Shown: positions 1 through 61,241 of the stretch, piece after piece
Numbering within the stretch: position 1 is the first letter of the stretch
How the letters are laid out: each line of letters starts with the position of its first letter
Assembly: GCA_002862785.1 (NCBI GenBank)
Contig: PKDZ01000050.1
Location: forward strand, 1-61,241
Direction: 5' to 3'
Length of the DNA: 61,241 bases
DNA from: Flavobacteriales bacterium
GTDB lineage: Bacteria; Bacteroidota; Bacteroidia; Flavobacteriales_D; Sanyastnellaceae
The notes under the pieces: model-generated
What the model was told of the DNA's origin: nothing
The model's database searches: none
The model's input: only the letters and a program-made list of their open reading frames with translations
Made by a program: the position numbers and the translations under genes

Positions 1-98
1 TCCAGCCGTTTGATGCTCTTGGCGAGCTCTTTGGCGAACAGGTGGCGGTCAAAACTGACCTTGGCCAGAATGCGCTGGCAGTATTCCAACATTTTCAT
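1..98 (-). CDS. Small hypothetical protein, 5' part only
   Basis: The reverse strand has an ATG at 98 followed by 32 open codons that run off the window edge. The visible protein begins MKMLEYCQRILAKVSFD and goes on with a Lys/Leu-rich helical stretch (KELAKSIKRL). It resembles, from memory, short uncharacterised Bacteroidota proteins of about 60-70 residues often found divergent from trhO. No function can be given. It is divergent from the next gene with about 135 nt between the start codons. Confidence 0.55.
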   Translation of the reverse strand, partial: MKMLEYCQRILAKVSFDRHLFAKELAKSIKRL

Positions 99-220
99 TG
101 AATGGTGAATCACGTTTGCGTAAGGCGTAGCCTCGTGAAAGTATCCGATGGGAAGCCAATCTGCAAACGCCAATCCGGCCCGAATCGTATATCGGAACCT
201 TCCTGCGCAGGCGTAGGCGC

Positions 221-228
221 TATTTTTG
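221..228 (+). promoter_or_regulatory. -7 promoter box for trhO
   Basis: TATTTTTG is an exact match to the Bacteroidota -7 consensus TAnnTTTG. It ends 5 nt before the in-frame GTG at 234. No TTG is seen at the expected -33 position. The spacing would make the transcript nearly leaderless, the same arrangement as at several other genes in the window. Confidence 0.45.
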
Positions 229-233
229 CCGTC

Positions 234-1265
234 GTGGACACGCCGCCGCACAACCGACTCGACCGGGCTTCCCTGGTCCACCGACTCGACCGGGACGGGC
301 GCGAGCGCACCACATTGAGCCTGTACCGATACGCCAAGGTGGACAACCCGGACTTCCTCCGCGACCACCTCTTCGCCACTTGGCAGCCCCTCGGGGTGCT
401 GGGCCGCATTTACGTGAGCGGAGAAGGGATCAACGCCCAGTTGAGCGTCCCGATCGAGCGATTCGACGACTTCCGAAACAGCCTCGAGGCCATCGACTGG
501 CTGCGGGGCGTCCGGCTCAACGTCGCCATCGAAGGCGATGACAAGAGTTTCCTCAAGCTCATCATCAAGGTCCGGGACAAGATCGTCGCCGACGGACTGG
601 ACGATGACGGATTCGACGTAACCGACTGCGGGAAGCATGTCTCCGCCGAGGAGTTCAACGCCCTCGCCGAGCAACCCGACACCGTGGTGGTCGACATGCG
701 AAACCACTACGAAAGCGAGGTCGGTCACTTCCGCGGTGCGATTCTCCCCGCCGCCGAGACCTTCCGCGACGAGATCCGAGAAGTCGAAGGTCTGCTCGCC
801 GACCGCAAAGAGCAGAACATCGTGCTCTACTGCACCGGGGGCATCCGGTGCGAGAAAGCCAGCGCCTACCTCAAGCACAAAGGATTCCCCAACGTCCACC
901 AATTGGAGGGCGGCATCATCGAATACGTTAGGCAGGTGAAAGAGCACGGCCTCGACAACCGTTTCCGCGGCGTCAACTTCGTCTTCGACGAGCGGATGGC
1001 CGAGCGGGTCTCCGACGACGTGGTTGCCGAATGCCACCACTGCGGCACGGCGTGCGACACGATGGTCAATTGCGCCAATCCGGCCTGCAACGTGCTCATG
1101 GTGCAGTGCCCCGGCTGTACCGAATCCATGACCGGCACCTGCAGCAGCGAATGCCAGGAGTTCCTGGCCCTGCCCGAAGAAGAGCAGAAGGCCCGCCGAT
1201 CGGGCCTGCGTCCCGAGCACCGGACGCTCCGCCAGCCGGATTCTGCCCGACAGGCCGAGGACTGA
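234..1265 (+). CDS. trhO: tRNA uridine(34) hydroxylase / rhodanese-family protein TrhO
   Basis: TrhO makes 5-hydroxyuridine at the wobble position of tRNA. From the GTG at 234 the protein has 343 residues. An N-terminal UPF0176-type domain includes GRIYVSGEGINAQLS, followed by a rhodanese domain with the active-site loop CTGGIRCEK (Cys about residue 200). The tail is cysteine-rich (CHHC, CANPAC, CPGC), as is usual for this family. The frame stays open up to an ATG at 102, but those extra 44 residues have no family counterpart and would cover the -7 box at 221-228. I therefore prefer GTG 234. The gene converges on queG with 3 nt between the stop codons. Function is sure; the start is inferred. 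Confidence 0.9.
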   Translation: MDTPPHNRLDRASLVHRLDRDGRERTTLSLYRYAKVDNPDFLRDHLFATWQPLGVLGRIYVSGEGINAQLSVPIERFDDFRNSLEAIDWLRGVRLNVAIEGDDKSFLKLIIKVRDKIVADGLDDDGFDVTDCGKHVSAEEFNALAEQPDTVVVDMRNHYESEVGHFRGAILPAAETFRDEIREVEGLLADRKEQNIVLYCTGGIRCEKASAYLKHKGFPNVHQLEGGIIEYVRQVKEHGLDNRFRGVNFVFDERMAERVSDDVVAECHHCGTACDTMVNCANPACNVLMVQCPGCTESMTGTCSSECQEFLALPEEEQKARRSGLRPEHRTLRQPDSARQAED

Positions 1266-1268
1266 CCG

Positions 1269-2231
1269 TCAATCCGACCCCGCCTCCCCCCGGCTGCGCT
1301 CGAGGAAATCGATGTTGCGCTTGAGGCCCACAAATCCCGTGCGTTGAACGGGGCTCTTCTTGAACAGCGTGTTGAACGTCTCCTCCTTGAGGTCCACCCA
1401 CTCGCGGCGCGTCATCCGGAGCAATTCTGGCTTTGGGGCAAAGGCCGGCTCGTTGTGGGGCGTGGCATGCCGGTTCCACGGGCACACCTCCTGACAGAGG
1501 TCACAGCCAAACATCCAGTCGTCGAACTGGCCCGCCATCGGCTCGGGCAAAGCATCGCGGAGTTCGATGGTGAAATAACTGATGCACCGGCTGCCGTCCA
1601 CCATCTGCGGCCGGATGATGGCCTGCGTGGGGCAGACGTCGATGCACCGCGTGCAGTCCCCACAGTGATCCGTGACCGGTGCGTCGGCGGGCAGGTCCAG
1701 ATCCACCAGGATTTCCCCAAGGAAGAAATGGCTCCCGCCCTCCTTGTTGAGCAACAGCCCGTGCTTTCCGATCCAGCCGAGACCCGACTTGGCCGCCCAC
1801 GCGCGCTCCAGAATCGGCGCCGAATCGACATACACCCGACCGGCGATGTCGCCCCAATCCCGGCGCATCCACTTGAGGAGCTCCTTGAGCTTCCATTTGA
1901 CCACGAAGTGGTAGTCCTCGCCGAAGGCATACGTCGAGATCTTCGGCGCCTCGGGGTCCTCCTGGCGCACGTCCGTGTAGTGGTTGTACAAGAGGCTGAT
2001 GACCGTCTTGGTGCCCGGGAGCAAGAGGCGTGGGTCAAGCCGCTTGTCGAAGTTCTTCTCGAGGTAGGCCATGCGCCCGTGCCGTTCCTCGGCGAGCCAA
2101 GCGGCCAACCTCGGCTCCTCCGTCTCGAGCCGCTCCGCCTTGGAAAACCCGACACCCGAGAAGCCCAGCTCCTCCGCCCAACGGCGGATTTGCGCCACCC
2201 GCTCCTCTCCGATGTGCGCGGTGCGGCCCAT
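1269..2231 (-). CDS. queG: Epoxyqueuosine reductase QueG
   Basis: Last step of queuosine synthesis: reduction of epoxyqueuosine in tRNA, using cobalamin and two [4Fe-4S] clusters. The 320-residue protein starts with the QueG signature region (LGFSGVGFSKAERL, then GRMAYLEKNFDKRLDP). It carries two ferredoxin-type cluster motifs, CGDCTRCIDVCP and CDLCQEVCPWN. Length is typical. It lies 5 nt downstream of ruvB on the same strand and is probably co-transcribed with it. No separate promoter was seen. Confidence 0.95.
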   Translation of the reverse strand: MGRTAHIGEERVAQIRRWAEELGFSGVGFSKAERLETEEPRLAAWLAEERHGRMAYLEKNFDKRLDPRLLLPGTKTVISLLYNHYTDVRQEDPEAPKISTYAFGEDYHFVVKWKLKELLKWMRRDWGDIAGRVYVDSAPILERAWAAKSGLGWIGKHGLLLNKEGGSHFFLGEILVDLDLPADAPVTDHCGDCTRCIDVCPTQAIIRPQMVDGSRCISYFTIELRDALPEPMAGQFDDWMFGCDLCQEVCPWNRHATPHNEPAFAPKPELLRMTRREWVDLKEETFNTLFKKSPVQRTGFVGLKRNIDFLERSRGEAGSD

Positions 2232-2236
2232 CGCGG

Positions 2237-3262
2237 TCAGCCGGCGTCGAAAAGGCCACCCCCTGCGGAGGGGACACGCCCCAGATGCTTGTACGCCGCC
2301 TCCGTGGCCTGCCGGCCCCTCGGCGTCCGGACCAGGAAGCCCTCCTGGATGAGAAAGGGCTCATAGACCTCTTCGAGGGTCCCGGTATTCTCGCCCACCG
2401 CCGTGGCGATGGTGGAGATGCCGACCGGCCCCCCTTTGAATTTGTCGATGAGGGTCCCGAGGATGCGGTTGTCCATCTCGTCGAGGCCCTTGCGGTCCAC
2501 ATTCAACGCATCCAGCGCATACCGCGTGATGTTCGGCTCAATCGTTCCGTCCCCCTTGATCTCAGCGAAGTCTCGCACCCGGCGCAAGAGCGCATTCGCA
2601 ATCCGCGGCGTGCCCCGGCTTCGGCCGGCAATCTCGAAAGCGGCCTCGTGGTCGATGGGAATGCCCAGCAGTCCAGCACTGCGCTCGACAATGGCCGTCA
2701 GCGTCTCCACATCATAATAATGAAGCCGGAGGTTGATGCCGAACCTCGCCCGCAAGGGCGCAGTCAGCAAACCGCTTCGCGTGGTCGCCCCCACGAGCGT
2801 GAACGGATGCAAATCGATCTGGACGGTTCGAGCATTGGGGCCCGTATCAATCACAAGGTCGATGCGGAAGTCCTCCATCGCGCTGTAGAGGTACTCCTCC
2901 ACGATGGGGCTCAAGCGGTGGATCTCATCGATGAAGAGCACGTCACGCGGCTCGAGTCCGGTCAAGAGTCCAGCCAGATCTCCCGGCTTGTCGAGGACGG
3001 GACCGCTCGTGGTCTTGATGGCCACCCCCAGCTCGCTCGCGACGATGTTGGCCAGCGTCGTTTTCCCCAACCCCGGAGGGCCGTGGAACAGGACGTGGTC
3101 GAGGGATTCTCCCCGGCGCCCCGCAGCCTGAACGAAGACCTCCAGATTCTCGAGCGCCTCCCGCTGACCAGCGAATTCATGGAAGCCCGACGGCCGGAGC
3201 ACACGCTCCACCTCGCCCTCGCTCGTGCCCTCTGCTGCACCCCGCAAATCGAAGTCCTCCAT
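2237..3262 (-). CDS. ruvB: Holliday junction branch-migration helicase RuvB
   Basis: AAA+ motor that drives branch migration with RuvA. The protein has 341 residues from the ATG at 3262 (MEDFDLRG...). It shows [12 protein letters not shown], Walker [10 protein letters not shown], Walker [12 protein letters not shown], the sensor region GATTRSGLL and the C-terminal winged helix. The frame is open up to 3361, but that extension would be encoded by the coxA terminator hairpin and lacks family similarity, so the internal ATG is chosen. queG follows 5 nt later. Confidence 0.95.
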
Positions 3263-3323
3263 GAGACCAAGTTCGCCCACCGCCCCGACAATCCTCGTGC
3301 GGCCGCGAACCTCCTTGTACACA

Positions 3324-3356
3324 AAACGGGCCTCCCCCGGTGGGAAAGGCCCGTTT
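3324..3356 (-). terminator. Intrinsic terminator of the act-cox operon
   Basis: A perfect 10-bp inverted repeat (AAACGGGCCT at 3324-3333 and AGGCCCGTTT at 3347-3356) with a 13-nt loop. On the minus strand the stem is followed by a T run (GTTTTG). It begins about 20 nt after the coxA stop codon and lies before the ruvB start. It should end the long respiratory transcript. Confidence 0.85.
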
Positions 3357-3376
3357 CGCAATGCGCAGTGTCACAA

Positions 3377-5131
3377 TCAGTGCGCCTCCTCCCCGTCGTC
3401 CAGCGGGACGGTCTGCGGGACGAAGTCCTCGTCAAAAGCGGGGTTGCTGTAGTCATACGCCCAACGGTGCACCTCAGGCAGGGCACCAGGCCAGTTGCCG
3501 TGGATGTGCTCAATCGGGGTCGTCCACTCCAAGGTATTGGCAGCCCAGGGGTTCTCAGTGGCGCGCTGGCCACGGAAAATGCTGTGGAAGAAGTTGAACA
3601 GGAACAGCAACTGGGACAGGGCGCCGACGATGGCGAACACCGAGATGACGGGGTTCAGGTCCGCCGTGGCATTCAGGAATTCGAAGGCACTGTACTCGTA
3701 GTAGCGGCGTGGAGCTCCCGCCATTCCGACGAAGTGCATCGGGAAGAACACGCCATAACCACAGACGAGGGTCAGCCAGAAATGGGCGAAGCCCAACTTC
3801 ATGTTCATCATGCGGCCAAACATCTTCGGGAACCAGTGGTACACCCCGGCCAACATGCCGAAAATGGCCGACATGCCCATCACGATGTGGAAGTGAGCGA
3901 CCACGAAATAGGTGTCGTGCACAGAGACGTCCAAGGCGGAGTCTGCGAGGATGATGCCCGTCAGACCGCCCGTGACAAAGGTGCTCACCAGACCGATGGA
4001 GAAAAGCATGGCCGGCGTGAAGCGCAGGTTGCCCTTCCACAGGGTGGTGATGTAGTTGAATGCCTTCACCGCGGACGGGATGGCGATCAGCAGCGTCGTG
4101 AACACGAAGACCGAGCCGATGAACGGGTTCATGCCCGTCACGAACATGTGGTGTCCCCACACGATGAAGCTGAGGAAGCCGATCGCGAGGATGGAGCCAA
4201 TCATGGCGCGGTAGCCAAAGATGGGCTTCCGGGCGTTCGTGGCGATGACCTCGGAACTGATGCCGAGGGCCGGCAACAACACGATGTACACCTCCGGGTG
4301 GCCGAGGAACCAGAACAAGTGCTGGTACAGAATTGGCGACCCACCGGTCACGTCGAGGGCCTCACCTCCGATGAAGATGTCGCTCAGGTAGAAGGCCGTG
4401 CCCATCGAGCGGTCCATGAGGAGCAACACCACAGCGGACACCAGAACCGGGAAGCTCAACACGCCGAGGATGGCGGTGATGAGGAAGGCCCAAATGGTCA
4501 GCGGCAGACGGAGCATCTTCATGCCTTTTGTCCGCAGGTTGATCACAGTCACGATGTAGTTCAGTCCGCCGAGCAGGGAGCTCGCCACGAACAGCACCAT
4601 GGAGATGAGCCAGAGGGTCATCCCCGTTCCGCTGCCCGGCATAGCCTGCGGCAATGCGCTGAGCGGCGGGTACACCGTCCAACCACCGGACGCGGCTCCG
4701 CCCTCAACAAAGAGGGAGAACACCATGATCAGGCTGGAGACCAAGAAGAACCAGTAGCTCAGCATGTTCAGGAAACCCGACGCCATGTCACGTGCCCCGA
4801 TTTGGAGCGGGATGAGCAGGTTTGAGAACGTTCCGCTCAATCCCCCGGTCAGCACGAAGAACACCATGATGGTGCCGTGAATCGTAACCAAAGCGAGGTA
4901 AGCATTCCGGTCGAGGATGCCGCCCGGTGCCCACTTGCCCAAGAAGGTCTCGAGGATGCCGAAGGGCTGCCCCGGCCATCCGAGCTGGAGGCGGAAAAAG
5001 ACGGAAAGAGCCACGGCGAGGATTCCCATGAAGACAGCCGTAATCAGGAACTGCTTCGAGATCATCTTGTGATCCTGGCTGAAGACGTACTTGGAGATGA
5101 AGCTCTCCTTGTGGTGTGCGTGTGCGCCCAT
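3377..5131 (-). CDS. coxA: Cytochrome c oxidase subunit I
   Basis: Catalytic subunit of the haem-copper oxidase, holding haem a, the a3-type haem and CuB in the inner membrane. It has 584 residues and about 12 membrane helices. Visible ligand motifs: IHGTIMVFFVL (first haem His), WFLGHPEVYIVLLP (CuB His with the cross-linked Tyr), GHHMFVTGM (CuB His pair) and HDTYFVVAHFHIVM (haem histidines). The HPEVY helix marks an A-family oxidase. It sits 22 nt after coxB and is the last gene of the act-cox operon. Subunits III and IV are not adjacent. Confidence 0.97.
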   Translation of the reverse strand: MGAHAHHKESFISKYVFSQDHKMISKQFLITAVFMGILAVALSVFFRLQLGWPGQPFGILETFLGKWAPGGILDRNAYLALVTIHGTIMVFFVLTGGLSGTFSNLLIPLQIGARDMASGFLNMLSYWFFLVSSLIMVFSLFVEGGAASGGWTVYPPLSALPQAMPGSGTGMTLWLISMVLFVASSLLGGLNYIVTVINLRTKGMKMLRLPLTIWAFLITAILGVLSFPVLVSAVVLLLMDRSMGTAFYLSDIFIGGEALDVTGGSPILYQHLFWFLGHPEVYIVLLPALGISSEVIATNARKPIFGYRAMIGSILAIGFLSFIVWGHHMFVTGMNPFIGSVFVFTTLLIAIPSAVKAFNYITTLWKGNLRFTPAMLFSIGLVSTFVTGGLTGIILADSALDVSVHDTYFVVAHFHIVMGMSAIFGMLAGVYHWFPKMFGRMMNMKLGFAHFWLTLVCGYGVFFPMHFVGMAGAPRRYYEYSAFEFLNATADLNPVISVFAIVGALSQLLFLFNFFHSIFRGQRATENPWAANTLEWTTPIEHIHGNWPGALPEVHRWAYDYSNPAFDEDFVPQTVPLDDGEEAH

Positions 5132-5153
5132 GGTGTCAGATTCGTTCAGGGGT

Positions 5154-6698
5154 TCAGTGGATCATGGCCATTTCGCCACCCTCGGTCGCTTTAACATTGG
5201 CCGTCGGGGTCGGTTCGCTGTCCGGCGTGGACGGTGCATCCTCGTCCACGAGGAAGACATCCTGCTGCTCGAGCCAAGCATCGTATTCCTCCTGCGACTC
5301 CACGACGACGTCCATCTTCATGTTGAAGTGGGCCGCCCCGCAGACTTTGTTGCAGAGGAGGACATAATTGAAATCGGGATCGTCGAGGATGACCCGCATG
5401 CTGTCCGTGGTGATGGTCGGGGTCATCTTGAACCGGGTCGGCACTCCCGGCACCGTGTTCATCTGGGCCCGGAAATGCGGCATGAACGCGGAGTGAATCA
5501 CGTCCCGGCTGCGGAACACGAACTCGACCTCTTGGCCCACCGGCAGGTGGAACTCGCCCTTGACGACCTGGTCGTCGCGGCCGGTGTCGAAGCTGCTCAT
5601 GCCGTTCTCGAAGGTGAAGCTCTCGATTTCCATGATGCGCTGACGGTGGCGCTTGAGGCGCTTGAGCTTGTCCTCCTTGGCCTCGATCTGAGCATCCGTC
5701 ATGATCAGGAGGCGGTCCGCCTGATGGTCAAGCAGGTCGTCGATCTCAGCAATGCGGGCTTCCGCCACCTCCTTCCAACCGTGGCCGTGGTCAGCATGGT
5801 CATCGTGGCCATGGTCATCGTGATCGTGATCGGCATGACCGTCGTGACCGTCGTGACCGTGGTCAGCGTGGTCATCGTGGCCATGGTCATCGTGATCGTG
5901 ATCGGCATGATCATCGTGGCCGTGGTCCGCGTGGTCGTCATGGCCGCCGTGGCCATGATCGTCGGAGACGAGGCTGGCGGTCAGCGTGGCGCGTTCCGCA
6001 ATGAGCAGCCCCTTTTCCATGGCGAGGTCGTGCTCGAGGTCCCCAATCTGCTTGTCGATTTCCACGATGGCGTCCTCTACACCCTCCGGCGTCAAGATGC
6101 CGAGCGGATTCATCGGCGTGATCAGGTTGTAGTTGGACTGGCCGAACTCACCATCGTTTCCAGCGTAGCGGGCCGTCCAATCGAACTGCTTGGAGTAGAC
6201 CTCGATGCGCAGGGCATCGGCGGAGACATCACCGGTCATCGCGTTCCAGGTCTGCAGACCGTAGATGATGATCACCGCGAGGACAATGGACGGGATGACC
6301 GTCCAAATGAGCTCGAGGCGGTTGTCATGAGCAAAGAAGGTCGCCTTGCGGTTCTTATCGTAAGCGTATTTCCACGCGAAGTAGAAGAGCAGGCTGTTCA
6401 CCAGCACAAAGACCACCGTGATGATCCAGATGTTGAAGCTCATCAGCCAGTCTAGGTCCACACCGTGCGCCGAAGCCGGCGGCGGAGCGTAGTCCCCATA
6501 GGCCCAGTAGAGGTAGGCCGTGGAAGCGAAGAACACGATGACGAACGCCAAGAAGAGATTGGCGTTCAGCCGGGTGTCTGCATGAGAGATGTCCTCCTCA
6601 CGTTGACCCGAGATCCGGGACGAGAGTTCATAGACTTTCGCCAACTGCCCGACGGCCACAATGCCGACGATGACGACGAGAAGAATGAGCAATTGCAT
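5154..6698 (-). CDS. coxB: Cytochrome c oxidase subunit II with His/Asp-rich insertion
   Basis: Carries the CuA site that accepts electrons from cytochrome c on the periplasmic side. The protein has 514 residues. Hydrophobic helices lie near residues 1-19, 44-66, 88-107 and 129-148, followed by the CuA cupredoxin domain. CuA ligands are visible as His401 (VIHSAFMPHF) and CNKVCGAAHFNM (Cys449, Cys453, His457, Met460). The residue between the cysteines that is often Glu is Lys here; I recall the same in other Bacteroidota, and that position binds copper through its backbone. The CuA domain is interrupted by residues 204-360: two charged heptad-like helices around a His/Asp/Gly-rich tip (246-307). 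There is no fused cytochrome c domain. It lies 17 nt after actF. Confidence 0.95.
   Translation of the reverse strand: MQLLILLVVIVGIVAVGQLAKVYELSSRISGQREEDISHADTRLNANLFLAFVIVFFASTAYLYWAYGDYAPPPASAHGVDLDWLMSFNIWIITVVFVLVNSLLFYFAWKYAYDKNRKATFFAHDNRLELIWTVIPSIVLAVIIIYGLQTWNAMTGDVSADALRIEVYSKQFDWTARYAGNDGEFGQSNYNLITPMNPLGILTPEGVEDAIVEIDKQIGDLEHDLAMEKGLLIAERATLTASLVSDDHGHGGHDDHADHGHDDHADHDHDDHGHDDHADHGHDGHDGHADHDHDDHGHDDHADHGHGWKEVAEARIAEIDDLLDHQADRLLIMTDAQIEAKEDKLKRLKRHRQRIMEIESFTFENGMSSFDTGRDDQVVKGEFHLPVGQEVEFVFRSRDVIHSAFMPHFRAQMNTVPGVPTRFKMTPTITTDSMRVILDDPDFNYVLLCNKVCGAAHFNMKMDVVVESQEEYDAWLEQQDVFLVDEDAPSTPDSEPTPTANVKATEGGEMAMIH
5778..5963 (-). repeat. Imperfect tandem repeat encoding the His/Asp-rich tip of CoxB
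   Basis: This stretch encodes about 62 residues made almost only of His, Asp, Gly and Ala (motifs such as GHDDHADH and DHDHDDHGHDDHADHG). At DNA level a block starting at 5787 recurs at 5859, a 72-bp period with nearly identical first 48 nt. The reading frame stays open throughout and the repeat lies inside coxB. Confidence 0.85.
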
Positions 6699-6715
6699 AT
6701 CGACTCAGTTTGAGG

Positions 6716-7972
6716 TCAGTAGTGGAGGGCTTTTGACTCCTCGAGATACGGGTGGTTCACGGCGATCAGCGGGGCCGAAGCGAGCCGGCTCAACGTCACG
6801 TGGATGAACAACCCGAGGAACCCGAGGAACGTTCCCCATTCAAAGAACCCAAAATGCGCGTGGTCGTGCAGAGTTCCGGGTACGACGAGCAAATACACGT
6901 CCGTGTAGTGTCCGCAGAAAATGAGGAGGCAGACCGGAATGACGAAATAAGGGTTTCGTTTCGCGTCCCGGGCAACGAGCACGTAGAAGGGAATGGCGAA
7001 GTTCACGAAGAACATGCCGATGAAGGGCACCTTGTAGTTGGTGAACATCCGGGCGATGTAGTACGTCACCTCCTCCGGAATGTTGGAGTACCAGATGAGC
7101 AGGAACTGCGAGAACCACAAGTAGCTCCAGAGCATGCTGATGGCGAAGACCCACTTGCCCATGTCGTGCATGTGGCTCTCGTTGACTTCCTGGAAGTACC
7201 CGACCGAACGGAGCCAGGTCAAGGTCACCGTGGAGAAGATGAGCATGCTCACCCACATTCCACTGAAAATGTACCAGCCGAAGAGGGTCGAGAACCAGTG
7301 CGTGTCGATGGACATGATCCAGTCCCAAGCGAGCGTGGAGCTGAAAACCGCGAAGAACACCAGGAACAGGGCCCCGCGGCGGTACATCTTGTAGTGCAGG
7401 TCTGTACCGCCCACTTCATCCTCGGCCAAGCTCCACTTGCGGAACATCCGAGCAAACAGGAGGAACGTGCCGATGTAGACCAACGTGCGCACCCAGAAGA
7501 AGCTGCCGTTCAGGTAGGCACTCTTGTTGGCGATGATATGGTCGAAGTTGGGGTTGGCCACGGCACCCTCCACCATCTCGTGGGAATAGGACCCATCCGG
7601 CAGCATGTACTCGTAGTACAACGTGTGGTCCATCCAGTGATAGAGGTGGTGCAGGTGGAACTGACCGGCCAGCAGGACGATCAGGATGACCCCGGCACCG
7701 TAGGGCAGGAACCCGTAAATGGCCTCGAACAGGCGCTTCAGCACTGCACTCCAGCCACTCTCCGTGGCGTACTGCAGGGCGTAGAAGAAAAGCGCGCCCA
7801 GGGCAAGCGAGAAATAGAAGAAGCCGTTGACGAGCAGGTTGGCCCAGAAACGCTGGTGACCGTGGCTGTCATCGAAGAGGAATCCGGACGCCAAGGCCAC
7901 CACGCCGATGCCCATCAGGACATAGGTCAGGGTCTTGGCGCGGCCTTCGAAACGGAAGTTCATCGTGTCCAT
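6716..7972 (-). CDS. actF: Alternative complex III subunit ActF (NrfD-like quinol:cytochrome c oxidoreductase membrane protein)
   Basis: One of the two polytopic membrane subunits of alternative complex III, which oxidises quinol in place of the bc1 complex. The 418-residue protein has about ten hydrophobic helices, with N-terminal RAKTLTYVLMGIGVVALASG and later WDWIMSIDTHWFSTLFGWYIF. The last is a typical ActF/NrfD helix region. It lies 5 nt after actE and 17 nt before coxB. The start may be Met1 or Met4. Confidence 0.93.
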   Translation of the reverse strand: MDTMNFRFEGRAKTLTYVLMGIGVVALASGFLFDDSHGHQRFWANLLVNGFFYFSLALGALFFYALQYATESGWSAVLKRLFEAIYGFLPYGAGVILIVLLAGQFHLHHLYHWMDHTLYYEYMLPDGSYSHEMVEGAVANPNFDHIIANKSAYLNGSFFWVRTLVYIGTFLLFARMFRKWSLAEDEVGGTDLHYKMYRRGALFLVFFAVFSSTLAWDWIMSIDTHWFSTLFGWYIFSGMWVSMLIFSTVTLTWLRSVGYFQEVNESHMHDMGKWVFAISMLWSYLWFSQFLLIWYSNIPEEVTYYIARMFTNYKVPFIGMFFVNFAIPFYVLVARDAKRNPYFVIPVCLLIFCGHYTDVYLLVVPGTLHDHAHFGFFEWGTFLGFLGLFIHVTLSRLASAPLIAVNHPYLEESKALHY

Positions 7973-7977
7973 GGCTC

Positions 7978-8724
7978 TCAGTGTGCGGTGTTGACGGCCA
8001 TGCCCTCCATGCCGACGGAGACGGCGGGAGCAGCGGGCGTGCGGGGTTCATCCTCGGCTTCCCCTTCGGCGTCAGCCGGAACGAGCATGCCATCCTCGTC
8101 GAAAGTGGGCATTTCGCCCCCCTGCTGGAGCACCTTGATGTACTCAATCACCTCCCAACGCTGGCGCTGGCTGAGCTGGCTGGCGTGGGAGCCCATCAGG
8201 CCCTTGCCCCAGGTCAGGGTGTGGTACATCTTGCCCTCGGGCAGGTCCTTCAGCTTGTCGCTGTAGCTCGGGATGCCGGCGATGTGGCCATTGACGCTCA
8301 GGGCGCCATTTCCCTTGCCCTCCGCACCGTGGCACTGCGTGCACATGGCGACGTAAATCTTCTCCCCGGCCTCGATGTTGGCCTGGTTGGTCAAGAGCGG
8401 GCTCATCAGCTCGGCACCGGCACGCTCGTAGTCCTCGGGGGTCTGAGCGTACGGGTACGGAAGGGCAAAGGCCAGCTGGTCCTCACCACGGAAGGGAATC
8501 GTCCCGGCGGCCGGCTTGCGGCTGGACGGAGTGCTGCGCTGGGCGCGGGCGACGTCCTCGCCCACCACGTAGGCCTCCTGGCCGTAGTCCACGTAGGCCT
8601 CCACGGCCGGGCTCCGGTACATGTCGGGCATGTACTCGACGCCCGGGCTGTTCGGATCGGTCACGCACGCGGTCATCAGGATCGCGGCGAACGTGGGCAA
8701 CAGAATGTGCTGTGCGGTCTTCAT
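7978..8724 (-). CDS. actE: Alternative complex III subunit ActE, monohaem cytochrome c lipoprotein
   Basis: Monohaem cytochrome c of alternative complex III. It has 248 residues with an N-terminal lipoprotein signal (MKTAQHILLPTFAAILMTAC) and one haem-binding CTQCH motif in a class I cytochrome fold (YVAMCTQCHGAEGKGNG). A Met ligand probably lies in the GKMYHTLTWGKGLMGSH region. The C-terminus is acidic and proline/alanine-rich. The start overlaps the actD stop by 4 nt, so the two are translationally coupled. Confidence 0.93.
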   Translation of the reverse strand: MKTAQHILLPTFAAILMTACVTDPNSPGVEYMPDMYRSPAVEAYVDYGQEAYVVGEDVARAQRSTPSSRKPAAGTIPFRGEDQLAFALPYPYAQTPEDYERAGAELMSPLLTNQANIEAGEKIYVAMCTQCHGAEGKGNGALSVNGHIAGIPSYSDKLKDLPEGKMYHTLTWGKGLMGSHASQLSQRQRWEVIEYIKVLQQGGEMPTFDEDGMLVPADAEGEAEDEPRTPAAPAVSVGMEGMAVNTAH

Positions 8725-9263
8725 GCTGCGTACTCTTTGATGCTGACCTCCATCACGTCCGTCTCCTTGACGGCAGATTCGAGGCCGGCGGCGTCCATGT
8801 CGTTCTCTTCGGTGAGGATCTCCATGACAAACTTGTCGTCCGTGGTGCGCGGGTCCGGATTGGAGGCCGGCATGCCGGGCAGGGTTCCGTTGCGAAGCAG
8901 GTAGGTGATCGCCATGCCATGGGCACCGCAGAGCACCGTGAATTCGAACGTGACCGGCACGAAGGCAGGCAGGTTCTCAATCAGGCTGAAGCTCGGCTTT
9001 CCCCCGATGTTCATCGGCCAGTCCTGGATCATGAAGTACCACATGCCGAAGAGGGCAAGGCTCGTTCCCGTCATGGCGTACATGAAAGAGGCGATGGCGA
9101 GGCGGGTCCGCTTGATGCCAATCACCGGGTCGATGCCGTGCACCGGGAACGGGCTGTAGACATCCTTGATGCGGATGCCCTTGGCGACGAGAGCCTTGGC
9201 AGCCGCCATCAGCTTGTCGTCGTCGTCGTACATGACGTGGAAGACCTTTTTGGTGGATTCCAT
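8721..9263 (-). CDS. actD: Alternative complex III subunit ActD (DUF3341)
   Basis: Small membrane subunit of alternative complex III, 180 residues. It has the DUF3341 pattern: an N-terminal soluble part (KGIRIKDVYSPFPVHGIDPVIG), then two hydrophobic helices (SFMYAMTGTSLALFGMWYFM and a second near ENLPAFVPVTFEFTVLCGA), then a short tail. In known structures it helps anchor the ActB/ActE side. It is 4 nt after actC and overlaps actE by 4 nt. Confidence 0.92.
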   Translation of the reverse strand: MESTKKVFHVMYDDDDKLMAAAKALVAKGIRIKDVYSPFPVHGIDPVIGIKRTRLAIASFMYAMTGTSLALFGMWYFMIQDWPMNIGGKPSFSLIENLPAFVPVTFEFTVLCGAHGMAITYLLRNGTLPGMPASNPDPRTTDDKFVMEILTEENDMDAAGLESAVKETDVMEVSIKEYAA

Positions 9264-9267
9264 GAGA

Positions 9268-10665
9268 TCAGGCGTTGGTGTTGGACTTGGCGTCAGCTTG
9301 GAGGCGCTTCTGCTCCTCGCCGCTGGACTTCAGGATGGTCTTCAGCTCGTTCAAGGCCAACACCGGGAAGAACCGGGCGAAGAGCAGGAAGAGCGTAAAG
9401 AAGATGCCAAGGGTGCCGATGAAGACGCCAACGTCAATGCTCGTGGCGTTGAATTCAGACCAAGAGGACGGCACGTAGTCACGGTGGAGCGAGGTGAGGA
9501 TGATCACATAGCGCTCGAACCACATGCCGATGTTCACCACGATGGACAGGATGAACGTGGCCACCAGGCTGCGGCGAATTTTCTTGATCCAGAAGAGCTG
9601 CGGGCTGATCACGTTGCACGTCATCATGGCCCAGTAGCTCATGCTGTATGGTCCACTGAAGCGGTTGATGAAGGCATAGCTCTCATATTCCACGCCGCTA
9701 TACCAGGAGATAAACAGTTCGGTCAGGTAGGCCACCCCCACGATGGAGCCGGTCACGATGATCACGATGTTCATGTACTCCACGTGCTTGGTGTGGATGT
9801 AGTTTTCGAGGTGCATCGCCTTCCGCATGATGAGCAGGAGCGTCTGCACCATCGCGAAGCCGGAGAAGACAGCACCGCTCACGAAGTAGGGCGGGAAGAT
9901 GGTCGTGTGCCAACCCGGGATGACGGAAGTGGCGAAATCCATCGAGACGATGGAGTGCACCGAGAACACCAGCGGGGTGGCGATTCCGGCGAGCACGAGG
10001 CTCACCTCCTCGAAGCGGGTCCAGTTCTTGGCACGGCCACTCCAGCCGAAGCTCAGGATGCTGTAAATCTTCTTCTGCAGCGGCTTGGTCATCCGGTCAC
10101 GGATGGTTGCGAAGTCCGGAATGAGGCCGATGTACCAGAAGACGAGGGACACCGAGAAGTAGGTCGAGATGGCGAACACGTCCCAGAGGAGCGGGCTGTT
10201 GAAGTTGACCCACAGCGATCCGAACTGGTTCGGCAGCGGCAGCACCCAGTAGCTCACCCAAATCCGGCCCATGTGGATGCCGGGGAAAACGGCCGCCATG
10301 ATGACCGCGAAAATGGTCATCGCCTCCGCAGAGCGGTTGATGGCCATCCGCCACTTCTGGCGGAACAGCAACAACACGGCGGAAATCAGCGTACCGGCGT
10401 GGCCGATGCCGACCCACCACACGAAGTTGGTGATGTCCCAAGCCCAGCCGACGGTCTTGTTCAGACCCCAGACGCCGATGCCCGTTCCAATCAGGTACAG
10501 GATGCACCCGACGCCGTAGAAGGCCACCATGCTGGAAATGGTGATCATGACCTTCCATCCGAGCGGCGCAGCGCCTTGGATGGGGCCCACCACATCGTCC
10601 GTGATGTCCTTGTAGCTCTTGTTCCCCAGGATGAGGGGTTCCCGAATGGCCGCTTCTTGCTGCAT
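9268..10665 (-). CDS. actC: Alternative complex III subunit ActC (NrfD/PsrC-like, quinol-binding)
   Basis: Polytopic membrane subunit expected to hold the quinol oxidation site next to the iron-sulphur arm of ActB. It has 465 residues and about ten membrane helices, with family signatures [18 protein letters not shown] and [20 protein letters not shown]. The C-terminal tail is charged. It lies 3 nt after actB and 4 nt before actD. Confidence 0.95.
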
Positions 10666-10668
10666 GGC

Positions 10669-13600
10669 TTAGGCGTTGGGGGTGTTGCGGACCTTCGTCA
10701 GGTAGGCGACGTTCGGCTGGACGCCGATCTCCTCCAGGGCGTGGTAGGTCCGGTTGTTGTCGTACGTGGCGCGCACCTCGCTGGAGGTGTCGTTCAGGTC
10801 ACCGAAGGTGATGGCGTTGGTCGGGCAGGCTTCAGCACAGGCCGTGATGGCACTTCCGTCCTCGAGTGGCGTTCCCGCCTTCTTGGCCTCAAGCTTGGCT
10901 CCCTGGGTCCGCTGGACGCAGAGGCTGCACTTCTCCATGACACCGCGGCTCCGGACGACCACGTCCGGGTTGAGCACCATCCGCTGGATGGCGTCCTGCG
11001 CCGGGTTGAGGTTCTGGAACTTGTCGTATCCGGGGTAATGGAACCAGTTGAAGCGGCGCACCTTGAAGGGGCAGTTGTTGGCGCAGTAGCGCGTGCCGAT
11101 GCACCGGTTGTAGGTCATCTGGTTGACGCCCTCGTTGGAGTGCGTCGTGGCCGCCACCGGGCACACCGTCTCGCACGGCGCGTGGTTGCAGTGCTGGCAC
11201 ATCATCGGCATGTGCACCGTCTGCGGGTTGGCTCCCGGCTCCTCCATCTTGGCATAGGTGGAGATGACGCCGAGGCCTTCCTCAGCACCGCGCTCCTTGC
11301 TCCAGTCGGACGCGTAGTAGCGGTCGATGCGCATCCAGTGCATGTCGCGGTGGCGGCGCACCTCGTCCTTTCCGACGACCGGTACGTTGTTCTCGATGTG
11401 GCAGGCCGTCACACAGGCGCTGCACCCGATGCAGCTCGTGAGGTCAATGGCCATGCCCCAACGGTGTCCGACACCGTCGACGGCATGCTCGTGCCAGAGG
11501 TCAAACTCACCGGCAGCCTTCTTGTCGAGGGCATTGATCTCTCCGTCGCCGTTGATGTCGTCGTGGACGTTGAGGCCGATCACCCGGTTCCAGCTGGCGT
11601 CGCCACGCTTCGCATCGGCTTCGGCCAGGTAGCCGTCGAGGGTGGTCTCCTTCACCACGGAGTCACGCCCCATGATGGTGTGGTGCAGCTGCGTGCAGGC
11701 CAGTGGGTGGGTCTCGCCGGTCGCTTGGACGGTCACGTCGTAAGCGGAGAAGGCTGGGAGGTCTTCCACCGAGCCGGCCAAGCCAAAGGCGTTCTTTCCA
11801 ATCGGGACGAGGTTCCCCTCGGCATCCGCGAGGTGGTCTCCTCCTTCGCCCACCTGGTAGGCGGCCTTGCCGATGGCCTCGTTGCCCGCGCCCCGGCCGT
11901 AGCCGAGGGCGATGCCGACCGTGCCGGGAAGCTGTCCGGGCTGCGGGAAGGCGGGAAGCTCGATGGAGGTTCCATTGACCGTCACCTTCACCACAGAGGC
12001 GGGATCCTTCTCGGCGATGTAGGTATTGAGTCCCATCGCCTCCATGTCCGCGCGGGCCATGGTCACGTAGTTGTCCCACGTGGTCTTGGTGATCGGGTCA
12101 GGTGTCTCCTGGAGCATCGGGTTGCCGGCCTGCTGGCCGTCTCCCATGGTCACCTTGCGGTAGAGGTCGAGCTCGAAGCCACCCCCTTTGCGGCCCTTGA
12201 CAGCAGCCAAGGCGCCAGCGAGGGCGGAACCGCTGTAGGCAGCGGCCACCTTTTCCGGAGTCGCCACGGCGAGGAAGCCGTTGTGGACACCGGTGTTCCA
12301 ATCCTGGTCGGTGTACATGGCCTCGGCGCTGTAAGCCGCATTGTGCGTCCGGCGCAGGAACGTGTACGCATCCACGGTCTGGCCAGCCCAGGCGAGCAGG
12401 CTTTCGGTGGCGTGGCGCGTGTCGTAAAGCGGCTGGATGGTTGGCTGGGCGATGTCGATGCGCTCAGGGTCAATCTGCAGGTCATTCCACGCCTCGAGCC
12501 AGTGGTGGTTCGGGGCAATGGCCGTGCAGCGGCTCGCGGTCTCGTCGGCGAACAGCGCAGTGGACACGCTGAAAGCGACCTTGTCGAGGCCAGCGTTGAA
12601 GGCGGCAGCGTCCACAGCGTGGTAGGACGGGTTGGTGCCGTCCACAATGAGGGCAGACACCCGGCCCGCCTTCATGTCCTCCACGAGGGTGGCGAAGGCG
12701 GCGTCATCGCCCTGATGCAGGGCGGCCTTCTCGTTGATGTTGACGGTCGTGCCGAGGGCGCCGAGCGCCACGTTGATGGCGTTGACGATGCACTGTGTGG
12801 CGACGTCGTTGTCTCCGGCGACCACCAGGCCGTTGGCTCCGGCGGCCTTCAGGTCGGCTGCAGCCGCCTTCACACCGGCGAGGATGGCCTCGTCGAGTCC
12901 AGCCACATGGCCCTGACCGTTGATCTCATTGAGCAGGGCGGCGGCCACGTTGCCCTGCTGGGAGGGCTTGACGCGGGTGCGGCGGTCGGCGTTGGATCCC
13001 GTGAGGGACATTCCGCTCTCGAAGGCGTGCAAGACGCTCATGGCCCCATCCTCCGGACGGCGGGTCTTGGCCCATTCGGTCGTGTACCAGACTGTGTCGC
13101 CCCACGTGCCGAGGAAGTCGGCGTTGAGGGAGACCACAGTCTTCGCGTTGGCGAAATCGTAAGACGGGAAGACCCGGCGTCCGAAGTCCTTCTCGGCCGC
13201 TTCGACAATGGCGCCGTAGCTGATGGAATCACACTGGACGTGCTCGACACCGGTGGCTTCCGCCAGAGCGGCGATGGCGCGGGAGTGGCTCGGGCTCATC
13301 ACCGTGCCGGTCAGCAGGACCTTGCGACCGGCTCCGGACAGGCCCTTCTGGACCGCTCCGTCGAGGGTGGTCCAGTCGGTGGCCTCACCGTTGAGCTGGG
13401 GAGCCTGAAGGCGGGCGGAGTCGTAGAGACCAAGGACGGACGCGTTGACGCGGGCGTTGACCCGGCCGTATCCCGTCTCGGTGTTGCTCTTGACGAAGAT
13501 CGGACGGCCTTCGCGCGTCTTCACCAGGACGTCCACGTAATCGTGGCCGTCATAATAAGTGGAGGCGTAGTAGTTCGCGACACCCGGGGTGATCTCCTCG

Positions 13601-13848
13601 GGCTTGTTGGTGTAAGGAATCGACTTGACCACCGGCGTCTCGCAGGCAGCGAGCGTGGCGGCAGTCACGGAGAAGCCCATGAACTTGAGGAAGTCCCGGC
13701 GCCCGGTGTTGGCGCGCTGAAGCCGATCGTCGGCGAGGAACTCGTCCACTGGCCGCTCGGCGGGGAACTCCTGGGATTCGAGCTGCTCGAATTCCGGGGT
13801 GCGGTCCAACTCCTCGAGTCCGGACCAGTAAATCTTGTTGTCAGCCAT
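10669..13848 (-). CDS. actB: Alternative complex III subunit ActB, molybdopterin-type domain fused to iron-sulphur domain
   Basis: Large peripheral subunit, 1059 residues. The N-terminus has a twin-arginine-like RRDFLKFMGF signal followed by a lipobox-like cysteine (TAATLAAC), so Tat export with lipidation is likely. Residues to about 750 form a molybdopterin-oxidoreductase-like fold; in this family it carries no molybdenum cofactor. The C-terminal third has four [Fe-S] cluster motifs: CIGCSACVTACHIENN, CQHCNHAPCETVCP, CIGTRYCANNCPF and CSLCVQR with CAEACPTNAI. They form the electron wire between quinol and the haem subunits. It starts 29 nt after actA. Confidence 0.96.
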   Translation of the reverse strand: MADNKIYWSGLEELDRTPEFEQLESQEFPAERPVDEFLADDRLQRANTGRRDFLKFMGFSVTAATLAACETPVVKSIPYTNKPEEITPGVANYYASTYYDGHDYVDVLVKTREGRPIFVKSNTETGYGRVNARVNASVLGLYDSARLQAPQLNGEATDWTTLDGAVQKGLSGAGRKVLLTGTVMSPSHSRAIAALAEATGVEHVQCDSISYGAIVEAAEKDFGRRVFPSYDFANAKTVVSLNADFLGTWGDTVWYTTEWAKTRRPEDGAMSVLHAFESGMSLTGSNADRRTRVKPSQQGNVAAALLNEINGQGHVAGLDEAILAGVKAAAADLKAAGANGLVVAGDNDVATQCIVNAINVALGALGTTVNINEKAALHQGDDAAFATLVEDMKAGRVSALIVDGTNPSYHAVDAAAFNAGLDKVAFSVSTALFADETASRCTAIAPNHHWLEAWNDLQIDPERIDIAQPTIQPLYDTRHATESLLAWAGQTVDAYTFLRRTHNAAYSAEAMYTDQDWNTGVHNGFLAVATPEKVAAAYSGSALAGALAAVKGRKGGGFELDLYRKVTMGDGQQAGNPMLQETPDPITKTTWDNYVTMARADMEAMGLNTYIAEKDPASVVKVTVNGTSIELPAFPQPGQLPGTVGIALGYGRGAGNEAIGKAAYQVGEGGDHLADAEGNLVPIGKNAFGLAGSVEDLPAFSAYDVTVQATGETHPLACTQLHHTIMGRDSVVKETTLDGYLAEADAKRGDASWNRVIGLNVHDDINGDGEINALDKKAAGEFDLWHEHAVDGVGHRWGMAIDLTSCIGCSACVTACHIENNVPVVGKDEVRRHRDMHWMRIDRYYASDWSKERGAEEGLGVISTYAKMEEPGANPQTVHMPMMCQHCNHAPCETVCPVAATTHSNEGVNQMTYNRCIGTRYCANNCPFKVRRFNWFHYPGYDKFQNLNPAQDAIQRMVLNPDVVVRSRGVMEKCSLCVQRTQGAKLEAKKAGTPLEDGSAITACAEACPTNAITFGDLNDTSSEVRATYDNNRTYHALEEIGVQPNVAYLTKVRNTPNA

Positions 13849-13877
13849 GGGGCAGATCTCGATTTGCGTTCAGATGA

Positions 13878-15296
13878 TCAGTAGTGGCACTTGGCGCATT
13901 CCCATCCGCCGAGTTCCTTGACCGTCGTCTTTTCGTCTTCCAAATACTTCCGGAGCTCCTCGTTGCCACGGAGGTCATCCTTGAGGCGCTCGTGGATGTC
14001 CTCGTAGTAGCCGGAGGAGGCGAAGCTGATCTCCGCCTTGTTGTGGCACTCGATGCACCACCCCATCGTCAGGGTGGGCTTGGACAATTCAATCAGGCCG
14101 GGGAAGTCGTCCACCAAGCCGTTGATCTCTTCCACCGGGGCAATGCGGCCCACGGTGAACTTGCCGACATCGCCATGGCAATTCTGGCACTCGAGGCCGC
14201 CGACCACAACGTGCTGCTGGTGGCTGAAGAAGACGTGGTCCGGCAGGTTGTGGACCTTGTTCCACTTCAGGGGCTTGCCCTGGAAATCGTCCTGCGGGCT
14301 CTGGTAGCCGTTCTGGCCCTCCCCGTCGAGGTAGGTGCCGGACTCGGCGTCGAAGCCGATGGCGGCGTAGATCTTGCCGATCTCAACCTCTCCGTAGCGG
14401 CTGCCCTTCTTCACCGCCTTGTGGCAGTTCATGCAGACGTTGGTGGACGGGATGCCGGCGTGTTTGCTCTCGTAGGCGCTGTGGTGGCAGTACTGGCAGT
14501 CGACCTCGTTCTCACAGACGTGGACGCTGTGGATGAACTTGACCGGCTGGTCGGGGGTGTAGCCTTGGTAAACGCCCACCCCCATCAGGCCCTGATAGCC
14601 AATGACCACGAGGTAGGCCACCACAAACAGGCCGAGAATGCTCACGAAGGCGATGTTGTCCCAGGCCCAAGCCCGGAGACGAACCACGTAGGGCGCGTCA
14701 TCGTCCTCAGCCACTTCCTGAGCGGCACGCTCCAGGCTGCGGCGAACGGTGGCGGCGCTCAACGCGATGATCAGGAACAGGGTCAGCAGGATGAGAAACC
14801 AAATCGTTCCGTTGGCACCCTGCTCCTCCTCGAGGGCATCGTAGATGGTCGGACAATCCGTTCCGGTGTCGGCTGTGGCCACCACATCCGGCGGATTCTG
14901 GACGTAAGCCATGATGTCCTTGACATCGTCGGCGCTCACCGCCTGCGCGGTCATCCAGCCATAGGTGCCGACGTAGCGGTCGACCAGGGATTTGACATAG
15001 GGGTCGCCGGTGGCGGCCGCAGCCTGGGGATTCTGGATCCACTGGACCAAGATTTCCTCGCTGGAACCCCAGCGGTCCGCGATGCCCGCGAGGCCCGGCG
15101 CTGCCAGGACCTCATTGGTCACCTTGTGACAGGATGCACAGTTGGCATTGAACAGGGCTTGCCCGTTCTCGATGTTGCCTTCATCCCAAATGCCCGCCGT
15201 CGCTGCGGAGGGCGCACTGAGCATGGCTACTGCCATGATGGAAGCCAGCCCCCTTGCCACAGGAAGGCGCCGCTTCGCGCTCAAGATTCCAAACAT
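13878..15296 (-). CDS. actA: Alternative complex III subunit ActA, multihaem cytochrome c (six CxxCH)
   Basis: First gene of the operon, 472 residues from the ATG at 15296. A signal peptide (VARGLASIMAVAMLSAPSAATA) is followed by a monohaem cytochrome domain (CASCH). Two hydrophobic helices follow, then a five-haem region (CQYCH, CMNCH, CQNCH, CIECH, and CAKCH at the extreme C-terminus). That gives six haem motifs, one more than the classical pentahaem ActA. The frame is open up to 15503, but that extension would read through the -7 box and lacks a signal-peptide start. actB follows after 29 nt. Confidence 0.94.
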   Translation of the reverse strand: MFGILSAKRRLPVARGLASIMAVAMLSAPSAATAGIWDEGNIENGQALFNANCASCHKVTNEVLAAPGLAGIADRWGSSEEILVQWIQNPQAAAATGDPYVKSLVDRYVGTYGWMTAQAVSADDVKDIMAYVQNPPDVVATADTGTDCPTIYDALEEEQGANGTIWFLILLTLFLIIALSAATVRRSLERAAQEVAEDDDAPYVVRLRAWAWDNIAFVSILGLFVVAYLVVIGYQGLMGVGVYQGYTPDQPVKFIHSVHVCENEVDCQYCHHSAYESKHAGIPSTNVCMNCHKAVKKGSRYGEVEIGKIYAAIGFDAESGTYLDGEGQNGYQSPQDDFQGKPLKWNKVHNLPDHVFFSHQQHVVVGGLECQNCHGDVGKFTVGRIAPVEEINGLVDDFPGLIELSKPTLTMGWCIECHNKAEISFASSGYYEDIHERLKDDLRGNEELRKYLEDEKTTVKELGGWECAKCHY

Positions 15297-15320
15297 GTTG
15301 TGCCGCTTGATTTTCGCGGG

Positions 15321-15328
15321 CAAATGTA
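15321..15328 (-). promoter_or_regulatory. -7 box for the act-cox operon
   Basis: On the minus strand this reads TACATTTG, an exact TAnnTTTG. It is 24 nt upstream of the actA ATG and downstream of the SPOR gene stop, so it is well placed to drive the eight-gene respiratory operon. A good -33 TTG at normal spacing was not found. Confidence 0.5.
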
Positions 15329-15369
15329 GAGTCCAAACCGCGACTGGGCCACGGATTGAGCGAGAAGTT

Positions 15370-16014
15370 TCAATCCCGGTGTGTAGGTGACAAATGGGGG
15401 CCATGGGCCGGAGAACTCCCCGCCGGGAACACCGCATCGAGGGGCAGGTCGAGGGGCACCACCAAGGCATTGGGGAAGCGGGGGCGCCACGCCTCCCGGA
15501 CACGGTGTGCAGCCAGCGAGGTGGTGAAGTTTCCGACCGTCACCCCAAAGAGCGGTGAATATGGCGTCACATGCATCGGTTGGTCCAACTCCTCCAGTTC
15601 CAAGCTGCGCTTGAGTTGCCTGGCACTGTCGAGTTTGCCCATGAACAGCTGGACCCGGAACCCGGGAATCCGGATGTCCTTCGCCTCAGGGCGGCCACTG
15701 TCCAACGCGAGGATTTCGGCCGGGATCTCCCAAGTCACACTCCCCCGAATGCCCTCAGGGACATCCTTCATGGAGTCCACGGTCATGTCGTTCACGTGAG
15801 GCTCTGGGCTCTCCGCCTCGGGGACCACCCCTTTGGCATCTCCGGGCCAAGGAGTGACGTCCGAGTCCTCCGCGGTCTCTTCCGCGGGGGCCTCCGCTTC
15901 AGGCGCAGAAGCGGCCGGCTTGAACAGCTGACGCCACCACCCCCCATTGTCCTGCGCACTGCAGAGAGCGGGCAGAACCAACAAAACGAGGAGAAGAGGC
16001 CAAGCGCTTCGCAT
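15370..16014 (-). CDS. Secreted SPOR-domain protein
   Basis: 214 residues from the ATG at 16014. An N-terminal signal peptide (PLLLVLLVLPALCSAQ) is followed by a low-complexity Ala/Glu/Pro stretch (about 30-75). A C-terminal SPOR-like fold (about 125-195) shows GFRVQLFMGKLDSARQLKRSL and later FGVTVGNFTTSLAAHRV. SPOR domains bind denuded peptidoglycan. The start codon overlaps the stop codon of the PorZ-like gene (TGATG), so the pair is translationally coupled and may act together in the envelope. The exact role is unknown. Confidence 0.75.
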   Translation of the reverse strand: MRSAWPLLLVLLVLPALCSAQDNGGWWRQLFKPAASAPEAEAPAEETAEDSDVTPWPGDAKGVVPEAESPEPHVNDMTVDSMKDVPEGIRGSVTWEIPAEILALDSGRPEAKDIRIPGFRVQLFMGKLDSARQLKRSLELEELDQPMHVTPYSPLFGVTVGNFTTSLAAHRVREAWRPRFPNALVVPLDLPLDAVFPAGSSPAHGPHLSPTHRD

Positions 16015-18380
16015 CACCGCAAGATGACCATTTTGCCCGACCCTCCCGACCGGCTGTCCGCCTCTCCGGCCAACGCGAAATACACCCCTTCTGGAACCGG
16101 TCGCCCCTCGTCGTCCAGGGTGTCCCACACTGCGCGACCACCGGTACTCTCCAGTTGACGAATCCGCCTTCCAGCCGCATCCACGATGTGCACCTCGGAC
16201 CCGAAGGCCAAACCGTCAATCGTGACGGCCGGCGGGTGCTCGGGCCGCCAGGGATTGGGGAAAATGGTCAGGGATGCTTGGCCCAGTTCGGAAACGAAAT
16301 TGGTGGCCGTCCCCCGGAAGCTCGTGACCCCGTTCGGGGTGGCGAAATAGACGAGCCCGCTGGATTGGTCGATGGCCACATCGTAGACCTCATTGGACGG
16401 CAAAGGGCTGTTCTCCGCCGTGAAATGGGCGACCTGCTCCCGACCATCCGGGGACAAGAGAAACACCCCGCTGTTGACCGTGGCCACCCACTTCCGGTTG
16501 CCCCCGTCGAGGGCAATGTCCCAGACCGTCTCCGTCTCGAGGAGGAACTGGAAATTGCCATCCTGCTCGATCAGGATCTGCTGGGCATCAATCGGATCGG
16601 CTCCGAACAGCCCGGACGGCTGATAGAACACCGCAGGCCCTTGCAACGTGCCTGCCCAGACCTCGCCATCGAGGTCCTCTTCCAGAGCATAAACAAACGA
16701 GCTCGGCAAGCCGCCCTCTCCTTCGCCCTGACCTAGAATGCGAAAGTCATCATCCGATGCAATGCCAGGCGTCCCAGCCGTGGACATGACCGCCAGACCA
16801 CGCCCCTCACCGAGGGCCATCCAAACCTGACCGCCCTGGGTGGCCAGCAGCCGTGTGAAGCGGGTCGACGGCCCCAACCCCTCCAGCTCGAAGACGTGCC
16901 ACTCTCCATCTGCATCCCGCATCTTCAAGGGGTGCTCGGTGCCTTCGTTGGCGACCCAGAGGTTGCCTTGGCGGTCGAAGTCGAGCGCGGACACGGCACA
17001 ACGCTCTGAACTCCAGTTGGAATTCCACTCGAGGGGAGAATTGCCCGGGTTCCAAAAGTCCCGAATCTCGGTGCCCGCAATCTCAATCAAGCCTTCCTCG
17101 AGGCTACCGAACACGGCCACCTCGGGATCGAGAGGGTGGATGCTGACGTCCATCGGGTCCTGCACACCATCGCCTCCTACTTCACCATCCGGCGGGGCAA
17201 TCTGCCGCCACCACGTCCCACGGCGGCCACTGAATCCCTCTTGCCGATAGAGTGGCACCCCGGCGGCGTCAGTTCCGCCGGACGCCACCCAGAGCCATTC
17301 GTTCCAGGCATCCAAGCGAATGCACGCATTGCTTCGCGGTCCATTGGGCGCAAGGGGACCATCAAAGGCCTCTCCCATCGCATCGAGGCGGAGCACTCCT
17401 GAATGCTCATTGGCCAACCACAGTCCTTGGGCCGAAGCATCCAAGCCGTTGGGCTCGAAGTACACATTGCCGGCCTGGGAGCGGACCGCCCCGGGCTCTC
17501 CATCCGACTCCCACTGGACAATGCCGAAGGGAGTCGATGCCCAGAAACGATTGCCATCCGCCGCGAGCCGGAGCCAAGCCTCGTCGAAACCGGCGGACAC
17601 CTCAGTCCATTCGACCCCGGCAGGGGTCCACCAGACTGCATCTGGCCCTTCCCGGCGTTCGAGAGCAACCAATCCACCGGATTCAAGGGAAAGCAAATCC
17701 ATCAGGTCGGCCCCGACGAATCCTGCCGGTGACCAAGTGGCAGGATTGCCCGGAAACGGCGATCCGACCGGTGCCGTCCACAATCCAGAGGAGGTGGCCG
17801 CCCACCACTGATCGCCACTGCGGGCCACCGACCGCACCGAGAGGGCGACCCCACCGGCTTCCAGTTTCCAGGTGTCGCGGACTTCCTCGGCGGCGAGATC
17901 ATATTCTACGACCCCGATGTCGGTGCAGAGCATCAGGCGGTCCCCATCCACCACGAGTCGATGAGGCCGTTTGCTGCCGAGCAGGTCGGCCTCAGACACG
18001 TCGGTCACGGACACCACATCGGACAGGGCGCCGTCCGCATCGAGGCGGACGAGGTCGAAGGTGCCCTCGGTGTAAGCCACGATGGCCGAGCCTGGGTCGG
18101 AAGCCAGGGCCACCGTGCTGATGTCGGCCCGACTCAGGCCCTCGGCCTTGCCGAACCGCTGGGTTTCCCCGGTCGGCGATCCGCTGTCATCCAGCGTGAG
18201 GGCAAACACGGCCGTTTCAGCGGCCACCAAAGCCAGCCCCAACTCGGCCGAGGCCGCCACGTCGACGCACCGCGTGAAGTTGGGGTGGTCCCGCCACGTT
18301 CCCGTCGCAATCTGGGCAGGCACCGAATCCCACACCACCGCGCAAAGCAAGAGGGCAGGAAGGACACGAAGCCGAATCAT
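16014..18380 (-). CDS. porZ: PorZ-like type IX secretion protein (beta-propeller with C-terminal sorting-type domain)
   Basis: Likely PorZ, a cell-surface T9SS component that feeds anionic lipopolysaccharide to the sortase step. From ATG 18380 it has 788 residues: a signal peptide (MIRLRVLPALLLCAVVWDSV), then the PorZ opening GTWRDHPNFTRCVDVA. Repeated beta-propeller blades follow (patterns such as GTLQGPAVFYQPSG, ANEHSGVLRLD). A C-terminal FlgD/T9SS-like domain has IFPNPWRPE and GRPVPEGVYFA, ending in MVILR. Upstream ATGs at 18392, 18407 and 18446 are possible but add residues before a good signal peptide. It could instead be a generic two-component-propeller surface protein. The recO partner often seen next to porZ is absent here. 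Confidence 0.68.
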   Translation of the reverse strand: MIRLRVLPALLLCAVVWDSVPAQIATGTWRDHPNFTRCVDVAASAELGLALVAAETAVFALTLDDSGSPTGETQRFGKAEGLSRADISTVALASDPGSAIVAYTEGTFDLVRLDADGALSDVVSVTDVSEADLLGSKRPHRLVVDGDRLMLCTDIGVVEYDLAAEEVRDTWKLEAGGVALSVRSVARSGDQWWAATSSGLWTAPVGSPFPGNPATWSPAGFVGADLMDLLSLESGGLVALERREGPDAVWWTPAGVEWTEVSAGFDEAWLRLAADGNRFWASTPFGIVQWESDGEPGAVRSQAGNVYFEPNGLDASAQGLWLANEHSGVLRLDAMGEAFDGPLAPNGPRSNACIRLDAWNEWLWVASGGTDAAGVPLYRQEGFSGRRGTWWRQIAPPDGEVGGDGVQDPMDVSIHPLDPEVAVFGSLEEGLIEIAGTEIRDFWNPGNSPLEWNSNWSSERCAVSALDFDRQGNLWVANEGTEHPLKMRDADGEWHVFELEGLGPSTRFTRLLATQGGQVWMALGEGRGLAVMSTAGTPGIASDDDFRILGQGEGEGGLPSSFVYALEEDLDGEVWAGTLQGPAVFYQPSGLFGADPIDAQQILIEQDGNFQFLLETETVWDIALDGGNRKWVATVNSGVFLLSPDGREQVAHFTAENSPLPSNEVYDVAIDQSSGLVYFATPNGVTSFRGTATNFVSELGQASLTIFPNPWRPEHPPAVTIDGLAFGSEVHIVDAAGRRIRQLESTGGRAVWDTLDDEGRPVPEGVYFALAGEADSRSGGSGKMVILR

Positions 18381-18451
18381 CGTCAGGGCCATGAGAAGTG
18401 AATGCATCATCGAAACCGTCGGGGACGAGGATTTATTGTGCGGCACGAAGG

Positions 18452-19216
18452 TCAGACATCCGGAGGCAATGCACGCGGGTCCACGGGCCGGACACCCCGC
18501 GGCTTCAATCGTCGAACGCGTGGCGAGGGTGGAAGCACGGAAAGGTCAAAGAGGGCCGGGCCCTTCGTCTCCAGATTTTCGAGCGCCTGTTCGTCGGCCA
18601 GGCCATACATGAAGTTTCGGTCGCCCAACACCATCTCGACAATGCCCCAACCGACCAGCAGGGCCAGCAAATCCTCGGTGGCTTGAGCGGAGCGCCGAAC
18701 GGTGCGCAGAATCTGGCGGAAGCCGAGAAGCTTCCCCTTGCGCCAAGTGCGGAAGAGGCGGCCAACGTGCCGATCGTATTCGAAGGCCGGACGATCCACC
18801 CGAAAGCGGTGGTCCCAGCAACGGGACAGAACGGCGTTGACCCGGATGTTCTCGTCCTCCAGCCGGAGATAGGTGTTCCATTGCCCCTCCTCATCCTCTG
18901 AGCGATGGGGCCGCTGGCGCGAGGGCTCGACCACCACCTCCAGCACACTCCGTACATCGGCCTTCCAGACCTGGGTCCTGAACTCCACGGCCGGTTGACA
19001 GTACATCTCCGCCGCGGCCTCAATCATGTGCAGCTCTTCATCCACCCTGACACCGCTGACCGTGCCGTTGTCCTTCACCCCGACCAGCAGGCGCCCCCCA
19101 TCCGCGTTGGCAAAGGCCACCAGCGTCCGGGCGATTTTCCGGCTGTCGTCGATGCGCGTCTTGAAGTCCTGTTGTTGGTGCTCCCCTTCCGCGATCATTC
19201 GAAGAACATGCGACAT
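18452..19216 (-). CDS. AlbA_2 / Schlafen-fold putative DNA-binding protein
   Basis: 254 residues. Residues 5-130 match the AlbA_2 (Schlafen-like) domain: EGEHQQQDFKTRIDDSRKIARTLVAFANADGGRLLVGVKDNG, here split over the E-x-DFK and NADGGRLLVGVKD motifs. The C-terminal half is not recognised. Members are often annotated as ATP-binding or transcriptional regulators; substrate and targets are unknown. It is divergent from rimP. A near -7 box (CATCTTTG) ends 4 nt before its ATG. Confidence 0.8.
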   Translation of the reverse strand: MSHVLRMIAEGEHQQQDFKTRIDDSRKIARTLVAFANADGGRLLVGVKDNGTVSGVRVDEELHMIEAAAEMYCQPAVEFRTQVWKADVRSVLEVVVEPSRQRPHRSEDEEGQWNTYLRLEDENIRVNAVLSRCWDHRFRVDRPAFEYDRHVGRLFRTWRKGKLLGFRQILRTVRRSAQATEDLLALLVGWGIVEMVLGDRNFMYGLADEQALENLETKGPALFDLSVLPPSPRVRRLKPRGVRPVDPRALPPDV

Positions 19217-19220
19217 GGCA

Positions 19221-19228
19221 CAAAGATG
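19221..19228 (-). promoter_or_regulatory. Possible -7 box 4 nt from the AlbA_2 gene start
   Basis: Reads CATCTTTG on the minus strand, one mismatch to TAnnTTTG. It ends 4 nt before the ATG at 19216. Weak alone, but it fits the close spacing seen at other starts here. Confidence 0.25.
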
Positions 19229-19274
19229 GAGTGGTCCCCCCGGCGCCGGGATGCGGAGTCCACGGGATTTTGCC

Positions 19275-19282
19275 TACTTTCG
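19275..19282 (+). promoter_or_regulatory. Possible -7 box for rimP-nusA-infB
   Basis: TACTTTCG fits the TAnnTTcG variant of the Bacteroidota -7 box, which also appears before acyl-CoA dehydrogenase, hemL and the DUF2723 gene. A transcript from here would have a leader of about 78 nt containing the hairpin at 19314-19332. No clear -33 TTG. Confidence 0.35.
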
Positions 19283-19313
19283 CACGGTCGACGATGGGTT
19301 GACAGGATGACAA

Positions 19314-19338
19314 GGGGGGCCGCAAGCCCCCCTTCTTC
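19314..19338 (+). terminator. Leader hairpin before rimP (attenuator candidate)
   Basis: GGGGGGC (19314-19320), loop CGCAA, GCCCCCC (19326-19332), then TTCTTC. The 7-bp GC stem followed by a pyrimidine/T-rich tract looks like an intrinsic terminator. No plus-strand gene ends before it. It lies between the possible promoter and rimP, so it may attenuate the operon that encodes NusA itself. Confidence 0.5.
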
Positions 19339-19363
19339 TTCGCCCCTCGTTCGGTACGACGAC

Positions 19364-19834
19364 ATGATCAACGAGAACGACATCCGGAATTGGGTCGAGG
19401 AACACCTTGAAAATCAGGGCGGTTTCCTCGTGGATGTGTCCGTCTCGGACGGAGCGGACATCCGCGTCCTCGTGGATGCCCCGGACGGCATGCCCATCTC
19501 CCGGTGCGTCGAGATTTCCCGGCTCATCGAGGGCCGACTCGACCGCGACGTGCAGGACTTCGCCCTGCAGGTCTCCACGCCGGGTCTGGACCAGCCCCTC
19601 AAACTCCGCCCGCAATACGACAAGAATGTCGGGCGCGGGGTGAAGGTGCAGCTTCACGACGGCCACAGCGTCGAAGGCACCCTGACCACGGTCGGGGACG
19701 ACGGCATCGTCGTCGAACACAAGGAAAAACGCAGAATCGAAGGCCGAAAGGCCAAAGAATGGGTGACGGACCGGCACGAATTGGCCTGGGACAGCATCGC
19801 CACCACCAAAGTCAAGATTTCATTCAAGCAATAA
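19364..19834 (+). CDS. rimP: Ribosome maturation factor RimP
   Basis: 156 residues; needed for 30S subunit maturation. The N-terminal domain shows RNWVEEHLENQGGFLVDVSV and IRVLVDAPDGMPISRCVEIS. The FALQVSTPGLDQPL motif is the family hallmark, and a C-terminal Sm-like domain follows. The ATG at 19364 gives the normal RimP N-terminus; the frame is open further upstream without family similarity. The stop overlaps the nusA start by one base (TAATG), making the usual rimP-nusA-infB operon. Confidence 0.95.
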   Translation: MINENDIRNWVEEHLENQGGFLVDVSVSDGADIRVLVDAPDGMPISRCVEISRLIEGRLDRDVQDFALQVSTPGLDQPLKLRPQYDKNVGRGVKVQLHDGHSVEGTLTTVGDDGIVVEHKEKRRIEGRKAKEWVTDRHELAWDSIATTKVKISFKQ

Positions 19835-21066
19835 TGGATACGGTGAACCTGATTGACTCCTTCCGGGAGTTCAAGGAATTGAAGAGCATTGACCGCGAGA
19901 CCATGATGGGCATCCTCGAGGAGGTGTTCCGCAACATGATCATCAAGAAGTACGGTGCAGACGACAACTTCGACATCATCATCAACCCCGAAAAGGGCGA
20001 CCTCGAGATTTGGCACAACCGCGAGATTGTGGAAGACGGTGAGGTCGAGGATCCCGTCGCGGAAATCGCGTTGAGCGACGCCCTCAAGATTGAGGACGAC
20101 TTCGAAGTCGGCGAAGAGGTCTCCGAGGAAATCAAGCTGGCCCACTTCGGCCGCCGCAACGTACTGTCCATGCGCCAGAACCTCGCTGGCAAGGTGATGG
20201 AATTGGAGAAGGACGCCCTCTACCGCAAGTACAAGGACCGCGTTGGCGAAATCATTTCCGCCGAGGTCTACCAGATCTGGAAGCGGGAGATTCTGCTCGT
20301 CGATGACGACGACAACGAGCTGATCATGCCCCGCGACCAGCAGATCCCCGGCGACTTCTTCCGCAAGGGAGACGCCGTCCGTGCTGTGGTCGCCGAGGTG
20401 GACATCCGCAACAACAACCCGCGCATCCTGCTGTCCCGAACCGCGCCTGAATTCCTGGCCCGCCTGTTCGAGCAGGAGGTGCCCGAGATTTATGACGGCC
20501 TCATCACCATCAAGAAGGTGGTCCGTGCCCCCGGCGACCGCGCGAAGGTGGCCGTGGAGTCCTATGACGACCGCGTCGACCCGGTGGGCGCCTGCGTCGG
20601 CATGAAGGGATCCCGCATCCACGGCATCGTCCGAGAGTTGAAGAACGAGAACATCGACGTCATCAACTACACGGCCAACGACCAGCTGCTCATCGCCCGC
20701 GCACTGAGCCCGGCCAAGATTTCCTCCATCACCATCAAGGGGGAACGCGCTGAGGTCTTCCTCCAGCCTGACCAGGTTTCCCTCGCCATCGGAAAGGGCG
20801 GACACAACATCAAGCTCGCCGGCCGCCTGACCGGGTACGAAATCGACGTCTACCGCGAAGGCGAGACTGAAATCGACGACGTGGAACTCAAGGAGTTTGC
20901 CGACGAAATCGAGGCCTGGATCATCGAGGAGCTCGAAAAGATCGGATGCGACACCGCCCGGAGCGTCCTCAACCTCAGCGTCGAAGATCTCGCCAACCGC
21001 ACCGACCTCGAGGTCGAGACGGTGGAGGATGTCGTCAAGATTCTCAAGGCCGAATTCGACGCCTGA
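19834..21066 (+). CDS. nusA: Transcription termination/antitermination factor NusA
   Basis: Binds RNA polymerase and RNA to control pausing, termination and antitermination. 410 residues: an N-terminal polymerase-binding domain (DSFREFKELKSIDRETMMGIL), an S1 domain (GEIISAEVYQIWKREILLV), and KH1/KH2 with GACVGMKGSRIHGIVRELKN and SLAIGKGGHNIKLAGRLTG. A short C-terminal helical tail follows; there are no extra acidic repeats. The start overlaps the rimP stop. infB follows after 48 nt. Confidence 0.97.
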   Translation: MDTVNLIDSFREFKELKSIDRETMMGILEEVFRNMIIKKYGADDNFDIIINPEKGDLEIWHNREIVEDGEVEDPVAEIALSDALKIEDDFEVGEEVSEEIKLAHFGRRNVLSMRQNLAGKVMELEKDALYRKYKDRVGEIISAEVYQIWKREILLVDDDDNELIMPRDQQIPGDFFRKGDAVRAVVAEVDIRNNNPRILLSRTAPEFLARLFEQEVPEIYDGLITIKKVVRAPGDRAKVAVESYDDRVDPVGACVGMKGSRIHGIVRELKNENIDVINYTANDQLLIARALSPAKISSITIKGERAEVFLQPDQVSLAIGKGGHNIKLAGRLTGYEIDVYREGETEIDDVELKEFADEIEAWIIEELEKIGCDTARSVLNLSVEDLANRTDLEVETVEDVVKILKAEFDA

Positions 21067-21114
21067 TTCCCCACCCCATTCGCCCCTCAATCCCAGCCTC
21101 CCGGAACCCCACAC

Positions 21115-23862
21115 ATGTCTGACGTCTCCAAACCGGTCCGCCTGAGCAAGGCCGCCCGCGAGTTCAACCTCGGGGTGGACACCATCGTCGAATTCCTCGC
21201 CTCCCAGGGAATCGAAGTCGAACGCAAGCCCAACACCAAGTTGGAGCCGGAGCACTATGCGCTGGTCCGGGCGAATTTCGCCGACGAGAAGGCGGCCAAG
21301 CAGAAGGCCAAGCAGAAGTCAAAGACCCTGCTGGAGATGGAGGCTCTGGCAGTCGAATCCAAGATGTCCACGGCGGAGGAGGTCGCCGAGGCTTCATCGG
21401 CACCCGCACCAGAGCCAACACCGGAACCAGCTCCGGCTCCGGAGCCCGAACCGGCTCCTGAACCCGACCCGACACCCGAACCCGCTCCGGAACCTGTCGC
21501 GGAAGAGACGCCGACAGAAGAAGAGGCTCCGGCTGAAGAAGAGAAGAAGGAAACAACCCCGCCGGAGTCCACCGTGAAGGTGGTCGGAAAGGTGGACCTC
21601 GATGCCGTTGCCCCGAAAAAGGCCAAGAAGACCGCCAAGAAGGAGCAGCCCGCTCCAGCCAAACCGGAGGCACCGAAAACAGAAGCCGCTCCGGTGGTCG
21701 AAGAGGCCAAGAAAGAGCCCGTCAAGCCCACCGAACCTGCCGAACCGGAGGCTGAGGTGGTCCGGGCCAAAGCAGAAAAGCTCAGCGGCCCGACAGTCGT
21801 GGGCAAGATCGACCTGCCCGTCGAAAAGAAACCGACCACGGCCGGCGAGAAGCGCAAGCGGAAGCGCATCACCAAGGTCGATGTGGAAGCCGCCGGTCAA
21901 CAACAGGCTAGCAAGCGTGGCCGAACGGTAACCGGTGCCCCCCGAAAGGAGATTTCCGACAAGGACATCCAGAAGGAAATCAAGGAAACGCTCGCCCGCC
22001 TGAGCAAAGGCAAGAAGACCCAGGCCAGCGCCAAGACCCGCCGTGCCAAGCGCGACGCCAAGGCCGAACGGGCCGAGCGTGAGCAACTCGCCCAGATGGA
22101 GGCAGCCCACACGCTGGAACTAACCGAATTCGTGACGGCCTCCGAGCTCGCCACGATGATGGACATCTCCGTCAATGAGGTCATCTCCGCCTGCATGTCA
22201 CTCGGCATGATGGTCTCCATCAACCAGCGCCTCGACAAGGAGACCATCGGCATCATCGCCGAGGAGTTCGGTTATGGCGTGGACTTCGTGTCCGCCGAGG
22301 TCCAAGAGGCCATCGAAGTGGAGGTGGACAGTGACGACGACCTCATTTCCCGTCCTCCGATTGTGACCGTCATGGGCCACGTCGACCACGGAAAGACTTC
22401 TTTGCTGGACTACATCCGCAACACCAATGTGATCGACGGTGAAGCCGGCGGCATCACGCAGCACATCGGTTCCTACAGCGTGGAGCTGGAGGACGGTTCT
22501 CGAATGACCTTCATCGACACCCCGGGTCACGAGGCCTTCACGGCCATGCGTGCCCGTGGTGCACAAGTCACGGACCTCGCCATCATCATCGTGGCAGCCG
22601 ACGACGCCGTCATGCCGCAGACGAAAGAGGCCATAAGCCACGCCCAATCTGCAGAAATCCCCTTCCTCATCGCCATCAACAAGTGCGACCGCGAGGAGTC
22701 GAATCCCGACAAGATTCGCACCGAGCTCGCTGAGCTGGGCATCCAAGTGGAGGAGTGGGGCGGCAAGACACAAAGCCAGGAAATCTCCGCCAAGACCGGA
22801 ATGGGCATTGCTGAATTGCTTGAAAAAGTGACCCTCGAAGCAGAATTGCTCGAGCTCAAAGCCAACCCGGAAAAGCGGGCGGTGGGCACCATCATTGAAT
22901 CCAGCTTGGACAAAGGCCGGGGATACGTGACCAACCTCATCGTCTCTGCCGGCACCCTCCGTGTGGGGGACGCCATGCTGGCCGGACAATACAGCGGCAA
23001 GGTGCGCGCCATGACCAATGAGCGCGGCGAAACCCTCAAGGAAGCGGGTCCTTCGACTCCAGTGTCCATCCTCGGACTCGACGGAGCGCCGAACGCCGGT
23101 GATGAATTCCACATCTTCGAAGGCGAAAAGGAAGCCCGCGCCATCGCCCAAAAGCGCCAGCAACTGCAGCGCGAGCAGGGCATCCGGACGCAAAAGCAAG
23201 TCACCTTGGAGGAACTCGGTCGCCGGATTGCGGTGGGTGAATTCAAGGAACTCAACCTCATCATCAAGGGAGACGTGGACGGTTCCACCGAGGCCTTGGC
23301 CGACTCCCTGCTCAAGCTGACCACGGAGAAGGTGCAGGTCAACGTCATCCACAAGGCTGTGGGTCAGGTCTCTGAAAGCGATGTCTTGCTGGCGTCCGCC
23401 TCTGAGGCCATCATCATCGGCTTCCAGGTGCGCCCAAGCGGAACGGCCCGAAAGCTGGCCGAGAAGGAAGGCATCCAGATTCGCCTGTATTCGATCATCT
23501 ACCAGGCCATCGAAGAGATGAAGGAGGCCATGGAGGGCCTGCTGTCCGCCAAAATCGAGGAGCGCATCACCGGCACGGCCGAAATCCGCGAGACCTTCAA
23601 GATTTCCAAGGTGGGCACGATTGCAGGTTGCTTCGTGACCGACGGCACCATCCACCGGAACCACGGCATCCGCGTCATTCGCGAAGGCATCGTGGTCTAC
23701 ACCGGCGAGCTCGGCTCCCTCAAGCGCTTCAAGGACGATGCGAAGGAGGTCAAGAAAGGCCTCGAGTGCGGCCTCAACGTGGAGAAGTTTAACGACATCA
23801 AGGTGGGCGACATCATCGAAGCCTACGAGGAGGTCGAAGTGAAGCAGACCCTCGACGACTGA
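21115..23862 (+). CDS. infB: Translation initiation factor IF-2
   Basis: GTPase that brings initiator tRNA to the 30S subunit. 915 residues. A short IF-2N helical domain at the start ([20 protein letters not shown]) is followed by a long Pro/Glu/Ala/Lys-rich linker (about 75-320). A second IF-2N precedes the GTPase core with G1 [16 protein letters not shown]3 DTPGHEAF and G4 NKCD. The C-terminal beta-barrel and IF-2C domains follow. The linker is low complexity but in frame, as is common in Bacteroidota. Confidence 0.97.
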
Positions 23863-23866
23863 TCTC

Positions 23867-24182
23867 GTGACGGTGGAGCTGCAGAGCAAGCTGCCCCATC
23901 TGGGGACCACCATCTTCACGGAAATGTCCGCCCTGGCACAACAGCATGGGGCGGTCAACGTATCACAAGGGTTCCCGGACATTCCTCCGCCTGAGGGGCT
24001 GGTGGCTGCGGCCGTCCAAGCGCTCCGTGATGGGGCACACCAATACGCCCCCATGGCCGGCCGGCAAGACCTTCGAGACTGGATCTGTCGCCACACTGCA
24101 GGCCACACTCCGCCAGGAAGACATGATGGCGTTCCGCCGGAAACTGCCGTTCCTGGAAGACGCGGACGCCTGCAAGGGTTGA
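23867..24182 (+). pseudogene. Deletion scar: start of methionine aminotransferase joined to end of an omega-amidase
   Basis: Beginning at a GTG 4 nt after infB, the first 74 or so residues match the N-terminus of class I/II PLP aminotransferases of the methionine aminotransferase group (KLPHLGTTIFTEMSALAQQ, then VNVSQGFPDIPPPEGLV and QYAPMAGRQDLRDW). The PLP-binding core is missing. From about 24090 the good coding pattern moves to the next frame and ends at a stop at 24180-24182 with MMAFRRKLPFLEDADACKG. That ending resembles the C-terminus of YafV-type omega-amidases as I remember it. Both genes form an operon in many Bacteroidota, so one deletion of roughly 1.5 kb would explain the join. 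An assembly error is possible. Confidence 0.6.
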
Positions 24183-24554
24183 TCAGCCTGCAGACCGCAG
24201 GATGCGGTTCATCGCCCGGCCTTTGGTCAACTCATCGACCAGCTTGTCCAGCACCCTGACTTGGCGGGTCAATTCGTTGTCCAGCTCCTCGATCCGATAC
24301 CCGCAGATGACCCCCTTGACCTCTTCCGCCCTGGGGTGGACGTTGGCTTCCTCGAAAAACACAGCAAACGTGGACTTGCGCTCCACATGGGCCGCCAATT
24401 GCGCATCCGAATACCCGGTCAGCCAAGTGAGCACAGTATGGAGCTCCGCCACCGTGCGGCCCTTTTTTTCCACCTTGGCGACACAGTGCGGGTACACCGA
24501 AGCGAACGTCATCTCCGCAATGCGGCGATGGTGGGCTTCCGTGGCAACCGGCAT
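24183..24554 (-). CDS. DUF2200 family protein
   Basis: 123 residues. The pattern is characteristic of DUF2200: EMTFASVYPHCVAKVEKKGRT, then LTWLTGYSDAQLAAHVERK, then CGYRIEELDNELTRQVRVLDKLVDELTKGRAMNRIL. The function is unknown; the fold is likely all-alpha and cytosolic. It ends one base after the scar upstream and lies 17 nt after the acyl-CoA dehydrogenase on the same strand, so the two may share a transcript. Confidence 0.85.
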   Translation of the reverse strand: MPVATEAHHRRIAEMTFASVYPHCVAKVEKKGRTVAELHTVLTWLTGYSDAQLAAHVERKSTFAVFFEEANVHPRAEEVKGVICGYRIEELDNELTRQVRVLDKLVDELTKGRAMNRILRSAG

Positions 24555-24571
24555 GGGTGGGGCTCAGGCCC

Positions 24572-25771
24572 TCACTTGAAGGCGTTCTCGCCGGTGATGT
24601 CGAGGCCGGTGATGAGCAAGTGGATGTCGTGCGTGCCTTCGTACGTGATCACGGACTCCAAATTCATCATGTGACGCATGATCGGGTACTCCCCGGTGAT
24701 GCCCATTCCGCCCAGGACCTGGCGCGCCTCACGGGCGATGTTGATGGCGATCTCGACGTTGTTGCGCTTGGCCATGGAAATCTGTGCGCTCGTGGCCTTG
24801 CCTTCATTCCGGAGCTGGCCGAGGCGGAGGGTCAGGAGCTGGGCCTTGGTGATCTCGGTGATCATCTCGGCCAACTTCTTCTGCTGCAACTGGAAGCCCG
24901 CGATGGGACGGCCGAACTGCTCGCGCTGCTTGGCATAGCGCAGGGCCGTGTCGTAGCAATCGAGTGCGGCACCAATGGCGCCCCACGCAATGCCGTACCG
25001 GGCACTGTCGAGACAGCTCAACGGAGCACCGAGGCCGGAGCGACCGGGCAGGATGTGCGACTTGGGCACCTTGACGTCCTCGAAGATCAGCTCTCCGGTG
25101 TCAGAGGCGCGCAGGCTCCACTTTCCAGTCATCTTCGGCGTGGAGAACCCTTCCATGCCACGCTCCACCACAATGCCGTGGATGCGACCCTCCTCATTCT
25201 TGGCCCAGACCACGGCGATGTCCGCAAAGGGCGCGTTGGAAATCCAGAGCTTGGCGCCGTTGAGGATCACGTGCTCGCCGTCGCCAGCGTCCTTGTAGTT
25301 CGTGACCATCCCTCCGGGGTTCGAGCCGTGATCCGGCTCGGTGAGGCCGAAGCAGCCCATCATCTCACCGGTGGCAAGCTTGGGCAGGTATTTCATCTTC
25401 TGCTCCTCAGACCCATACTTCCAAATGGGGTACATGACGAGGGAGCTCTGCACGGAGGCCGTGCTGCGGAGACCGCTGTCACAGCGCTCCAACTCCTGCA
25501 TGATGATGCCGTAGGAAATCTGGTCGAGTCCGGCTCCCCCATACTCCTCGGGGATATACGGCCCGAAGGCCCCGATGGCGCCCAAACCAGGCAGAATGTG
25601 CTTGGGGAAGACCTGCGTTTCAGCGGCGTCCTCGATGATCGGACTGACCTCCTGCTTCACCCAGGCACGTGCCGCATCGCGGATCAACTTGTGCTCCTCG
25701 GTCAAGAGGTCATCCATCATGTAGTAGTCGTGACCCTGATACAGGTCGGTTTTGACGGAACCCATGTTCAT
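24572..25771 (-). CDS. Acyl-CoA dehydrogenase, glutaryl-CoA dehydrogenase-like
   Basis: FAD-dependent dehydrogenase, 399 residues. It shows ACADs motifs: the N-terminal helical domain (LLTEEHKLIRDAARAWVKQE), GCFGLTEPDHGSNPGG with the FAD/substrate loop, LRASDTGELIFEDVKVP, and the catalytic base region VITYEGTHDIHLLI near the C-terminus. The Glu-Gly-Thr arrangement and overall order resemble glutaryl-CoA dehydrogenases (lysine/tryptophan breakdown), but the substrate is not proven. Start at 25771 or 25765 (MNMGSV or MGSV); the open frame beyond 25771 would cross the promoter. Divergent from the pseudouridine synthase. Confidence 0.9.
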   Translation of the reverse strand: MNMGSVKTDLYQGHDYYMMDDLLTEEHKLIRDAARAWVKQEVSPIIEDAAETQVFPKHILPGLGAIGAFGPYIPEEYGGAGLDQISYGIIMQELERCDSGLRSTASVQSSLVMYPIWKYGSEEQKMKYLPKLATGEMMGCFGLTEPDHGSNPGGMVTNYKDAGDGEHVILNGAKLWISNAPFADIAVVWAKNEEGRIHGIVVERGMEGFSTPKMTGKWSLRASDTGELIFEDVKVPKSHILPGRSGLGAPLSCLDSARYGIAWGAIGAALDCYDTALRYAKQREQFGRPIAGFQLQQKKLAEMITEITKAQLLTLRLGQLRNEGKATSAQISMAKRNNVEIAINIAREARQVLGGMGITGEYPIMRHMMNLESVITYEGTHDIHLLITGLDITGENAFK

Positions 25772-25775
25772 GGTG

Positions 25776-25783
25776 CGAAAATA
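25776..25783 (-). promoter_or_regulatory. -7 box for the acyl-CoA dehydrogenase gene
   Basis: Reads TATTTTCG on the minus strand (TAnnTTcG). It ends 4 nt before the ATG at 25771, so the mRNA should begin at or next to the start codon. Its TA lies inside the palindrome at 25782-25800. Confidence 0.45.
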
Positions 25784-25800
25784 CGATGCCCGCCATCGTA
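25782..25800. promoter_or_regulatory. Perfect inverted repeat between divergent genes (operator candidate)
   Basis: TACGATG-CCCGC-CATCGTA: perfect 7-bp arms around a 5-bp centre in the 42-nt gap between the acyl-CoA dehydrogenase and the pseudouridine synthase. Each arm contains the TA of one of the two outward -7 boxes. A dimeric regulator bound here would block both promoters. No T tract follows, so it is not a terminator. Confidence 0.5.
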
Positions 25801-25806
25801 CACTTG
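25799..25806 (+). promoter_or_regulatory. Possible -7 box for the pseudouridine synthase gene
   Basis: TACACTTG, one mismatch to TAnnTTTG. It ends 7 nt before the ATG at 25814. It is the plus-strand counterpart of the minus box at 25776-25783, and both emerge from the same palindrome. Confidence 0.35.
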
Positions 25807-25813
25807 ACCACCC

Positions 25814-26791
25814 ATGGACCGGGAACCCACATCCACAAAGGAATTTGCCGCCGCAACCGCTCGAATCGGGCCCAATCGGGCCGGCCAGCGGATGCAAGAG
25901 GCCCTCGTCGGTCTCTTCCCGGACTGGCTCCCCAGCCGGAAATCCTGCCGCAAGGCCATCGACCGCGGCGAGATTCACTGCAACGGCCAGGTGGCAGGGA
26001 CCGCCCTGCGGGTACAGGCCGGCGACCAGGTCGACTACCGGCCCGAAGCCAAGGACGCCCCCGACCCTGGCGCGATTCACCCCGGGCCGCTCCGCCTCCA
26101 CCGTCCAGATGGGGCGGACTTCGCCTTCGTCTGGAAACCAGCCGGCATCGCCACCAGTGGACCCGGGGTCCGTCACCTCGCCGGTCTCATCGCCCACCGC
26201 GCGCAGCAAGGATCGCACGACGAGCAAGAGGGCCTCAGGGCCAGACGGCCCGACGGCATGCCCTCACCCCACCCGTCCCATCGGCTGGACCGAGCCACGT
26301 CAGGATGGGTCTGCGTGGCCCTCACCTTGCCCGTGGCCGAGGCCTTGGGCCGGGCGTTTGCCAACCGCCAGGTCGACAAGCAGTACCTCGCCCTCGCTGC
26401 TGGCCGCCTCGAAGACGGTCAAGCGGAGACACCGATCGATGGAAAACCCAGCCACACGGCGTGGCGGGCCCTTGGCACGGGTCCCTTGCCGGTCCACGGT
26501 GAAGCCACTTTGCTCGACATCCGACCGACCACCGGCCGCACCCACCAGATCCGACGCCACCTCGCCGAGGCGGGGCATCCCCTCGTCGGCGAGGACGAAC
26601 ACGCCGCGCCGGGCGTCGACCCCGCCAAGGCGCCGCGCTATTCGGGTCAAGGGCTGTTCCTCTGCGCCATCGGCTTGACCCTTCCGGAGGGCGACCACGG
26701 ACCGGCCGCAGCCGTCCACGCCACACCACCGAACAAATACCGGCGCATCCGATGGGTTACGGACGCCCTGGAACAACATGGTTTCCGCTGA
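25814..26791 (+). CDS. RluA-family RNA pseudouridine synthase
   Basis: Isomerises uridine to pseudouridine in RNA. 325 residues. An N-terminal S4-like RNA-binding region (SRKSCRKAIDRGEIHCNGQ, VQAGDQVDY) is followed by the catalytic domain with HRLDRATSG (catalytic Asp). The RluA motif TGRTHQIRRHLAEAGHPLVGE comes next. The closest RluA subgroup cannot be told from sequence alone, so no symbol is given. It converges on rnhA; the two stop codons abut as TGATCA. Confidence 0.9.
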   Translation: MDREPTSTKEFAAATARIGPNRAGQRMQEALVGLFPDWLPSRKSCRKAIDRGEIHCNGQVAGTALRVQAGDQVDYRPEAKDAPDPGAIHPGPLRLHRPDGADFAFVWKPAGIATSGPGVRHLAGLIAHRAQQGSHDEQEGLRARRPDGMPSPHPSHRLDRATSGWVCVALTLPVAEALGRAFANRQVDKQYLALAAGRLEDGQAETPIDGKPSHTAWRALGTGPLPVHGEATLLDIRPTTGRTHQIRRHLAEAGHPLVGEDEHAAPGVDPAKAPRYSGQGLFLCAIGLTLPEGDHGPAAAVHATPPNKYRRIRWVTDALEQHGFR

Positions 26792-27253
26792 TCAGAGTGT
26801 GGCCTCGTAGCCGTCGTCGATGAGCAGGCCCTTCTTCTGGTAAGCCGTCACGGCGAGGTGATCCGCCCGCTCGTTCATCGGATTGCCGGCGTGGCCCTTG
26901 ACCCAATCAAACCGCACCTTGTGGCGCCGATAGACCTTGAGGAACCGCTGCCAGAGGTCCGGATTCTTCTTGCCCTTGAAGCCCTTCTTCTCCCAATTGA
27001 ACACCCACCCCTTCTCGACGGAGTCGATGACGTATTTGCTGTCGCTCACCACCCAGCACTCGGTGCCGTCTCGCTTCAGCGCTTCGAGGGCGACAATGAC
27101 CGCGAGGAGCTCCATGCGGTTGTTGGTCGTCATGCGATAGCCGGCGGTGAACTCCTTGCGGTGACCACCCCATTGGAGGATGGCGCCATAGCCCCCGGGA
27201 CCCGGATTGCCCGAAGCACCGCCGTCGGTGTGGATCACGACGGGATCAGGCAT
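26792..27253 (-). CDS. rnhA: Ribonuclease HI
   Basis: Cleaves RNA in RNA-DNA hybrids. 153 residues, normal length. Catalytic residues are visible: Asp in IHTDGGASGNPGPGGYG, Glu in TNNRMELLAVI, Asp in VVSDSKYVIDSV and Asp in NERADHLAV, plus the flexible His in KGHAGNP. The basic handle region (KKGFKGKKNPDLWQRF) is present. The start overlaps the MarC-family gene by 8 nt, so it is the last gene of the DUF2723-purN-marC-rnhA run. Confidence 0.96.
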   Translation of the reverse strand: MPDPVVIHTDGGASGNPGPGGYGAILQWGGHRKEFTAGYRMTTNNRMELLAVIVALEALKRDGTECWVVSDSKYVIDSVEKGWVFNWEKKGFKGKKNPDLWQRFLKVYRRHKVRFDWVKGHAGNPMNERADHLAVTAYQKKGLLIDDGYEATL

Positions 27254-27836
27254 GGGCTTGGAAGAGCTGGGCAGCGTTGGCGGAAAACAGCTTCACCGCG
27301 ATGGCGAGAAGGATGATCCCGAACACCTTCTGCAGGACGGCGATGCCCCCTTCCCCCAGGGCGCGCTCGATCCGACCGGTCAGGCGCAGGACGAGGTAGA
27401 CCAACGCCATGTTGATGAGGATCGCAATGGCGATGTTGACGGCAGCAAACTCCGCCCGGAGGGAAATGATGGAGGTCATGCTGCCCGCTCCCGCAATCAA
27501 CGGAAAGGCGACCGGCACGATGGTCGCGGTCTTCATCGATTCCGCGTTCTGTTTGAAGAGGGTAATGCCCAGGATCATCTCCAGCGCCATGAAGAACATG
27601 ACAATGGAGCCTGCCACCGCAAAGGAATTGACGTCGATGCCCAAGAAGTTGATCACCCCCTCCCCGAGGAAGAGAAAAGCGAGCATGATGCCCAACGCCA
27701 CGACGCTCGCCTTTTCCGCGTGAATGTCCCCCGTCTTCTTCTTGATGTCGAGCAGGAAGGGAATGGAGCCCACGATGTCGATCACGGCGAACATCACCAT
27801 GGTCGATTTGAGGAGTTCAGTCCAGTTCAGTTGCAT
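27246..27836 (-). CDS. MarC-family integral membrane protein
   Basis: 196 residues with about six hydrophobic helices. The family motif region is FAVIDIVGSIPFLLDI at the N-terminus, with VPVAFPLIAGAGSMTSIISL in the middle. The MarC/UPF0056 family has no firm function despite an early link to multiple antibiotic resistance. It lies 9 nt after purN and overlaps rnhA by 8 nt. Confidence 0.9.
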   Translation of the reverse strand: MQLNWTELLKSTMVMFAVIDIVGSIPFLLDIKKKTGDIHAEKASVVALGIMLAFLFLGEGVINFLGIDVNSFAVAGSIVMFFMALEMILGITLFKQNAESMKTATIVPVAFPLIAGAGSMTSIISLRAEFAAVNIAIAILINMALVYLVLRLTGRIERALGEGGIAVLQKVFGIILLAIAVKLFSANAAQLFQAHA

Positions 27837-27845
27837 GTCGGAGAA

Positions 27846-28463
27846 TCAACCCGCAGCCGGGTCCGACAAGGATAGCGATTCCCGGATGGCGCGCAAGGTC
27901 TGCGGCGCGTAGTGTTCCGACTCCAACCGTTGGATTCGCTCCGCGACAGCCCCGGCATCATCCGCGGGGTCCAACGCCACAACGGCCTGGAAGAAGGGGG
28001 CTCCAGTGTCGTACTCCGCATCCACCCAATGCAGTGTGATGCCGGTCTCCTGGACGGTGCCGGCCGCCAGGGCCTCCGCCACCGCACGGTGCACGTGGTG
28101 GCCGTACATCCCCTGGCCGCCAAAGGCCGGAAGCAGGGAGGGGTGGAGATTGAGCATCCGGCCCGGAAACGCCAACACCAATGACTCCGGAATCTTCATC
28201 AGGAAGCCGGCCAAGGCCACGAAGTTGACCTCCAGGGAACGCAATCGGGCTTCCACCTCGCCGCTCAGAAGAGCGCTGCGGTCGAACACCCAAGTGGACA
28301 CGCCACATGCGTCAGCGCGATGGAGGACCCCCGCATCCGGCCGGTTGCACCCAACGAGCACAACTTCGACATCCGGCGCACCAGAGGCAGCGCGCATGAG
28401 CCGCTCGGCGTTGGTGCCTGCTCCACTGGCCAGGATGGCCACCCTCGCCCCCGTCGTCGCCAT
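27846..28463 (-). CDS. purN: Phosphoribosylglycinamide formyltransferase
   Basis: Third step of purine synthesis: formyl transfer from 10-formyltetrahydrofolate to GAR. 205 residues. N-terminal ILASGAGTNAERLM binds the phosphate. Catalytic Asn and His lie in MLNLHPSLLPAFGG and the catalytic Asp in DAEYDTGAPFFQ. The start overlaps the last base of the DUF2723 stop codon, so it is coupled to that gene. Confidence 0.95.
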   Translation of the reverse strand: MATTGARVAILASGAGTNAERLMRAASGAPDVEVVLVGCNRPDAGVLHRADACGVSTWVFDRSALLSGEVEARLRSLEVNFVALAGFLMKIPESLVLAFPGRMLNLHPSLLPAFGGQGMYGHHVHRAVAEALAAGTVQETGITLHWVDAEYDTGAPFFQAVVALDPADDAGAVAERIQRLESEHYAPQTLRAIRESLSLSDPAAG

Positions 28464-31400
28464 CAGCGTCCGGCGTCTGGATCGAAGGTGGGCGGATCGG
28501 AATACTCCCCGCGCTGGCGGGCTGAATTGTCCGCACGCAACTGCTGCATCCGCTCTCCCATGGCCGCCACATCGGCGTCCTCGGGCAGGGCGTCCTGCAG
28601 GGCACCGGCCACGCGCTGGCTCACCGCCATCGCCACCTGGATGCTCTGCTCGGAAGAGACGTAGAAGTCATCCTCGAGCGACAGGAAGTAGGTCACGTCC
28701 TCCGTCAAGTCCGTGAAGAGCTCGGTGCCCACCTGCTTGGCGAGCTGACCCGCCTTGGTCCGCTCCGCTTCCGGCAGGGAAGAGTCCAAGGACATCTCGG
28801 AAAGCAGCTCCACCACCGGCAACATGACCCGCGAATACGGCACATTGTGCGAGGGCGTGGTCCGCAGGAGGAGGTCCAGCACCTCAAGGCCACGCTCCGG
28901 CGCTCCGGCCTTGGTGAAGCCCTCGGCCAGATTGGTCATCTGCAGGCGGATGTTGGTCGCCATCCGGCGGTTGTTTTCGTCCATGTAGATCTCCCGCTCG
29001 GCGTCCATGCCGCCCCATTGGAATTTCTCCATAACGTTCTCGTACATGATGTCCCGGGCGATGCCAACGGGCTGGCCGCCGCGCGAACCGTACTTGACCG
29101 GCACGAGGCGCCAGGCGAGGCCCTCCAGACGGAAGTAGTCCTGCAGGCCGACATAGCTGTCCGGGCCGATGGTCACTGCGAAGTAGACCGGGCGCTCCCA
29201 ATTGTTGTTGCGCAGGATCTCCATCACCATGAACTGGTTCTTGAGCACGTACTGGCGCGGGGTCCCATTGCCATCGGTGATGGTCCACTCCAGGGCGTCC
29301 ACCATGCGGTCCTTCTCCTCAGGCAGGACCAAGCCGGAGCTCACGGCATAGGCGCTGTCCACCGGCACGCTGAAGCTGTTGGACGGCAGGTGCGCATACT
29401 TGCGGCCACCCCCATAGTCCACCTGATCCGCATCATCGAGGGCCACCTGCATGGCCGCCTCGATGTCCACATACGGGTTGTTCGGGTCCTGGGGCGGGTC
29501 CATCAGCACGATGTCCCGGGTGCCCTGCCGGTACTGCTCCTCCCCCATCCGGATCGGCACGGGTGCGCTGTCATAGGCGCGGCGCTTCATCTGCTCGACG
29601 TACCAGTCGGTGTTGAGCAAGCTCAGGTTGACGATGCGCACATCGGTGCGGTATCCCTCGACCTCCTGGACGTACCAGAGGGGGAAGGTGTCGTTGTCCC
29701 CGTTGGTGAACAGGATGGCGTTGGGCGCCAAACTGTCGAGGTAATTCTTGGCCATGTCCACGCCCGTGCTGCGGCGGGCCCGGCTGTGGTCGTCCCATCC
29801 CTCAGCCCCCATCTGGAGCGGCACCAGCAGAAGCAGGCCCGAGAAGACGGCGGCATTGAGCCCTTCGTTGCCGGAGCGGCCCACCACATGGGCGAGCCCT
29901 ATCAAGAGAGCGGACAGGACAGCGAGGTACATCAAGGCGTAACTCAGGGTGTGGTCCCCACCCGTGGCGGCCTCCACTCCGAACAGGAGGGCGGCGAGCG
30001 CCAGCGGTGCGCCGGCAGCCAAGCCGAGGTCCCGGCCTTTGAGGTGACCTGCCATGTCGAACAGCGCATAGACCCCGAGTCCGATCCAGATGGCGAAGGC
30101 ATAGAAAGAGCCCACGTAGGCGTAGTCCCGCTCACGCGGTTGGAAAGGATACTGGTTGAGGTACACCACAATGGCGAAGCCGGTCAGCAGGAAGAGCAAC
30201 CCGGTGACGGTGAAATCCTTCCATCCACGGATGGCCTGAAACACCAGGCCCATGAGGCCCAACAAGAGCGGGAACAGATAGAAACGGTTGTGCGCCTTGT
30301 CCTCCTCCCGGGCCGTGGGCACGTTGTCCCGGCTGCCGAGGCGCTCGGCATCGATGAAGTCCACGCCGGACAGCCAGTTGCCGTCCATGAAATCCCCGTG
30401 GCCTTGCGTGTCGTTCTGGCGGCCGGAGAAGTTCCACATGAAGTAACGCAGGTACATCCAGCCCACCTGGTAGCGGGTGAAGAATCGCAGGTTCTCCGCC
30501 TGAGAGGGCACGAGCAACTCATGATACCGGTCGGCCTGTCCTTGAAGGCGCTGGACCTCACGGATGTCCTCCGCCGAACGGGTCCGGTTGGCCCGCTGGG
30601 TCGTGGCCCGGATCTGCTGTTCGAGGCCGTTGAGCGACCGCTGGATGGTCTGGGCGTACGTCCGGCCCCGGTCGAGGCCCTTGGAGAGGTCCTCCACCAT
30701 CAGCTGGGCCAGCGTGCGCCGCACTTCGGAACTGCTGAGATCCGCCAGGCGCGCCTGATTGCCACGGCCCACGATGATTTCCTTGCCAGAGCGCACTTCA
30801 TAGCCCGCGCCGAACCGCTGTCCGAACGAACGGTAGAGGTTGTTGAGCGTGCGATTCAATTCATCCTTGCCCATGCTGCCCCCGAGGATGCGGGACGCCA
30901 GATGGAGTTCGAAGGCCTGTGCATCGCGGGGCTCGCCATCGAGAGGGCTCGTAAAGGCAACGTCCTCATTCCAGCCCTTGTAGTTCGACCACTTCTTGTA
31001 CTCGCGGATGTGGTTCGATTGGCTCGAATACATGCGCGGGAAGACCATGGTGAACCGGCTGTCGTACTGGGGCAGTCCATTCTTCTTCTCTCCGCTGTCG
31101 ACGTACTCCTGCTGGATCGTGAAGCTGCCCTCGTTCTCCTCGATGTACTTCTCGGCCGCGAAACGCTCCCGGAACGTGGCCACCCGACTGTCCATCGTCC
31201 CACGCTTCTTGTAGACGCTGTGACTCGGAAAATAAGTGGGCGTGCCGTCCTCGTAAGGATCCTCCATGTCGTTGGGGGAGTTCCAGTACTGGCCGGTGGC
31301 CAAGGGACGGTCTCCGTACTGCTCACGGTTCAGATAGGCGAGCAGGGCAAAGAGGTTCTCCGGGTTGTTCTCGTCCATCGGCGGGTTGGCCGCGGACCGC

Positions 31401-32335
31401 ACCACGATGAGGGCGAAGGTGCTGTAGCCAACGAGGATCATCGCGACCGACAGGGCGGAGACGTTGAGTTGCCACCACCCCTTCTTCCGGCTGTACCACA
31501 GGGCCCCGACGAGGAGGCCGGTGACGAGCAGCACGTACGCCACGACGCCCGTATTGAAGGGCAGGCCGAAGCTGTTGACGAACGCCAACTCAAAACGCGC
31601 CGCCAGCTTCACGAAGCCCTGGATCAGACCATACTGAACGAACAGCAACAGGGCCAGCGACAGGGCCAGTGCCCCGATGAAGGTGGGCCACTTGAACTCG
31701 TTGCGCTTGAAGTAGTACACCGCCACGATGGCCGGGATGGCGAGAAGGTTGAGCAAGTGGACGCCGATCGACAGGCCCATCAGGTACGCGATGAGCACGA
31801 TCCACCGCAAGTTGCCCGGCTCTTCAGCGCGGGACTCCCATTTGAGGATGGCCCAGAAAACGAGCGCTGTGAACAGGGAGCTCAGAGCATACACCTCGCC
31901 TTCGACGGCACTGAACCAAAAACTGTCGCTGAACGTGTAGGCCAAGGCCCCCACAGCACCACTGCCGAGGATGGCCAAACGCTGGGCGGACGTCGGCTCG
32001 GTCTGGCCCTCCGTCCAGCGTGTCATGCTGAGCTTCTGCGCCAAGTGGGTGATGCTCCAGAACAGGAAGAGGATGGTGAACGAGCTCGCCATCGCACTCA
32101 TCACGTTGACCGCCGTCGCAGCGTACACCGCCGGAACAAACATCGAAAAGAGGCGCGCGATCAGCATGAACATCGGAGCGCCGGGAGGGTGTCCGACCTC
32201 CAGCTTGTAAGCCGAAGCGATGAACTCCCCGCAATCCCAAAAGCTGGCGGTCGGTTCGATGGTCAGGAGATAGACGATGGTGGCCACCAGCCACACCGCC
32301 CATCCGGCATAGTCGTTGAATCGCTTGTAGTTCAT
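28463..32335 (-). CDS. DUF2723 membrane protein (TMEM260/GT117-like), probable glycosyltransferase
   Basis: 1290 residues. The N-terminus has the DUF2723 pattern (TIEPTASFWDCGEFIASAYKLEVGHPPGAPMFMLI) with the acidic and His/Pro residues expected of GT-C type transferases. About 12-14 membrane helices span to about residue 890; the remainder is soluble and periplasmic with YPFQPRERDYAYVGSFYAFAI and LFTNGDNDTFPLWYVQEVEGY. Human TMEM260, of the same family, is a protein O-mannosyltransferase, so glycosylation of exported proteins is a reasonable inference. It is coupled to purN. The promoter is probably the box at 32403-32410. Confidence 0.88.
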   Translation of the reverse strand: MNYKRFNDYAGWAVWLVATIVYLLTIEPTASFWDCGEFIASAYKLEVGHPPGAPMFMLIARLFSMFVPAVYAATAVNVMSAMASSFTILFLFWSITHLAQKLSMTRWTEGQTEPTSAQRLAILGSGAVGALAYTFSDSFWFSAVEGEVYALSSLFTALVFWAILKWESRAEEPGNLRWIVLIAYLMGLSIGVHLLNLLAIPAIVAVYYFKRNEFKWPTFIGALALSLALLLFVQYGLIQGFVKLAARFELAFVNSFGLPFNTGVVAYVLLVTGLLVGALWYSRKKGWWQLNVSALSVAMILVGYSTFALIVVRSAANPPMDENNPENLFALLAYLNREQYGDRPLATGQYWNSPNDMEDPYEDGTPTYFPSHSVYKKRGTMDSRVATFRERFAAEKYIEENEGSFTIQQEYVDSGEKKNGLPQYDSRFTMVFPRMYSSQSNHIREYKKWSNYKGWNEDVAFTSPLDGEPRDAQAFELHLASRILGGSMGKDELNRTLNNLYRSFGQRFGAGYEVRSGKEIIVGRGNQARLADLSSSEVRRTLAQLMVEDLSKGLDRGRTYAQTIQRSLNGLEQQIRATTQRANRTRSAEDIREVQRLQGQADRYHELLVPSQAENLRFFTRYQVGWMYLRYFMWNFSGRQNDTQGHGDFMDGNWLSGVDFIDAERLGSRDNVPTAREEDKAHNRFYLFPLLLGLMGLVFQAIRGWKDFTVTGLLFLLTGFAIVVYLNQYPFQPRERDYAYVGSFYAFAIWIGLGVYALFDMAGHLKGRDLGLAAGAPLALAALLFGVEAATGGDHTLSYALMYLAVLSALLIGLAHVVGRSGNEGLNAAVFSGLLLLVPLQMGAEGWDDHSRARRSTGVDMAKNYLDSLAPNAILFTNGDNDTFPLWYVQEVEGYRTDVRIVNLSLLNTDWYVEQMKRRAYDSAPVPIRMGEEQYRQGTRDIVLMDPPQDPNNPYVDIEAAMQVALDDADQVDYGGGRKYAHLPSNSFSVPVDSAYAVSSGLVLPEEKDRMVDALEWTITDGNGTPRQYVLKNQFMVMEILRNNNWERPVYFAVTIGPDSYVGLQDYFRLEGLAWRLVPVKYGSRGGQPVGIARDIMYENVMEKFQWGGMDAEREIYMDENNRRMATNIRLQMTNLAEGFTKAGAPERGLEVLDLLLRTTPSHNVPYSRVMLPVVELLSEMSLDSSLPEAERTKAGQLAKQVGTELFTDLTEDVTYFLSLEDDFYVSSEQSIQVAMAVSQRVAGALQDALPEDADVAAMGERMQQLRADNSARQRGEYSDPPTFDPDAGR

Positions 32336-32402
32336 GCGGACGCAGGGTCTCCCGGCGGGGCAGGAGCCCGATCAGCCGGACCCCGGACATGCCGGATTCC
32401 CG

Positions 32403-32410
32403 CGAAAATA
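32403..32410 (-). promoter_or_regulatory. -7 box upstream of the DUF2723 gene
   Basis: Reads TATTTTCG on the minus strand (TAnnTTcG). It is 67 nt from the ATG at 32335, leaving a conventional leader. It is embedded between the stop of the T9SS repeat protein (32419) and the DUF2723 start. Confidence 0.35.
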
Positions 32411-32418
32411 GGCCGTCC

Positions 32419-35190
32419 TCAGCGGGCGACCATCACCCGGCCCACTTGACGGGCGGCACTCCCCTCAACCTCGAGCAGGTAGCTGCCCGTGGCGAGCGAA
32501 CCGAGGTCCACTTCCCACCGGCGGACCGGCGAGATTCCTTGGCTGACCATCCGGCCGGTCGCATCGCGCAAGCGCCAGGTCAATCCCCCGGCCGGCGCGG
32601 CCTCCGGCCATGTCACAAACAGCCTCGATTCCACAGGATTCGGGTGAAGCAGAAGGCCACCAACCGGCGATCCGGTCTCCAACACCCTGCTGCCACAATC
32701 GGTCATCACCCCGAATTCCAGCTCGACCAAGCCCTCCAGGACGGACAGATCCACCTCGATTTCATCCTCGTCGCCCACTTCGAGCGACAGGGTCATCCCG
32801 GGCAATCCCTCCAGACCGGGCACCCCCTGCATGTCGAAAGACATGCCGTAGCACCCCGGCGGCAAGCAGAGCACCAGCGTGCCCGGCTCCTCCTCCTCCG
32901 GATCCAGGGTCAACTCCCCTTCGAGGTCAAACAGGTCTCCGTACAACGTCCAGATCATGTCCAACCCGAACAGCAATTCGGCCAGCGTCTCCCCCTCGAG
33001 CGTCACCTCGACCTCCTCGCAGGAAAAGGCGCCCCCGTTTTCAAGGTCGACGCATTCGGTCAGGACCTCGTCACAGTCCCAGAATGTGGCCGTCACACAC
33101 GCGGTCTCAATCTCGGCACCGGTCGCAAAGAAGTGGTTGATATCCTGTCCATTGAGGATGGAACCATCGGACAACGTCCAGATGAAATCGTCACCCTGGA
33201 CGGAGTCCGTCACGGCATTCAGGGTCCAACTGCCGTCGGCTTCTTGAGTGGCTTCGATGAACAGGTCACATTCGAATTCCGCCGGCTCCCAAGGTTCCAG
33301 CTCCACGCAGGCCTCCACCCCTTCTGGACATTCCGGAGTCTCGTAGCTGGCACAGACCGTTCCCCCCACATCCACGAGGTCCGCCACTTCCCCCGTGGCG
33401 ATCAGGTCTCCGTTCTCATTGAACCATTCAACCACGGCGCCCTCCGGCGCCCCATCGGCGATGAGCAGTGCCCAACCCGCTTCCGGGTCAGTCCAATCCA
33501 CCACGATGTCCAATTCGCACGTCACACCCGGACAGTCTTCCACGATCACCTCGATGCACCACGTGGACCCCTCCGGACAGGCTGGACTCGTGACCGTAGC
33601 ACACGCCTCATACGTTCCGCTCTCGGCGTATTGGTGCTCTGACCACAGAAAGTATCCGGTGTCAGAAGCGCCATCCCCATAGTCCCAGAAAATGCTGTAG
33701 CCATCCGGTTGCATCATCTCCAACAGGAACCATCCCGAGCAATCCCCGGTGCTGTCCGGCATCCACATGAGGTCAGCATCCTCCTCTTCCAGGCAGGCGC
33801 AATCCCCCACATCGACCCAAGTGCAGAGGACAGTCGTGTCCGGGCAAGAAGGGCTCACGTAAGTCGCACAGGCCTCATACCACCCATTCTCCTCGAAGGT
33901 GTGCCACGTGAAATGGCCTTCGGCGGTGGTGCTGTCGCTGAATTCCCAGAACACCTGCTCTCCTTCCGTGTAGTCGCAGATGCTGAAGATGAATTCGCAC
34001 TCGGCACCGCCGACCCAGATCTCATCGGGACACCCCGATTCGTAGTCCTCGGACCCCGTGCAGGCCACAACGCCGTCGGGACAGTCCTCGCTCACATACT
34101 GCACGCAGACCTGCCAGGGTTCGTTTCCAATGCCATAGGGCAAGGTCATGGCCCATCCGCCCTCCTGGAACACCTCCCCGTTCAAGGAGTAGATGAGCTC
34201 CACATCCATCGGAAATCCAGTCGGCGTCACGATGATGACGCTGTCATTGTCGAGACTGTCGACCAGCAGCTCCAGGGAGCAATCCGGCTCGCTGCATCCG
34301 TCCACCTCGACCGTCGTTTCGAGCGTGACGCCCTCTGGACAGACGTCCGAAGAAAAGCTCACCGTGACCGGATACTGCCCATCCCCGCCAAAGACATACT
34401 CGGCGTAATGGCCTCCCGAGACGACATCGTCTCCGAAGGTCCACGTCGCCGTCTCCCCGGCCTGGAAGTTGGACACCTCGAAACCCCATTCGCACCCGCC
34501 GTATTCCACCGCTTCAATGGCCTCGGGACAATCGATCAGGGCAATCTCATCACAATCGCCATACAGCGGCAACTCCATGATCTGGGCCAGCGTGCCCACG
34601 CCACCAGGCAAGACTTGCATGTACAGGACGCCATCCAAGTCTCCGTCGGTGGTCAGCTGGGCGAGCAGCACCCGACCGTCCTCATCCGGCAGGCCATTGC
34701 TGTTGGACGGGACGACGAACCACGCACTCCCGATTTGGTCGTCGATGACAAAGCTTTGGCCGTTCTCGAATTCGGTGGCAAACGGGCTCCCATTGCTCAT
34801 CACCACCTGCGGGCAGTCCTGCACGAGGGTGGGGTCCGGCGGACCGTCAATCCCGATGGTCAACCAGCTGTCGTACTCGAGTTCCGGAAAAAGGTCGAAG
34901 AGGAGGGGGTTGTTCGCGCAGGGGAACTGGCCTCCGTTCTCATTCTGATACCACTCCGTGCTGGTGAGCAGCGCCGTAGGGTGCTCGATGTCCCCGAAGA
35001 CGGTGGTCACCACGTCCGCCGGACCGGGCAGGGTAGCATAGAGGCGGTAGGTCGTCAGCCCGGCGAGCGGGCCTTCGGTGTGAATCACCGCCACCTCCAC
35101 ATCGAGGCAGACATCGCCGTCGACAAGGAGAGGCTGAGCCGTGGCACAGGCCGCCACGGCGAGGAAAAGGGTCAGAAAGAAGGTGCGCAT
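32419..35190 (-). CDS. Large acidic T9SS-exported protein with cysteine-bearing PKD-like repeats
   Basis: 923 residues from the ATG at 35190. A signal peptide (MRTFFLTLFLAVAACATAQ) opens the protein. The middle has five or six PKD/Ig-like repeats of roughly 100 residues; each shows a W/F-x-F/Y-x-D-G core, an H-x-F turn, a GxYxACATY strand and a paired-Cys CPxGxxxC loop. The protein is very rich in Asp and Glu and almost free of Lys. It ends with a type-A T9SS tail: LLLHPNPVESRLFV, then LRDATGRMVSQG and TGSYLLEVEG. Likely a surface or released adhesin or matrix protein; the ligand is unknown. The frame is open to 35460 but that part overlaps the dioxygenase gene. Confidence 0.85.
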   Translation of the reverse strand: MRTFFLTLFLAVAACATAQPLLVDGDVCLDVEVAVIHTEGPLAGLTTYRLYATLPGPADVVTTVFGDIEHPTALLTSTEWYQNENGGQFPCANNPLLFDLFPELEYDSWLTIGIDGPPDPTLVQDCPQVVMSNGSPFATEFENGQSFVIDDQIGSAWFVVPSNSNGLPDEDGRVLLAQLTTDGDLDGVLYMQVLPGGVGTLAQIMELPLYGDCDEIALIDCPEAIEAVEYGGCEWGFEVSNFQAGETATWTFGDDVVSGGHYAEYVFGGDGQYPVTVSFSSDVCPEGVTLETTVEVDGCSEPDCSLELLVDSLDNDSVIIVTPTGFPMDVELIYSLNGEVFQEGGWAMTLPYGIGNEPWQVCVQYVSEDCPDGVVACTGSEDYESGCPDEIWVGGAECEFIFSICDYTEGEQVFWEFSDSTTAEGHFTWHTFEENGWYEACATYVSPSCPDTTVLCTWVDVGDCACLEEEDADLMWMPDSTGDCSGWFLLEMMQPDGYSIFWDYGDGASDTGYFLWSEHQYAESGTYEACATVTSPACPEGSTWCIEVIVEDCPGVTCELDIVVDWTDPEAGWALLIADGAPEGAVVEWFNENGDLIATGEVADLVDVGGTVCASYETPECPEGVEACVELEPWEPAEFECDLFIEATQEADGSWTLNAVTDSVQGDDFIWTLSDGSILNGQDINHFFATGAEIETACVTATFWDCDEVLTECVDLENGGAFSCEEVEVTLEGETLAELLFGLDMIWTLYGDLFDLEGELTLDPEEEEPGTLVLCLPPGCYGMSFDMQGVPGLEGLPGMTLSLEVGDEDEIEVDLSVLEGLVELEFGVMTDCGSRVLETGSPVGGLLLHPNPVESRLFVTWPEAAPAGGLTWRLRDATGRMVSQGISPVRRWEVDLGSLATGSYLLEVEGSAARQVGRVMVAR

Positions 35191-35242
35191 GATTCGCAGA
35201 GAAGCAAAGGAAAAACAGGGAAGACGCCGCAAGGGTTGCACC

Positions 35243-35782
35243 TCAGTCAGCGTCGACGAAACGGGGATCTGTGGGGAGAACGTCACCACAGGACCCGCAG
35301 GTCCGTTTGGATTCGTCGCCGTAGAATTCCCGGAATCGAGGCAGGAAGTCCTCCTCGATGTTCCGCAGCTCGAAGTAGGTCTCGTGCAGCTTCGCATTGC
35401 ACCCGTCGCAGAACCAGAGCAGGCCGTCCTGCATGCCGCTGCCTGCCCGCTTGCGCTCAATCACAAGACCGAGTGAACCCGCTTCCCGCATGGGGCTGTG
35501 CGGCACCTTGGCCGGATGGAGGTACATGTCGCCGGGGCCCAGCTTCATGTCGACGACCTGGCCATCCTCCTGGATGCGGACAGTGATGTTGCCCTCCAGC
35601 TGGTAGAAAAGCTCCTCGGTCTCGTTGTAGTGGTAGTCCTTACGCGCATTGGGGCCGGCCACAATCATCACGATGTAGTCGCCACTCTCGACGTAGAGGT
35701 TCTTGTTGCCGACCGGCGGCTTGAGCAGATCGCGGTGCTCCTCGATCCAGGCGGTGAGGTTGAAAGGCTTGGCAATGGACAT
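35243..35782 (-). CDS. nbaC: 3-hydroxyanthranilate 3,4-dioxygenase
   Basis: Opens the ring of 3-hydroxyanthranilate on the way to quinolinate/NAD or further breakdown. 179-residue cupin. Iron ligands are visible in DYHYNETEELFYQLEG (His, Glu) and HPAKVPHSP (His). A C-terminal rubredoxin-like site (CDGC and CGSC) is typical of bacterial enzymes. It lies 9 nt after the EamA transporter. A near -7 box (TAATTTG) overlaps that gene's stop codon and ends 5 nt before this ATG. kynU, which makes its substrate, is 13 kb away. Confidence 0.95.
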   Translation of the reverse strand: MSIAKPFNLTAWIEEHRDLLKPPVGNKNLYVESGDYIVMIVAGPNARKDYHYNETEELFYQLEGNITVRIQEDGQVVDMKLGPGDMYLHPAKVPHSPMREAGSLGLVIERKRAGSGMQDGLLWFCDGCNAKLHETYFELRNIEEDFLPRFREFYGDESKRTCGSCGDVLPTDPRFVDAD

Positions 35783-35791
35783 GGCCTCAAA

Positions 35792-36706
35792 TTAAGCCTC
35801 CGACTGAATTGCCTTGACCGGCTTCCCGACGAGATACACCCCGAAGAAGATGAGCGCCCCGAACGCGAGCAATGGCCAACCGGTGTCCACCATGTAGTCG
35901 GTGCCCCCGAAATGGGCCTGCGCCAAGCTGAGCAGCGTTGCCAGCAGGGGCTGCAGGTAGATGTAGACGCTCACCACCGTGGGCTGCAGGTGCTGCAGGG
36001 CGAAGATGTTGAGCAGGTACACGAGGAAGGTGGTCGCCAGGACGACGTAGGCCACCCCCGCCCACGCCCGAGCGTCAAACGCGGACCAGTCGATGGCCGC
36101 GGCCTGGTTCCACCCGATCGGCGTGGTGAAGAGCCAACCGAACAGGAAGACCCATGTCACCACCGTCAGGGGCCGGTACTTCGCCATGAGCGGCTTCACG
36201 GCCACCAGGTAAAACGCATAGCTCGTGGCATTGATGAGGATCATCAGGTCGCCCTGCCAGGAGGCGTGGATTTTCGTTCCAGATCCACTCCAGATGAGAA
36301 TGGCCGCCGCGCCGATGCCCCCCAGGATGACCCCGACGAGCCGGCGGCGGACGATGGGCTGACCCAACATCACGGCACTGGCCAACAGCACAAGGATGGG
36401 ATTCACCGTCATGATCAAGCTGGCGTTGACCGGGCTCGTGGCGTTCAGCCCATTGAAGAAGAGGAGCATGTTGATGCCGACTCCCGTCAAGCCGCAGAAG
36501 GCCATGCGCGGCAGGTCCTTCCGCTCCACCTTCTCCGGCCGGACCAGCAGCAACAGGCCGAACAGGACCAGCGCCCCAGTCACGCGGAGCACGATGAACC
36601 CGCTCGGACCGACCAAATCCGGCATCAGGCCTTTGGCCACGAGGTAATTGCCCCCGTAGGTCAGGGCCACGATGGCCAGGGCCAGGTGGGCAAGCAGGCG
36701 CTTCAT
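35792..36706 (-). CDS. EamA/DMT-family transporter
   Basis: 304 residues with ten predicted helices in two repeated EamA halves (LVGPSGFIVLRVTGALVLFGL early; YVVLATTFLVYLLNIFALQ and PTVVSVYIYLQPLLATLLSL late). Members export small molecules such as amino acids; the substrate is unknown. Sitting directly before the 3-hydroxyanthranilate dioxygenase gene, a link to aromatic metabolites is possible but only by position. It follows the ArsC-like gene by 25 nt. Confidence 0.88.
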   Translation of the reverse strand: MKRLLAHLALAIVALTYGGNYLVAKGLMPDLVGPSGFIVLRVTGALVLFGLLLLVRPEKVERKDLPRMAFCGLTGVGINMLLFFNGLNATSPVNASLIMTVNPILVLLASAVMLGQPIVRRRLVGVILGGIGAAAILIWSGSGTKIHASWQGDLMILINATSYAFYLVAVKPLMAKYRPLTVVTWVFLFGWLFTTPIGWNQAAAIDWSAFDARAWAGVAYVVLATTFLVYLLNIFALQHLQPTVVSVYIYLQPLLATLLSLAQAHFGGTDYMVDTGWPLLAFGALIFFGVYLVGKPVKAIQSEA

Positions 36707-36731
36707 GGACTTGGGGGCCTTGGATGCGACG

Positions 36732-37085
36732 TCAGCCCTTCAGAGCGGCGCGGGCGCCCTCCACGGACGCCTTGGCGGAACCGGCAAACACCGCATCGTC
36801 CGTCAACAGCACGGGGCGCTTGAGGAAGGTGTACTCCTCGATGATGAGGCGCCGGTAATCGGCCTCACCGAGGTCCATGTCCGCCAGTCCCATGGAGCGG
36901 AACTTCATGGCCCGGCGGCTGAACAGCGCCTCGTAGCTGCCGGCCCGGGCCTTCATCGCGTCCACTTCCTCGGCCGTCACACCGGAGGCCTTGATATCGC
37001 GAATCTCGGCCCCGCACGCGGCAGGCTGGAGGTCGGCGTCGATGCGCTGGCATGTCTTGCAGGTCGGGAGGGTGAAGAATTTCAT
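36732..37085 (-). CDS. ArsC/Spx-family thioredoxin-fold protein
   Basis: 117 residues. The N-terminal CKTC in TLPTCKTCQRIDADL is followed by the ArsC-like order (ITAEEVD-type helix as GVTAEEVDAMKARAGSYEALFS, then LIIEEYTFLKRPVLLTDD). True arsenate reductase activity is not shown; many members are YffB-like reductases of unknown substrate. It is 4 nt after the uridine kinase gene and 25 nt before EamA. Confidence 0.85.
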   Translation of the reverse strand: MKFFTLPTCKTCQRIDADLQPAACGAEIRDIKASGVTAEEVDAMKARAGSYEALFSRRAMKFRSMGLADMDLGEADYRRLIIEEYTFLKRPVLLTDDAVFAGSAKASVEGARAALKG

Positions 37086-37089
37086 GGGG

Positions 37090-37713
37090 TCAATCGTTCA
37101 GAAGGGTGTCGATGGCGGTGAGTGCGGGAGTCAGGTCGATGGGCACGTCGCGGTCATTGTCAACCACCACGTCGGCCAGATGTTGCACGGGCTCGAGATA
37201 GGTGAGATCCCCGGGACGGACGTGCCGGTCCCATTGGTACTGGATGATGTCCGGCGTCAGGCTCCGCTCGGCCTGGTCCCGAACCATGCGCCGGGCCAAC
37301 CGGCGCTCGGGCGTCGCGTGCACGAGAACAGACAAGTCAAGACGGGACCGGACCCCCTCATCATGGAGCATGAACAGACCGTCCAAGAAGACCAAGGGCA
37401 CCGCGGGAATGTGGAGCGGCTCCGGCTCGATCCCGGGTTGGTTGAAGGTGTAACTCTGGATGTGCAGGTCCCGGCCCGCCTTGAGTTGATCGAGGTCTCT
37501 CGCCAGCCGCTCCAGCGCGAGGGCACCGGGCACATCGAAGTTGGGCTCGCCTTCTCCGTCGCGCGGGACCTCGCCGATGGGCCGGTAATAGTCGTCCATG
37601 CGGAGGACGGCGGCCCGCACACCGTAGTGGTCGAGCAGTCGCCTAACGACGGTGCCCTTGCCGGAAGCACTGCCCCCAACCACGCCAACGATGTGGGTGC
37701 TGCGGTCAGCCAT
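37090..37713 (-). CDS. udk: Uridine kinase-family P-loop kinase
   Basis: 207 residues from the ATG at 37713. P-loop GGSASGKGTVVRRLLDHYG, a DDYYRP substrate motif, and VFLDGLFMLHD matching Walker B-type ExxG in the uridine/phosphoribulokinase family. It phosphorylates uridine or cytidine for nucleotide salvage. The longer frame to 37806 lies inside the GH3 gene. The start overlaps the GH3 stop by 8 nt. Confidence 0.9.
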   Translation of the reverse strand: MADRSTHIVGVVGGSASGKGTVVRRLLDHYGVRAAVLRMDDYYRPIGEVPRDGEGEPNFDVPGALALERLARDLDQLKAGRDLHIQSYTFNQPGIEPEPLHIPAVPLVFLDGLFMLHDEGVRSRLDLSVLVHATPERRLARRMVRDQAERSLTPDIIQYQWDRHVRPGDLTYLEPVQHLADVVVDNDRDVPIDLTPALTAIDTLLND

Positions 37714-39241
37714 GGCCCAAAAGCTGTTCGGCCATCGCCCGGTCGTTGGCGAGGCGCGGCACCTTGTTCTGCCCCCCGAGCTTGCCCCGGCGGGCCATGG
37801 CCTCATGGAAGGCCCCTTGAGGCAGCGGATTCAAGACCGCCGTGCGGAGCACCGATCCCGTGATCAGGTCCCGGTAATAGGGGTTGCGCTCCTGCAATTC
37901 GGCGTCCAGCGCTTGAGCAAAGGCCACCGGATTCGAAGGCACCTCCGCGAACTCCACAAACCACTCGTGGTACGGCAACCCTTCAGCAGGATTCACCTCC
38001 GGGGCCACATGGAATTCGACCACCTGACCGCCCTGGTCGGCCACGGCCTTGGCCATGGCCCCCTCCACCTCCTCAGCGATGACATGCTCTCCAAAGGCAC
38101 TCGTGAAATGCTTGATGCGCCCTGTCACGAGCACGCGGGCTGGTGCGAGCGACACGAAGCGGACCGTGTCTCCGATGTCGTACGCCCAGAGTCCGGCATT
38201 GGACGTGATCACCACGGCATAGTTGACCCCCATCTCAACCTCGCCGAGTCCGAGCCGGCGGGCATCGGGCTTTCCATGTTCATCGGCAGGAATGAACTCG
38301 AGGAACAGCCCGTCGGCCGCATTGACCAGAAGCCCCTCCCCCGGCTCCCCATCCTGGTAGGCGAGGAACCCCTCGCTGGCCGGATACGTCTCCACCCGCG
38401 GCACATCGCCCCCGATGAGCTCCCGAAACCGGTCGGCGTATGGCGCGTAGGCCACGCCGCCGAAAACAAAGAGCGAGAAATTCGGAAAGACCTCAAGGAC
38501 GTTGGCCTTGCCGGTATACTCCAACAGGCGCTCGAAGTACATCTGCACCCAAGAGGGAATCCCGCTGATCAGTCGCAGGTCCTCCCCCGCCGTCTCCCGG
38601 ACGATGGCGTCGACCTTTTCCTCCCAATCCTCAATGGTGTTCGTCTCCCAGGACGGCAGGCGGTTGCGCTGCAAATAAGACGGAATGTGGTGCGCCACGA
38701 TGCCACTGAGTCGGCCGAGTGGGACGCCGCCCTCAGTATCGGTCAGGGTCGGGCTGCCCTGCAAGAAAATCATCTTGCCCCCGACGAACTCGGCACTGCC
38801 CGTGCGAACGACATGGTGCAGGAGGGCTCGGCGAGCCGCCCCGATGTGGTTGGGCAAACTGTCCTCGGTCAAGGGGATGTATTTGGCGCCGGACGTGGTG
38901 CCCGAGGTCTTGCAGAAGTACTTCGGCAAACCGGGCCACAGGACGTCCCGCTCCCCGGACACGACCCGTTCGACGTAGCCCTTGAGCCCTTCATAGTCCC
39001 GCACGGGAACAGCCTTCCGAAAGGCGTCCGCTCTGGCCGCCGCATCCGGCAGGGCGGCAATCTCCGCAAACCCGTGGTCCCGACCGAAGGCGGTATCGGA
39101 TGCCTTCTTCAGCAAGTCGGAAAGCACCCGGTCCTGCGCCGCGGCGGGGTCGGCATTGCGCGCCCAATCCCGCCGGCGCTCCCGCGCAGCCCATGGGCGC
39201 GCCAAGCGGCCCTTCCATCCTCCTCCGGACGTGTTCGGCAT
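37706..39241 (-). CDS. GH3-family acyl-acid amido synthetase-like protein
   Basis: 511 residues. It belongs to the GH3 (auxin-responsive) adenylate-forming family: the ATP-binding motif FCKTSGTTSGAKYIPLTED, the acyl-binding core VFGGVAYAPYADRFRELIG and YPASEGFLAYQ, and TNAGLWAYDIGDTVRF-type C-terminal motifs (here TSNAGLWAYDIGDTVRF). Plant members join amino acids to hormones; substrates of bacterial members are mostly unknown. It leads the run GH3-udk-ArsC-like-EamA-nbaC. A near -7 box (TATCTTTC) ends 5 nt before the ATG. Confidence 0.9.
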   Translation of the reverse strand: MPNTSGGGWKGRLARPWAARERRRDWARNADPAAAQDRVLSDLLKKASDTAFGRDHGFAEIAALPDAAARADAFRKAVPVRDYEGLKGYVERVVSGERDVLWPGLPKYFCKTSGTTSGAKYIPLTEDSLPNHIGAARRALLHHVVRTGSAEFVGGKMIFLQGSPTLTDTEGGVPLGRLSGIVAHHIPSYLQRNRLPSWETNTIEDWEEKVDAIVRETAGEDLRLISGIPSWVQMYFERLLEYTGKANVLEVFPNFSLFVFGGVAYAPYADRFRELIGGDVPRVETYPASEGFLAYQDGEPGEGLLVNAADGLFLEFIPADEHGKPDARRLGLGEVEMGVNYAVVITSNAGLWAYDIGDTVRFVSLAPARVLVTGRIKHFTSAFGEHVIAEEVEGAMAKAVADQGGQVVEFHVAPEVNPAEGLPYHEWFVEFAEVPSNPVAFAQALDAELQERNPYYRDLITGSVLRTAVLNPLPQGAFHEAMARRGKLGGQNKVPRLANDRAMAEQLLGHG

Positions 39242-39246
39242 GGCCC

Positions 39247-39254
39247 GAAAGATA
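39247..39254 (-). promoter_or_regulatory. Possible -7 box 5 nt from the GH3 gene start
   Basis: Reads TATCTTTC on the minus strand (followed by G), one mismatch to TAnnTTTG. It ends 5 nt before the ATG at 39241, so it would give a leaderless or nearly leaderless mRNA. Confidence 0.35.
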
Positions 39255-39307
39255 GCGGCCCGCCCCCCATACAGGGAGCAGGCCGCCCACGTCTTGTCGA
39301 CGCGAAA

Positions 39308-41350
39308 TCAGTGCTGCACGCGCATCTTCTTGGTCACGCGAGCATCGCCGGTGAGCAAGGAGAAGGTGTACATGCCGTCTGCAAGGGCGGAAGCGTCATA
39401 CACCACCGTGTGCTCGCCGGCTGGGCGGGCACCGAGGTCAAGGACATCCACAAGGCGGCCCTGCAAGTCGCGGAGCTCGATCATGAAGTCCCCACCCCAA
39501 TCGGAGGTGAAGGTGAAGCGGGTCTCGCCATTGGTCGGGTTCGGGTAGTTGCCTTGGAGGTGGACGCCGTTGTACGCACCCAGCACGTCAACGCTGACCA
39601 CCGGGCAGGTGATGAGGCGGATGGCCGGGGTCGCCGTCTGGGACGTGAACCACACGAAGTCACCGCTGCCAGCCTGTTGGTAGATGATGGTGCTGTTGTC
39701 GGTGTCGCTGTTGCCGTTGCCGAGCACCGTCAACTGCTGGTCCTCCCAGTCGAATTCGGTGATGACCGCACCAGCATAGAAGCCGGGGGAAGCGAGTCCC
39801 GCGACGGACACCTCAATCTCGTCCTCGAAGGCGAGCGGGTAGTACACGGGATTGTCGGCGGAGCCGGCCCAATTGGCGTCGGAGGTGAACTCCGCGAACT
39901 CATAAGGGGAGTCGCTGAGGCCCACTTCGGGGTCCTGGTCAATCCAGCGAATCTCGAAGTCGATGCCAGAGGACAGGCTGGGTCCGAAGGCGACGGCAAG
40001 GCCGTATAGCGTGGATCCTTCGTTGTGGAAGGTGAAACGGTTGCCGTATCCCGTGGGCTCGTAGAACTCATTCTCGTCGTCGTAACGCGGTCCGAGCTCG
40101 ACGTCGAGGGTGCCGGCATTGTCGTGACCGAATTCGCACTCGGTGTACTCCATGTCCATCTCGAGGGAACCAGCGTCGGCCACGCTGTCGCTGGCCAGCG
40201 ACGCGCGCAGGGTGTACAGGCCCTCGGTCTCGGGCTCCCAGCCCGTGGCGATGTAGAGCGTGTCCTGCGGATTGGCCGGGCAGTTCTCATTGTTGGCAAA
40301 GGACGGCGCCGTGAATGGGTCCGTTGCGGTAGTGCTGAGCACCGTACCGGCCTCGTCGAGGACCTCCACGGTGATCACACAGTTTTCCTGATCAGCATAT
40401 CCGCTGTTGCGGTACAGCACGCCAGCGAGCACACCGCCGTCGGCCTCGGGGATGGCCTGGTCCATCGGCGTCACGCGGTACTCGAAGAGGAGGTACACAT
40501 CCCCGTTGGTGAGCTGCACGAGCTCGAGGTCGTTGGCGACCGGGTTGGCTTCAATGCGAATGTCGTCGATGCCCCAGTAGTAGTGGCTGTAGCCGGCCCC
40601 CGTGGTCGGGTTCTGACGGTAGGCGAAGCGAATGTTCACCGCGGCCTCACCGGCTGCAGCGCAGCTGATGTCCAGCCCGGTCACCAGCGGGTTGGCACTG
40701 GCCGAGTTGGCGGACGGGATGAAGGTGCCGCCGGCCTCGAAGGACGTCCACGTCGAACCGCCGTCTGTGCTCACCTCCACGAAAATGGGGATGAACGGGT
40801 AGCAGCAGTAGCGGAGGTACTGGTCCCAGGTGATGACCACGCTTTCCAGCTCGGTCATGTCCAGGGTCGGAAGGTTGAGGTAACCCTCGGTATCCTCCAC
40901 TCCGCTGGAGATGGGGGTGTTGTAGTAATCGCAGTCGAAGACCATCCAGCCGTTGTCGGCGGTCTCGCTGTTCAGCGCACCGATGTTGGTGCTGAATTCG
41001 CCGGCGGGCGGCTGGACACCAGACGCCGTGGCATCTTGGTAATATCCGTCGCCGGAGGCGTCGACATACTGCCAGATTGTGCCGTCGGGGCTCGTGTCCT
41101 CCACGGTCAGGGCGCCGTAGCCATTGTTGCCGGCAAAGCCGTTGGCGAAGTCCTCGTGGAAGAAGATGATGGTGGAATCACCACCGCCACGCAGGCCCTC
41201 GGCCTCAGCGCGCATGATCTCCTCCAGTCCGAGGAGGCGGCTCGTTTCGAGCTCCTGCTCCGTGGCCTTGCGGGGGAGTTCCGTGGCCAGCTGGGCGGAG
41301 ACTTGGAAGGCCACGAGGATGCACGCGGCCAGGGTAAGAATGTGCTTCAT
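39308..41350 (-). CDS. T9SS-exported protein with choice-of-anchor J/MAM-like domain
   Basis: 680 residues from the ATG at 41350. Signal peptide MKHILTLAACILVAFQVSAQ. A cleaved-adhesin/choice-of-anchor-J type domain occupies about 60-270 (FHEDFANGFAGNN, VEVSTDGGSTWTSF, YYWGIDDIRIEAN). A beta-rich middle follows, then a type-A T9SS tail (VHLQGNYPNPTNGETRFTF, LRDLQGRLVDVLDLG, ADGMYTFSLLTG). Probable surface-bound or secreted protein; no enzymatic motif was recognised. The next gene upstream has the same architecture. Confidence 0.85.
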   Translation of the reverse strand: MKHILTLAACILVAFQVSAQLATELPRKATEQELETSRLLGLEEIMRAEAEGLRGGGDSTIIFFHEDFANGFAGNNGYGALTVEDTSPDGTIWQYVDASGDGYYQDATASGVQPPAGEFSTNIGALNSETADNGWMVFDCDYYNTPISSGVEDTEGYLNLPTLDMTELESVVITWDQYLRYCCYPFIPIFVEVSTDGGSTWTSFEAGGTFIPSANSASANPLVTGLDISCAAAGEAAVNIRFAYRQNPTTGAGYSHYYWGIDDIRIEANPVANDLELVQLTNGDVYLLFEYRVTPMDQAIPEADGGVLAGVLYRNSGYADQENCVITVEVLDEAGTVLSTTATDPFTAPSFANNENCPANPQDTLYIATGWEPETEGLYTLRASLASDSVADAGSLEMDMEYTECEFGHDNAGTLDVELGPRYDDENEFYEPTGYGNRFTFHNEGSTLYGLAVAFGPSLSSGIDFEIRWIDQDPEVGLSDSPYEFAEFTSDANWAGSADNPVYYPLAFEDEIEVSVAGLASPGFYAGAVITEFDWEDQQLTVLGNGNSDTDNSTIIYQQAGSGDFVWFTSQTATPAIRLITCPVVSVDVLGAYNGVHLQGNYPNPTNGETRFTFTSDWGGDFMIELRDLQGRLVDVLDLGARPAGEHTVVYDASALADGMYTFSLLTGDARVTKKMRVQH

Positions 41351-41417
41351 GATGTGAGTTGGGTGGCCAAAATAACCCGTGGGTGCCGTTCCACATTGCT
41401 TGAGGCGTCCAGAGATG

Positions 41418-41444
41418 AAAAAGGGGGCCGCAATGGCCCCCCTT
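41418..41444 (-). terminator. Intrinsic terminator after the upstream T9SS cargo gene
   Basis: GGGGGCC (41423-41429), loop GCAAT, GGCCCCC (41435-41441). On the minus strand it is followed by CTTTTTC. It lies 25 nt beyond the stop of the gene at 41469-43421, separating it from the next cargo gene. Stem and loop resemble the hairpin before rimP. Confidence 0.8.
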
Positions 41445-41468
41445 TCCAGAATCACGTGGGTGATTGAA

Positions 41469-43421
41469 TTACTTGATGATCAGCTTCCGCGTGGCGCGTG
41501 CACCGTCCACCGTGATGGTGTAGGTGTACATGCCGGCCGTGAGGCCCTCGAGGTCGAGGACGGCACGCTGAGTTCCGGCGAGCTGGACCCCGAGGTCCAT
41601 GCGGCGCACAATGGAACCGGTCATGCTGGTTACTTCGAAGGTCACCTCAGCCGCAGCATCGAGCGTGTAGTCGATGCGGGTGTTGCCAGTGGCGGGGTTC
41701 GGGTAAGCCCGTCCGAGCTGGAAGCCTTCGCCGGCAACGTTGTCCACGCTCATGGTGGTGGTGGCGTCCGGGTTCAGGTTCAGGCGGACCATGGGACAGT
41801 TCGTGGTGTAGTACCAGTCGTAGGCGCTGCCCGTACCGAACGGACCGTAGATGAAGACGGTCTGGGCGTACTGAGGGGTGCTCGTTCCGATCTGGACGTT
41901 GTCACCACCGAGGTGCTCGAAGCAGGCCATGAGGGCCTCACCCGAGAACGCCTCGTACGGCTCCTCGAGGGCGAAGGTGTACCAGGACACCTCGCCGTCG
42001 CCGCTGTTCAGGAAGTCGGCCTCGAGCTGCACCTCCTCGGAGGTGGAGATGAGTCCGTCGTACTGGCCGCCGCCGTTGTTCCACTCGACCCAGTCGAAGA
42101 GGTGGCAAACCACCTCAGCGCCCACGTCGGAGCCGTCCATGATGGCCACGTCGATGCCGTAAATGGTCATGTCGTTCACCACGTCGTACGGCACACCGGC
42201 AATGAAGTCCACGGTACCGTCGGCCGGCGTCTGGCCCACGAAGTCGCCATTGTCACGGCCGTACTGGAACTCGACCACGTCGATGGACTGCTGGGCGAGG
42301 TTGTCCTCCGGGTACTCGTCTGTGCTGTCAGCAGCCACGGAGTAGTCGAAGGTGTAGGTGCCCTGTCCACCGGCGGCCCAACCCTGTACGCGGAGCGTGT
42401 CGGTCTGGCCGTAGGCGATGTCCATGGCGTCGCTCGTGCCACCGTCAGCCTCGCTGCCGTTGACGGCCACCGTCAGGGTGGCGTTCGTCTGCACAGCGGT
42501 ACCGAGACCGGTCACGGCCACGGCGAGGTCGAGGGCGGGGAGCTGGCTCTCGGGCCACACCTGGGCCTCCCAGAGACCGGTGGTGAGGTAGTCCGTGAAG
42601 CTCACGTAGTCGGCAATGCGGAGGTCGTTGGCCGGGGTGTCGAAGGCCACGAAGTCATCGATCATCCAGGCGTAGCCCCACTGACCGACCCAGCGCCACC
42701 GGAAGTAGACGGTGGACTCGTCACCAGCGATGTCGCCGATGTCGAAGCGGATGGTGGTCGGGTTGTCGGTCTCGTCCGCGCGCTCGAACGTCGGGAAGAC
42801 CTCGTAGCGGGCGGTGAGGGTATCATCGCCGATGACCACATAGCCCTCTTCCTCTTCGAGGGTTTCGGGATCAGGCCAGTTCACACCGTCCAAGGAGACC
42901 TCGAGGTAGCAGCGCTCGATGTCGGTGGTGTTGTCCCAGCAGCGGTAGCGGTTCTCGAACTCGACCGTCACGAAGGGATGACCGGTGAAGTCCACCGGAT
43001 CGTCGATGGTGAACCAGCAGTTCTCAACCCAGCTGGCGGCGTAGTTCTCCTCGGCGCCGAAGAGGTCGGAGTCGACCATCACGTAACCGTCGTCGGCCGT
43101 CGTGAAGTTGGGGTCCGGAGCGGGGGAGTTGGCGGTACCGCCAGCCCAGCCGTTGTACGGTCCGGAGGGACCCTCATCGGTGCACTCGAAGTTGATGCCG
43201 TCGATGTAATCGGTGTAGCCCTCGTCGTAGGCGTTGGTGAAGGTAATGTTGGAACAATCCCCGAAGGTGTTCTGGTAGATGATGTCGCGCGTGTAGTCGA
43301 CATGCGTGCCTTCCATGATGCGGGAAGTCACGGCACGGCCGGCGTATTCGCGGACCGGTGCCTGAGCGAAGGCGAAGCTCATCGTGAGCATCGCGAAGAC
43401 CATAGTGTAGAGGTGCTTCAT
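41469..43421 (-). CDS. T9SS-exported protein with choice-of-anchor J-like domain
   Basis: 650 residues from the ATG at 43421. Signal peptide MKHLYTMVFAMLTMSFAFAQ. A jelly-roll domain follows (about 65-270), with YLEVSLDGVNWPD and WGYAWMIDDFVAFD. A CARDB-like section with NDLRIADYVSF comes next, then a C-terminal type-A sorting tail (LGRAYPNPATGNTRIDY, GSIVRRMDLG, TAGMYTYTITVDG, ending KLIIK). It is likely a surface or secreted protein with no catalytic motif seen. The frame is open to 43655 but that part overlaps gcvP and the promoter. Confidence 0.85.
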   Translation of the reverse strand: MKHLYTMVFAMLTMSFAFAQAPVREYAGRAVTSRIMEGTHVDYTRDIIYQNTFGDCSNITFTNAYDEGYTDYIDGINFECTDEGPSGPYNGWAGGTANSPAPDPNFTTADDGYVMVDSDLFGAEENYAASWVENCWFTIDDPVDFTGHPFVTVEFENRYRCWDNTTDIERCYLEVSLDGVNWPDPETLEEEEGYVVIGDDTLTARYEVFPTFERADETDNPTTIRFDIGDIAGDESTVYFRWRWVGQWGYAWMIDDFVAFDTPANDLRIADYVSFTDYLTTGLWEAQVWPESQLPALDLAVAVTGLGTAVQTNATLTVAVNGSEADGGTSDAMDIAYGQTDTLRVQGWAAGGQGTYTFDYSVAADSTDEYPEDNLAQQSIDVVEFQYGRDNGDFVGQTPADGTVDFIAGVPYDVVNDMTIYGIDVAIMDGSDVGAEVVCHLFDWVEWNNGGGQYDGLISTSEEVQLEADFLNSGDGEVSWYTFALEEPYEAFSGEALMACFEHLGGDNVQIGTSTPQYAQTVFIYGPFGTGSAYDWYYTTNCPMVRLNLNPDATTTMSVDNVAGEGFQLGRAYPNPATGNTRIDYTLDAAAEVTFEVTSMTGSIVRRMDLGVQLAGTQRAVLDLEGLTAGMYTYTITVDGARATRKLIIK

Positions 43422-43446
43422 TCTGTGTGGAGTTGGATTCGTTCGG

Positions 43447-43454
43447 CAAATATA
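43447..43454 (-). promoter_or_regulatory. -7 box for the T9SS cargo gene at 41469-43421
   Basis: Reads TATATTTG on the minus strand, an exact TAnnTTTG. A TTG at 43479-43477 is 22 nt upstream, within the usual range for the -33 element. The ATG is 25 nt downstream. Best promoter in the window because both elements are present. Confidence 0.55.
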
Positions 43455-43489
43455 GCCCGCGAACCCACCGCACACGCAATGTCCGCGCC

Positions 43490-46348
43490 TCAGACGCCCA
43501 ACGGCTCGGTGTAGAGTTCCACGCTGGGACAGGTGCAGACGAGGTTCCGATCCCCGTGCGCATTGTCCACGCGGGCCGCGGCTGGCCAGAATTTCCGCTC
43601 CCGCATCACCGGCACAGGATACGCCGCCTCTTCCCGCGTGTAGCTGTGGGTCCATTCCGAAGCGGTCAACTCGGCTGCAGTGTGTGGAGACATCCGAACG
43701 GGGTTGTCCTCGCGGTCAAGCCGCCCCTCCTCGATGGCCCGGATTTCCTCCCGGATGGCCACCATGGCCTCCACAAAGCGGTCCAGTTCATCCAGCGATT
43801 CGCTCTCCGTCGGTTCGATCATCAGCGTGCCCGCCACCGGCCAGCTGACCGTGGGCGCGTGGAATCCATAATCAATGAGGCGCTTGGCGATGTCCGTCAC
43901 CTCAATGCCCGCACTGGCCTTGAACGGCCGACAATCGATGATCATCTCATGGGCCACGTTGCCCGCATTGCCCTTGTACAGCACATCATAGTGCCCCTCG
44001 AGCTTGGCACGCAGGTAGTTGGCGTTGAGGATCGCCACCTCCGTGCTCCGCTTCAGCCCCTCGGGACCGAGCAGACGGACGTAGGCGTAAGAAATCAAGT
44101 GGATCAAGGCGCTACCAAACGGGGCTCCACTGACTGGGTCAATGGCCTCGTCGCCTCCGACCGCGTCGAGCGGATGGCCCGGCAGGAACGGCACGAGGTG
44201 CTCCGCCACCCCGATTGGACCGACCCCCGGTCCTCCCCCACCGTGGGGAATGGCGAAGGTCTTGTGGAGGTTGAGGTGACAGACGTCCGCTCCAATGCGG
44301 CCGGGACTGGTCAGGCCCACCTGGGCATTCATGTTGGCCCCATCCATGTAGATCTGGCCCCCATGCTCGTGCACGGTCTTGGTGACCTCGAGGATGTGGT
44401 CCTCAAACACCCCATGCGTAGACGGGTAGGTGATCATCAGGGCGCCGAGGCGGTCGGCGTGCTCGGCGGCTTTCTCCTTCAGCTCGTCGAGGTTGATGTT
44501 GCCGTGCTTGTCACATCCGATCACGACGACCTTCATGCCGCACATGACCGCGGAGGCGGGGTTGGTGCCGTGGGCGGAAGACGGAATGAGGCAGATGTCC
44601 CGATGGGATTCGCCGCGGGCGGCATGATAGGCGCGGATGACGAGCAATCCGGTGTATTCCCCTTGCGCCCCGCTGTTGGGCTGCAGGCTCATGCCCGAGA
44701 ACCCGGTGATTTCGCAGAGGTACCGCTGAAGGTCGGCAATCATTTCGCGGGTTCCGGCGGCCTGCTCCGGCGGGCAGAAGGGATGCAACTGAGCGAACGG
44801 CGCCCAGCCAATCGGAAGCAACTGCGTGGCCGAATTCAGCTTCATGGTGCACGACCCGAGCGGAATCATCGCATGGGTCAGCGACAGGTCCTTGTTCTCG
44901 AGGTGCTTGAGGTACCGCATCATGGCGGTCTCCGAGCGGTGGCTATTGAACACCGGGTGATGCAGGAAGTCCACGGCGCGGGTCATCCCGTTGAGCGGCG
45001 AGGCCACACTGCCCGGCGCGGGCACGGTCTGGAATCCGAGCACCTCGCAGAGGTCAGAGAAGTCGAGGGGAAGTGTACACTCGTGGAAGGCGACCCCCAC
45101 GTGAACCCCATCGGGGAAATACCGCAGGTTGATGCGCTTGCGCTGGGCCCGCTCCATGACGGCTCCGATGTCCTCCATGGCGAAAACCACCGTATCGAAG
45201 AACCGGCCATGGACCGGCTCAACACCGGCCGCCCGGCCTGCCTCGGCGAGGGCGGTGGCCCAGACGTGCACGCGCTCGGCGATGCGGCGCAGTCCGTCGG
45301 GACCATGGTAAACGGCGTACATGCTGGCCATGACGGCGAGCAGGCTTTGGGCCGTGCAGATGTTGGAGGTCGCCTTGTCGCGGCGGATGTGCTGCTCCCG
45401 GGTCTGGAGGGCCATGCGGTAGGCCACGTTGCCCATCCGGTCCACGGAGGCGCCGATCACGCGACCCGGCACATTGCGCTTGAAATCGAGGCGCGTGGCG
45501 AAGAAAGCGGCGTGCGGGCCTCCGTAGCCCATCGGAACGCCGAAACGCTGGCTGTTGCCGACGACCACGTCCGCGCCCATCGATCCGGGCGACTGGACAA
45601 GGGCACAGGCGAGCAAATCCGTGGCCACAACGACCCGGATCTCCATCGCGTGGGCCTTGGTGATCGTGTCGGCCAGCGGCTCAACCCGGCCTTGGTCATC
45701 CGGGTACTGAACGAAGAGGCCGAAGGTGGTGTCGTCGAGTCCGAGATCGGAGTCCGGACGCTGTTCGATGTCGATGCCGAGGTGGGCCGCCCGAGACCGA
45801 AGCACAGCCCATATCTGTGGGAACACCCCATCGGACACGACGAATCGGTTCACCCCGGCCTTGGCGGCCTTGCGACTCCGGGCGTTGAACAGCATCGTCA
45901 TGGCCTCAGCCGCCGCGGTCGCCTCATCGAGCAGACTGGCATTGGCCAGCTCCATGCCCGTCAGCTCGCAGACCATGGTCTGGAAATTCAGCAACGCCTC
46001 CAAACGACCCTGGGCAATCTCCGCCTGATAGGGCGTGTAGGCCGTGTACCAGCCTGGGTTCTCCATGACGTTGCGGCGGATCACACTGGGCACCTCCGTC
46101 GGGTGGTATCCCATGCCGATGTGGTTGCGGAACAGCGTGTTCTTCGAGGCCACCTGGTCGATGTGCTCGAGGTAGGCCGACTCGGACATCGCCTCCGGCA
46201 GGGCCATCGGGCCCTCGCTCAGGATGGCTTGAGGCACGGTCCTCGCAATGAGGGCGGCCATGGAGTCGTGGCCAGTGGCCGACAACATGTTGATCTGTTC
46301 TTCCTCCCTCGGACCGAGGTGACGTTGGACGAATGCTCCGGATGCCAT
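43490..46348 (-). CDS. gcvP: Glycine dehydrogenase (decarboxylating), P protein
   Basis: PLP enzyme of the glycine cleavage system. 952 residues as a single long chain (GcvPA+PB fused). The PLP-binding lysine lies in CHLNLHKTFAIPHGGGGPG; the glycine-rich loop and the N-terminal half (VFPQIWAVLRSRAAHLGID) are typical. N-terminal RHLGPREEEQINMLSATG is the standard P-protein opening. gcvT and gcvH are not in the window. Confidence 0.97.
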   Translation of the reverse strand: MASGAFVQRHLGPREEEQINMLSATGHDSMAALIARTVPQAILSEGPMALPEAMSESAYLEHIDQVASKNTLFRNHIGMGYHPTEVPSVIRRNVMENPGWYTAYTPYQAEIAQGRLEALLNFQTMVCELTGMELANASLLDEATAAAEAMTMLFNARSRKAAKAGVNRFVVSDGVFPQIWAVLRSRAAHLGIDIEQRPDSDLGLDDTTFGLFVQYPDDQGRVEPLADTITKAHAMEIRVVVATDLLACALVQSPGSMGADVVVGNSQRFGVPMGYGGPHAAFFATRLDFKRNVPGRVIGASVDRMGNVAYRMALQTREQHIRRDKATSNICTAQSLLAVMASMYAVYHGPDGLRRIAERVHVWATALAEAGRAAGVEPVHGRFFDTVVFAMEDIGAVMERAQRKRINLRYFPDGVHVGVAFHECTLPLDFSDLCEVLGFQTVPAPGSVASPLNGMTRAVDFLHHPVFNSHRSETAMMRYLKHLENKDLSLTHAMIPLGSCTMKLNSATQLLPIGWAPFAQLHPFCPPEQAAGTREMIADLQRYLCEITGFSGMSLQPNSGAQGEYTGLLVIRAYHAARGESHRDICLIPSSAHGTNPASAVMCGMKVVVIGCDKHGNINLDELKEKAAEHADRLGALMITYPSTHGVFEDHILEVTKTVHEHGGQIYMDGANMNAQVGLTSPGRIGADVCHLNLHKTFAIPHGGGGPGVGPIGVAEHLVPFLPGHPLDAVGGDEAIDPVSGAPFGSALIHLISYAYVRLLGPEGLKRSTEVAILNANYLRAKLEGHYDVLYKGNAGNVAHEMIIDCRPFKASAGIEVTDIAKRLIDYGFHAPTVSWPVAGTLMIEPTESESLDELDRFVEAMVAIREEIRAIEEGRLDREDNPVRMSPHTAAELTASEWTHSYTREEAAYPVPVMRERKFWPAAARVDNAHGDRNLVCTCPSVELYTEPLGV

Positions 46349-46368
46349 GCGCTATGTGGTGGAAAAGG

Positions 46369-46376
46369 CAAAAATA
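46369..46376 (-). promoter_or_regulatory. -7 box for gcvP
   Basis: Reads TATTTTTG on the minus strand, an exact TAnnTTTG, with the gcvP ATG 20 nt downstream. No -33 TTG at proper spacing was seen. Confidence 0.5.
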
Positions 46377-46437
46377 AACCGGTTCAACACCCTGATGCGC
46401 CGTGTGTTCATAATCGTTTCATCCGTGTGGGCTACTC

Positions 46438-46445
46438 TAATTTTC
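46438..46445 (+). promoter_or_regulatory. Possible -7 box 6 nt from the UbiA-like gene start
   Basis: TAATTTTC, one mismatch to TAnnTTTG, ending 6 nt before the ATG at 46452. Confidence 0.3.
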
Positions 46446-46451
46446 CGGTCC

Positions 46452-47315
46452 ATGAATGCCCGGAACCTGCTTTGGTCCAATGCGGTCATCTCTGCGGCCG
46501 CCGCCGCCTGCGTCCTGGGCTCCCTCGCGCTGGGTGGAACCGGCCTTAGTGGACCAGCGCAATGGGCCTTCGCCCTCGGCGTGGGCAGCGCCACCTGGTG
46601 GGCCTACACCTGGCAGCGGCACGTCAAATCCACCCGGCCCGACGGCCTCCGTCCGGACCACCTGGCTTGGCATCGCCACCATTGGCCGCGCATCCGACTC
46701 GTTGCCCTGCTCCTCCTGCCGCTCGCCTCGGCCCCCCTCTTGATGACAGCGGGTAACCTCTTGGCGACGCCCTCCGCCCTGCTTAGCACGCCGACTGCGC
46801 TGCTGGCCACGTGCGCCGCCATCACGGTCCTCTATGCCGGACTTCCGGGAGAGCGCGGCATCCGTCAGTCCCTCCGCCGGATTCCGGGCATCAAAATGCT
46901 GTGGATCGCCGGAGCCTGGGCGACCATCACCGCCCTATGGCCCATTTGGTGGGCGTCGGGAATGGAGTCTGGATTGCCGGAGGGTGCGGTCCTCCTCTGG
47001 GGGGAGCGATTCCTCGTGATCGCCGCTCTGACCTTGCCTTTCGATCTGCGCGACCGCCGATGGGACCCGGACGGCATGCGCACCTGGCCCCAGCTGCTCG
47101 GGCCGGCCGGCACACGCATCCTTGGGCTCGCATTCCTCGTCGCGGCGGGCCTCTTGCGTTGGGCACTGCAACCTGCCCTGGAGTGGAACGCCCTCCTCGG
47201 ACCGGCCGCCATGGCCATCGCCGTGCTGGCCGCCCGCGAGGACCGGCCCCTGAGCTACTATGGTCTGCTGGACGCGCTGATCATCGCCGACGCCGCCTTT
47301 CTGCTGTTGGTCTGA
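46452..47315 (+). CDS. UbiA-like integral membrane protein
   Basis: 287 residues from the ATG at 46452, with about eight hydrophobic helices. A later loop, TLPFDLRDRRWDPDGMRTWPQLLG, recalls the second Asp-rich motif (DxxD region) of UbiA prenyltransferases. The first NDxxDxxxD motif of true UbiA enzymes is not evident, so catalytic activity is doubtful. Similar proteins are common in Bacteroidota without a known role. It is divergent from gcvP and convergent with hemL (1 nt between the stops). Upstream ATGs in frame would overlap gcvP. Confidence 0.65.
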   Translation: MNARNLLWSNAVISAAAAACVLGSLALGGTGLSGPAQWAFALGVGSATWWAYTWQRHVKSTRPDGLRPDHLAWHRHHWPRIRLVALLLLPLASAPLLMTAGNLLATPSALLSTPTALLATCAAITVLYAGLPGERGIRQSLRRIPGIKMLWIAGAWATITALWPIWWASGMESGLPEGAVLLWGERFLVIAALTLPFDLRDRRWDPDGMRTWPQLLGPAGTRILGLAFLVAAGLLRWALQPALEWNALLGPAAMAIAVLAAREDRPLSYYGLLDALIIADAAFLLLV

Positions 47316-47316
47316 T

Positions 47317-48624
47317 TCAGCCGAACACCTCGTCGAGGGCGTTCGTGAAGGCCGAAGCGGCCTCGTCGATCACCGCATCGGTGTGCGCCGCGGAGACGAA
47401 TCCGACCTCATATCCGGAGGGGCCGAGATAAATCCCCCGCTCGAGCAGGGCGGCATGCAACCGACTGAAGTGTGCCATGCTGTCCGGATCGATCTCGCTG
47501 CTTCGGCGGATGTGGATGCGGTCGCTGAAGGCCAACCAGAAAATGCTGCCCCGAGTGAAGATGCGGAGCGGCTGTCCGTTGCGCTCGGCATGGTCGAGGA
47601 TCGGGTCGACCAACCGGCGCGTGCGGCGCTCTTGGTCCTCGTAAAATCCAGGCTGCAAGCACACGGACAACTGTCCCGCACCTGCGGCCATGGCCACCGG
47701 GTTTCCGCTCAGAGTGCCGGCCTGGTAGACCGGGCCGACCGGCGCGACGTTGTCCATAATCTCCGCCGAAGCGGCATAAGCCCCGACCGGCATGCCCCCT
47801 CCGATGATCTTGCCGAAAGCCATGACGTCCGGGCGAATGCCATAGTATTCCGCGGCCCCCCCGAAGGCCACGCGGAATCCGCTGATCACCTCATCGAAGA
47901 GCAACAGCACGCCGTACCGGTCGCACAAATCCCGCACGCCTTGAAGGAAAGATGCATCCTGTATGAGGAGGCCGTTGTTGGCCGGAATAGGCTCAATGGC
48001 CACGACGGCGAGGTCATCCGCGTGCTCTTTCATCGTCGCCTCGAGGGCCTCGAGGTCGTTGAGCGGGAGCACGAGCGTCTCCCGAGCATACGCCTCGGGG
48101 ACACCGGCGGACGTAGAGGTGCCCAGGGTCGCCAGACCGCTGCCCGCCTTGACGAGCAGGGCGTCCACGTGCCCGTGGTAACAGCCGTCGAACTTGAGGA
48201 TCTTGTTCTTGCCGGTCACGCCGCGGGCCAACCGGATGGCGCTCATGGCAGCCTCCGTTCCGCTGGACACGAACCGGATGCGCTCCGCATGCGGATGATG
48301 GTCGAGGATCATCCCGCCGAGCTCATTCTCAAGGCGCGTCGGGGTGCCGAACGAGGTGCCGTCCTTCACGGCCCGCAGGATGCGGTCCTGCACCACGGGG
48401 TGAGCGTGCCCCAGGATGAGTGGACCCCAAGAGCAGCAGAAATCGATGTAGCGCTGCCCATCGGCGTCCCAGATGTGGGCGCCCTCCCCCCGGTCCACGA
48501 ACAGGGGCGTGCCCCCGACAGCTCCAAAAGCGCGGACGGGCGAATTCACGCCGCCGGGGAATCGGCGCTTGGCCTCCTCAAACAGTTCGGCACTGCGGAC
48601 TCGGGTGTGGGGGGTCTCAGACAT
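47317..48624 (-). CDS. hemL: Glutamate-1-semialdehyde 2,1-aminomutase
   Basis: Makes 5-aminolevulinate in the C5 route to haem. 435 residues. The PLP lysine is in DVMAFGKIIGGGMPVGAYAA. N-terminal FPGGVNSPVRAFGAVGGTP and the gating-loop region (FDGCYHGHVDALLVKAGSG) are typical. In this window it supports the many c-type haems of the act operon, though there is no operon link. Divergent from kynU. Confidence 0.97.
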   Translation of the reverse strand: MSETPHTRVRSAELFEEAKRRFPGGVNSPVRAFGAVGGTPLFVDRGEGAHIWDADGQRYIDFCCSWGPLILGHAHPVVQDRILRAVKDGTSFGTPTRLENELGGMILDHHPHAERIRFVSSGTEAAMSAIRLARGVTGKNKILKFDGCYHGHVDALLVKAGSGLATLGTSTSAGVPEAYARETLVLPLNDLEALEATMKEHADDLAVVAIEPIPANNGLLIQDASFLQGVRDLCDRYGVLLLFDEVISGFRVAFGGAAEYYGIRPDVMAFGKIIGGGMPVGAYAASAEIMDNVAPVGPVYQAGTLSGNPVAMAAGAGQLSVCLQPGFYEDQERRTRRLVDPILDHAERNGQPLRIFTRGSIFWLAFSDRIHIRRSSEIDPDSMAHFSRLHAALLERGIYLGPSGYEVGFVSAAHTDAVIDEAASAFTNALDEVFG

Positions 48625-48640
48625 CGCGTGGCTTTCGGTG

Positions 48641-48648
48641 CGAAATTA
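48641..48648 (-). promoter_or_regulatory. -7 box for hemL
   Basis: Reads TAATTTCG on the minus strand (TAnnTTcG variant), 16 nt before the hemL ATG. It lies in the 76-nt gap shared with kynU, where TTCCTTTG at 48671-48678 is a weak plus-strand counterpart. Confidence 0.4.
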
Positions 48649-48700
48649 GCGCCGATGGCCGCCGAAACCCTTCCTTTGTCGGCCGAGAACCGCGACTTCC

Positions 48701-50005
48701 ATGCCCCCTGTCACGACGAAATGGTCTGAAGCCAATGCCTTCCTCGCCGAAGCGAGGGAGCGCGACGCCGCCGATCCATTGGCCCCCTTCCGGGACCGGT
48801 TCCACATGCCGCCCCACGGCGATGGGGAGGTCCTTTACTTCACGGGCAACAGTCTCGGCCTCCAGCCCAAGCAGGCAGCCACCTTCATCGAGGGGGAGCT
48901 CGAGGACTGGCGCACCTTCGGGGTGGAAGGGCATTTCCACGGACGGCGACCCTGGGTCGATTACCACAGCTTCGCCACCGAGGACCTGGCCATGCTCGTC
49001 GGTGCCCGACCGCGGGAGGTGGTGGCGATGAACGCCTTGACGGTCAACCTGCACCTGCTCCTCGTGTCCTTCTACCGGCCCGACGGGGAGCGCACCAAGC
49101 TCATGATCGAGGAGGGCGCCTTCCCAAGTGACCGATATGCCGCCCTGTCCCAACTGCGGCTGCACGGCCTCGACCCGGACGACCACCTCATCGAACTCGC
49201 TCCGCGGAAGGGAGAGCACACGCTCCGAGCGGAGGACATCGAAGCCCGCATCGCCGAAGAGGGCGACCGCCTCGCCTGCGTCATGCTGTGCGGCGTGCAG
49301 TACTACACCGGCCAATGGATGCCGATGGAGCGCATCACCGCCGCCGCCCATGCGGTCGGCGCCACCTGTGGCTTCGACCTGGCGCATGCCGCGGGCAACG
49401 TACCACTCCAACTGCACGACTGGGGCGTCGACTTCGCCTGCTGGTGTGGATACAAATACCTCAATGGCGGCCCCGGCTGTACGGCAGGTGCCTTCGTCCA
49501 CGAGCGGCATGAAAACCGGCCGGACCTCCCCCGCCTCGAAGGATGGTGGGGCCACTCGGCCAGCCGCCGGTTCCTGATGGAGCCCGACTTCGATCTGATG
49601 CCCGGCGCCGAAGGGTGGCAGACCTCCAACGCGCCCGTGCTCAACATGGCCGCCCTGCTGGCCTCCCTGGCCGAATTCCGGGAAGCCGGTATGGACCGTC
49701 TCAGGGAAAAGAGCTTGGCCCTCACCGCCTTCCTCGAACGCGGCATCCACAGCGTGGCGGCCTCAACGGGAGCCCGCCTCGAAATCCTGACCCCCGAGGA
49801 CCCGGAAGCCAGAGGGTGCCAACTCAGCGTCGTCGCCCACGGACAGGGCAAGGCACTCTTCGACCACCTGACCGCACGGGGCGTCATCGTGGACTGGCGG
49901 GAGCCCGCCGTGATCCGCCTCGCGCCGGTTCCGATGTACAACCGGTTTGCGGACGTGGCCCGATTCCTCGTCCTCCTCGAGGAAGGCCTCCGCGCGGCGA
50001 AGTAG
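48701..50005 (+). CDS. kynU: Kynureninase
   Basis: PLP enzyme cleaving kynurenine to anthranilate or 3-hydroxykynurenine to 3-hydroxyanthranilate. 434 residues. FTGNSLGLQPKQA at the N-terminus, GFDLAHAAGNVPLQLHDWGVD before the PLP lysine in WCGYKYLNGGPG, and the C-terminal domain are all as expected. Together with 3-hydroxyanthranilate dioxygenase at 35243 it suggests tryptophan-derived quinolinate/NAD formation. Tryptophan dioxygenase and kynurenine monooxygenase are not in the window. ktrA follows after 9 nt. Confidence 0.97.
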   Translation: MPPVTTKWSEANAFLAEARERDAADPLAPFRDRFHMPPHGDGEVLYFTGNSLGLQPKQAATFIEGELEDWRTFGVEGHFHGRRPWVDYHSFATEDLAMLVGARPREVVAMNALTVNLHLLLVSFYRPDGERTKLMIEEGAFPSDRYAALSQLRLHGLDPDDHLIELAPRKGEHTLRAEDIEARIAEEGDRLACVMLCGVQYYTGQWMPMERITAAAHAVGATCGFDLAHAAGNVPLQLHDWGVDFACWCGYKYLNGGPGCTAGAFVHERHENRPDLPRLEGWWGHSASRRFLMEPDFDLMPGAEGWQTSNAPVLNMAALLASLAEFREAGMDRLREKSLALTAFLERGIHSVAASTGARLEILTPEDPEARGCQLSVVAHGQGKALFDHLTARGVIVDWREPAVIRLAPVPMYNRFADVARFLVLLEEGLRAAK

Positions 50006-50014
50006 ATTGCACCC

Positions 50015-50698
50015 ATGAAGAGCATGCGCTATGTGGTGATCGGAATCGGCAAGTACGGTTCCCGCATCGCCCTCGAAATGGCCGGCCGCGGGGCCGAGGT
50101 CTTCGCCATCGACTGCGTCGAGGAACGCGTCGAGCAGGTCGCCGACGAGGTGGCCATTGCCATCACCATGGACTCCACCGACCCCAAGGCCCTGCGCAGC
50201 CAGAAGCTCGAGGGCATGGTCGCCGCCGTGGTGGCCATCGGAGAGAACTTCGAGGCGACCGTGCTGACCACACTGAACCTCATGGACCTCGGCATTTCCC
50301 GGGTCATCGTTCGGGCGTCGGGCCGCGACCAGGAACGCATCCTCCGCAAGCTGGGCGTCGAAGAAATCCTCGCCCCGGAAACCGAGTTCGCCGGCATCGT
50401 CGCCGAGCGGCTCATGAACCCCAACCTTCGGGGCTTCCTGGAGCTCCCCGACGATTTCGAAATCGCCGAGATCAAGGCCCCGACCGGATGCGTTGGACGC
50501 ACCCTCGGCGACATCGACCTCACCAACCGCTACGAGTTGCGCCTCATCACCATCCGCCGCACCTACAACGAACAGGGGCAGGACCAGGAGCACCTCATCG
50601 GCATTCCCCGACCCGACACCACGGTGCAGGAGACGGACACGCTCGTCGTGTTTGGCACGTTGGGCAACGTCAACCGGTTGCTCGAGGTCAACGAATGA
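50015..50698 (+). CDS. ktrA: KtrA/TrkA-type potassium channel regulator (RCK)
   Basis: 227 residues. An N-terminal Rossmann RCK-N domain (MRYVVIGIGKYGSRIALEMAG, with Gly-x-Gly-x-x-Gly) binds NAD or ATP; an RCK-C domain follows (FEIAEIKAPTGCVGRTLGD, ETDTLVVFGTLGNVNRLL). It gates a KtrB/TrkH channel, but no channel gene is beside it. The start may be 50015 or the second Met at 50024. The 3' end overlaps the tail of the CHU_C-tailed gene on the other strand by 11 nt. Confidence 0.85.
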   Translation: MKSMRYVVIGIGKYGSRIALEMAGRGAEVFAIDCVEERVEQVADEVAIAITMDSTDPKALRSQKLEGMVAAVVAIGENFEATVLTTLNLMDLGISRVIVRASGRDQERILRKLGVEEILAPETEFAGIVAERLMNPNLRGFLELPDDFEIAEIKAPTGCVGRTLGDIDLTNRYELRLITIRRTYNEQGQDQEHLIGIPRPDTTVQETDTLVVFGTLGNVNRLLEVNE

Positions 50699-52256
50699 GG
50701 GTCACGGTTCCGACCTTCTCCCGGAACTGCAGATTGGTCACACCATCCTCGGCGAGCGGTCTCCAGACCGCCCGATACCCGTACATCCCACTAGGCGCCG
50801 GCTCGCCGTTGGGCAAACGGCCGTTCCAATGCGCGTCCAGCTCCTCGCTTCGGAAGACCTCCACGCCCCAGCGGTTGAAGACGGCCAGCTGGAAGGTGCC
50901 GATGGACTCGGCGAAGCCGCCGAACCGGTCGTTGACAAGGTCCCCATCCGGGGTGAACGCATTGGGAAAGAAGACGCTGTCCTGCGGGCAGAAATCGATG
51001 AGCTCGATGCTGGCTGAATCCTGACAACCATTGGCCAACAGGGTCAGGGTGACCGTGTAGATCCCAGCCTCAGACAACAGGGCGCCCGGCTGGTCGCCCC
51101 CGGAAGACCATTGGTAAGAAACATCGGGCTGACTCACATCCACCCAAATCGGTCCCTCCTCCTCCAGACAGAGCGTGGTGTCGGCGGCGAGGTCCGGCTC
51201 GGGGGAGGGCAGGAATTCAGGTGAGACGGATGCGGAACCGGTGCAGCCCGTGACCGTGACGGCGATGGCCTCGTACAGGCCCGGTCCGGTGACGGTGATG
51301 GTCGTTCCGCCTTCCCCGGTGGACCACCCCACACCGGCGACGGTGGTGTCTGCGGTGACGTTGGCGGTCAGCTCCACCGGCTGGCCTTCACACGCGGCAC
51401 TGCCAGCCTGCAATGCAATCACGGGGTTGTCGAAAATGTCGATGGTGACCGTATCCGTCCGCACGCACCCCGCCGGGTTCGATGCCGTGACCCAATACAC
51501 CCCGCTGGTGTCCACGGTGATCGTCTGGATGGAATCGCCCGTGCTCCATTCGATGTCTTCAACGCTCGGGTTGATTCCGCAATTCAGGTCCACCGTCTCG
51601 CCTTCGCACAGCTGCTGGTCCGGGCCGAGCTCGACCTGGGCCACATTGGCCGTCACGAAGATGCTGTCCTCGTAAGTGCAGTTGCCCGGAGCCGGGGTCG
51701 TGGCCGTCACGTGGTACCACTGGTCGGCATCGATTAGGAGCTGTGGCGTGGCGGTCTGGGCGTCGAGCAGGAGCAACGAGGGCTCCCAATTCCACGAGAT
51801 GCCCGACATCGCCTGAGCCTCGGCGGAAGGCTGCAGCGTGAATCCGTTGAGGTCGCAGACCAGGGTGTCGTTGGACAACCCAATTTCGACGGCGGTTTCC
51901 ACCTGCACAGTGATGGTGTCGGTCCAAATGCAGTTGTTCTGCAGGTCCTGCGCCACACACCAGATGGTCACGGTGCTGTCGAAGACCATCTCGAAACTCT
52001 GCGTGTCCGTCCCTCCAAGCAGGTCAAACGGATACCAGCTGAAGTTGAAGTTCTCCGGGGCCGCATCGGACGGGTTGGCGTAGCCCTGCGCAACGTTGAT
52101 GTAGACGAAGGCGTCGAGCGCCTCACAGACGTAATTGGGATTGGTCGAGACATAGGGCAATCCATTTCCGGTCGAAACACAGGGGTCCTGTCCGAACGAA
52201 TTCCATGCCCAGCAGAACGCCAGCCAGCAGGTCAAAATCCAACGCAATCCGCGCAT
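50688..52256 (-). CDS. Gliding-motility-type C-terminal (CHU_C, T9SS type-B) surface protein
   Basis: 522 residues from the ATG at 52256. Signal peptide (RWILTCWLAFCWAWNSFGQ), several Ig/PKD-like repeats with conserved Cys and WSTGDS/WSTGEGG motifs, then the CHU_C sorting domain (FFPNAFTPDGDLVNDRFGG, FNRWGVEVFRS, WNGRLPNGEPAPSGMYGYR). Such tails direct secretion by T9SS. No enzyme motif was seen. The ATG is only 5 nt after a TAACTTTG box. Its 3' end overlaps ktrA by 11 nt. Confidence 0.88.
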   Translation of the reverse strand: MRGLRWILTCWLAFCWAWNSFGQDPCVSTGNGLPYVSTNPNYVCEALDAFVYINVAQGYANPSDAAPENFNFSWYPFDLLGGTDTQSFEMVFDSTVTIWCVAQDLQNNCIWTDTITVQVETAVEIGLSNDTLVCDLNGFTLQPSAEAQAMSGISWNWEPSLLLLDAQTATPQLLIDADQWYHVTATTPAPGNCTYEDSIFVTANVAQVELGPDQQLCEGETVDLNCGINPSVEDIEWSTGDSIQTITVDTSGVYWVTASNPAGCVRTDTVTIDIFDNPVIALQAGSAACEGQPVELTANVTADTTVAGVGWSTGEGGTTITVTGPGLYEAIAVTVTGCTGSASVSPEFLPSPEPDLAADTTLCLEEEGPIWVDVSQPDVSYQWSSGGDQPGALLSEAGIYTVTLTLLANGCQDSASIELIDFCPQDSVFFPNAFTPDGDLVNDRFGGFAESIGTFQLAVFNRWGVEVFRSEELDAHWNGRLPNGEPAPSGMYGYRAVWRPLAEDGVTNLQFREKVGTVTLIR

Positions 52257-52261
52257 TCTCT

Positions 52262-52269
52262 CAAAGTTA
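52262..52269 (-). promoter_or_regulatory. -7 box 5 nt from the CHU_C gene start
   Basis: Reads TAACTTTG on the minus strand, an exact TAnnTTTG. A TTG at 52288-52286 is 16 nt upstream, close to the -33 spacing. The ATG at 52256 follows 5 nt after the box. This is the strongest case for a leaderless mRNA in the window. Confidence 0.5.
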
Positions 52270-52315
52270 GAACGCAAAACAGGCCCAAACCGGTGCCTGG
52301 GAGCGGGTCTTCAAA

Positions 52316-53968
52316 TCAAGGACGTGGAAGAATCGGCAACGCCAATTCCACCTCCCATCCAGCGCGCACCTCAATGTCGGTCGACACCACCGTGACCCCT
52401 TCCGGTGCGCGCACCGTCGCCGGGTCGACTCCGGTCCAGCGGCCGTTTCCATCCACATCGTCAATCGCCACGAGGCCATAGCGGCCCGGATCCAGATCCA
52501 AGAACCGTCCCTCCCCGTCCGGACGACGGTCGTACAAAGGCTCCCCCGTGGAAGTGGTGAGCACGAACACCGTGCGGTCGTCCACCTGGGCTTCAAGGGA
52601 ATCCCCCACCAACACGAGCGAGCCGACATCCATGTCGGTCAGGGTCGCCCACCGAAAGGCCAAGGTGTCCGCATTGACACTGCCCCCGCGGCCAATCGCT
52701 CCGGGAAGCAGCTCCAAATCACACCGGGAACCGGGGGCCAAGGGCGCGCACTGCAGACGGTTCCCCTCCAACATGAGCCTCGACAGGTCAAGGGCAAGCG
52801 TATCCTGTCCTTTCACAACGGTCCCCGAGCACAACGCGGTGTCCAACGCATCGGGGCGCGGAGCCCACCGCACCGACCAGGCAGCACCGGCATTGACCTT
52901 GCTCTCGCCGCGCTCCGCCACCTTTGGCGCAGCCGTGGATTCAATCTCCCGGAACCGAAGGGAATCCACCCCGGCCGGGTGGAACAGCCGCCAAGTCCCG
53001 GGGGCATCGTCCGGCTGGAAGCCCGGCAATTCGGCCCACAGGCTGTCCCCTTCCATGTGGACGTCCACGGTGTCCCCTAGACCGACAATCGCCACATCCA
53101 ACTCCTTTTCTGACCACCCGTCAGGACCGGCCTTGAGGTCTGCCCATCCTTCGAGTTTGGCCCTCCAGTATCCGCTGGAGTCGACGCGCATCCCCGACAG
53201 ATAGGTCGCCGGTTGCACTGGCGGCGCATCCATCCGGAGAAGCGGCTCGGTCGCCGTTGAGTCGAGCGTCGGTATCGCCTCGGCCCACCAGGCCACCGGC
53301 TCGCCGGCATCCGCCCGGTAGTTGCCATTGGCATCGCTCAACGCCACCATGGAAAAAGCCCCCTCTGGCAGAAACCCAATCTCCACGTTTCCGCTGTCTC
53401 CGACCAAACCAACATAATCCGGTAGGGGCCGCAGGGAATCCGGCAAAGCCGGATCGAAAATGCCGGTTGGCAGGGAATCCCGGTAAAGCAAGAGCCTCGC
53501 CCCCACACCGGGCTCTCCGGTCCACGCGTCAACGACCCGCGCCGCCACCCGACCGGAATCCAACCGACTGCCTGTGGCAAACACATGCTGAAGGCCCGCT
53601 GCCACATTGGACTCCCTCAGGTCCCGAATGGCATTGCCGAACTGGACGACGTAGGTGCGGTCCGGAGCGAGCCCACCCCCGAGGTCCACGGCAATCGACC
53701 GGCCCTTGACGAGAACCCGAGGCGACTCTGGAAGTGGCGGGGAGACCAGGACCTGATTGCGAGCATCCTGGACCTGGACGAACTCGTCGAACGTGAGCTT
53801 GAGCACGGAGCCGGACCACTCCGTTGTCCCGAAAGCAGGCGAGGCCGATACCACGACCGGTGGCGCGTCATCCTTCGCGCCCCCATCGGGAGATCCCACT
53901 TGGGCGCACCCTCCCGCAAGCAAGAGAACCACCACCATCCACACCGGCACCCGATTTCCCTCACGCAT
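52316..53968 (-). CDS. Lipoprotein with bacterial Ig-like (SbsA-type) domain
   Basis: 550 residues. Lipoprotein signal (VWMVVVLLLAGGC, Cys about residue 21). The first domain resembles Big_5/SbsA Ig-like (PPVVVSASPAFGTTEWSGSVLKLTFDEFV, split at PAFG and TFDEFV). Carboxypeptidase regulatory-like beta folds follow (SMVALSDANGNYRADAGEPV, YGLVAIDDVDGNGRWTGVDP) near the middle and C-terminus. It matches a common Bacteroidota surface/outer-membrane lipoprotein class of unknown function. The start overlaps the msrC gene by 8 nt. The CHU_C gene begins 59 nt downstream. Confidence 0.82.
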   Translation of the reverse strand: MREGNRVPVWMVVVLLLAGGCAQVGSPDGGAKDDAPPVVVSASPAFGTTEWSGSVLKLTFDEFVQVQDARNQVLVSPPLPESPRVLVKGRSIAVDLGGGLAPDRTYVVQFGNAIRDLRESNVAAGLQHVFATGSRLDSGRVAARVVDAWTGEPGVGARLLLYRDSLPTGIFDPALPDSLRPLPDYVGLVGDSGNVEIGFLPEGAFSMVALSDANGNYRADAGEPVAWWAEAIPTLDSTATEPLLRMDAPPVQPATYLSGMRVDSSGYWRAKLEGWADLKAGPDGWSEKELDVAIVGLGDTVDVHMEGDSLWAELPGFQPDDAPGTWRLFHPAGVDSLRFREIESTAAPKVAERGESKVNAGAAWSVRWAPRPDALDTALCSGTVVKGQDTLALDLSRLMLEGNRLQCAPLAPGSRCDLELLPGAIGRGGSVNADTLAFRWATLTDMDVGSLVLVGDSLEAQVDDRTVFVLTTSTGEPLYDRRPDGEGRFLDLDPGRYGLVAIDDVDGNGRWTGVDPATVRAPEGVTVVSTDIEVRAGWEVELALPILPRP

Positions 53969-54461
53969 TGTCCTCGGGGATCAAACGGTGGGCATGGGCA
54001 TCGAGGAGCCCCTGAAGACGCGCCACATCCGCGGCGTCAAAATCTCCGGCCGTGCTGCTGTCGATGTCAAAAACGGCCCGGACGGTGCCCTGTGCATCGC
54101 GGAGGGGAAGCACCACCTCACTGCGGCTCAGTGGACTGCAGGCAATGTGCCCCGCAAAGGCGTCCACATTGGGGACGAGGACCGCCTCGTTCCGCTCCCA
54201 GGCCGTCGCACAGACGCCCCGCCCTCTCTGTAGCCGGGTGCATGCCACCGGACCCTGGAACGGGCCGAGCACGAGCTCATCGCCCACCACCCGGTAGAAT
54301 CCGACCCAATGCCAGCCGAAAGCAGCGTGGACGATGGCCGCGAAATTGGCCTGATTGGCCACGGCATCCGTGTCCTCCAACAAAGGGCCGCACTGCAGGT
54401 CGAGCTGGTCATAGCGCTCCGCCCGAGAGGCGTTCCGATCGAAAGCAGTCGAAGAGGACAT
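53961..54461 (-). CDS. msrC: Free methionine-(R)-sulfoxide reductase (GAF domain)
   Basis: Reduces free methionine-R-sulfoxide in the cytosol. 166 residues forming one GAF domain. The three expected cysteines are visible in GPVACTRLQRGRGVCATAW and in GHIACSPLSRSEVVLPL. DAQGTVRAVFDIDS completes the fold. It overlaps the lipoprotein gene by 8 nt. A weak -7-like box (GAACTTCG, 54467-54474) ends 5 nt before its ATG. Confidence 0.93.
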   Translation of the reverse strand: MSSSTAFDRNASRAERYDQLDLQCGPLLEDTDAVANQANFAAIVHAAFGWHWVGFYRVVGDELVLGPFQGPVACTRLQRGRGVCATAWERNEAVLVPNVDAFAGHIACSPLSRSEVVLPLRDAQGTVRAVFDIDSSTAGDFDAADVARLQGLLDAHAHRLIPEDNA

Positions 54462-54517
54462 GGCAACGAAGTTCGTTCTTCATGGGCGCGCTTCGGCCAC
54501 TCTGGACCGAAGAACCG

Positions 54518-55423
54518 TCAAAACAAGGTGGGCACCGGGGTCCGCACCTCCACACCCAGGCGCTGCCTGGCGAGCTCGGCAAACAGGCGACAAGTCTCCG
54601 GGGTGTGGACGCTGTCAGGCTGGTGTACGAGAAGGTCCACCGATGTCAAACCTTGGTCGTGCCAAACCGCCAGCCGATCGCACCAATCCGCGAGGCGCTT
54701 CCGGTCGGAAGGGTGGCCCTCGTAGCCCCCGAATCGCAAGAGGAGGAAAGGCGACGTCATCCGCATGTGCACGGCATCCCGGCGCAGGGCCGTGTCACTA
54801 ATGACCGCGCCGATGCCCAATTCTCCCATCGCCTCCCAAACGCGCTCGGCCTCCAGTCCGCCCTCGAACCAACCAGGATGGCGGAACTCCACGGCGGCCT
54901 CGAATTCCCCGGGCCATTGGCGCAAGTACTCCACCAACCGGCCTCCGTGGTGGGGCGCAAAATGCGGCGGCAACTGAATGAACGACGGGCCCCGCTTGTC
55001 CCCGAGCGCGTCCAGCCCCGCGAGGAAATCATCGGTCGGACCGACGCAATCGTTGAAACGCCGGTAGTGCGTGATGATCGCGGGGAACTTGGCGCAAAAC
55101 CGAAAGTCAGCCGGCATGCCCACCGCCCATTCGGCCATCCGTTCCGGAGGATGGATGCGGTAGTGCGTGGCGTTCAGTTCAATGGTCCCAAAGGCCGCCC
55201 CGTAGTGCACCGGCCACGTTCGTTGCGGCGCCTTGGCGGGATAGACGCTCCCCCGCCATGGGCGAATGGTCCACATGGTGCCCCCGGCCCGCACCTCGAG
55301 CGGGGTGGAACCGGAGCTGGCAGCCAATCCGGCCACCGTGTCTGCGTGGTCCTCCGGCAGGGAGAAATCCACTCCGGGCAGGACCATGTCCCGCTCCTCA
55401 TCTGGAACCTTGCCATACTTCAC
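54518..55423 (-). CDS. DUF72 family protein
   Basis: 301 residues from the GTG at 55423, giving MKYGKVPDEERDMVLPGVDFSLPEDH in two stretches (MKYGKVPDE and VDFSLPEDH), the usual N-terminus as I recall for this group. TIM-barrel-like DUF72 motifs: FGTIELNATHYRIHPPERM, FRFCAKFPAIITHYRR, FIQLPPHFAPHH and AVEFRHPGWF. The function is unknown. A GTG at 55450 and an ATG at 55387 are alternatives. I prefer 55423 for its N-terminus and because TTTCTTTG ends 5 nt before it. Divergent from comF. Confidence 0.88.
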   Translation of the reverse strand: MKYGKVPDEERDMVLPGVDFSLPEDHADTVAGLAASSGSTPLEVRAGGTMWTIRPWRGSVYPAKAPQRTWPVHYGAAFGTIELNATHYRIHPPERMAEWAVGMPADFRFCAKFPAIITHYRRFNDCVGPTDDFLAGLDALGDKRGPSFIQLPPHFAPHHGGRLVEYLRQWPGEFEAAVEFRHPGWFEGGLEAERVWEAMGELGIGAVISDTALRRDAVHMRMTSPFLLLRFGGYEGHPSDRKRLADWCDRLAVWHDQGLTSVDLLVHQPDSVHTPETCRLFAELARQRLGVEVRTPVPTLF

Positions 55424-55428
55424 GGGAG

Positions 55429-55436
55429 CAAAGAAA
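55429..55436 (-). promoter_or_regulatory. Possible -7 box 5 nt from the DUF72 gene start
   Basis: Reads TTTCTTTG on the minus strand, one mismatch to TAnnTTTG, ending 5 nt before the preferred GTG start. Confidence 0.3.
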
Positions 55437-55497
55437 ACCGCGACGGGCACATGACCATTGTGGGCGGGGCATCAGGCCCGACCATCTTGCCCGCAAC

Positions 55498-56208
55498 ATG
55501 GCCCGCCGCCTCGCCCTCCATTGGGTCCGGGAAACCGGCCGCGCGCTGGAAGCAGTCCTCAATCCCCGGCGGTGTGCGTCCTGCCATGGAGTACTGACCC
55601 GGGAAGAAAACGAGTGGTGCAGCCCCTGCGCCTTCTCGTGGACCCGATGCCCAACCAATCCACGACTGCGGTTCGACAAACCCGAGCACTGGAGTCACGG
55701 CTGGGCCTGGCTGAGAAACGGGCCAGACCGGCTCGAATCCCGACTCGTACACAGCCTGAAGTATGGGGTCCGAAGCGAGGTGGGCGTCCGGCTGGGACGG
55801 GCCATGGCAAAGGAATGGACCCCCTCGGGAATCCAACCGGCTCATTGGGCCGTCGTGCCCATCCCCCTCCACCGGAGGAAGCAACGGCAACGGGGCTTCA
55901 ACCAGAGCGAGGCATTGGCCCGAGGCTGGGCTGAAATCACCAGAATGACCATCGCCGACGTCTTGATTCGCCCCCGGTCAGGCCGGTCCCTGACCCAACT
56001 CGATCGGCATCAGCGCATCCGCAGCACGAAGGGCCTGTACATCCCTGACCCCGCCCTCGATTCCACTTGGTCGAACGGGTTGGACGGGTGTCTCCTCCTC
56101 GACGATGTGGTCACGACCGGCTCCACGTTGGCCTCGGCGCGCAACGCCTTGGCGTCGGTCTGGAAGGGCCCGATCGGGTTCATCACCCTCCTCGACGCCA
56201 TCCGGTGA
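55498..56208 (+). CDS. comF: ComF-family phosphoribosyltransferase-like protein
   Basis: 236 residues from the ATG at 55498. An N-terminal zinc-finger-like cluster (CASCHG and CSPC) and a C-terminal type I phosphoribosyltransferase fold with the PRPP loop CLLLDDVVTTGSTLASAR are both present. RKQRQRGFNQSEALARG is the ComF hallmark. Members support DNA uptake or, in some bacteria, salvage; the role here is not fixed. The frame is open back to 55258 but lacks family similarity there. It converges on secA with 9 nt between. Confidence 0.92.
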   Translation: MARRLALHWVRETGRALEAVLNPRRCASCHGVLTREENEWCSPCAFSWTRCPTNPRLRFDKPEHWSHGWAWLRNGPDRLESRLVHSLKYGVRSEVGVRLGRAMAKEWTPSGIQPAHWAVVPIPLHRRKQRQRGFNQSEALARGWAEITRMTIADVLIRPRSGRSLTQLDRHQRIRSTKGLYIPDPALDSTWSNGLDGCLLLDDVVTTGSTLASARNALASVWKGPIGFITLLDAIR

Positions 56209-56217
56209 TGCTCACAA

Positions 56218-59200
56218 TCAGAGGCCGTGGCACTTCTTGTACTTCTTGCCAGAACCGCAGGGACAAGGCTCGTTGGGAAGCACCTTCTTCTCTACCCGGA
56301 CCGGCTCGGCCTTGGGGGGAGGGGGAGGCGGCATGCCGGGGGCACCAGCACCACCAGGAGCAGCGCCCCGTCCAGCCTGAGACCGGGCGGCGGCCATGCG
56401 CTGCTCGTTGAGGTTCTGGACCCCCTGCTTGGAGGTCTGGACCCGAGGCTGCTGGACCGGCCGGGCTCCCGGGGCGCGGCGCACCTGATCAGGCTGGCTT
56501 GGGAGCTGGCACTTCAGCAGGAAGCTGGCCACGTCCTGGTTCATCTTCTGCACCATGTGCTTGAAGAGCTCGTAGGACTCGAACTTGTAAATGAGGAGCG
56601 GATCCTTCTGCTCGAAACGGGCGTGCTGCACGTTGGAGCGGAGGTCGTCCATGTTGCGGAGGTGCTCCTTCCACAGCTGGTCAAGCACACCGAGGACCAC
56701 CGACTTCTCGAGCTCGTCGACGAGGGAGGTGCCGGAACTGTCTACCGCATCCTGGATGTTGGCGAGCACCTGCATGTTGCGCCGTCCATCCGTGAAGGGG
56801 ACGGCGATGTTGACGAACTGGTTCGAGTCGTCCTCGTAGACGCGTTGGATCACTGGGTGAGCGTGCGCGGCGAGGGAGGCCATGCGGTCATGGTAGTGCT
56901 TTTCGGCTGTACCGTGCAGGGATTGAACTTGGGCCTCCGGCGCGCCGATTCCGAATTCCGCGGACGGGAACGGGGGGTCGACACCGAGTTCGGCGAGGCT
57001 CCGAATCCGGAGTCCGTCAAAGTCCTTGGACGGCGAGAACTCCCCGATAAGCTGGTCCGACAGCTCGTAGAACATGCCGGAGATGTCGAATTTCAGACGC
57101 TCCCCATGGAGGGCATTGCGGCGGCGGCGGTAGATGACCTCCCGCTGGCTGTTCATGACGTCGTCGTACTCGAGCAGGCGCTTCCGGACTCCGAAGTTGT
57201 TTTCCTCCACCTTCCGCTGGGCGCGCTCGATGGATTTCGTGATCATGGAGTGCTGGATGACCTCGCCCTCCTGGTGGCCGAGTCGGTCCATCATCTTGGA
57301 GACCCGCTCGCTCTGAAAGAGGCGCATCAGGTCGTCCTCGAGGGAGACGTAGAACTGACTGCTGCCCGGATCCCCCTGACGTCCGGAACGGCCCCGCAAC
57401 TGGCGGTCTACCCGGCGGCTGTCGTGGCGCTCCGTGCCGATGATGGCCAGACCGCCTGCGGCCTTGACCTCCTCGGTCAACTTGATGTCGGTTCCGCGAC
57501 CCGCCATGTTGGTGGCGATGGTCACGGCGCCCGGCTGGCCCGCCTTGGCCACCACCTCGGCCTCCGCCTGGTGGCGCTTCGCATTGAGCACCTGGTGGTC
57601 AATCTTCCGCATGTCCAGCATGCGGCTCAAGAGCTCGCTGACCTCGACCGTCGTGGTGCCGACGAGCACCGGCCGGCCGGCGTCCCGGAGCTTGACCACA
57701 TCGTCGATGACCGCGTTGTATTTCTCACGCGCCGTCTTGAAGACGAGGTCCTCCTCATCCAGCCGGGCGATGGGCCGGTTGGTCGGAATGGACATCACAT
57801 CGAGCTTGTAGATGTCCCACAGCTCCTGAGCCTCCGTCTCAGCAGTACCGGTCATGCCGGCCAGCTTGTGGTACATCCGGAAGTAGTTCTGGAGCGTGAC
57901 CGTGGCGTACGTCTGGGTCGCGGCCTCGATGCGGACACCCTCCTTGGCCTCGATGGCCTGGTGCAATCCATCGGAGTAGCGGCGCCCCTCCATGATTCGG
58001 CCGGTCTGCTCGTCGACAATCTTGACCTTGTTGTCCATGACCACGTAGTCGACGTCCTTCTCGAACAGGGCGTACGACTTGAGCAACTGGTTCATCGTGT
58101 GGAGACGGGCGGATTTGATTCCCTGCTCGCGGAACAGCGCCTCCCGCTTCTCCTGCTTCACGGCATCGGAATCCTCAGAGGCATCGATGGCCACGAGCGT
58201 GCCAGGCACATCGGGCATGGTGAAGAAGTGGTCGTCCTCCATGTTGGCCGTCAGGGTCGCAATGCCCTTCTCGGTCAGTTCGACCTGGTTCTGCTTCTCG
58301 TCGATGACGAAGAAGAGCTCCTCATCGGCCTCCGGCATGGCGCGCTTGTTGTCCTGCAGATAGTAGGACTCGGTCTTGAGCATTTGCTGGCGAATGCCCT
58401 CCTCGCTCAGAAACTTGATGAGCGGTTTCGTCTTGGGCAGGCCGCGGTAGGCGCGGAACAGGGCGAGCCCCCCAGTGCGGACAGTCTCCTTGTCGGCCCC
58501 TTCCGTGCCGAGCTTCTTCTTGGCCTCCGTGATGAACCCGTTGACCGCCTGACGTTGCTTCTGGACGAGCTGGACCACCTTCGGCTTGAGCTGTTCGAAT
58601 TCGTGCTCGTCGCCCTTGGGTGTGGGACCGGAGATGATCAACGGAGTCCGTGCCTCGTCGATGAGGACGCTGTCCACCTCGTCGACAATGGCGTAGTGGT
58701 GCTTGCGCTGGACAAGCTGGTCCGGGCGCATGGCCATGTTGTCCCGGAGGTAATCAAAGCCGAACTCGTTGTTGGTGCCGTACACGATGTCGCAGCGGTA
58801 GGCCGCCCGGCGCTGCTCCGAATTCGGCTGGTGCCGATCGATGCAGTCCACGGTCAGCCCGTGGAACTGGAAGATGGGGCCCATCCATTCACAGTCCCGG
58901 CGGGCCAGGTAATCGTTCACGGTCACGAGGTGGACCCCCCGGCCAGTCAACGCGTTCAAGAAAACCGGCAGTGTGGCCACCAGGGTCTTGCCCTCTCCGG
59001 TCTGCATCTCGGCCACCTTGCCCCGGTGGAGGGCCACGCCGCCGATGAGCTGGACATCATAATGGACCATACTCCACTCGACCGTGGATCCGGCTGCGTT
59101 CCACTGGCTCGCCCAATGCGCCCGGTCGCCTTCGATCCGCACGAAGTCGCGAGCGGCAGCGAGGTCCCGGTCCATGTCCGTCGCGGCCACGTCCACATCG

Positions 59201-59589
59201 CCGTCCGCCGAAAACCGGCGAGCCGTCTCCTTCAACACGGCAAACGCCTCTGGCATCACCTCTTCGAGGACCTCTTCGAGACCGGCGTCAATGTCCTTCT
59301 GCAGGCCGTCGACCTGGTCGTAAAGGGCTTCCTTCGCCTCGAAGGACATGGCGGGATTGGCCGCCACCTGCGCCTTCAATTCATCCGATTCGGACACCAG
59401 CCCCTCGACGTGAGCCAGAATGCGGGCGCGGAGGTTGCGACTCCGCTCGCGAAGTCCATCCGCGGTGAGCGACTGCATCTCGGAGTCAAACGACTTGATG
59501 GCGTCAATCGCCGGCTGGATGGCTTGCCCGTCTGAAGCCGCCTTGTCTCCGACGAGGCGCTTGACGATCTTATTGAAGGCTCCAATCAT
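56218..59589 (-). CDS. secA: Preprotein translocase ATPase SecA
   Basis: Motor that pushes proteins through SecYEG, the first export step for the T9SS cargo in this window. 1123 residues from the ATG at 59589 (MIGAFNKIVKRLVGDK). Walker A MQTGEGKTLVATLPVF, the DEAD-like region VDEVDSVLIDEARTPLI, the second nucleotide fold MAGRGTDIKLTEEV, and a C-terminal zinc-binding tail EPCPCGSGKKYKKCHGL. A Pro/Gly/Ala-rich linker precedes the tail. The frame is open to 59655, but those residues are not SecA-like. Confidence 0.97.
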   Translation of the reverse strand: MIGAFNKIVKRLVGDKAASDGQAIQPAIDAIKSFDSEMQSLTADGLRERSRNLRARILAHVEGLVSESDELKAQVAANPAMSFEAKEALYDQVDGLQKDIDAGLEEVLEEVMPEAFAVLKETARRFSADGDVDVAATDMDRDLAAARDFVRIEGDRAHWASQWNAAGSTVEWSMVHYDVQLIGGVALHRGKVAEMQTGEGKTLVATLPVFLNALTGRGVHLVTVNDYLARRDCEWMGPIFQFHGLTVDCIDRHQPNSEQRRAAYRCDIVYGTNNEFGFDYLRDNMAMRPDQLVQRKHHYAIVDEVDSVLIDEARTPLIISGPTPKGDEHEFEQLKPKVVQLVQKQRQAVNGFITEAKKKLGTEGADKETVRTGGLALFRAYRGLPKTKPLIKFLSEEGIRQQMLKTESYYLQDNKRAMPEADEELFFVIDEKQNQVELTEKGIATLTANMEDDHFFTMPDVPGTLVAIDASEDSDAVKQEKREALFREQGIKSARLHTMNQLLKSYALFEKDVDYVVMDNKVKIVDEQTGRIMEGRRYSDGLHQAIEAKEGVRIEAATQTYATVTLQNYFRMYHKLAGMTGTAETEAQELWDIYKLDVMSIPTNRPIARLDEEDLVFKTAREKYNAVIDDVVKLRDAGRPVLVGTTTVEVSELLSRMLDMRKIDHQVLNAKRHQAEAEVVAKAGQPGAVTIATNMAGRGTDIKLTEEVKAAGGLAIIGTERHDSRRVDRQLRGRSGRQGDPGSSQFYVSLEDDLMRLFQSERVSKMMDRLGHQEGEVIQHSMITKSIERAQRKVEENNFGVRKRLLEYDDVMNSQREVIYRRRRNALHGERLKFDISGMFYELSDQLIGEFSPSKDFDGLRIRSLAELGVDPPFPSAEFGIGAPEAQVQSLHGTAEKHYHDRMASLAAHAHPVIQRVYEDDSNQFVNIAVPFTDGRRNMQVLANIQDAVDSSGTSLVDELEKSVVLGVLDQLWKEHLRNMDDLRSNVQHARFEQKDPLLIYKFESYELFKHMVQKMNQDVASFLLKCQLPSQPDQVRRAPGARPVQQPRVQTSKQGVQNLNEQRMAAARSQAGRGAAPGGAGAPGMPPPPPPKAEPVRVEKKVLPNEPCPCGSGKKYKKCHGL

Positions 59590-60052
59590 GTGGGTCAGGT
59601 CATCCCGTTTCAGTGCATGCGGTACAATGCGATGCCGCGCAAGGGATGTGGACAAAATTAAGGGCCAATGCCTCTCGAATCCTTCCCAAAGGTTGTGACC
59701 AAATCAAGGCCTGACGGGGAGTCCGATTGCTCCCGGCCTTCCCTTTTTCTCCATGCACGCCAAACGACCACCCAGGCCCATATCAACAGGTTAACCCATT
59801 CGTTATCAGGGAATAAGTTCGGCCGTCACACATCGTGTTGACAAAAGAACCCGCCTGTTCATCCTTTCGGATTGCCCAACCCCAAAGCCATCTGCAGATT
59901 TGAAGTCCGCCCTTTCGGAAGAGATTCCTGAGGGCAAGACATTGAAAACGAACACTCCAGAAATCCTCTCCATGATTGACGAGCAGAACGGCATCCCGCA
60001 GGACCAAAATGAAGACATGACCACGGCCGTTGGCCAAGAGGAGTCGGGACAG
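59590..60052. other. Intergenic region between divergent secA and nrdB
   Basis: 463 nt without a firm gene. It holds the secA -7 box (59653-59660), an isolated GGGAG/CTCCC hairpin followed by a T tract (59717-59748, plus strand), and an open frame in phase with nrdB from a TTG at 59900 through an ATG at 59972. That frame shows weaker codon bias than nrdB and no family similarity. No tRNA or known riboswitch was recognised. Confidence 0.5.
59653..59660 (-). promoter_or_regulatory. -7 box for secA
   Basis: Reads TAATTTTG on the minus strand, an exact TAnnTTTG, 63 nt before the secA ATG. No convincing -33 TTG at standard spacing. Confidence 0.4.
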
Positions 60053-61066
60053 ATGTCCATCGACGCCGTTCTGCCGGAAAACACGGCGGTGACGGAACCA
60101 ATCTTGGAGGACAACCCGAACCGTTTCGTCCTGTTCCCGATTCAGCACGACGACATCTGGGCCTTCTACAAGAAGTCAGAAGCCAGCTTCTGGACGGCAG
60201 AAGAGATCGACCTCGCAGCCGACCTCGTGGACTGGAGTGAGAAGCTCAATGACGATGAGCGCTACTTCATCAAGCACATCCTCGCCTTTTTCGCCGCCTC
60301 CGACGGCATCGTCAACGAGAATCTTGCTGAGAATTTCGTGGCGGAAGTCCAATACACCGAAGCCAAGTTCTTCTACGGCTTCCAGATCATGATGGAGAAC
60401 ATCCACTCGGAGACCTACTCCCTCCTGATTGACACCTACATCAAGGACAAGGAGGAGAAGAACAAGCTCTTCAACGCCATCGAGACCCTCGACTGCGTCA
60501 AGAAGAAGGCCGACTGGGCCCTCGAGTGGATTGAGAACGGCAGCTTCGCCGAGCGCATCGTCGCCTTCGCCGCCGTGGAGGGCATCTTCTTCAGCGGCAG
60601 CTTCTGCTCCATCTTCTGGCTCAAGAAGCGCGGCCTCATGCCCGGCCTGAGCTTCTCCAACGAGCTCATCTCCCGCGACGAAGGCATGCACTGCGACTTC
60701 GCCTGCCTGCTCTACACCCGTCACCTGGTCAACAAGATGCCGAAGGCGACCGTCGAGAAAATCATCCGCGACGCCGTGGAGATTGAAAAGGAATTCATTT
60801 GCGACGCACTTCCTGTCCGCCTGATCGGCATGAATTCCGACCTGATGAGCCAGTACATCGAGTTCGTCGCCGACCGCCTGCTGGTGGAACTCGGCAACGA
60901 GAAGATTTACAACACGGCCAATCCGTTCGACTTCATGGAAATGATCTCCCTGCAGGGCAAGACCAACTTTTTCGAAAAGCGCGTCGCCGAGTACCAGAAG
61001 GCGGGGGTCAGCAACACGTCAGATGACAACGCGAACCACGGCTTCACCCTGGACGCGGACTTCTGA
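60053..61066 (+). CDS. nrdB: Ribonucleotide reductase small subunit (class Ia, R2)
   Basis: Holds the diiron site and tyrosyl radical for dNTP synthesis. 337 residues from the ATG at 60053. Motifs resemble eukaryote-like R2: [28 protein letters not shown] (iron ligand Asp), [17 protein letters not shown] (Glu), EAKFFYGFQ with the radical Tyr, [12 protein letters not shown] (Glu/His), and [15 protein letters not shown]. The C-terminus FTLDADF matches the usual docking tail for the large subunit. An ATG at 59972 would add 27 residues and cannot be excluded. nrdA is not in the window but may lie just beyond it. Confidence 0.93.
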
Positions 61067-61241
61067 TATCCACCGGGGGAAAGTTCACAACTGACCCCAC
61101 CCCTTCCGGAAATCAGGCGCCGGAATTCTGAAATTGAAAGTGCCGACCGAACGATGAATCCAATGCGCTGGGTCTTCCTTCGGCTTCCGAACCAACCTTA
61201 ACGAAACAACCTCCAGGCCGGAGCCTTGTCGCCCCGGTCAT
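61067..61241. other. Non-coding end of window after nrdB
   Basis: 175 nt with no convincing gene, promoter or terminator. A short frame from an ATG near 61154 ends within 20 codons. The last bases (GTCAT) could be the start codon of a minus-strand gene or simply intergenic. Confidence 0.4.

Follow-up and report, generated by a model that had tools for sequence, protein, structure and literature searches.

A histidine- and aspartate-rich tip on a predicted helical stalk within the CuA domain of CoxB in a family of the Flavobacteriales

The CoxB protein encoded in the act-cox operon of a member of the Flavobacteriales carries a long insert rich in histidine and aspartate, and the question this raises is how such an insert arose in the domain that holds the CuA centre and what it might do there. 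The window in which it was found, that is the whole stretch of DNA that was analysed, is 61,241 nucleotides long, and the coordinates of the features are collected in Table 1. Within the operon Pfam and NCBIfam profiles matched CoxA, CoxB, ActC (as NrfD), ActD, a c-type cytochrome (ActE) and iron-sulphur and molybdopterin parts resembling ActB. ActA and ActF, the latter matching no profile, were named by their position and by the matching genes of related operons.

Table 1. Positions of the act-cox operon, coxB and the parts of its insert in the window.
Feature	Window positions	Strand	Basis and remarks
act-cox operon: ActA, ActB, ActC, ActD, ActE, ActF, CoxB, CoxA	3377..15503	minus	profile matches and position
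coxB, cytochrome c oxidase subunit II, 514 aa, carries the insert	5154..6698	minus	ORF, Pfam, AlphaFold2 fold match
CuA ligands C449, C453, H457, M460	5319..5354	minus	alignment; fifth ligand H402 at 5493-5495
Base helix 1 of hairpin, aa 204-226	6021..6089	minus	AlphaFold2 pLDDT ~95; common to tipless relatives
Second-tier helix, aa 229-245	5964..6014	minus	AlphaFold2; tip-bearing CoxB only
His/Asp/Gly/Ala tip, aa 246-307	5778..5963	minus	TRF, composition, AlphaFold2; 72-bp repeat period
Second-tier helix, aa 307-325	5724..5780	minus	AlphaFold2, sequences; tip-bearing CoxB only
Base helix 2 of hairpin, aa 335-356	5631..5696	minus	AlphaFold2; common to tipless relatives

The transmembrane domain of CoxB and its CuA ligands are normal. 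The N-terminal transmembrane hairpin domain, PF02790, is matched by residues 72-149 with 50.8 bits against a cut-off of 22.8; the periplasmic domain, PF00116, reaches 21.0 bits against a cut-off of 22, and the whole-protein model TIGR02866 scores 109.7 against 147.7, in a match split into two stretches as would be explained by the insert. When the AlphaFold2 fold was compared with a structure library the best among the matches listed was 7atn_B, with a Z score of 16.5 and an rmsd of 2.5 over 211 aligned residues. All 50 of the matches listed for CoxB are chains of Cox2 or of subunit II of quinol oxidases, and the comparison is therefore silent on whether the hairpin alone resembles a known fold. 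In an alignment of 52 CoxB sequences H402, C449, H457 and M460 are invariant and C453 is nearly so, completing the set H..C-x3-C-x3-H-x2-M; by analogy with Cox2 these residues are the ligands of CuA. The Phe of the QFDW motif, residue 172, is likewise invariant in the 52 sequences. It presumably occupies the site of the electron-entry Trp of bovine Cox2, a difference that may relate to complex III itself being the electron donor. Antisense to coxB, on the plus strand, a frame of 454 residues (window 5091-6455) with Met/Val/Ile repeats over the tip is also open, most likely as a mere consequence of the coding sequence opposite.

The insert lies between the QFDW strand (residues 171-174) and the FHLPVG strand, with H402 beyond it, and its location within the CuA domain, proposed in a first-pass annotation of this DNA, is borne out. 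QFDW and the CuA His motif are at a distance of 224 residues in the window CoxB as compared with 58-66 in insert-free relatives, giving an insert of about 165 residues, through which the reading frame is open and intact. AlphaFold2, given 52 aligned CoxB with the window CoxB among them, produced a model with a mean pLDDT of 80.0, in which the four helices of the insert reach about 95 and residues 251-304 fall below 50; the tip is probably disordered, to judge from this model. The predicted boundaries nearly equal those that the first-pass annotation had drawn for a stalk and tip, with helical arms at about residues 204-244 and 308-360 and the tip at 246-307. Its two flanking arms stand, with the refinement that each is made of two segments, a base helix and a second-tier helix. 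In the model of a tipless CoxB from the same family only two helices, 204-231 and 236-257, are seen at the insert site. As the second helix pair is absent from this tipless model and from the tipless sequences, the insert can be described as two-tiered, a base hairpin followed by an added helix pair with the tip. The insert helices presumably pack on each other, and the stalk would point away from the CuA domain.

The 62 residues of the window tip comprise 23 His, 23 Asp, 11 Gly and 5 Ala, the four residue types named at first sight, and its net charge is -23 when His is counted as neutral. Tandem Repeats Finder (TRF) identified a 72-bp period over 5780-5964, with 2.6 copies, 84% matches and 0 indels, which confirms the period noted earlier and, together with the intact frame, supports growth by in-frame repeats. 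CoxB peaks at 8 His per 20 residues; the other window frames listed with at least 7 His per 20 are just three, on the minus strand and 64-143 residues long, and were taken for out-of-frame. The His richness of CoxB is more than chance. When the tips of the family are pooled, H, D, G, A, E, S or N make up 96.5% of 2168 residues and H alone 34.6%. The repeat unit varies by genome, being HGHDD in G018, HDDHADHG in G012 and long and poorer in acids in G114, with His kept throughout. His is encoded by 419 CAC and 346 CAT codons in 60 tips, that of G041 included.

The tip recurs widely in the family. Our sample holds 114 family genomes, 104 of them with a CoxB match and 91 with the insert fully read, the remaining 13 CoxB being fragments, broken at the tip or incompletely retrieved; all counts are on G-numbered genomes only. 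A His-rich tip is found in 59 of the 91, from 10 of 20 genera, and is absent from 32, from 10 genera, which have a shorter insert instead. The family tips are 10-110 residues long (median 30) and contain 4-30 His each. It had been allowed at the outset that close relatives might lack any hairpin, or that the repeat might be an artefact of assembly. All 12 scorable CoxB of the window's genus have both hairpin and tip, and an artefact is ruled out by the recurrence of the tip in many separate genomes at different lengths. Contigs stop at the tip in G096, G097 and G108, and G095 runs into N there; short-read assembly may therefore mis-size the repeat, making the exact length of a tip less sure than its existence, which is sure.

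Elsewhere in the order, 18 of 23 genomes belonging to other families were scored (G046, G053 and G056, like the family genome G095, were unparsed, and G051 and G059 were also left out). In 17 of the 18 the insert is as long as the plain hairpin and no His-rich tip is present. G041, the single genome sampled from family f6, has a His-rich insert at the same site with unrelated helices and a CxxC motif (CDSC). Named farther relatives such as Altibacter (L108) and Algibacter (L101) are insert-free, the distance being 58 in the former and 60 in the latter. The homologue survey that the first-pass annotation had called for thus finds that the insert recurs, with the hairpin older and order-wide and only the tip and second helix pair limited to part of the family. 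G076 (L162), which is tipless, has a longer hairpin end, with a distance of 154 and no His-rich tip; this is an independent extension at the same site. Record titles, most of them silent on habitat, hint at a marine origin for genomes with the tip and a freshwater origin for those without.

The insert would have been built in three layers, an order-wide hairpin, then the helix pair with an HGH loop and then growth of this loop by repeats. A tree was computed from 107 of the 109 scored CoxB with the insert excluded, 58 family tips being represented in it. Unconstrained, it has 3 changes of tip state, at least 2 of them forced by well supported branches, although placing the 58 family tips in one clade gives a p-AU of 0.431, so that a single gain in the family is not rejected. 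The G041 tip stands apart from the family tips, in a placement that depends on long branches. From these sequences it is likely that the tip was gained at least twice, G041 counted. The G021 tip, HPSHGHGDGH, is among the shortest, and such tips suggest that the HGH loop would have come first, with repeat growth following in several genera.

As to function, we tentatively favour, at rather less than even confidence, a reading in which the tip is a flexible, multivalent loop that binds Cu or Zn with low affinity beside CuA. Metal binding is put first because the short tips keep His and not acids, because of a likeness to ZrgA and ZnuA that is considered below, and because of the CDSC motif in G041. 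The ratio of His to acids is 4/1 in G021, 9/3 in G121 and 13/6 in G122, and G090 has one acid; retention of His over acids favours the chemistry of His over plain charge. The stalk would hold the metal-binding tip away from the CuA domain and the tip would gather metal ions close to the oxidase, where it might aid Sco-dependent filling of CuA under copper scarcity or take up inhibitory zinc. It would assist Sco and not take its place. Of the 114 genomes of the family, 109 have a match to SCO1/SenC, in 108 of them above the cut-off; the matches cover all 21 genera, tip or no tip, which rules out the tip as a stand-in for a missing Sco. A double-Sco protein of about 430 residues, the first domain of which is without the Cys pair, is encoded at L206 (the window's own genome, contig C12), L207, L209 and L211, and a single Sco of about 230 residues in several other genera. 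Genera with the tip seem to have more Sco matches, but in some of them the double-Sco protein may be counted twice. No copper or zinc handling gene was recognised beside coxB, its neighbours being act-cox genes. A role in copper loading is not the sole reading, as His-rich stretches are also present in ActB, ActC, ActF and AtpB, none of which is known to be a copper protein, and the approximately one acid per His in the long tips suits a proton buffer equally well.

The main rival, close behind metal binding though in itself unlikely, is that the His and carboxylate groups of the tip buffer protons and pass them on along the outer face of the proton-pumping supercomplex, which would be useful if the outside were slightly alkaline. 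PMC4332470, in the available part, describes antennae on the outer surface of membranes in which carboxylates and histidines collect protons. The near 1:1 ratio of H to D+E in the long tips and the recurrence of His-rich stretches in proton-translocating complexes (CoxB of f1 and f6, ActB, ActC and ActF) are consistent with such a role. The short tips with almost no acids argue against it, as does the stalk, which depending on its direction may keep the tip far from the membrane, and the tail of ActC may lie on either side of the membrane. AtpB, subunit a of the ATP synthase, has a His/Asp-rich N-terminal stretch in the window's own genome (L252, contig C20). At least 7 His per 20 residues are found in AtpB in 8 of 22 tip-labelled genomes as against none of 26 others, that is none of 10 tipless family genomes and none of 16 more, these 16 including G041 and the genus members G007 and G011 in which CoxB was not found. 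The tip-labelled set was 24, with 2 cut off, and the labels of G013, G014 and G028 come from incomplete CoxB. As the counts are not independent of phylogeny and many other relatives have AtpB with 4-6 His per 20, the covariation with the CoxB tip is suggestive only.

The stretches in the other subunits are scattered over several families. His/acid-rich ActB occurs in f2 (G037, G048; L257, L264), reading HDAYEHDHDHGDGHDHDHDHHDHKVHVKH, His/acid-rich ActC in f3 (G038; L258) and f11 (G046; L274), and His/acid-rich ActF in f3 (L258) and f13 (L272). Among 47 chosen operon loci, a non-random set from which CoxA was left out, at least 7 His per 20 residues are reached by 12 of 47 CoxB, 2 of 45 ActB, 2 of 45 ActC and 2 of 46 ActF, and by none of 42 ActA, 45 ActD or 45 ActE. 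The N-terminal end of CoxA is His-rich in several related loci. The stretches in ActB, ActC and ActF came to light through a search of 20 genomes for a His/Asp codon pattern, with the backward pattern as a control. In seven genomes from outside the family there were 14 matches at 11 places, two of these within the operon of about 12 kb for which the rough expectation is 0.04, and 4 matches to the control; given these control matches, and an idea drawn from the same data, the enrichment in the operon is a lead and not a test. In the window's own genome the pattern is found in CoxB and at nine other places, and the control at 0. Three of the nine lie in likely genes, for AtpB, a lipoprotein and a small membrane peptide, and the remaining six were taken for out-of-frame or had no frame.

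The putative periplasmic lipoprotein (L251:1961-2623, minus strand; L221:1357-1809, minus strand, in G039) appears to be laid out as helix, His-rich loop and helix, which would be the layout of the CoxB tip in a free protein. Its neighbours in G000 resemble what we take to be hemB, dihydrofolate reductase and thymidylate synthase. The small frame, L229:698-940 on the plus strand, ends MGHDHDHHDHSEAEQNEIGGPVVFALFLFAIVIMAMYFLS and has a His/Asp-rich head and a hydrophobic stretch, with no Pfam match. It is possible, but we think doubtful, that in this one order of Bacteroidota flexible His/acid-rich appendages have been gained separately several times on the ACIII-oxidase supercomplex and in part on the ATP synthase, differing by subunit and family (CoxB hairpin tips twice, ActB, ActC, ActF and AtpB). 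On the outer face they would hold protons or metal ions in reserve for the respiratory chain, with the CoxB hairpin tip as the most elaborate form.

Low-complexity growth at a permissive loop under weak constraint or none, with His and Asp kept only because an old seed is copied on re-expansion and the product is tolerated in the periplasm, is a further explanation, which we regard as improbable. It is consistent with the insertion site having already been reported for Cox2 in the accessible part of PMC5374615 and with big shifts in length, from 62 to 41 residues between species whose matched CoxB are 96% identical. Stalk and tip also change more quickly than the core, the codons that differ in amino acid over 14 sister pairs being 89 of 436 in the tip, 123 of 1260 in the stalk and 145 of 4894 in the core. 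Against it, composition is kept over 10 genera despite differing repeat units, there is a separate His-rich insert in G041, and synonymous exceed non-synonymous differences in the tip, at 135 to 89 in the 14 pairs, again partly through alignment bias, and at 14 to 11 in the 60 tip codons of three gap-free pairs. A neutral simulation gave the opposite, about 1 to 3-5. The 161 His columns of the sister pairs include 52 synonymous and 18 changed; with codons shuffled as a control the numbers were 47 and 94, many His-His matches thus arising from alignment alone. As the aligner makes part of the His signal and just 3 pairs are gap-free, selection on His from sister pairs was set aside as strong proof and composition across genera relied on instead. 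Repeat copies within arrays differ at 304, 345 and 525 sites by codon position, with 194 synonymous and 540 non-synonymous codon pairs, a comparison that shows no constraint because the copies were compared out of register. Overall we regard the evidence that the tip is constrained as moderate and not strong.

Cox2 docks cytochrome c via acids near the insert site, and the insert sits between the electron-entry strand and the part holding the CuA ligands, but a docking arm, in which the acidic tip draws a basic cytochrome c, or some other subunit of the supercomplex, to the face at which electrons enter CuA, is very unlikely given that short tips are nearly uncharged (one acid each in G021 and G090), that tipless relatives exist in the same family and order, and that a comparison of operon subunits by length and His content found no tip-linked partner, leaving the docking to ActE or ActA proposed in the first-pass annotation without support.

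If the tip binds copper, the enzyme that depends on this metal would carry a store of its own. If instead it handles protons, local proton transfer along the outer face of the membrane, which has long been argued, could be put to a direct test, because nature offers a series of close relatives that have the tip or lack it and in which tip length differs greatly. Either way a known site of insertion in Cox2 can gain a new appendage while CuA is kept.

Parts of this arrangement have precedents. In the open-licence literature no paper was found that joins alternative complex III with histidine-rich, nor, in titles and abstract openings, one pointing to a His-rich CoxB; in the searchable part of PMC8552683, on Flavobacterium johnsoniae, the sole match for CoxB, CuA or insertion content is a reference title. 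According to the available part of PMC5374615, which cites Oudot-Le Secq 2001 and Waller 2003, Cox2 of ciliates, brown algae, microflagellates and 'bacteria' has insertions between the region of the heme-patch Trp and CuA. As here, these are in frame in the same part of the protein, and the enlarged Cox2 keeps CuA. The initial view that the feature is undescribed accordingly fails for the enlargement at this site and can hold for the His/Asp tip only: compared by description and unaligned, that part of the source mentions no His/Asp tip, whereas in the insert described here the stalk is predicted to be helical, the tip is probably disordered and the length is driven by repeats. The plain CoxB hairpin of the order shares the gene, the insertion point, the base helices and, where compared, the operon, but is without the His-rich tip and the second helix pair.

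Histidine-rich loops are known from zinc uptake. The ZrgA model NF047873 matches residues 238-305 of CoxB with an E-value of 4.7e-4 and 19.9 bits, far under its cut-off of 185; the likeness is of composition alone, the fold outside the tip is that of Cox2, and membership of the ZrgA family was rejected. The His-rich loop of ZnuA, in the portion of PMC4542158 that was available, is disordered, 12-50 residues long and binds zinc with low affinity, in a role that is poorly defined and not essential to high-affinity binding. The CoxB tip, which is probably disordered as well, resembles it in being rich in His, in varying in length and in belonging to an otherwise folded protein of the periplasm; ZnuA, however, is the binding protein of a transporter, whereas CoxB is a subunit of an oxidase with its own copper centre, in which metal binding by the tip is putative. 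Both the insertion site in Cox2 and His-rich metal loops are therefore known already, and it is, as far as the open-licence literature goes, the His/Asp tip on a predicted helical stalk in the CuA domain that is the new part.
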